NCBI GenBank assembly: GCA_903868035.1
Contig: CAIPTQ010000263.1
Location: 1 to 23,756, forward strand
DNA length: 23,756 nt
Reading direction: 5' to 3'
DNA from: an uncultured Phycisphaerales bacterium
Lineage (GTDB): Bacteria > Planctomycetota > Phycisphaerae > WQYP01
The notes beneath the pieces were generated by a model. It ran no database searches. It was given only the letters and a program-made list of their open reading frames with translations, and was not told where the DNA came from. Made by a program: the position numbers and the translations under genes. Every line of letters begins with the position of its first letter. The first letter of the stretch is position 1. Below, piece after piece: positions 1-23,756 of this stretch.

Positions 1-3000
1 GCCAACTCAAAATGCCGCTGCGCCGCCGCCCCGGGATCGCCAATCGGAACGCCAATCTCCCGCTTGGCCGTCGCGCACCGCTTCGCCGCCATCCCCGCCC
101 AATAATGCAGCTCACTATTATTCTGCAGCAAATGCCACGCCTCCCCCAGATTCTCCGGCGCCTCCAGCCCCGCCTCAAACCACCCCAACGCCGCCCGCGC
201 ATCCCCGCCCTCCCGCCACAACGCCTCCCGCCCCAATCCCACATGCGCCCGCACCCACTGCCCCAGCACCAGCCCCTCGCCCCCCTCCCACGGCATGAAC
301 CGCCGCCCCCGCAAAATCCCCCGCGCCTCCTCATACCGCTGCAACTGATTCAGCACCGCGCAATATTCAATCGTCAAATCATCCCGCTGCCGCACCAGGT
401 GCAAGAACTTCTCCATCTCCTCCACCCGCTTGGCCGGCGTCTCCTGCGTCCGCTTCCACAACTGGTCGCGCTCATAAAAAATCCGCGCATCCCCCACCGC
501 CGCCACCTCCGCCGCCGCGGCATCCCGTAACGCGGGCATCTTGCCCGCCGTCTCCCCCTGTAACGCGGGCGTCTCGCCCGCCCCCGCCACCGCGTCCAGC
601 ACCGTGTTCGCCTGCCCCGACATATATGTAGTCTCCGATGGCCGCCCCGCCATCGCCCCCGCCCCAACCGCCCCCGTCGACGCCAAACTGTTCCGAAACG
701 CCCGCTGATACGCCCCCTTCGCCGCCATCTTGTCCCGAAACACGTTGTAGTACCCCATCCCCAAATTCCGCCACACCGTCGCAAACGCCCCATCCAGCTT
801 CGCCGCCTTCTCCCACCACCCAATAGCCTCCTCCTTCCGCCTCTTGTCATACAATAAATTCCCCAAATAATAAGGCGCCCGCGCATCCTCGGGATTCTTA
901 TCAATCGCATCCAACAGAATCGCAATTTCTTCAAGCCGATGCGGGAAGCAGTAATCGGGGGATGCGGCCGCTGCCGCACGCAGGTAATTGACTTGAGCGC
1001 GCTGCGCTCGGTCCTGCTCATGTTTGCCCTTACCCCAAATTCCCCAGATATAGGCGGCCAGATACCACACCATGGGTGTGGAACCTAACTCTACTTCTCC
1101 TCCAATGGGCGGAGGTTCACGCCATTGGCCAATTGGGTGACCGAGTTCGCCCGACTTATTTGCTTGTGGCAATCCCGATCGCAACATCAGTATGTATGCT
1201 TCCTGTCTTCGCCCCTCCCTTAGGAAGTCGTAAGCTGTATCAAGAATGATTTGCCAACCGCAAACCGGTTCCCATTGCCCGCCAAAATCCAGCGGATCGA
1301 GCGCCCGTGTTTCTTTATAAAGCGCGATTGCTTCCTCCCCGCCATTACCGAGCAGAGCAACTTTCAAGTGCCGTGCCTGCAAGTGGTCAGGCTGCGCCTG
1401 AAGCGTTCTGTTAACGTGCTTGAGGGCTTCCGTCCGATTCTGCTTTGACCAATCCATCTGCGCCATCGCAAACCACGCCGCCCCCTGCCACGCCTCATTC
1501 CACGCCGCCTTCCCCAACGCATCATATGCCTCCTCCACCCGCCCCAAATACCGCAGCGCAATCCCCAGGTTATAAAACACCTCCCCCTCCCGCGGATTCG
1601 GATTAAACTTCGTCAACGTCCCAATCGCCGTCTGGAAGCACCCCACCGCCTTGCCAAACTCCCCCCGCCGCAGATGCCACAACCCCAGCGCATTGTTGCA
1701 CCGCGCATCCCCTGGCTCCCGCCGCAGCGCCTCCCGCCAATAATCCTCCGCCCGCCGCGTCGCATGCCGGTACTGCTCCAAGTGTACCCCCACCAAATAC
1801 AAATCCTCCACCGATGCAATCTCCCCCGGCAGCCCCGGCTCCCGCGCCGCCGCCGGCACCTCCTTCCTCTCCAACTCCACCGCCTGATACCCAATCACCT
1901 CCCGCGCCCCCGCCTCCGCCGATGCATACAACGATAACCGCAAATCCGTCACCTTCGTCCCACTATCCACCGCCACCTCTCGCACCACCGGAGCATCCGG
2001 CCCAATCTCACACGTCTCCTCAAACACCACCTCATCCCCCCGCCGCAAAACCACCCGACACTTCTCCATCGCCGAAGTCACCCCCACCCCAATCCTCACC
2101 ACTGCTCCCATGCCACTGTCTCCCCCTCTCCTTGTCTCCTTGTCTCCTTGTCTCCGTGTCATCCCGAGCGACACCGCCGCCTCCACATTCGCCGCCTGCG
2201 CCACCCCGATCTCCCGTATCGGATACCAATACTGCGAAAACGCCCGCGTCTCCCCCGGCATCAGCCACGAAAAGTCCGGCTGATTGTCCGTATACACCCC
2301 CGCCATCAATTCAATATATGGCCCCGGATAATTCCGTCGATACGGCCCATCCACATCTTTATCTTTATCTTTTTCTTTCTCTTTATCTTCTTCGTGCGTC
2401 TTCGTGTACTTCGTGTTCTTCGTGGTTACGTCCGCGTCCGTCAGATTCCCATCCCACGCATATCCGAACGGATGATTCCCCCACGTCCACAATTTCTTCC
2501 CCGGCGCGATCCGGTGATCCGCCACGTGTACAAACCCCGCCCCCGCATAATGGTCATACCCCCCGAAAAAATCCTCCTTCGACCCCATCGCCATATAACT
2601 CGTCGGCACCGGTATGTTCGCATACCAGCTCAAATCGTTCGGCGCATAACCAGGCCATTTTGTGGTGCCGGCATGGTGCGCGGGTGCCGCGGCAGACGGT
2701 TTTGGTGGCTCGGACATGGTGCCGCATGCGGGGAAGCGCTGTTTTACGTCGCGCAAAATGCTCTCATTGACGCGCCTTCGCGCCGCATAATCCACGCCGT
2801 AATACGAACCTTCACACAACGGAAACCGGCTCATCGCCCGCTTCGCATGGTCCGCCACATACTGCACATCCGGCGGAAAAAAAGCCTGGTAAAATTCATG
2901 TACCCGCGCCCCCACATTCGCCCACCACAAAAACGTCTGCGGCAGTTCCGTCCGGTTATAAAGCCTTGCCTTCACTTCAATTAGCGACGACCCCGGCCGC

Positions 3001-3533
3001 AGGCAAATCCCCTGCATCCCCTTCATCCGCGTCATCGGCTCATGTTCCGCACACCACACCGTCACCGCCCCATCCCCATGCTCCTCAATCTCCGTCTCCA
3101 CCGCCATAAATGTCGATGGCCTATGATGTTGCGGCCAATTGAACTCCACCCCCCCCGATATCCACGGCCCCGCCAACCCCACCAAAGCCGGCTTGATCAC
3201 ATTCTGCCGGTAGAAAAAATCGTACCCGTTCGTCCGATCTAAACCCACATGTATTCTTCCCCCAAGTTCAGGCAGGATCATGAGTTGCAGATACTCGTTC
3301 TGCATGTGAATCGCCTGCCACGCCCGGTCTTTTTTCGTCTCCGCTATCCGCTCCACAAACGGCAGCGGATACACCTTCCCCGACGACCCCTGATACACCC
3401 GTTTCTCAAGAAACATGGGGTTTTTATCCGCCGGCATCGGCTCATACGTCGGTATCACCACCGGCGCACGCCACACCTTCACCGGTTTTCCCGCCAGTTC
3501 CGCAGGTGCCTCAGGTAACGTAAATCCCGCCAT
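1..3533 (-). CDS. DUF5107 / TPR-repeat protein (C-terminus beyond window)
   Basis: The frame is open from the ATG at 3533 to the left edge, 1177 codons with no stop. Residues ~25-350 read as DUF5107: IPTYEPMPADKNPMF, LPELGGRIHVGLDRTNGYDF, GGVEFNWPQHHRP and IPVPTSYMA are visible. From ~residue 500 onward the protein is TPR-like, with helical pairs such as ARCNNALGLWHLRRGEFGKA and ARAPYYLGNLLYDKRRKEEA. No signal peptide is seen. The beta-rich DUF5107 part resembles aldose-epimerase/glycan-binding folds, so a role in carbohydrate metabolism is a guess; the biochemical function is unknown to me. The gene is divergent from the LamG lipoprotein. Shine-Dalgarno is weak (GGAG about 20 nt upstream), so the start rests on domain position. 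Codons mostly end in G, unlike many neighbours. Four insertion-like segments lie near residues 253-293, 370-393, 458-474 and 985-1004; they are listed separately. The last visible residues (AAAQRHFEL) are typical of the family's end, so little should be missing. Confidence 0.88.
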   Translation of the reverse strand, partial: MAGFTLPEAPAELAGKPVKVWRAPVVIPTYEPMPADKNPMFLEKRVYQGSSGKVYPLPFVERIAETKKDRAWQAIHMQNEYLQLMILPELGGRIHVGLDRTNGYDFFYRQNVIKPALVGLAGPWISGGVEFNWPQHHRPSTFMAVETEIEEHGDGAVTVWCAEHEPMTRMKGMQGICLRPGSSLIEVKARLYNRTELPQTFLWWANVGARVHEFYQAFFPPDVQYVADHAKRAMSRFPLCEGSYYGVDYAARRRVNESILRDVKQRFPACGTMSEPPKPSAAAPAHHAGTTKWPGYAPNDLSWYANIPVPTSYMAMGSKEDFFGGYDHYAGAGFVHVADHRIAPGKKLWTWGNHPFGYAWDGNLTDADVTTKNTKYTKTHEEDKEKEKDKDKDVDGPYRRNYPGPYIELMAGVYTDNQPDFSWLMPGETRAFSQYWYPIREIGVAQAANVEAAVSLGMTRRQGDKETRRGGDSGMGAVVRIGVGVTSAMEKCRVVLRRGDEVVFEETCEIGPDAPVVREVAVDSGTKVTDLRLSLYASAEAGAREVIGYQAVELERKEVPAAAREPGLPGEIASVEDLYLVGVHLEQYRHATRRAEDYWREALRREPGDARCNNALGLWHLRRGEFGKAVGCFQTAIGTLTKFNPNPREGEVFYNLGIALRYLGRVEEAYDALGKAAWNEAWQGAAWFAMAQMDWSKQNRTEALKHVNRTLQAQPDHLQARHLKVALLGNGGEEAIALYKETRALDPLDFGGQWEPVCGWQIILDTAYDFLREGRRQEAYILMLRSGLPQANKSGELGHPIGQWREPPPIGGEVELGSTPMVWYLAAYIWGIWGKGKHEQDRAQRAQVNYLRAAAAASPDYCFPHRLEEIAILLDAIDKNPEDARAPYYLGNLLYDKRRKEEAIGWWEKAAKLDGAFATVWRNLGMGYYNVFRDKMAAKGAYQRAFRNSLASTGAVGAGAMAGRPSETTYMSGQANTVLDAVAGAGETPALQGETAGKMPALRDAAAAEVAAVGDARIFYERDQLWKRTQETPAKRVEEMEKFLHLVRQRDDLTIEYCAVLNQLQRYEEARGILRGRRFMPWEGGEGLVLGQWVRAHVGLGREALWREGGDARAALGWFEAGLEAPENLGEAWHLLQNNSELHYWAGMAAKRCATAKREIGVPIGDPGAAAQRHFEL
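527..582. repeat. Tandem pair of 23-bp palindromic repeats inside the DUF5107/TPR gene
   Basis: Two copies of GTAACGCGGGCRTCTYGCCC followed by GCC lie at 527-549 and 560-582. They match at 21 of 23 positions, 33 bp apart. Each holds a perfect inverted repeat, GCGGGC / GCCCGC, around a 5-nt loop. In the gene's frame they encode GETPALQ and GKMPALR, near residues 985-1004, between TPR helices. It looks like a dispersed palindromic repeat tolerated in frame rather than part of the fold. Confidence 0.75.
2110..2162. repeat. 8-bp tandem repeat (TTGTCTCC)3 with flanking degenerate units, in coding frame
   Basis: Three perfect TTGTCTCC units occupy 2132-2155. They are flanked by degenerate copies (TGTCTCCCCCTCTCC on the left, GTGTC on the right). 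On the gene strand they read as GACAAGGA words and are translated as MTRRQGDKETRRGGDSG, near residues 458-474. This hydrophilic segment sits between AAVSLG and VVRIGVGVTS, which would otherwise be adjacent in the fold. Confidence 0.75.
2349..2429. repeat. Compound tandem repeat (ATCTTT)n + (CTTCGTGTN)n in coding frame
   Basis: Three ATCTTT hexamers (2355-2372) pass through degenerate TTTC units into 9-10 bp CTTCGTG words at 2390, 2400, 2409 and 2418. In the DUF5107 frame this gives TTKNTKYTKTHEED followed by KEKEKDKDKD, residues ~370-393. The charged stretch splits GNLTDAD from the conserved GPYIELMAGVYTDNQPDFSW block, so it is probably an inserted surface loop. Confidence 0.75.
2655..2780. 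repeat. Candidate ~40-codon in-frame insertion in the DUF5107 domain
   Basis: Residues ~253-293 separate YYGVDYAAR from PGYAPNDLSWYANIPVPTSY, blocks I would expect to be nearly adjacent in this family. The inserted segment contains CGTMSEPPKPSAAAPAHHAG and looks unlike the domain. The plus strand carries three GGTGCCG words. I suspect a dispersed element but see no terminal repeats or target duplication. Only a comparison with homologues would settle it. Confidence 0.45.
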
Positions 3534-3601
3534 GGCCGCATCTTATACGCAACTCTCCGGCGGCGTCAAAACCGCGCGCTGTCCGCAGGCCATTTTATTG
3601 C

Positions 3602-3643
3602 TATACTTTCAAAAATTATGGCGTTCCCAGCTTAAAAAAGGAG
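3602..3643 (+). promoter_or_regulatory. -10 box and ribosome binding site ahead of the LamG lipoprotein
   Basis: TATACT at 3602-3607 matches the TATAAT consensus at 5 of 6 positions and lies ~42 nt before the ATG at 3650. The matching -35 (CTGTCC near 3579) is poor. AAGGAG at 3638-3643 is a good Shine-Dalgarno, 6 nt from the ATG, and fixes that start. The interval also serves as the divergent upstream region of the DUF5107 gene. Confidence 0.45.
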
Positions 3644-3649
3644 TTATTT

Positions 3650-4429
3650 ATGAAATCCTTCCGCGCGTCTTGCCACATGGCCGCAGCCCTGGCCGTTCTC
3701 GGCCTGGCCGCATGCACCGGCACGGATTCAAATGTGCCGCCGCCCGCGCCGGCCGCCGACGCGCAACTCCTTCACCGGTACTCATTTATGAACGGCGCCC
3801 AGGATTCCGCGGGAAAAATCGACGGCCTCCTCAAAGGCTCCGCCAAGGTCCAGAACGGCAAACTCATCCTCGACAACGGCACCAAAGGCAGCCCCGACGA
3901 AACCCTCGCCTACCTCGAATTCGCCTCCTCCGTACTCCCCAAAAGCGGTAGCGTGAGCATCGTGTTCTGGTTCTCCGCCCAAGATACGCAGGCTTTCGCC
4001 CGCATCGTCGATTTTGGCGACCGCGAAGGCACCGAAGGCCGGGCTTTTATCTATTTTTCGCCCCGCATCGACAGCGACCTGGCGCGTGCGGCAACCTCGG
4101 CGACCGACACCTCCGCAAAAACGTTCATTGACACCGACAAACTCGACGACGGCAAAACGCACATGGTGGCGCTCGTCATCAGCGACCAGGACAAAAAGCT
4201 GCACCTGTACGTGGACGGCAAAGAGCCCGTGGCCGCGGAGGATCTGGGCGAAAACACGCTGGACAAGGTCCGGCCGACCCATTGCTGGCTGGGGCGGTCC
4301 GCGTTTGACAATGACGGGGGCATGTCGGCGGTGATTGATGAAGTGCGGGTGTACGGCGTGGCGCTCTCCAAGGATGCCGCGGCGGCCCTGGCGGCGGCCG
4401 GTCCGGATAAGCTGGTGCCCGCCAAATAG
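3650..4429 (+). CDS. LamG/concanavalin A-like lipoprotein
   Basis: A 259-residue protein. It starts with a lipoprotein signal: positive N-terminus, hydrophobic core AAALAVLGLAAC and lipobox L19-A-A-C22. A Pro/Ala linker follows, then one LamG-type jelly roll: LLHRYSFMNGAQDSAG, YLEFASSVLP, VSIVFWFSA, KKLHLYVDGK and the closing AVIDEVRVYGVALS. In this fold VDGK and IDEVRVYG mark the late strands. It is expected to be membrane-anchored and to bind or act on a glycan. No catalytic residues can be named, so a binding or structural role is an inference. AAGGAG 6 nt upstream of the ATG supports the start. Codons change from C-ending in the first half to G-ending in the second. The tRNA gene lies 35 bp downstream. 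Confidence 0.85.
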   Translation: MKSFRASCHMAAALAVLGLAACTGTDSNVPPPAPAADAQLLHRYSFMNGAQDSAGKIDGLLKGSAKVQNGKLILDNGTKGSPDETLAYLEFASSVLPKSGSVSIVFWFSAQDTQAFARIVDFGDREGTEGRAFIYFSPRIDSDLARAATSATDTSAKTFIDTDKLDDGKTHMVALVISDQDKKLHLYVDGKEPVAAEDLGENTLDKVRPTHCWLGRSAFDNDGGMSAVIDEVRVYGVALSKDAAAALAAAGPDKLVPAK

Positions 4430-4450
4430 GGCCTTTTGGTTTTCGTCGAG

Positions 4451-4456
4451 TATGAT
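4451..4456 (+). promoter_or_regulatory. Possible -10 box for the tRNA-Arg gene
   Basis: TATGAT (5 of 6 to consensus) ends 8 nt before the mature tRNA 5' end, a fitting distance. No convincing -35 is found 16-18 bp upstream, where the LamG gene ends. Readthrough from that gene is the alternative. Confidence 0.3.
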
Positions 4457-4464
4457 TCTGCCAG

Positions 4465-4538
4465 GCGTCCGTAACTCAACTGGATAGAGTATCGGTCTTC
4501 GAAACCGAAGGTTACAGGTTCGAGCCCTGTCGGACGCA
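4465..4538 (+). tRNA. tRNA-Arg (anticodon UCG)
   Basis: A 74-nt cloverleaf closes completely. Acceptor GCGTCCG/CGGACGC pairs 7 of 7, D stem is ACTC/GAGT, and anticodon stem TCGGT/ACCGA surrounds loop CTTCGAA, giving anticodon TCG (reads CGA). The variable loop is AGGTT, the T arm is ACAGG/CCTGT with loop TTCGAGC, and A is the discriminator. CCA is not encoded (ATG follows), so it must be added after transcription. Confidence 0.95.
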
Positions 4539-4551
4539 TGCGGAGATTGAA

Positions 4552-4575
4552 TCATTTAGTCATTTAGTCATTTAG
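4552..4575. repeat. (TCATTTAG)3 tandem repeat between tRNA-Arg and the SDR gene
   Basis: Three perfect 8-bp units start 14 nt after the tRNA, followed by the decayed unit ACATTGGG. The reverse strand would read as NDQMTK-like words if translated. The period of 8 matches the TTGTCTCC array inside the DUF5107 gene, though the word differs. It lies in the would-be leader of the SDR gene. Confidence 0.75.
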
Positions 4576-4592
4576 ACATTGGGTTATTGAGC

Positions 4593-5408
4593 ATGGGCAA
4601 GACGGTGGTCATTACCGGGGCTTCTTCGGGGATTGGGGCGGCGACGGCCCGGGCTTTGGCCCGGGAAGGGGCCAATCTCGTGCTCGGGGCGCGGCGGAGG
4701 GAACGGCTGGAGGCGGTGGCGGCGGAATGCCGGCAGTTGTGTGTGGGGCGTGGACAGACGCTGGCGCTGCCCTGCGATGTCACCCGGCGCGGCGACGTCG
4801 AGCAGTTGGCGGCCGCGGCGGTCGAGCAGTTCGGGCGGCTGGATGTGATGATCGCCAATGCCGGCTATGGGCTGCTGGCCAACGTACACGAAACCACGGA
4901 AGAACAGTTTGACGACCTCGTGCGGACCAACGTGAAAGGCACGTGGTACGCCATGCAGGCGGCGGCGAACATCATGCTCCAGCAGACACCGGCGGGAACC
5001 GGCAAAACGCGGCGGGGGCACATTGTTGTCGTGTCGTCCGGGGCCGCGCGCCGGGGGCTGCCGCTGTACGGGGTATATGCGATGACCAAGGCCGCGCAGT
5101 TGTCATTGTGCGAGGCCATGCGCGTCGAACTGGCCCGGCACGGCGTGTATGTCAGCAGCGTACACCCGCTGACCACCGCGACGGAGTTCTTCGACGTGGC
5201 CTCCAGCAAGTCGCGGCTCCGCAGCACGGGCCTGGGCCACGCCCAGTCGGTGGAGGTGGTGGCGCGGAAAATCGCCCGCCTGATCCACCGCCCGCGCCCG
5301 GAACTCTGGCCGGTGGCGGGCAGCGCCTGGCTCCTGGCCGTGGCGGCGGCATTGCCCCGGATGGCCGATTGGGCGATGGCCCGGACCGTGGGCAACCGGA
5401 CGCGGTGA
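4593..5408 (+). CDS. Short-chain dehydrogenase/reductase (classical SDR)
   Basis: A 271-residue NAD(P)-dependent oxidoreductase with a complete classical SDR signature: TGASSGIG cofactor loop at residues 8-15, NAG in MIANAGYG, and catalytic S149, Y162 and K166 in the spacing S-x12-Y-x3-K. Arg residues after the first Gly loop (GARRRERL) suggest NADP preference. The substrate cannot be read from the sequence. The late helix LLAVAAALPRMADWAM may be a membrane-facing tail as in DHRS7-like SDRs. A TTG at 4587 would add two residues, but the ATG at 4593 is preferred. Neither has a clear Shine-Dalgarno, and the upstream 55 nt are occupied by tRNA and repeat. It is convergent with sppA, 27 bp apart, with no clear terminator. 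Third positions drift from G-rich to C-rich along the gene. Confidence 0.9.
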   Translation: MGKTVVITGASSGIGAATARALAREGANLVLGARRRERLEAVAAECRQLCVGRGQTLALPCDVTRRGDVEQLAAAAVEQFGRLDVMIANAGYGLLANVHETTEEQFDDLVRTNVKGTWYAMQAAANIMLQQTPAGTGKTRRGHIVVVSSGAARRGLPLYGVYAMTKAAQLSLCEAMRVELARHGVYVSSVHPLTTATEFFDVASSKSRLRSTGLGHAQSVEVVARKIARLIHRPRPELWPVAGSAWLLAVAAALPRMADWAMARTVGNRTR

Positions 5409-5435
5409 GGCGGGAACAGACGAAAGACGAAATTG

Positions 5436-6467
5436 TTATTCCCCGGAAGCGCCGGTCCAGAGGTAGAGGAATTCAGCCTGGCCCCTCGGGATCAGGTCGC
5501 CCAGGTCCACGTTGAGGTTGAGGAGGTTGACCTGGGACGGGGTGTTGCCCGCGCCGGGGGCGGCGGCATAGATGCTGCCGGTGGTGTCGTCGGAGCGTTT
5601 GTAGACGATGATTTTAGCCCGGTCAATGTGGGCGAGGGCCTTGGCCTTGTTGATGGCCGCGTCCAGGTCGCCCACTTGGTCGATCAGCCCGTAGCCCACG
5701 GCGTCCTTGCCGGTGACCACGCGGCCGTCGGTGAGCATGGTCCAGTTTTTCTCCTCGATGTGGTTGGGCGAGGCCTTCACGACATCCTTGAAACCCGCAT
5801 AGAACTGGTCCACGATCTCCTGCAAGAGTTTGCGGTCGTTTTCCGTGAGGGGATGGTCCAAATCGGAGGCGGGCTTGAAGGGCGAGCCCATGTCCTTGTT
5901 GGCGGCGCTCTTGACGGCCTCGGTCGCCACCCCGATCTTCCGCAGCGTGTTGTTGATGTTGACGGTTTCCATAATCACGCCGATCGAGCCGGTGATGGTG
6001 GTGGGGTAGGCGATGCGGTAGTCGCTGGCGCAGCTCAGGTAATACCCGCCGCTGGCGCACAGGTCCATCATGCAGGTGACGACGGGCTTGCCGGTTTTCT
6101 TTTTGAAGGCGAGCAAATCCTGATACATCATGGCGCTGGCGGTGACGGTGCCGCCGGGGGAATTGATCCGGAGGACGACGGCCCGGACGTTTTTGTCGCG
6201 GGCGACGGCGTCGAGGGCCTCGCGGAAATCGGAGACGGGGTTGGCGCCCGAGGCGAGGATGCCCGACGACTTGCCGTTGGTGATCATCCCCGACACCGTG
6301 AGCATGGCCACCTTGTCGGAGGTGAACCAATCGGCGTCGGCGGACTCGATGACCTGGGGGATGAGACGCTCTTCGACGGGCACAAAATCGAGGCGGATCG
6401 TCCGGTTGCCGCAGCCGACGGCCAGGGAAGCGGCCAAAATCAACAGACCGGTCATCATCGTTTTCAT
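5436..6467 (-). CDS. sppA: SppA-type signal peptide peptidase (S49), lipoprotein
   Basis: A 343-residue serine protease of the SppA (S49) family. The start is placed at the ATG at 6467 because GGAG lies just upstream and a lipoprotein signal follows (MTGLLILAASLAVGCG, lipobox LAVGC). A longer frame exists, but its first 21 residues look non-coding. INSPGGTVTAS forms the oxyanion region. The nucleophile is S139 in CASGGYY and the general base is K191 in NKDMGSPF, 52 residues apart, the same spacing as I recall for Bacillus SppA (S147/K199). GSIGVIMETVN and GLIDQVGDLDAAI are also typical. It should degrade cleaved signal peptides or membrane proteins on the outer face of the inner membrane. It follows three zinc-ribbon membrane proteins on the same strand, 103 bp behind the last, suggesting a shared envelope function. 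Confidence 0.92.
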   Translation of the reverse strand: MKTMMTGLLILAASLAVGCGNRTIRLDFVPVEERLIPQVIESADADWFTSDKVAMLTVSGMITNGKSSGILASGANPVSDFREALDAVARDKNVRAVVLRINSPGGTVTASAMMYQDLLAFKKKTGKPVVTCMMDLCASGGYYLSCASDYRIAYPTTITGSIGVIMETVNINNTLRKIGVATEAVKSAANKDMGSPFKPASDLDHPLTENDRKLLQEIVDQFYAGFKDVVKASPNHIEEKNWTMLTDGRVVTGKDAVGYGLIDQVGDLDAAINKAKALAHIDRAKIIVYKRSDDTTGSIYAAAPGAGNTPSQVNLLNLNVDLGDLIPRGQAEFLYLWTGASGE

Positions 6468-6570
6468 GCAGGTCTCCAAAAAAGCCCCGAAACGTGGCGT
6501 ACCAATGTGCTGTAACAATAGGCTGCACATCCGGATTCATCAAATGAACGACCTACAACCTGTAGCCACC

Positions 6571-7440
6571 TTACCGCGGCTCCAGCAATACGCGGATGCA
6601 GTAATACACCAACTGCAGGATGGCGGCGGTGATGAGCGCGCTGATGCCCACCCCGATAAACGCCAAGGGTCCATCCCCGTGTTGAAAGTTTTCCATGGCC
6701 ACGGACACCGCCGACACCACCTGGGCGCCCAGGAACATGCTATGGAGGCTGGAGACGGCCAGGGCCACAATCACCGACACGTGCCCCCCAGCCCGGATGT
6801 TGAGGCCGCAAAAGAGGTAGGTCGTCGCGACCAACAGTATGCCGGCGGCATAGATCATCAACGCCGCGCCCACCAGCCCGAAGGGCATGTTGGCAGCCGC
6901 CTGGGCGCCTCCCGGATGAACATTCCCAGCCGCGGGGGCGGCCCCCATGGCCAGCATCCCCGCCACTCCGAAGCACGTGCCGCCCAGGTAGAGCAGGACC
7001 GAAAGAACAATGCAGATGCGCCCGGCGAGCATGCGGGCTTTCGAAAATTCCTCGTAACGCCGGTACGATGGCGGCGGCATGCGTCTGGGGGCTGGTCCGG
7101 CCACCACCGTGGTGCGGGCGGTCTCACCCGTCCGCTGGTTGAAGCCGCAGCTCACGCAGATGGCCGCGCCCGCGGGCAGCGCGGCCCCGCAATTGCGGCA
7201 GCCGTACAGATCGCCATCGGGGACCGCGAATGCCGGCTCATCGTCATCGAGGACGTCCATGGCCGTCAGCATTTCCTCCGCCGGGGGCTCGTCAATCACG
7301 TCCAGTTCCGTCAGGATTTCCTCTTCCGCGGGGGGGAACTGAATTTTCGCCCCACACTTGCACTTGGCGCGTTTGCCCGCCAGTTCCGGCTTGCAGGCGT
7401 ATTGACGTTTACATGCGGGACAGGAAATGGCCTGAGGCAT
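6571..7440 (-). CDS. Zinc-ribbon membrane protein, paralogue 1
   Basis: A 289-residue protein with three parts. An N-terminal ribbon C7-x2-C10...C27-x-C29 sits in the block KPELAGKRAKCKCG. An acidic linker contains ILTELDVID and MLTAMDVLDDD. A second ribbon, CRNCGAALPAGAAICVSCG, follows. After a basic Pro-rich stretch come about four hydrophobic segments (ICIVLSVLLYLGG, GLVGAALMIYAAGILLVATT, VIVALAVSSLHSMFLGAQVV, LITAAILQLVYYCIRVLL). The ribbons should face the cytoplasm, where they could bind protein or nucleic acid; the function is unknown. GGGAGAG, 6 nt upstream, supports the start. The nearest relative is the next gene upstream (7509-8381), which lacks the second ribbon. The block at 7447-7492 in its leader is repeated ahead of paralogue 2. 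Confidence 0.85.
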   Translation of the reverse strand: MPQAISCPACKRQYACKPELAGKRAKCKCGAKIQFPPAEEEILTELDVIDEPPAEEMLTAMDVLDDDEPAFAVPDGDLYGCRNCGAALPAGAAICVSCGFNQRTGETARTTVVAGPAPRRMPPPSYRRYEEFSKARMLAGRICIVLSVLLYLGGTCFGVAGMLAMGAAPAAGNVHPGGAQAAANMPFGLVGAALMIYAAGILLVATTYLFCGLNIRAGGHVSVIVALAVSSLHSMFLGAQVVSAVSVAMENFQHGDGPLAFIGVGISALITAAILQLVYYCIRVLLEPR

Positions 7441-7469
7441 CGTGGGCTCTCCCTAAAAATTCGTGGCTT

Positions 7470-7492
7470 GCCGGAATCTTACAAAGCGTTGC
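7470..7492. repeat. Conserved 23-bp block between zinc-ribbon paralogues 2 and 1
   Basis: GCCGGAATCTTACAAAGCG plus TTGC is nearly identical (21 of 23) to the block at 8422-8444 in the next intergenic gap. A second shared block, CTCTCCCTAAAA at 7447-7458, contains the Shine-Dalgarno complement. It may be duplication debris or a shared leader/regulatory element. Confidence 0.65.
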
Positions 7493-7508
7493 TCCGCCAT
7501 CCACCACT

Positions 7509-8381
7509 TCACAATCCGCCTCTGACAGCCCTCATCGTTGTCGCGTGTTGCGGCTCAGTTAATACGCGGGTGAGGTGATACACGAGGAACAAGACGACAA
7601 CGGCAACAAGCATGTGGAAACCCACGCCAGTTAAGGCGACAAGCCCTACTTGTTCAGAGCGCAAGTAGGCCACGACAACATCCTCCCGCACCAGTTCGAG
7701 AAGGAACAAGCCATGCAGGCCCGCGAGCACCAGGGCCACAATCGATGAAACATACCCCCCCGCGCGAATAATGATGCCGCAGATAAGGTAGACCGTCGCG
7801 AGAATAAAAATAATGGCGGCATAGATCAGCCCGATCGGACCCCCGAGCCCGAAGGGCAAAATGGAAGCCGCAAGTTCGCCCGGCTGATGCCGAGCGTTTC
7901 CCATGGCCGACATTCCGGCTATACCGATGCCCATGCCGCCGAGGTAGAGCAGGACCGCCAGAAGGATGCTGATGCGTCCCGCCGACAACCGTACCGGTGA
8001 AAATTTCCTGTCACGCTGGATGGATACGGAATCATCATCGGCCACATCCATCGCCGTGAGCACTTCCTCCTCGGCCGCCGCGGGAAACTGAGGCATCGTT
8101 TCTCCATCACTCGGGATCGTGCCGGGCAGCGGCGGAGGCGCCACCACCCTGGGTGCAGGCGTGTTGACATAAGCCGCGGCAGGGTTCAACCCCGCGGAGG
8201 CAACGGGGGATGCTGCGGACGCCACGGCTTGCGGCGCGGCTTCCAGCAAATCCGCCTCCCTCAACACCTGCGCGGGAAATTTAATTCGCCCCCCGCACTT
8301 GCACTTGGCGCGTTTGCCCGCCAGTTCCGGCTTATTGGCATATTGACGTTTACAGGCGGGACAGGTAACGGCCTGGGGCAT
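7509..8381 (-). CDS. Zinc-ribbon membrane protein, paralogue 2
   Basis: A 290-residue paralogue of the 6571-7440 product. The N-terminal ribbon (CPACKRQYANKPELAGKRAKCKCG) is nearly the same, but Cys16 is Asn. The second ribbon is missing, replaced by a Pro/Ala linker. Two acidic motifs are kept: QVLREADLLEA and EEEVLTAMDVADDD. Four hydrophobic segments match paralogue 1 in order and loops, e.g. ISILLAVLLYLGGMGIGIAG and VAVVVLFLVYHLTRVL. The tail TEPQHATTMRAVRGGL extends past paralogue 1's end. Shine-Dalgarno GGGAGAG lies 6 nt before the ATG. It is 72 bp after paralogue 3 and 68 bp before paralogue 1, so all three are likely co-transcribed. Loss of the second ribbon suggests divergence of function. 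Confidence 0.85.
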   Translation of the reverse strand: MPQAVTCPACKRQYANKPELAGKRAKCKCGGRIKFPAQVLREADLLEAAPQAVASAASPVASAGLNPAAAYVNTPAPRVVAPPPLPGTIPSDGETMPQFPAAAEEEVLTAMDVADDDSVSIQRDRKFSPVRLSAGRISILLAVLLYLGGMGIGIAGMSAMGNARHQPGELAASILPFGLGGPIGLIYAAIIFILATVYLICGIIIRAGGYVSSIVALVLAGLHGLFLLELVREDVVVAYLRSEQVGLVALTGVGFHMLVAVVVLFLVYHLTRVLTEPQHATTMRAVRGGL

Positions 8382-8421
8382 TGAAGTCTCTCCCTAAAAT
8401 AGCGTTGAAAGCATAATCTTG

Positions 8422-8444
8422 GCCGGATTCTTACAGAGCGTTGC
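8422..8444. repeat. Conserved 23-bp block between zinc-ribbon paralogues 3 and 2
   Basis: GCCGGATTCTTACAGAGCG plus TTGC is the partner of the block at 7470-7492. The shared CTCTCCCTAAAA is at 8388-8399. The spacing between the two blocks differs (11 nt near 7459, 22 nt here), so the blocks are conserved while the filler is not. Confidence 0.65.
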
Positions 8445-8453
8445 GATTCCCCT

Positions 8454-9080
8454 TCAATTCCCGCTCGCCGCCTGCGCCAGACCCTTGAAGAACATGATGG
8501 CGCCCCAGATCACCGGCCCATAGAACACGTAGTATCTTCCGCCGCTTTCGCTGGCCGCCGAGTACGTGCCGATGGTCACGGCCAGGCCCACGACCACCAG
8601 CACTCCGCCGATGAGCATATTGCGCACACCGCTGCCGCCGCTCTCGCCGCCGCCGGAGGAGGACGAGGCGCTGACGGGCCGGGGGGCGGGGAGGGGCCGG
8701 GCGGCGGCGGCAATCGTCGTCCGCATCATGGCCCCCGTCTGCTGATTCATGCCGCAACTCATGCACAAGACCGCCCCGGCCCCCAATGCCGCGCCGCACC
8801 CGCGGCAGGCCATGCCCGCGCTTTCCGGCAAGGGCGGGGGAACCGCCCCCTGGGGCGCGCCGGCGATCGCGTAGGGATCGGCCTGTTCCAACTGATCAAA
8901 CGCGGCGCTCGACACCACCGCGGATGCCGGCGTCACGGCATCCAGCAGGTCCGCCTCGGTCAGCACCTCGGCGGGGAATTCGATCCGCCCGCCGCACTTG
9001 CATTTGGCGCGCTTGCCCGCGAGGGCAGGCTTGACGGCATATTGGCGATTACACGTCGGACACGTCACTGTCTGGGCCAT
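8454..9080 (-). CDS. Zinc-ribbon membrane protein, paralogue 3 (first gene of the row)
   Basis: A 208-residue protein. The N-terminal ribbon CPTCNRQYAVKPALAGKRAKCKCG matches paralogues 1 and 2, followed by one acidic motif (EVLTEADLLDAV). A second ribbon, CRGCGAALGAGAVLCMSCG, and a Ser/Gly-rich linker come next. Only two hydrophobic segments follow (MLIGGVLVVVGLAVTIGTY and YYVFYGPVIWGAIMFFKGLA), unlike the four in the others; this ending is common in small zinc-ribbon membrane proteins. The start is the ATG at 9080 (MAQTVTCP) with GGGAGAG 5 nt upstream; a longer frame to 9116 is unlikely. It is divergent from the Fur-family gene, which may control this row. Confidence 0.85.
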   Translation of the reverse strand: MAQTVTCPTCNRQYAVKPALAGKRAKCKCGGRIEFPAEVLTEADLLDAVTPASAVVSSAAFDQLEQADPYAIAGAPQGAVPPPLPESAGMACRGCGAALGAGAVLCMSCGMNQQTGAMMRTTIAAAARPLPAPRPVSASSSSGGGESGGSGVRNMLIGGVLVVVGLAVTIGTYSAASESGGRYYVFYGPVIWGAIMFFKGLAQAASGN

Positions 9081-9124
9081 GATGCCTCTCCCTGTAAAGG
9101 AGCATTCATTCCACAACGTCAGAT

Positions 9125-9153
9125 TTGACGCCTACTTGCGGCGCGGCCATTAT
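9125..9153 (+). promoter_or_regulatory. Candidate promoter for the Fur-family gene (leaderless start)
   Basis: TTGACG (9125-9130), a 17-bp spacer and CATTAT (9148-9153) form a plausible sigma70-type promoter. The expected transcription start would fall at about 9160, right at the ATG at 9161. No Shine-Dalgarno precedes either candidate ATG, consistent with a leaderless message. It lies in the 80-bp divergent gap with the zinc-ribbon genes. Confidence 0.35.
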
Positions 9154-9160
9154 GTTAATC

Positions 9161-9634
9161 ATGGAGCCACCAGTCCACAACCCCTCCGCGACCCCTGTGC
9201 CGGCACCCTTGCCCGAGCAGATTTTCCGCGACTTTCTCCGCCCGCGCCGCCTGAAGTTTACGGTGGAGCGCTCGGCGATTCTCCAGGCGGTGCAGAAATT
9301 CGGCCGGCCTTTTGAGGCCGAGGAGCTGCTTTTGGAGCTGCGGGAGGGGGCGTATCGCATTTCCAAGGCGACGGTGTACCGCACGCTGAAACATTTGCGC
9401 GACGCGGGGCTGCTGAACCAGGTGCCGCCGCCGCCTTATGGCGGGGGCAAGCAGGCGCATTATGATTTTGTGAACCGTGCGAACGCGCACGATCATTTGG
9501 TGGATCTGGAGACGGGCAAGATGATCCCGTTCTCGTCGGAGCTGGTGATAAAGTTGCGGGAAGAAATTGCCCGGAAGATGGGGTTTGTGGCGGTGTCGCA
9601 CCGGTTTCAGATTATCGCGAGGAAGAGGGGGTAG
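9161..9634 (+). CDS. Fur-family transcriptional regulator without CxxC zinc sites
   Basis: A 157-residue winged-helix regulator. After a Pro-rich N-terminus come RDFLRPRRLKFTVERSAILQAV and the recognition helix ISKATVYRTLKHL, followed by the Fur dimerisation signature AHDHLVDLETGKMIPF. His and Asp of the HDH regulatory metal site are present. The structural-zinc cysteines (usual CLDCG) are replaced by VDLETG, and no CxxC appears at the C-terminus, so it belongs with Fur proteins that lack the structural zinc site. The metal (Fe, Zn, Mn or peroxide sensing) cannot be told. ATG at 9152 and TTG at 9125 are alternative starts; 9161 is chosen from promoter spacing and is uncertain. Targets may include its divergent neighbours. 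Confidence 0.85.
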   Translation: MEPPVHNPSATPVPAPLPEQIFRDFLRPRRLKFTVERSAILQAVQKFGRPFEAEELLLELREGAYRISKATVYRTLKHLRDAGLLNQVPPPPYGGGKQAHYDFVNRANAHDHLVDLETGKMIPFSSELVIKLREEIARKMGFVAVSHRFQIIARKRG

Positions 9635-9650
9635 GGGGTAGGGGGGTAGG
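9627..9650. repeat. G-rich (GGGGGTA)n repeat overlapping the Fur stop codon
   Basis: About three units of GGGGGTA(G) run from the last codons of the Fur gene (the TAG stop is part of a unit) to 9650. The copies vary by one G. The repeat fills most of the 21-bp convergent gap with the small ORF at 9656-9742. Confidence 0.6.
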
Positions 9651-9655
9651 ACCGG

Positions 9656-9742
9656 TTAGCACATGGCGGCGAAAAACAGCAGCGTGAGCAGCGCGAGTTT
9701 GATCTCGCGCGGCGTAGCGAGTTGGGTGATGACGATTGCCAT
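9656..9742 (-). CDS. 28-residue hydrophobic peptide with strong Shine-Dalgarno
   Basis: ATG at 9742, stop TAA at 9656. The peptide begins MAIVITQLATPREIK and ends with a hydrophobic run LALLTLLFFAAMC, long enough to insert in or lie on a membrane. GGAGGA lies 6 nt before the ATG, the best Shine-Dalgarno in the window, which is the main reason to call it real. It resembles small membrane peptides or type I toxins in size and layout, but I recognise no family. A 62-codon frame over the same bases (9612-9800) lacks such a signal. It is convergent with the Fur gene, ends 21 bp from it, and has a hairpin-rich leader. Confidence 0.5.
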   Translation of the reverse strand: MAIVITQLATPREIKLALLTLLFFAAMC

Positions 9743-9748
9743 GTCGAT

Positions 9749-9754
9749 TCCTCC
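9749..9754 (-). promoter_or_regulatory. Ribosome binding site of the 28-residue ORF
   Basis: GGAGGA on the minus strand with a 6-nt spacer to ATG 9742. It decides the start and supports translation of this very short frame. Confidence 0.6.
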
Positions 9755-9905
9755 GAACGGTTGGGCTAAGAGGAGTAATAGCAAACGCAGTGCTTAACAC
9801 CCCAGTTGGGTGAGGATCTAAAAATCATCCATAACTACATTTGCCGCAAGCGGTTACGACAAGCGACTTAAACCGCTCCTGGTGCCGCCCGTAGGGGCAT
9901 GATGC

Positions 9906-9944
9906 AAAAAGCACACAACCGACCAGGTAAGCGTTTTTTGTGTG
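9906..9944 (-). terminator. Possible Rho-independent terminator downstream of leuB
   Basis: On the minus strand CACACAA pairs with TTGTGTG across a 19-nt loop, followed by CTTTTTG. The long loop and short T-run make it weak. It is well placed to end the leuB transcript before the small ORF. Confidence 0.3.
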
Positions 9945-9976
9945 GCGTGGCGGCAACGCGTCCGATAAGCGGCGGG

Positions 9977-9998
9977 GCGCGACGATAGAGGGTCGCGC
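9977..9998 (-). terminator. GC-rich hairpin downstream of leuB
   Basis: Perfect 7-bp stem GCGCGAC/GTCGCGC with an 8-nt loop, ~35 nt after the leuB stop. No U-run follows, so it could stabilise the 3' end or act with Rho rather than terminate alone. Confidence 0.3.
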
Positions 9999-10031
9999 GG
10001 TCGCTTCCTGACGGTCGCGGCGCTGTTGGGG

Positions 10032-11126
10032 TTACAGGGCGGAGGCGACGAGGTCGCCGACCTGGGTGGTGGAGAAGCCCATTTTGCCGGCGGCTTGGGA
10101 TTTCATCTTGGGGGTGGTGGCGATGATAGCGGCTTCCACGCGTTCGCCGGCGGCAACGAGTTTGGCGTCTTTTTTGTTGTTGCCGGTCTCACGGAGCAGC
10201 ATGCCCATGGCACCGATGGCGGCCATGGGATTGATGACGTTCTGGCCGGTGTATTTGGGGGCGCTGCCGCCCATGGGTTCGTACATGCTCACGCCGCCGG
10301 GGTTGATGTTGCCGCCGGCGGCGACGCCCAGGCCGCCCTGGATGACGGCGGCGAGGTCGGTGATGATGTCCCCGAAAATGTTGTCCGTCACGATCACGTC
10401 GTAGAACTCCGGATTCTTCACAAACCACATGCAGCAGGCGTCCACGTGGTTGTAGTCGCGCTTGATGTCGGGGTAATCCTGGGCGCCGATCTCGTGGAAG
10501 GCGCGGAACCAGGTGTCGCCGGCGAACGTCAGCACGTTGGTCTTGTGGACGAGGGTGAGCATCTTCTTTTTGCTGTTGCGGCGGCGGCAGAGGTCGAAGG
10601 CGTAGCGGATGGCGCGTTCGGCGCCGAAGCGGGTGGTGCAGTTGATCTGCGTGGAGACTTCCTGGGGGGTGCCTTTGTATTGCACGCCGCCCATGCCGGT
10701 GTAGATGCCTTCGGTGTTTTCGCGGACGACGATGAAGTCGATGTCGGCGGGGCCTTTGTCCTTCAGGGGGGTGTCCACGCCGGGGTAGAGCCGCACGGGC
10801 CGGAGGTTGATATACTGGTCGAGTTCGAAGCGCAGGCGGAGGAGGACGCCTTTTTCGAGGATGCCCGGGGCGATCTTGGGGTGGCCGACCGCGCCGAGGT
10901 AGATGGCGTCGAAGGTGCGGAGTTCGGCGATTTCGGCCTCATTGATGACGGGGACGGTTTGCTTGTTGGGGTCGCCGCCCTGGGCGAGGTAGCGGTCGCC
11001 GGAGATGTCAAAGTTCTTCAGCGTGTACTCAAAGCCAGCCTTCGCGGCCACGGCCTTGAGCACCTTGAGGCCCTCGAGGACAACTTCCGGCCCGGTTCCA
11101 TCTCCACCAATGACTGCGATACGCAT
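10032..11126 (-). CDS. leuB: 3-isopropylmalate dehydrogenase (LeuB-type)
   Basis: A 364-residue member of the isocitrate/isopropylmalate dehydrogenase family. It converts 3-isopropylmalate to 2-oxoisocaproate with NAD+ in leucine synthesis. Seen: N-terminal MRIAVIGGDGTGPEV, the block LLLRLRFELDQYINLRPVRLYPGV, VVRENTEGIYTG, LVHKTNVLTFAG and the metal-binding DNIFGDIITDLAA. LRLRFELD-INLRPxRLYPGV is shared with the LeuB form I recall from actinobacteria; the C-terminal GGSAPKYTGQNVINP is less usual (EPVHGSAPDIAG in many LeuBs). Another decarboxylating dehydrogenase of the family, e.g. tartrate dehydrogenase, is possible. The start is the ATG at 11126 (AAAGG 9 nt upstream); a 30-residue longer frame looks non-coding. 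No other leu genes are in view. Confidence 0.85.
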   Translation of the reverse strand: MRIAVIGGDGTGPEVVLEGLKVLKAVAAKAGFEYTLKNFDISGDRYLAQGGDPNKQTVPVINEAEIAELRTFDAIYLGAVGHPKIAPGILEKGVLLRLRFELDQYINLRPVRLYPGVDTPLKDKGPADIDFIVVRENTEGIYTGMGGVQYKGTPQEVSTQINCTTRFGAERAIRYAFDLCRRRNSKKKMLTLVHKTNVLTFAGDTWFRAFHEIGAQDYPDIKRDYNHVDACCMWFVKNPEFYDVIVTDNIFGDIITDLAAVIQGGLGVAAGGNINPGGVSMYEPMGGSAPKYTGQNVINPMAAIGAMGMLLRETGNNKKDAKLVAAGERVEAAIIATTPKMKSQAAGKMGFSTTQVGDLVASAL

Positions 11127-11214
11127 ATGCGGCAACCTTTCTAAGTACAAGTCTCGATACGGCAATAGCCCGGTAAGTTTAACCGGCCCGCCCCCGGCGG
11201 AAAAGCTCTCGGAC

Positions 11215-11243
11215 AAAAAAAGTCATCTCGGCTTTGCCTTGAC
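11215..11243 (-). terminator. Possible terminator overlapping the C25 protease stop codon
   Basis: On the minus strand the last codons form GTCA-a-GGC-aaa-GCC-gaga-TGAC followed directly by seven T. The TGA stop is within the stem. The stem is weak, but the T-run is placed correctly. If active, leuB needs its own promoter in the 96-bp gap. Confidence 0.35.
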
Positions 11244-12842
11244 CACGCCCACCACCCGCACGCCCTTTGCCGCCGCGGGGCCTTCGCCGGCTTGCGCCCG
11301 AAGCACTACGCGCTCCCAGGGCAAATCTGCCGGCAGCGTGAAGCGCGCCTCAAATTCCTCCGCCACCACTGTCGTGGGGGCTTCCAGGAGGAGCACGCGA
11401 TTGGCTGTCGCCCAATTCTTCACCAGTGCGGCATCGCGCTGGGCGCCACTGGCGGGCACGGGGACCAAACCCAGGGGCGGGTCGCAAAGCACGCGTTCGA
11501 CCGTCACTCGCAACTTACCCGCCCCCTTGGGCAGAGTTCCCCGCACCGTCACCAGTTGCCCGGCGATGAGTTTATCCGCCGGCAGTTTCCAGGTGATTTC
11601 CTCCCGCACTGCCGACAAGCGCATGGCCGGATCGCCGAGCAGGGTCCACATCTCGAGGTGTTCTTTCCGCTGTTCGGCCAGCGGCACTTGGCCGGATGTG
11701 CCGTCGGACGCATCGAGCATGCGGAACATCAGCGCGTTCATGGGCGCTTCGGCGATTCCCCGTTTGACCGCGGCGTAGAGCCCGCCCAGCCGCGCGGGAA
11801 ACCCGGGGCGTTCAAATTCCGTCAGCATGCCGTCAAAGGCCAACTGCCCCGCCGCCGCGTAGCTCTCGCCGGTGGCCCCGATCACCGCGACGGGTCCGCG
11901 CGGATTGCGGATGGCGGCCACGCCGTAGCCCTCGCCTTTCTGCGTTGCCGAGTCGGCATATTGGCACGTCCAGCAGCCGCAGGAGACGAAGATCGTCTGG
12001 CCGGCATCGACGGCAGACCAGTCCTCGCGCGACATCATCACATCGCGATCGGAGTACATGGCATCCGAACTGGAGTGGCCGGCGAAGACGATGAAGCCCG
12101 GGTTGATTAACTTGTTAACGGTTTGCCTCATCCCCCCCGCCCCGCCCACCGGCAGGCAGAAGGGCGAGCCGTCCACCTGCACCACGGCGGAGAGCGCCCA
12201 CATCGGATTCACCCGCTGGGCCATCAACTGGAACGAACCGGTGACGGCGATGCCGGCCAGAATTCGTTCGGAGACGGTGTTGCCGCCCGGATCGGCAACC
12301 AGCAGCGCGGCGGCAAGGGGCACTTTGCCCGCGGCCGCGGCCTGGTCGTAGGCGATGATGCGTTTGACGGCCGCGGCGGCTTCGGCGGCGGTCTTCACAG
12401 GCAGCCGCCCGAGGGCCACGCTGGGGAGCAGGCCGGTGGGATCGTTGGGCACTTTGTCCACCTGGCCCAGCGGGTTGTCGGTGGGCTGGCGGAGCATGCG
12501 AAGCTGGCTGCCGGTGCCCATGGGGACGCCGATCTTGGGGGCGTCCGGCCCGGGCAGCGGGGTGCCCAGGAGCAGGACGAAACTGTCCTGGGTGCCGCGG
12601 CAAGCGGCGGCGATTTGGGCGCGGAGTTTGGCGGCGTCGCCTTTTTGCAACTCAGCGGGGGTGAGGAAGTCCGTGGTGGTGAGGAGCGTGACCTCCATGC
12701 CGTCGGCGGTGCGGTGCTGCGCGAGTTCGGCGGCGGCATCCTTGAAGGCGGGGGCGGTGATGACGATCCAGCGGGGGCGGTCGGCGGCGCGGGCGGGGAG
12801 GGAGAAGGCGAGAAGGAAGAGGATGAGGAGAAGGTGACGCAT
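11223..12842 (-). CDS. Secreted C25 (gingipain-like) cysteine protease
   Basis: A 539-residue protein with an N-terminal signal peptide (LLLILFLLAFSLPARA, cleavage near ARA/AD). The caspase-like C25 fold shows as strand WIVITAPAFKD early on, LLLGTPLPG, LGRLPVKTAAEAAAAVKRII (typical C25 'GR-P... A...K' segment), FIVFAGHSSSDAMY with candidate catalytic H256, and IFVSCGCWTCQYA with candidate nucleophile C288 (C290 is the alternative). His-Cys spacing of 32 is close to the 33 I recall in gingipain R. The C-terminal ~130 residues look like an Ig/beta domain (GQLVTVRGTLPKGAGKLRVTVE). No type IX sorting domain is visible. The enzyme should act outside the cytoplasm; the substrate is unknown. The ATG at 12842 is chosen because the signal peptide starts there. 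It is divergent from the methyltransferase gene. Confidence 0.8.
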   Translation of the reverse strand: MRHLLLILFLLAFSLPARAADRPRWIVITAPAFKDAAAELAQHRTADGMEVTLLTTTDFLTPAELQKGDAAKLRAQIAAACRGTQDSFVLLLGTPLPGPDAPKIGVPMGTGSQLRMLRQPTDNPLGQVDKVPNDPTGLLPSVALGRLPVKTAAEAAAAVKRIIAYDQAAAAGKVPLAAALLVADPGGNTVSERILAGIAVTGSFQLMAQRVNPMWALSAVVQVDGSPFCLPVGGAGGMRQTVNKLINPGFIVFAGHSSSDAMYSDRDVMMSREDWSAVDAGQTIFVSCGCWTCQYADSATQKGEGYGVAAIRNPRGPVAVIGATGESYAAAGQLAFDGMLTEFERPGFPARLGGLYAAVKRGIAEAPMNALMFRMLDASDGTSGQVPLAEQRKEHLEMWTLLGDPAMRLSAVREEITWKLPADKLIAGQLVTVRGTLPKGAGKLRVTVERVLCDPPLGLVPVPASGAQRDAALVKNWATANRVLLLEAPTTVVAEEFEARFTLPADLPWERVVLRAQAGEGPAAAKGVRVVGVVKAKPR

Positions 12843-12965
12843 GCGATGGGGCTTTCCGGATGACGCCTGGTCCACAACCATTGAGGACCAACTGGAACCA
12901 GTGTATCGCATCAACCGCCTCCGGCAAGCGGAATTCTTGCGCCTGGCAGCGGCGCCGGAAGTTCA

Positions 12966-12994
12966 TTGAAAACGCCGGCTATCCATCGTATCCT
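12966..12994 (+). promoter_or_regulatory. Candidate sigma70 promoter giving a leaderless methyltransferase mRNA
   Basis: TTGAAA (12966-12971), a 17-bp spacer and TATCCT (12989-12994). The expected start of transcription is 13000-13003, where the ATG (13003) lies. No Shine-Dalgarno precedes that ATG. Both facts point to a leaderless message. Confidence 0.5.
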
Positions 12995-13002
12995 TCGCCA
13001 TC

Positions 13003-14472
13003 ATGAGCAAGCGCCCCTCCACGTTACTCGACACCCGCGTGATCTATTGCGGCGACAATATCGAGCAACTTAAAAAGTTCCCCGACGCCTGCGTGGATTT
13101 GGTCTACATCGACCCGCCGTTCAACTCCAACCGCAATTACGAGGTGTTCTGGGGCGAGACCAAGGAAAAACGCGCGTTCGAGGATCGCCACGCCTCCACC
13201 GCCGCCTACATCGACTACATGCGCCCGCGCTGCGTCGAACTGGCCCGCGTGCTCAAGAAGACCGGCAGCTTCTACTACCATTGCGACTGGCATGCCTGCC
13301 ACTACGTCAAGGTCATGCTCGACCAAATCTTCGGCGAAAACCAGTTCATCAACGAGATCATCTGGAAACGCCAATCCGCCCACAACGATGCCAAGCAGGG
13401 AGCCAGGCATCTTGGCCGCATCCATGACACAATTTTCTTCTACTGCAACGGCGACAAATACACCTTTAAGCACGCCTACAAGCCCTACGATCAAACCTAC
13501 CTTGACGATTTCTACGATAATATTGAGCCCGGCACCGGACGCAGATATTCGCTTGGCGATCTGGGCGCGCCCGGCGGCGCAGCGCCATCCAAGGGGAATC
13601 CGCATTACGAGTTCCTCGGCGTCACCAGGTACTGGCGCTTCAGCAAGAAACACATGCAGGAACTCTATGACAAGGGGGAGATCGTACAGACCAGGCCCGG
13701 TACGGTTCCCCGACAAAAACGTTACCTCGACGAGGGCAAAGGCACGCCCGTCGGCACCGTCTGGGACGACATCAATCCCGTGCAAGGCGAAGAGAGCCTC
13801 GGGTATCCGACGCAAAAACCCTACAAACTCCTGGAGCGCATTCTCCAAATCTCATCCAGCCCCAACGACATCGTCCTCGACGCCTTCTGCGGCTGCGGCA
13901 CCGCCCTCGTTGCCGCCGAAAACCTTAAACGCCAATGGATCGGCATCGATATCTCCCCCACCGCCTGCCGCGTCATGGCCAAGCGCCTGCGCGACGTCTG
14001 CCTCATCCGGGAGGATGAAAAACTCTGGCGCATCGGACGTGGTTTTGTCGTCCGCGACCTCCCCTGGACTGAGAAACAACTGCGCGCGCTCCCGCCCTTC
14101 GAATTTGAGAACTGGGCCGTCATCGCCCTCGGCGGCATCCCCAACAAGGCCCAGGTCGGCGACATGGGCATCGACGGCCGCATCTTCCCCGTCTCCGCCA
14201 CGCCCAAGAAGAAAGCCAATCAACTCGCCTTCATGGGCGACTGGTATCCAATTCAGGTCAAGCAAAAGGACAAAGCCGGCCGCCCCGACATCGACGCCTT
14301 CGAGGCCGTCATGATGCGCGAGGACCGGGAGAAAGGCTTCTTTGTCGCCTTCGACTTCTCCGGCGATGCCATGATCGAAATCGACGCCTTCTTCCGCAAA
14401 CAACACAAGGTCATCATTCCCCTCACCGTCACAGACATTCTCAATGAGCAGTTGGCCAAAAAGTTGGCGTAG
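13003..14472 (+). CDS. DNA methyltransferase (beta class) fused to an Mrr-like nuclease domain
   Basis: A 489-residue protein. Residues ~10-345 are an amino-methyltransferase: DPPFNSN (motif IV, 37-43) comes before DAFCGCGTALVA (motif I, 293-304), the beta-class order, as in Mod subunits and many N6-adenine or N4-cytosine enzymes. YPTQKPYKLLERIL is the helix before motif I. From ~residue 363 a second domain reads PPFEFENWAVIALGG, GDMGIDGRIF (D391), WYPIQVKQKDKAG (Q418-V-K420) and IDAFEAVMMRED. This fits a PD-(D/E)xK fold of the Mrr type with a QxK variant. The protein may therefore modify and cut DNA as one chain, or the domain may only recognise DNA. No separate restriction gene lies nearby. 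Specificity cannot be read. Translation is probably leaderless. Confidence 0.85.
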   Translation: MSKRPSTLLDTRVIYCGDNIEQLKKFPDACVDLVYIDPPFNSNRNYEVFWGETKEKRAFEDRHASTAAYIDYMRPRCVELARVLKKTGSFYYHCDWHACHYVKVMLDQIFGENQFINEIIWKRQSAHNDAKQGARHLGRIHDTIFFYCNGDKYTFKHAYKPYDQTYLDDFYDNIEPGTGRRYSLGDLGAPGGAAPSKGNPHYEFLGVTRYWRFSKKHMQELYDKGEIVQTRPGTVPRQKRYLDEGKGTPVGTVWDDINPVQGEESLGYPTQKPYKLLERILQISSSPNDIVLDAFCGCGTALVAAENLKRQWIGIDISPTACRVMAKRLRDVCLIREDEKLWRIGRGFVVRDLPWTEKQLRALPPFEFENWAVIALGGIPNKAQVGDMGIDGRIFPVSATPKKKANQLAFMGDWYPIQVKQKDKAGRPDIDAFEAVMMREDREKGFFVAFDFSGDAMIEIDAFFRKQHKVIIPLTVTDILNEQLAKKLA

Positions 14473-14499
14473 GCCGTCCGCATTGATCGGAGGATTCCC

Positions 14500-15471
14500 A
14501 TGCATATCCACAATTTCCTGGCGACCATGCTCGCCCTGGCGGGACTGGCCGTGATGCTGGCTGCCGCGCCGGGGGGGGCCGCCGCACCGGCCACAACGCT
14601 CCCCACCACCACCGGCCCGACGGGAGTTCCGCGGATGAAGCTTTGGGACAAGGCCCCGGGCGCGGTCGCGGGTGCGGATACGGACGTCAATCCCGCGGAG
14701 CCGACCCTCGACATTTACCTGCCGCCGACCGACAAGGCCAACGGCACGGCCGTGGTCATTCTCCCCGGCGGCGCGTACTCCAATCTCTCCATGACCAACG
14801 AAGGCTCCGACGAGGCCAAGTTCTTCGTCCGCAACAACATCGCGGCCTTCGTGCTGCGCTACCGCCACGCCCCGCGTTACCGCTACCCCATACCGCTGCT
14901 GGACGCCCAGCGCGCCCTGCGCGTGGTCCGCGCCCAGGCCGCCGAATATCACGTCGATCCCAAGAAGGTCGGGATCATGGGCTTCTCCGCCGGCGGCCAC
15001 CTCGCCGCCATGGCCACCACGCTTTTTGACAACAAGCTCACCCCCGACGCCCCCTACACCCCCGATGCCGCCGACGGCTTGAGCGCCCGGCCCGATTTTT
15101 CCATCCTCATGTATCCAGTGATCGACCTGACCGACGACGCCGTCACACACCGCGGCTCGCGCACGGCACTCACGCAGGACAACGCGCAGTTGTTCGAGCC
15201 GCTCTCGCCGCAAAAACACGTCACCAAGGATACGCCCCCCGTGTTCCTCGTCCACGGCACCAATGACCGCACCGTGCCGGTGATGAACTCCATCCTGTTC
15301 TACGAAGCGTGCCTGAAGGCCGGCGTCCCCGTGGAAATGCACATCCTGGAAAACGGCCCGCATGGTTTCGGCATGGCCCTCACTGGGGCGAATTCCACGG
15401 ATGAGGGAATCCGGAGTTGGCCGGATCAGGCGCTGCGGTGGATGGGTCGCCACAAGCTGTTGACAAAGTGA
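14500..15471 (+). CDS. Secreted alpha/beta-hydrolase (acetylxylan esterase-like)
   Basis: A 323-residue exported esterase. A signal peptide (FLATMLALAGLAVMLAAAPGGA) and Thr/Pro linker precede the fold. TAVVILPGGAYSNLSMTNEG carries the oxyanion GG, the nucleophile is S163 in GFSAGG, the acid D256 in HGTNDRTVP and the base H288 in NGPHGFGM, so the triad is complete. The family (BD-FAE/dienelactone-like hydrolases) often removes acetyl or other esters from plant polysaccharides, which suits the pectin enzymes further right; the substrate is inferred. GGAGG 6 nt before the ATG fixes the start. It sits 27 bp after the methyltransferase gene, so it may be co-transcribed or have its own promoter. 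Confidence 0.88.
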   Translation: MHIHNFLATMLALAGLAVMLAAAPGGAAAPATTLPTTTGPTGVPRMKLWDKAPGAVAGADTDVNPAEPTLDIYLPPTDKANGTAVVILPGGAYSNLSMTNEGSDEAKFFVRNNIAAFVLRYRHAPRYRYPIPLLDAQRALRVVRAQAAEYHVDPKKVGIMGFSAGGHLAAMATTLFDNKLTPDAPYTPDAADGLSARPDFSILMYPVIDLTDDAVTHRGSRTALTQDNAQLFEPLSPQKHVTKDTPPVFLVHGTNDRTVPVMNSILFYEACLKAGVPVEMHILENGPHGFGMALTGANSTDEGIRSWPDQALRWMGRHKLLTK

Positions 15472-15676
15472 TGTTCGCAGTGCCGTATTAGGCGGTCGGA
15501 GACGCGTAGGCCGATGGAAACTCCGCCTTGCACCCGTGGGGAGGGTGTGGGAAAATTCCGGGAACCAAACACCTTCTCGTGCGTCAAAGAAATCATGTGT
15601 CGGTCCCAGGTTCGCCTGCGCGGCGTCATGCCGGGGGGCGAGCGTCCTTGCAGTGCTAAATTTTGAGGTAATAATC
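15472..15676. other. Intergenic region ahead of the macroglobulin gene
   Basis: 205 nt without a convincing ORF. It contains the inverted repeat CACCC/GGGTG at 15531-15547 inside a GGGGAGGGTGTGGG stretch that looks like a decayed dispersed repeat. No clear promoter is found. A frame open from 15536 into the macroglobulin gene starts before any signal peptide and is not believed. Confidence 0.4.
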
Positions 15677-18600
15677 ATGGCCCAAAAGAATCACATCGGT
15701 AAGCTCTCCCTGACGGCTTTGGCGCTGGCGGCCGCGGGTGCGGCACCCATGCCCCCCGTTCCGGCACCGGCTACCGCACCGGCCCCCAAGGTGGGCCTGT
15801 CCACGAGCAAGGATCTCGGTGGCACGGATCGCTTCCTCTCCTATGTGGCGACGGACAAGCCGATCTATCGGGCCAATGACAAGGTGTATGTGCGAGCGGT
15901 GCTGCTGAATGCCGCCACGCATCAGCCGCTGGCGGACAATGCGCAGGCCCAGGCGACGGTGACAATTTTAGGGCCGCGGGGCGAGACAGTGGCCTCCGGC
16001 GGGGCGCAGAGCCAGGACAGCGTGGTGGGGTTTGCCTGGACCGTGCCGGAGGGGGCGTCGGGGGGCGAGTACACGTTCAAGATTACGTATCCGTATCAGG
16101 GGTATGCGCCGTCGGAGCGGAAGTTTGATGTGCGGATTTATCGCGCGCCGCGCCTGCGGAATCAGGTGTTATTCGCGCGGGATGGGTATGGGGCGGGCGA
16201 CAAGGTGACCGCAACGGTGCATTCGGAACGTGCCGAGGGCGGGTTCCCGGCGGGCGCGAAGGTGACGGTGACGGCACGCGTGGATGACATGCAGGTCTAC
16301 ACCGGGCCGGCGACGGTGGATGCCAAGGGCGACTGCACGGCAACGTTCGATCTGCCCAAGTTGATGGAGCGCGGCGAGGGGACGCTGGCCTTCGCCATTG
16401 AGGACGGCGGTGTGGTCGAGACGGCCGCTAAAACGATCCCGATCCTGTTGCAGACGCTCGATCTGACAATCTATCCCGAAGGCGGCGATCCCGTGGCGGG
16501 CGTGGACAACCGGTACTATATGGAAGCCAAGACCCCGGCGAAAAAGCCGGCGGATGTGGTGGGTGTGGTGGTGGATTCGCAGGGCAAGGCGATGGCCACG
16601 GTGCGGACGGAGCATGAGGGCCGGGCGCGGTTTGATTTCACCCCGGTGAAGGGTGAGACGTACACGCTGCGGCTGTCCGAGCCTACGGGGATCACCAAAA
16701 CGTGGAACCTGCCGGCGGCCAAGGATCATGGCGTGGCGCTGCAGAGCGTGGGGGACATCGTGCTCAAGGAGGCCCCGGTCAATCTGAAACTGTTCGCCAC
16801 CGATGCGGGCACATACAAGGTGACGCTCTCGAAGCGCGAGTCCACCGTTGTCGAGGCGGTCAACATGACGCTCGCGGCCGGGGCGACGGGGGCCGTGAAG
16901 TTCAGCCCCAAGGCGGAAGTCGATGGCGTGCTGACGGCCACCGTGTGGAACGACAAGGGCGAGCCGCTCGCCGAACGGCTGATCTATCGCCAGCCGCTGC
17001 ATGAAGTGAAAGTGACGGTGACGCCCAGCCAGAGCACCTACACGCCGGGCGGCAAGGCGTCGCTGAACATTTTGACGACCGATGAGACGGGCAAGGCGAT
17101 CAGCGCGACGGTGGGGTTGACGGTGACGGATGACACGATTCAGGAAATGATCGAGAAGCGCGAACAGGCCCCGCGGCTGCCGGTGATGGTGCTGCTGGAA
17201 GGCGAAGTCAAGGGTCTGGCCGATGCGCATGTGTATCTGGACCCCAAGAATCCCAAGGCGGAGCTGGCGACGGATTTGCTGCTGGGGACGCAGGGGTGGC
17301 GGCGGTTCGCCACGTACAACGCCGATGAGTTCATGACCAAGTACGGCGACGACGCCAAGCGGGTGCTGGCGTTTGTGAAGCCCGAGCCGCCTAGACCCAC
17401 GGGCATGGCCGGCGGGTTTGGTGGCGGCGGACGCGCCGGCGGTGCCGGTGGCGCCATGCCCATGCGGGCGGCCGCCGGCATGGCGATGAACGGGGCAGTG
17501 GCCGAAGCGATGCCCGTGCCCGCGGCGATGCCGATGCCGATGGATGCGTTGAAGAAAGACGAAATGCTCCTGGACGACCGCAAAGCACTTCCGCCGGCAG
17601 CGCCCCAGGCGAAGGTCGCCGCGGATCAGGCGCAAGGAATGATGGCGCCGGCGATGCCGATCGCTCCCGGCGGCGGCGGCGGTGCTGGCCGACGCGGTGG
17701 GGTCGCGCTTCGACCCATGGGCGGCGGGCCGGGCGCTCTGCTCATCGTGCGCGAATACGCCCACGCCCTGCGGCCCAACTGGACGCCCACCGACCGCTCC
17801 GACTTCACCGAAACCGTCTACTGGAACGCCGGCATCAAGACCGACGACACCGGCAAGGGGACCGCGTCGTTCGCCCTGGCCGATTCGGTCACCACGTTCC
17901 GCGTCTTTGCCGACGCGTTTGGGAAGACCGGCGCGCTGGGTTCGTCGTCCAGCACTATTCAGGCGGACAAGCCGTTCTCTATCGAGCCCAAGATTCCCCT
18001 GGAGGTGACGGCGGGCGACGTGATTGAGCTGCCGATCTCCGCGGTCAACAATACGCCCAATGCGTTCAAGGATTTCACGCTCACGGTCGCGGCGTCGGGC
18101 AACCTCAAAATCGAGGCCCCCAAGCCCGCGCCCGATCTGGCCGCCGCCGGACGCGTCCGGCAGGTCTACAAGATCACCGTCGGCGACAAGGTCGGCGACA
18201 TCGATCTGACCATCAACGCCGCCGCCGGCGAGTTTGTCGATAAAGTCACCAAGCAACTGCGCGTCCGGCCCAAGGGCTTCCCCACGCAATTCGCCTTCGG
18301 CGGGCTGGTGGACGCTGCCTCCCCGGCCAAAAAGCAAATCCTGGTGCCCAACAGCCTGGTGCCCAATTCCATGACGACTTTCGCCACGGTCTACCCCTCG
18401 CCGATGGCCAACCTCACCGATGCCGTGGCGGCACTCATGCGCGAACCCAACGGCTGCTTCGAGCAAACCAGCTCGTCGAATTATCCGCTGGCCATGGCCC
18501 AGACCTACATCATCAACCACCAGGGCATCGATCCCAAGCTGGCGGCCCGGGGCCAGGAACTCCTCGGCAAGGGCTACCAGAAACTCATCGCCTTCGAGTG

Positions 18601-19888
18601 CAAGGACAAGGGCTATGAATGGTTCGGCGGCAGCACCCCCGGCCACGAGGCCCTGACCGCCTACGGCCTGATGGAATTCCGTGACATGCAGACCGCCGGC
18701 CTGGCCGTGGTCGATGACAAAATGGTGGAACGCACCCGCACCTGGCTCATCTCCCGCGAGGACGGCAAGGGCGGCTTCCAGCGCAATGCCAAGGCGATCG
18801 ATTCCTTCGGCGGCGCGCCGGAACTGACCACCAACGCCTACATCGTCTGGGCGCTCATGCAGGCCGGGCAAACCGGCCTGGACCGCGAAATCACCGCCGT
18901 GCGCGACGCGTCCAAGACTTCCACCGACAGCTACGTGCTGGCCCTGGCCGCCAACATCTGCGCCCTGTCCAAGGACGCCGACAACGGCAAATTCTTCATG
19001 AACGCCCTGGCCAAAAAGCAGAACAATGACGGCGGCGTCGATGGCGCCGTCACCAGCATCACCCGCAGCGGCGGCCAGGCCCTGGCCATCGAAACCACCG
19101 CCCTGGCCACCCTGGCGTGGATGAGCGAAAAGGATTTCGCCGGCAATAACCAGAACGCCATCAAGTTCCTCGCCGATTCCTGCAAGGGCGGCCGCTTCGG
19201 CTCCACCCAGTCCACCATCCTGGCCCTCAAGGCCATCGTCGCCAACGACAAGGCCCAGGCCCATCCCAAGGCCCCGGGCAGCCTCGCCCTGTTCATCGAC
19301 AACAAGCAGTTCGGCGAGCCGGTGGCGTTCACCGCCGAATCCAAGGGCGCCATGACCTTCGACAACTTCGCCTCCAACCTACCCCCCGGACCGCACAATG
19401 TGGATATCCGCATGACCGACGGCAGCGAAATGCCCTTCTCCCTGGGCGTCAATTTCAACTCCCTCACCCCCGCCACCGACAAGCAATGCAAGCTCGACCT
19501 GGTGACGGTCCTCAAGGACGCCCAGATCGCCGAGGGCGGCATCACCGAAACCCGCGTCGCGGTCGCCAACAACACCACCAAGGATGCCGCCAGCCCCGTG
19601 GCCATCGTCGGCATCCCCGGCGGCCTGCTGGTGCGCCATGACCAGCTCAAGGAACTGGTCAAGGCCGGCAAGATCGACGCCTATGAAGTGAACGGCCGCG
19701 AGGTGGTGCTCTACTGGCGGCAGATCAAGGCCGGCGTGAAGAACGAGGTCTCGATCTCGCTGATCGCCGATGTGCCCGGCGTGTACACCGCCCCGGCGAG
19801 CCGCACCTATGAGTATTACACCGATGAGTTCAAGCAGTGGGCCGAGGGCAACCGGGTGACCATCACGGCCAACAACACGGCCAAGTAG
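15677..19888 (+). CDS. Secreted alpha-2-macroglobulin with thioester
   Basis: A 1403-residue macroglobulin of the thioester protein family. These trap proteases after bait cleavage by covalent linkage through a Cys-Gln thioester. Seen in order: export signal (KLSLTALALAAAGAA) and Pro/Ala linker; MG2-like YVATDKPIYRANDKVYVRAVLL (~residues 55-76); further beta domains; a Gly/Met/Ala-rich, bait-like stretch at ~576-688; the A2M block RSDFTETVYWNAGIKTDDTGKGTASF (~705-730); thioester C927-F-E-Q930 in GCFEQTSSSNYPLAM; the alpha-helical thioester domain (TTNAYIVWALMQAG, TQSTILALKAI); and a C-terminal receptor-like domain. No lipobox is present, so it is periplasmic or secreted rather than lipid-anchored. 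No pbpC partner, common with proteobacterial A2M, is nearby. The start is the ATG at 15677 (GAGGT 8 nt upstream). Codons switch from G/T-ending to C-ending near 17,700. Confidence 0.93.
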   Translation: MAQKNHIGKLSLTALALAAAGAAPMPPVPAPATAPAPKVGLSTSKDLGGTDRFLSYVATDKPIYRANDKVYVRAVLLNAATHQPLADNAQAQATVTILGPRGETVASGGAQSQDSVVGFAWTVPEGASGGEYTFKITYPYQGYAPSERKFDVRIYRAPRLRNQVLFARDGYGAGDKVTATVHSERAEGGFPAGAKVTVTARVDDMQVYTGPATVDAKGDCTATFDLPKLMERGEGTLAFAIEDGGVVETAAKTIPILLQTLDLTIYPEGGDPVAGVDNRYYMEAKTPAKKPADVVGVVVDSQGKAMATVRTEHEGRARFDFTPVKGETYTLRLSEPTGITKTWNLPAAKDHGVALQSVGDIVLKEAPVNLKLFATDAGTYKVTLSKRESTVVEAVNMTLAAGATGAVKFSPKAEVDGVLTATVWNDKGEPLAERLIYRQPLHEVKVTVTPSQSTYTPGGKASLNILTTDETGKAISATVGLTVTDDTIQEMIEKREQAPRLPVMVLLEGEVKGLADAHVYLDPKNPKAELATDLLLGTQGWRRFATYNADEFMTKYGDDAKRVLAFVKPEPPRPTGMAGGFGGGGRAGGAGGAMPMRAAAGMAMNGAVAEAMPVPAAMPMPMDALKKDEMLLDDRKALPPAAPQAKVAADQAQGMMAPAMPIAPGGGGGAGRRGGVALRPMGGGPGALLIVREYAHALRPNWTPTDRSDFTETVYWNAGIKTDDTGKGTASFALADSVTTFRVFADAFGKTGALGSSSSTIQADKPFSIEPKIPLEVTAGDVIELPISAVNNTPNAFKDFTLTVAASGNLKIEAPKPAPDLAAAGRVRQVYKITVGDKVGDIDLTINAAAGEFVDKVTKQLRVRPKGFPTQFAFGGLVDAASPAKKQILVPNSLVPNSMTTFATVYPSPMANLTDAVAALMREPNGCFEQTSSSNYPLAMAQTYIINHQGIDPKLAARGQELLGKGYQKLIAFECKDKGYEWFGGSTPGHEALTAYGLMEFRDMQTAGLAVVDDKMVERTRTWLISREDGKGGFQRNAKAIDSFGGAPELTTNAYIVWALMQAGQTGLDREITAVRDASKTSTDSYVLALAANICALSKDADNGKFFMNALAKKQNNDGGVDGAVTSITRSGGQALAIETTALATLAWMSEKDFAGNNQNAIKFLADSCKGGRFGSTQSTILALKAIVANDKAQAHPKAPGSLALFIDNKQFGEPVAFTAESKGAMTFDNFASNLPPGPHNVDIRMTDGSEMPFSLGVNFNSLTPATDKQCKLDLVTVLKDAQIAEGGITETRVAVANNTTKDAASPVAIVGIPGGLLVRHDQLKELVKAGKIDAYEVNGREVVLYWRQIKAGVKNEVSISLIADVPGVYTAPASRTYEYYTDEFKQWAEGNRVTITANNTAK

Positions 19889-19942
19889 TTCGTAGTAGTT
19901 CGTAGCAGTTCGTAGCAGTTCGTAGTACAGCCTTTAGGCTGT
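19886..19942. repeat. (TTCGTAGYAG)4 tandem repeat and hairpin at the macroglobulin stop codon
   Basis: Four 10-bp TTCGTAGYAG units start directly after the TAG stop (19889-19928); the stop itself fits the repeat phase. The perfect hairpin ACAGCC-TTTA-GGCTGT (19927-19942) overlaps the last unit. No T-run follows, so termination by this hairpin alone is doubtful. It looks like a dispersed composite element. Confidence 0.75.
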
Positions 19943-20052
19943 CCATATGAGGTGCCATACCGTTGCCCGCGGTTTCAATTCGGCGCTGCACGATGAGGTA
20001 TATTGTCGGAAGTTGGCGGGCGCTTACCGGTAATACATGTTGATTGGTGCGC
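19943..20052. other. Convergent gap between macroglobulin and GH28 genes
   Basis: 110 nt with no ORF and no good terminator on either strand. Nothing beyond the repeat to its left is recognised. Confidence 0.4.
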
Positions 20053-21624
20053 TTACGGTGCCGGGGCATTGGGCCGGGTCGCCGGGGCGGTGGCGGCAGG
20101 TGCGGGACGCGACGCGGGGGCGTTGTTGACGATGAAGGCCGGGCCGCCGTTGGGAAGGGTGATTTTCAGGCCCGAGGTGTCGAGGTTGGCGGTGTTGGTG
20201 AGGCGCACGGCACTGCCGGAAGTGAAGTTGCAGTCCTGGAAGAGGATGTTGGTAATCGGGGAATCGGGCAGGCCGGAGATGCCGCCGCCGCCGCTGGCGT
20301 TGCCGGTGACGTTGATGACGTAGACGTTGCGGACGATGGTGGGCATGCGCGGGCCGGAGGAGGAGGCGCGGGTCCAGTTGAGGTTCATGTCGAAGATGGA
20401 GCGGACGTTGTCGATCTTGATGTTGCGGTAGACGATATTTTCGACGATGCCGCCGCGGGTGAAGTTGGATTTGAAGCGGATGGGGGCCCAGTTGCCGGTG
20501 TCCATGAGGGTGTCGCGGGTTTCGACGTTGCGGATGCCGCCGGAGACTTCCGAGCCCATGTCCACGCCGCCGTGGCCGTAGGCCATGTGGGAGTTGACGA
20601 CGAGGATGTCCTCGCTGGGCCGATTGACACGGCGGCCGTCGGCATCCTTGCCGGACTTGATGGAGATGCAGTCGTCGTTGACGTCGATGGTGGTTTTTTC
20701 CACACGCACGCGGCGCGAGGAGTCGATGTCGATGCCGTCGGAGGAGGGCACGCGGCGGGTGGGGTCCTTGATATCGACGTTGTAGACGAGGAAATCGGTG
20801 CAATAGAGGATGTGCAGGCACCAGACGGCCTGGTTCTGGAGGTGGATGTCCTTGACGGCGCAGTTGGTGCAGTTGGTGAACACTACGAGGCGCGGGCGTC
20901 CACCGCCGCCCATGGCGGCAAAGGCGGGATCGGGCGGATTGTCGGGCGTGGGGGTGAGGACGCCCTTGAGCGGCGGGAAGGTGGTCTGCGGGCGGCGGGC
21001 GACTTCGGGCGCCGGGCCGCGGGCGGGGGCCGGCGCGGTGGCGGGCGATGAGGCCGGGCCGCGAGCTGTGGCGGGGCCGCGGGCAGGGGCCAGGATGCGG
21101 CCGCCGAACTGGTCGCCGGAGCCGTCGATGGTGCCTTCGCCGGAGATGGTGATGCCGTCGACATTGTTGGCGTTGATGAAACCGGCGGAGAAGGGGCGTT
21201 CGATGCCTTCAAAGCGGGAATCGACGATGGGGTAGTCGGCGGGGTCGGTGGAGCCTTTGAGGGTGGTGTCCTTATCGACGCGGAGATGGACGCCTTTCCT
21301 GAGCAGGATGGCGCCGGAACGGAAGGTGCCGCCGGCGGCGGTTTTGGCGACCACGACGGTGCCCCCGCCCTGGGCCGAGCACGTGTCGATGGCTTTTTGG
21401 ATGGCGTCGGTGTTGAGGGTAGTGCCGTCGGGGACGGCGCCAAAATCGGTGATGGGGAAATCCTTGCCGGGGGGGAGGAGCTTGGGCAAGGGGAAATCGA
21501 GGGGTTTGGGGACGGGCGGAATGGCCGAGGGAGCCGTGGCGGCACGCGGGCCGGCAGGCGCGGCGGCGAGGCCGATGGAAGCCAGGAACAGCGCCAGGAT
21601 AGCGGACGCGATGCGGGTGCGCAT
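20053..21624 (-). CDS. Secreted GH28 polygalacturonase-like glycoside hydrolase
   Basis: A 523-residue exported GH28 enzyme, expected to hydrolyse galacturonan or rhamnogalacturonan in pectin. A signal peptide (ASAILALFLASIGLAAAPAG) leads to FPITDFGAVPDGTTLNTDAIQKAID, the usual entry to the right-handed beta-helix. The GH28 motifs are present: D296 in SSDGIDID (in place of NTDG), D317-D318 in NDDCISIKSG, H351 in GHGGVDMGSE, and R383/K385 in IRFKSN. A Pro/Ala/Arg-rich insert (~179-209, ARGPATARGPASSP...) interrupts the helix, and the C-terminal tail is Pro/Ala/Thr-rich. Shine-Dalgarno GAGGT, 6 nt upstream, supports the start. It is last of three same-strand genes, after an epimerase and a CE12-like esterase. 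Exo or endo action cannot be told. Confidence 0.92.
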   Translation of the reverse strand: MRTRIASAILALFLASIGLAAAPAGPRAATAPSAIPPVPKPLDFPLPKLLPPGKDFPITDFGAVPDGTTLNTDAIQKAIDTCSAQGGGTVVVAKTAAGGTFRSGAILLRKGVHLRVDKDTTLKGSTDPADYPIVDSRFEGIERPFSAGFINANNVDGITISGEGTIDGSGDQFGGRILAPARGPATARGPASSPATAPAPARGPAPEVARRPQTTFPPLKGVLTPTPDNPPDPAFAAMGGGGRPRLVVFTNCTNCAVKDIHLQNQAVWCLHILYCTDFLVYNVDIKDPTRRVPSSDGIDIDSSRRVRVEKTTIDVNDDCISIKSGKDADGRRVNRPSEDILVVNSHMAYGHGGVDMGSEVSGGIRNVETRDTLMDTGNWAPIRFKSNFTRGGIVENIVYRNIKIDNVRSIFDMNLNWTRASSSGPRMPTIVRNVYVINVTGNASGGGGISGLPDSPITNILFQDCNFTSGSAVRLTNTANLDTSGLKITLPNGGPAFIVNNAPASRPAPAATAPATRPNAPAP

Positions 21625-21751
21625 GAAGATACCTCATGGGAAAGGAACAATAATAAGAACAATGGCGGACGGCGCGGGATATTGCCTGGCAAAGCCGTGG
21701 CGTGGGCGCGTGCCAATTTGAGCTTTCGGAGAACAGCGTGCCGAGCAAAAG

Positions 21752-22690
21752 TTACGAGTACGCCTTCATGTACGCGGCGATGCCCGGGCCGATGGAGGTG
21801 TATTGGGGAACATAGTTCAGGGCGCGGGTGGTTTCCGCGATATCAGCCTGGGTGCGGTTTTGGAAGAAGGGGTAGGGGTTGTCGAAGTAGTCGGGGGGGA
21901 GGTTGGTGCCCAGTACGTCGTTGAGGGCGTTGATGACGTCGTTGAAGGAGTGGGCGATGCCGCTGCCGACATTGTAGACGGGGGCGAGCAGGGAGTGGTC
22001 GGGGGTGGTGGGATGATCGGGGTGGGGGGCGGACATGGCCAGGAGGTTGGCGGCGATGACGTCTTGGATGGAGACGAAGTCGCGTTTTTGGGTGCCGGGG
22101 GTGAAGACGCGGGGGCGTTTGCCGGCTTTCATCTGGAGGGCGAGCTGCCAGATCATGGAGGCGAACTTGCCCTTGTGGGCTTCGCCGGGACCGTAGACGT
22201 TGAAGTACCGCAGGCCGATGATGGGGAGCTTGGGGTGTTCGAGGGCCCAGAGGCGGGCGAGGCGTTCCATGGCGAGTTTGGAGTAGCCGTAGACGTTGAG
22301 CGGGCGGGGGGTGTCGGTGAGTTTGTTGGGGGCGGGGAGGTTGCCGTAGACGGCGGCGGAGGAGGCCCAGACGACGCGGGCGCCCCATTTGGCGGCCCAG
22401 CCGAGGACGTGGCGGAAGCCCTCGACGTTGTTCTGCATCATGTGGAGCTGGTCGGTGACGGTGGTGTCGGTGATGGAGGCCTGGTGGAAGATGACGTCGC
22501 AGCGGTGGCAGGGTTCGGCGAGGTCGCAGCCGGCGGCGATGACGTTGCCGTGGAAGTCGATGAGGTTGGGGAAGTCGCCGTTGGAGAAGTTGTCGAGGAC
22601 GGTGATTTCGTGGTTGGCGGGGTCGCGCTGGAGGCGGAGGGCGAGGTTGGAACCGATGAAGCCGGCGCCGCCGGTGATGAGAATGCGCAT
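21752..22690 (-). CDS. NAD-dependent sugar epimerase, HldD-like
   Basis: A 312-residue extended SDR. The Rossmann motif GGAGFIG is at residues 7-13, VLDNFSNGDF binds the nucleotide, and the active site shows S110/S111 and Y134-G-Y-S-K138. GLRYFNVYGPGEAHKGKFASMIWQ and KRDFVSIQDV are close to ADP-L-glycero-D-manno-heptose 6-epimerase (HldD/RfaD), which makes the heptose of the LPS inner core; the length also fits. Another NDP-sugar epimerase acting on galacturonate or rhamnose is possible, given the pectin enzymes on either side. GAGGAG 5 nt before the ATG supports the start. The AT-rich repeat at 22724-22744 lies in its leader. Confidence 0.85.
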   Translation of the reverse strand: MRILITGGAGFIGSNLALRLQRDPANHEITVLDNFSNGDFPNLIDFHGNVIAAGCDLAEPCHRCDVIFHQASITDTTVTDQLHMMQNNVEGFRHVLGWAAKWGARVVWASSAAVYGNLPAPNKLTDTPRPLNVYGYSKLAMERLARLWALEHPKLPIIGLRYFNVYGPGEAHKGKFASMIWQLALQMKAGKRPRVFTPGTQKRDFVSIQDVIAANLLAMSAPHPDHPTTPDHSLLAPVYNVGSGIAHSFNDVINALNDVLGTNLPPDYFDNPYPFFQNRTQADIAETTRALNYVPQYTSIGPGIAAYMKAYS

Positions 22691-22723
22691 ACGTGCTCCT
22701 CAAAATGAGAGGGTGAGAATGAT

Positions 22724-22744
22724 GAATTATGAATTATGAATGAT
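22724..22744. repeat. (GAATTAT)2-GAATGAT 7-bp repeat in the epimerase leader
   Basis: Two perfect GAATTAT units and one variant (GAATGAT) form an AT-rich island in GC-rich surroundings, ~35-55 nt before the epimerase start. It looks like another word-type repeat; promoter function cannot be excluded. Confidence 0.6.
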
Positions 22745-22787
22745 GAAATGGGAAGCGCGGCGATTGGCGAGCGCGTTAGTTGGCGGA

Positions 22788-23699
22788 TTAATTAGCGGGT
22801 TTGGTGGCAGTGGCCGGGGCGGTGGCGGGACCGGGGGCGCGGACTACTTTGGGGTCGGCGGGTTCGAGTTTTTTGCCGGCGTCGGAGAGGGTGTCGTTGA
22901 GCTTGAGGTCTTTGAGGGCGCGGATGCCCATGACGACGGATTCGGCATTGAGGAGCGCGCCGGCGGGGGTGGTGTGGGTGCCGTCGCTCATGAAGTATTT
23001 GGATGAGGCGGTCTGCTGGCCTTCCTTGTCCATGCGGGAGGAGGATATTTCGCACAAGTCGATGTAGGGGGCGTTTTCCTTGAGGGCGACATCGGAGGAC
23101 CATTTGTCAAAGGAGGTGACTTCGCCGCGGCGGATTTTGGGCGGGGTGGAGGTGTCCCAGCGGTTGTGGGGGACGGGGTTGAGCATGATGGGGGTGGCTT
23201 TTTTGGCCTGGGTGTCCTTGACGTAGACATCCATATACCAGCCGAAGGTGTGGACGGTTTCTTCCAGGCCGCCCATGGAGGCGATGCCGGTGGTGGTTTC
23301 ATCGCCGATGCCGGGGAGGTCGGGGCGGCCCTTGGAAGTGGCGGATTTGGGGTCGCCGCCGTCGTTGGTGCCGAACTGCATGAGGACGTAATCGCCGGGC
23401 TTGAGGGCGTTTTTGACTTCATCCCAGAGTTTTTCGGAGTAGTAGGAGCGCGCGGAGCGGCCGCCGCGGGCCTTGTTCTGGACGGTGATCTTGGCGGGGT
23501 CGAAGAGCTTCCCGATGGCGGCGGGCGCGCCCCAGCCGAGGGCGCCGCCGGCGGTGTTGTTGATGGTGGAGTCGCCGATGATCCAGAGTGTGGGCAGGGC
23601 GCTGGTGGCCGTTGCCGGCGCGGGGGCGGTTTGGGCGTGGGTGAGCATGGCGGCGAGGGTAAGGGTCAGGGCGGCGGCGAGCAGGGGGAGTTTGGGCAT
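22788..23699 (-). CDS. Secreted rhamnogalacturonan acetylesterase-like SGNH hydrolase (CE12)
   Basis: A 303-residue exported SGNH/GDSL hydrolase. The signal peptide (LPLLAAALTLTLAAMLTHAQ) and a TAPAPATATS linker precede the fold. Catalytic blocks: S44 in GDST (block I), the Gly of NKARGGRSARSY (block II), N112 in FGTND (block III), and D239/H242 in MSDGTHTTPAG (block V). GDST, RGGRSxRSY and DGTHxxPxGA are hallmarks of rhamnogalacturonan acetylesterases (CE12), which remove acetyl groups from pectin so that lyases or GH28 enzymes can act. A tail of ~40 residues ending PATAPATATKPAN exceeds the usual length. GAGG lies just upstream of the ATG. First gene of a same-strand trio with the epimerase and the GH28. 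Confidence 0.9.
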   Translation of the reverse strand: MPKLPLLAAALTLTLAAMLTHAQTAPAPATATSALPTLWIIGDSTINNTAGGALGWGAPAAIGKLFDPAKITVQNKARGGRSARSYYSEKLWDEVKNALKPGDYVLMQFGTNDGGDPKSATSKGRPDLPGIGDETTTGIASMGGLEETVHTFGWYMDVYVKDTQAKKATPIMLNPVPHNRWDTSTPPKIRRGEVTSFDKWSSDVALKENAPYIDLCEISSSRMDKEGQQTASSKYFMSDGTHTTPAGALLNAESVVMGIRALKDLKLNDTLSDAGKKLEPADPKVVRAPGPATAPATATKPAN

Positions 23700-23756
23700 G
23701 GGAGGCCTCGCGAAAAGGTGGTGTGGCGTCCGGGACGCGGACGGGTATGGGTGGGA
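23700..23756. other. Upstream end of the CE12-like gene
   Basis: 57 nt to the window edge. It contains the Shine-Dalgarno of the esterase (GAGG near 23707) and nothing else that I can support. Confidence 0.4.

Follow-up and report, generated by a model that had tools for sequence, protein, structure and literature searches.

The loops of a DUF5107/TPR gene probably hold in-frame copies of repeats that are scattered through the genomes of its group, with the repeats having been seeded blindly with respect to reading frame and selection having kept those insertions that fall in frame within a loop. The gene lies at one end of the window (the whole 23,756-nt stretch of DNA analysed, from an uncultured Phycisphaerales bacterium), where a single open frame of 1177 codons occupies positions 3–3533 of the minus strand and runs off the window end; this confirmed the preliminary description of several insertion-like segments within one open frame. 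The product, of which 1177 aa are encoded before the window ends, combines a DUF5107 (galactose-mutarotase-like) domain with TPRs. Specifically, Pfam placed DUF5107 (PF17128) at residues 53–376 with a score of 141.3 bits (cut-off 24.4), which assigns the protein to this family, with TPRs following, and the fold matches of the protein were TPR proteins and galactose mutarotases. The AlphaFold model (mean pLDDT 80.5, pTM 0.85) was of good confidence over most of the protein outside the inserts, with pLDDT falling below 50 at the segments referred to here as A, B and E and to about 56 at segment C, as well as below 50 at three short non-insert stretches (residues 45–52, 117–124 and 136–139). The host is a Phycisphaerae-like planctomycete, and its DUF5107/TPR gene is both open and conserved. 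A scan of Rfam at gathering scores returned nothing but one tRNA.

Alignment with 120 listed homologues revealed segments A, B, C and E as gaps. Among 201 aligned sequences the window protein carried the highest insert load (7 inserts of at least 8 aa, 167 aa altogether, against a median of 17 aa), followed by P0110 with 5 inserts and 104 aa. Its repeat peptides GKMPAL, GETPAL, PALQG, GDKETR and QGDKE were absent from the other 200 sequences.

Segment A (residues ~255–295; 2649–2771, minus strand) is an unclassified block of ~40 codons that forms a long loop at what proved to be the family's array-accepting loop. At most 2–4 of the 120 homologues occupied its pieces 255–265, 269–274 and 285–293, and pLDDT was below 50 at residues 256–282. 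The loop that houses it varies across the whole family, being long in the nearest relative P0002 as well, and a foreign origin found no support. Tandem Repeats Finder detected no array in it and folding no hairpin (z = +1.98), while a search of the plasmid collection yielded just two weak records (E 0.4) and no credible relative, and a 22-nt piece of the segment occurred in no viral contig. These array, fold, plasmid and viral searches left segment A unsupported as a repeat, a hairpin or a piece of a foreign gene, and it counts as an insert in a weak sense only.

Segment B (residues ~370–397; 2343–2426, minus strand) consists of a nonamer array, with outer end ACCACGAAG, adjoining a hexamer array. 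Tandem Repeats Finder delimited the former at 2400–2424 (period 9, 2.8 copies, score 43) and the latter at 2355–2389 (period 6, 5.8 copies, score 56). The segment was modelled with pLDDT below 50 at residues 369–402, and residues 371–403 were occupied in a mean of 5.6 of the 120 homologues, with a maximum of 59 because the end of the segment aligns with residues common in homologues. Segment C (residues ~458–469; 2127–2160, minus strand) is an array of 4.2 copies of the octamer GGAGACAA (period 8, score 61), of which residues 460–469 were occupied in at most 10 of the 120 homologues and residues 461–470 had a mean pLDDT of 56. The arrays announced in the preliminary description are therefore real, but they number three, two of them adjoining, rather than two. 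Insert D (residues 791–813; 1095–1163, minus strand; pLDDT below 50 at 798–803 and 807–814) is shared with the Phycisphaerae homologue P0002, which makes it older and rules it out as a recent insert.

Segment E (residues 947–1013; 495–695, minus strand), recognised from alignment gaps and the insert count, is a ~63-residue block between TPR helices. Its residues 947–1009 were occupied in at most one of the 120 homologues (P0002 says nothing on this segment, since it is partial and stops before it), and pLDDT was below 50 at residues 956–1013. The segment contains the palindromic repeat pair seen earlier, as two REP-like units on the plus strand in the same orientation and with a spacing of 33 nt, each composed of GTAAC, a 7-bp stem and a 3-nt loop. 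Unit 1 (527–548, hairpin 532–548) is read by the minus-strand frame as GKMPALR, and unit 2 (560–581, hairpin 565–581) as GETPALQ. The closing base pair of the two units shows a compensated change (A-T, G-C) and their loop, TCT, is identical; moreover, the fold of 511–600 had a z of –3.35, with none of 200 shuffles being equally stable. A candidate third unit (628–655, plus strand), with GTAG, 4 nt, a 7-bp stem and a 6-nt loop, folded weakly on its own (z = –1.99). Just after the long gene at 15.5–19.9 kb, an intergenic REP-like unit with a GTAG-tagged hairpin (19,922–19,942, plus strand) is preceded by a decamer array at 19,884–19,927 (z = –2.83 for 19,884–19,960). The whole window contains 4 GT[AG][AG]-tagged 7-bp hairpins where Markov sequences had 1.87 on average (sd 1.58), a count that is not significant. 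The notable point is that three of these four hairpins fall within 130 nt.

The 7-bp stems and 3-nt loops of the pair lie within the 5–13 bp and 2–20 nt given for GTAG REP hairpins (Table 1 of PMC3733652). The tag of the pair is GTAA, with GTAG present only at the weaker third hairpin and at the unit at 19,922, so we do not file the pair as a strict member of the GTAG REP superfamily. The REP core was found in 3 of 115 Verrucomicrobiota genomes (12, 9 and 11 copies), mostly with the tag GGAG or GGAA rather than GTAG in the copies read, and one of these copies, placed between two GH2-protein domains, is translated in the same frame as in the window (AGKMPAL). The exact core was found beside none of 19 Y1 transposase loci (stretches of 1.8–3.3 kb from 4 genomes, 3 of which have the core). 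A protein database search with the REP block (residues 940–1012), a query that is probably too short, gave nothing up to E 10 among 1715 word-sharing candidates, and the plasmid collection returned only weak matches (27 records, best E 0.02). Matches to the core in viral contigs (38 stretches) had mixed flanks and were left unused as evidence.

An origin in place, whereby the arrays grew by slippage from short tandems already within the gene without any dispersal, seems unlikely. The hexamer AAAGAT, whose period is a multiple of 3, could grow within codons, and the window octamer in its exact 18-nt form was found in none of 18 Verrucomicrobiota genomes. The nonamer, however, is a dispersed element: 13 of 194 Verrucomicrobiota genomes contain it, and of the 16 distinct places listed, 15 share the outer end ACCACGAAG and 8 have an inverted partner; in relatives, heptamer and octamer units are found again at several positions of a genome; and hairpins of the REP kind are not a product of slippage. 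These dispersal counts apply to related genomes. Of 18 genomes selected for this DUF5107 family or for REP, 6 contained CCAAAATCCAAAATC, with 8, 13, 1, 27, 1 and 16 hits, compared with a single hit in all for the reversed pattern. Within the window, Tandem Repeats Finder also revealed an intergenic octamer array, TCATTTAG (4552–4580), with stop codons in both orientations, and an intergenic GAATGAT heptamer array (22,717–22,747). A search of the plasmid collection with the octamer gave five records, from Burkholderia (E 1e-4), three cyanobacteria (0.02–0.3) and Limosilactobacillus (0.9).

Repeat capture was also apparent in homologues, at the loop after residue 286 that is the site of A. Among loop inserts of at least 12 aa in 42 homologues, 93 of 429 positions matched themselves at lag 7, a mark of translated 7-nt arrays, compared with 4–8% at lags 3–6 and 8–11; none of 2000 shuffles reached this value, although shuffling is not a strict test for 42 inserts that come from related proteins. 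No lag-7 signal was present at loops 756 (65 inserts) and 790 (29 inserts), and site 460, beside C, gave a weak one (85 of 2000 shuffles). Under a strict lag-7 test (run of at least 3), 12 of 201 loops passed, as against 6 at lag 5. At the DNA level, arrays at loop 286 were uncommon, being read in 3 of 32 loci (30 fetched plus L001 and L004, about 15 of the 32 having the short loop of another subfamily), namely CCAAAAT in L185 (the same gene as L008), CTCAACT in L190 and degenerate AATTCCA heptamers in L001. By eye, a second array is visible near residue 664 in L185 and L001. The units in the window gene itself are of 8, 9 and 6 nt, which sets them apart from dispersed heptamer arrays, and it is its relatives that carry 7-nt units at one of its loops. 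Distant taxa sharing these segments at matching positions, named beforehand as the observation that would refute the preliminary reading, were not found; one such place instead held different repeats.

Close pairs of homologues differ in the contents of loop 286. Outside the loop P0015 and P0113 share 86.4% identity, yet they have different repeat-like loop peptides (that of P0113 does not pass the heptad-like test used for the tree), and L179, which is 76% identical to P0066, is without the loop array of the latter. Heptad-like loops were present in 17 of 123 rows, and a FastTree tree computed with the loop columns left out requires no fewer than 15 changes. That a single loop has been filled repeatedly with a stretch of similar length might indicate that such loops act as linkers or binding segments and are kept by selection for this function. 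The filling peptides nevertheless differ in sequence, relatives do without them and no conserved motif was seen, and we regard this reading as improbable.

Relaxed selection or decay of the gene, which the preliminary description had offered as one cause of its insert load, fared no better and is just as improbable. Besides carrying the highest load of the 201 sequences, the window protein matched the common residue at 302 (95%) of the 318 columns that show 95% conservation or more across the 96 other rows of alignment A1, which is third lowest of 97 (median 98.8%). The nearest relatives, however, are about equally divergent at the same columns (P0002 95.6%, P0003 92.7%, P0004 94.1%, P0005 96.1%), so that distance may explain the low score; the frame is moreover open for 1177 codons, and high order is predicted over most of the non-insert protein. 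The absence of the segments from homologues, their predicted disorder and the dispersal of their repeat kinds in related genomes support the earlier view that the protein accepts repeat DNA as loops: as far as the models go, it appears to take up repeat DNA where homologues have none and where disorder is predicted.

In-frame 7-nt arrays were also present in uvrA-, uvrB-, recD2- and hemF-like genes of Verrucomicrobiota. With genes called by a purpose-written script, which also underlies the coding-density, stop-free and G396 counts below and the gene around the AGKMPAL copy above, 11 of 23 distinct CCAAAAT arrays (30 loci) lay within called genes of at least 200 aa, and 8 of the 10 array-bearing proteins scanned (of 11) had a Pfam hit, including gyrase/topoisomerase IV A, RecD2, UvrB and coproporphyrinogen oxidase. 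In another of the 8, a dehydrogenase E1, the array sits in the linker joining two domains; in L216 and L231 (2 of the 8 with Pfam names) it precedes the first Pfam domain, where a miscalled start is conceivable. One array-rich genome (G003) was sampled over 387 kb, and in this sample arrays with a period that is not a multiple of 3 numbered 0.046 per kb of core coding sequence and 1.09 per kb of intergenic sequence, and were hence 24-fold rarer in coding DNA. Three genes of this sample had at least two arrays (permutation 0.010) and one had three (0.27), so that clustering is only suggestive. G396, with 27 CCAAAAT hits, was ruled out as a second array-rich genome, having just 2 intergenic arrays of this type in 399 kb.

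An insertion mechanism that spares the frame, proposed earlier as active seeding, or repeats selected for being coding-compatible, is the least credible reading: the in-gene units of the G003 sample were all stop-free in at least one orientation (12/12; 8/12 in both, against 22/57 between genes), the window C unit is stop-free in both and 11 of the 23 CCAAAAT arrays are within genes, but intergenic units were stop-free in at least one orientation no more often than shuffled ones (49/57, 86%, versus 87%), and this lack of enrichment, with the 24-fold coding depletion, means that selection after blind insertion suffices and that survival explains the remainder.

Under blind seeding followed by selection, tandem arrays of 6–10-nt units and REP-like hairpins would enter DNA without regard to frame, the arrays being copied from another array during repair or arising by slippage and the REPs being moved by a tyrosine transposase or its relic. 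Hits to coding DNA would mostly be lost, and the survivors would be those that are in frame, stop-free and in a loop. Having periods not divisible by 3, arrays of period 7, 8 or 10 would yield one and the same cyclic peptide whichever frame is read. Frame would then matter only at the array ends, where adding or dropping one or two units could restore it; genes would find such arrays unusually easy to accommodate. More tentatively, 7-, 8- and 10-nt arrays might form a standing supply of disordered loops across Planctomycetota and Verrucomicrobiota, repairing their own frame by gain and loss of units, with loops such as 286 and those of UvrA going through repeated rounds in which an array is gained, lost and replaced by an unrelated one. 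Frame repair of this kind yields a sharp prediction for how unit steps within genes should compare with those between genes.

The origin of loop insertions in proteins is usually unknown, as no trace is left; here the kind of source is legible from repeat families that also occur between genes. The lag-7 signature offers a simple screen of protein alignments for translated heptamer arrays, and repeat peptides such as GKMPAL or SKIQNPKSKIQ should serve as a warning that they can be translated repetitive DNA rather than conserved motifs.

Rickettsia palindromic elements are palindromes that lie within open reading frames and leave them unbroken. To our knowledge, they have not been found in combination with tandem arrays. 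The window pair resembles them in being palindromic and in frame, and differs in sequence and tag, theirs being CGTC (PMC3733652). GTAG/CGTC REPs in conserved genes are tagged hairpins that are commonly grouped as pairs or clusters (Di Nocera et al. 2013, PMC3733652); many code for 20–30 residues and some clusters for 43–82. Intragenic GTAG units are most numerous in Opitutus terrae (Verrucomicrobia), both of whose uvrA genes carry double insertions, and flexible linkers or loops were suggested as tolerated sites (PMC3733652). Like these REPs, the window has a tagged hairpin pair within a conserved gene, whereas it differs in its GTAA tag, the head-to-tail pair, the unrelated tandem arrays in the same gene and the lack of a transposase link around the 19 Y1 matches of 4 genomes. 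The heptameric repeats of Xanthomonas and Nostoc are dispersed 7-nt arrays, mainly intergenic (68% in Anabaena), of which a smaller share lies within genes or overlaps them (11% and 7% in two xanthomonads; PMC4692102); that work, in the parts of its text consulted, concerns G-rich units and quadruplexes and gives no in-frame or amino-acid reading. The TAACTGA direct repeats of Beggiatoaceae are likewise dispersed heptamers, intergenic according to the title of the report (PMC4679880), and were given a regulatory reading, unlike the protein-loop reading made here. Intragenic repeats as such are already known; their repeated capture by one loop suggests how repeat DNA can supply new protein loops.

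The DUF5107/TPR gene (3–3533, minus strand) runs for 1177 codons without a stop and continues past the end of the window, with DUF5107 at residues 53–376 and TPRs downstream according to Pfam. A fold search with the predicted structure matched TPR proteins and, further down the list, galactose mutarotases. By homology, the contig is Phycisphaerae-like. The best DUF5107 homologue, P0002 from a Phycisphaerae bacterium, was 61% identical over 72%, and the 120 relatives listed for the isopropylmalate dehydrogenase next door included five named ones (one Tepidisphaeraceae, one Phycisphaerae, two Planctomycetes and one Bacillota MAG). In the 318 columns at least 95% conserved in the other 96 rows of a 97-row alignment, the protein carried the common residue 302 times, the third lowest score of the 97 and close to that of its nearest relatives P0002–P0005. 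The C-over-G skew of the gene was weaker at 901–1500 and 2551–2850 (–0.26 to +0.13 versus mostly about –0.3 to –0.7), as if its base usage were mosaic-like.

Within this frame, Tandem Repeats Finder located a hexamer (2355–2389) and a nonamer array (2400–2424) in segment B (residues ~370–397) and an octamer array (2127–2160) in segment C (~458–469). Segment E (947–1013) holds a palindromic pair, two GTAAC-GCGGGC-R-TCT-Y-GCCCGC units in the same orientation spaced by 33 nt, whose closing base pair differs between the units in a compensated manner and whose stretch folds with z = –3.35. Hairpin search and folding revealed a third, weaker, GTAG-tagged hairpin in the same block (628–655). The frame stays open through the arrays and the palindromic pair, as the preliminary description had held. 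Its foreign-looking block of ~40 codons (segment A, ~255–295) stood only as a long loop that few homologues fill, with no tandem array, no hairpin and, in the plasmid and viral collections searched, no credible relative.

Of 7997 homologues scored, the best 120 listed were aligned with the protein; segment E was occupied in at most one of them, C in at most 10, pieces of A in 2–4, and B in a mean of 5.6 (maximum 59, at its end). The insertion-like nature proposed for these segments was borne out, for A in a weak sense only, A, C and E being mostly gaps, as was B except at its end. Among 201 sequences, made up of the window protein, the same 120 homologues and a single open frame per locus from 80 of 585 loci, the window protein had seven inserts of at least 8 aa, totalling 167 aa; the runner-up had five (104 aa) and the median was 17 aa. 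One of the seven, insert D (791–813), is also present in P0002 and hence older; the P0002 sequence is partial and stops before the position of E. In an AlphaFold model from 97 sequences (mean pLDDT 80.5, pTM 0.85), pLDDT fell below 50 at 256–282 (A), 369–402 (B), 798–803 and 807–814 (D) and 956–1013 (E), and averaged 56 over block 461–470, which holds C. Three short stretches outside the inserts (45–52, 117–124 and 136–139) were also below 50.

At the loop after residue 286, the site of A, several homologues carried peptides such as KSKIENQKSKIE, SAIGNRQSAI, SALRTSRSAL, KPETRNPKPETS and KAESGKRKAE, with the seven-residue periodicity that a translated 7-nt array must read as. Across 42 inserts of at least 12 aa found here (a length that the window protein's own insert does not reach, so it was left out), residues matched the one seven further on in 93 of 429 pairs, with 4–8% matches at lags 3–6 and 8–11; none of 2000 shuffles reached 93, although the proteins are related and the test is thus not strict. 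Under a stricter criterion (a run of at least 3), 12 of the 201 loops qualified at lag 7, none at lags 6, 8 or 9, and six at lag 5. The lag-7 excess was weak at the loop after 460 (10 inserts) and absent after 756 (65 inserts) and 790 (29 inserts). An array at loop 286 could be read in the aligned DNA of 3 of 32 loci: L185, which is one gene with L008, has units of CCAAAAT, L190 has CTCAACT, and L001 has AATTCCA in degenerate copies. By eye, L185 and L001 have a second array near residue 664; in the sample of the array-rich related genome G003, Tandem Repeats Finder reported the first array only and not the one near 664.

Outside the loop, P0015 and P0113 share 86.4% identity; their repeat-like loop peptides are different, that of P0113 being too weak to pass the heptad test used on the tree. 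Locus L179, 76% identical to P0066, lacks the array found there in P0066, its loop being short. A FastTree tree built from 123 rows, with loop columns removed, required at least 15 state changes for the 17 heptad-like loops, gain and loss being indistinguishable. Loop A of the relative P0003 contains an AAGKMP peptide, possibly a REP remnant, and a Prolixibacteraceae DUF5107 homologue (L071) has CLPAGRQG at another loop, encoded by the near-palindromic CTGCCTGCCGGTAGGCAG.

The window's own units were also found elsewhere. The nonamer ACGAAGNNCACGAAGNNCACGAAG occurred in 13 of 194 Verrucomicrobiota genomes, one of which had five matches forming a single array, and its reversed control gave none among the matches listed. 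Thirty fetched loci, counting one strand's readings alone, yielded 16 distinct places, of which 15 start with ACCACGAAG, as in segment B, and eight have an inverted partner at most 130 nt away. At L298, L299, L304, L308, L314, L315, L323 and L327, the arrays are paired inverted with a constant outer end (ACCACGAAG ... CTTCGTGGT), so arranged as to resemble a miniature element with tandem-repeat arms. The REP core was present in 3 of 115 genomes (12, 9 and 11 copies; control, one match in total), preceded by GGGAGC or GGGAAC in 26 of 31 distinct units (loci L081–L110 and L239–L278). Called ORFs hold six of 30 distinct copies, only one deep in a long ORF, that of a GH2 protein in which the core reads AGKMPAL at residue 214, between domains (end 179, start 240). 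The exact 18-nt form of the segment C octamer was found in none of 18 Verrucomicrobiota genomes, and its sole plasmid match under E 0.01 was a Burkholderia replicon (E 1e-4). Four further arrays of 7–10 nt units (4552, 9626, 19884 and 22717; scores 41–74) lie between genes or at a gene edge in the window. The decamer array AGTAGTTCGT leads directly (19884–19942) into a GTAG-tagged hairpin (19922–19942, hairpin search and folding) and appears to be that hairpin's tagged end copied several times over. Gene 20053–21624, which by eye we take to be GH28-like, includes a low-complexity Pro-Ala-Arg-rich stretch of degenerate GC-rich repeats (20988–21145).

In 18 Verrucomicrobiota genomes picked non-randomly for holding the gene or the REP, CCAAAATCCAAAATC occurred in six (8, 13, 1, 27, 1 and 16 matches), its reversed control giving one match in total. 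The 66 matches listed, in 30 fetched loci, reduced to 23 distinct arrays: 11 in a called gene of 200 aa or longer, set in from its edge by 30 codons or more, seven straddling an ORF edge or short ORF, and five intergenic. A Pfam scan of ten of these 11 proteins gave no match for two and a match for eight (gyrase/topoisomerase IV A, RecD2, AMP-binding enzyme, dehydrogenase E1, SNF2 helicase, ABC transport protein, UvrB and coproporphyrinogen oxidase). In dehydrogenase E1 the array lies between the two domains (residue 412; first domain ends at 358, second starts at 424); the gyrase-like protein and the SNF2 helicase carry it ahead of their first Pfam domain. A uvrA-like gene of G003 (L258:9343–12198) has three in-frame arrays of periods 7, 11 and 7; PMC3733652 reports double REP insertions in uvrA of Opitutus terrae.

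The preliminary description had also considered repeat seeding that spares the frame. Among arrays of period 5–12 nt indivisible by 3 in 387 kb of G003, 59 fell in intergenic DNA (1.09 per kb over 53.9 kb) and 12 in core coding DNA (0.046 per kb over 260.7 kb), with 2.7 in codon-shuffled genes; intergenic units were stop-free in at least one orientation in 49 of 57 cases versus 87% of shuffled units. This depletion in genes, and intergenic units no more stop-free than shuffled ones, speak against such seeding. Repeats that insert blind to frame, with selection then acting on the insertions, would account for these numbers and for loops and linkers as the sites. A period of 7, 8 or 10 would give one peptide in every frame, and unit gain or loss might mend the frame downstream. 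Array-to-array copying during repair is our guess for how arrays spread. Array load varies greatly among genomes, as the related genome G396 had only two intergenic arrays of non-3 period in 399 kb and G003 had 59. PMC3733652 presents RAYT transposases as hypothesised movers of GTAG REPs; no exact REP core lay next to Y1 transposase genes at 19 Y1 loci in four genomes.

REPs inside genes, and through the same source Rickettsia elements inside genes, are already known from PMC3733652, as are Xanthomonas and Nostoc heptamers inside genes from PMC4692102. One loop repeatedly capturing unrelated arrays appeared in none of the literature matches listed, from a search mostly outside subscription journals. 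With repeats inside genes already known and such capture unseen there, we regard it as a variant on a known theme.
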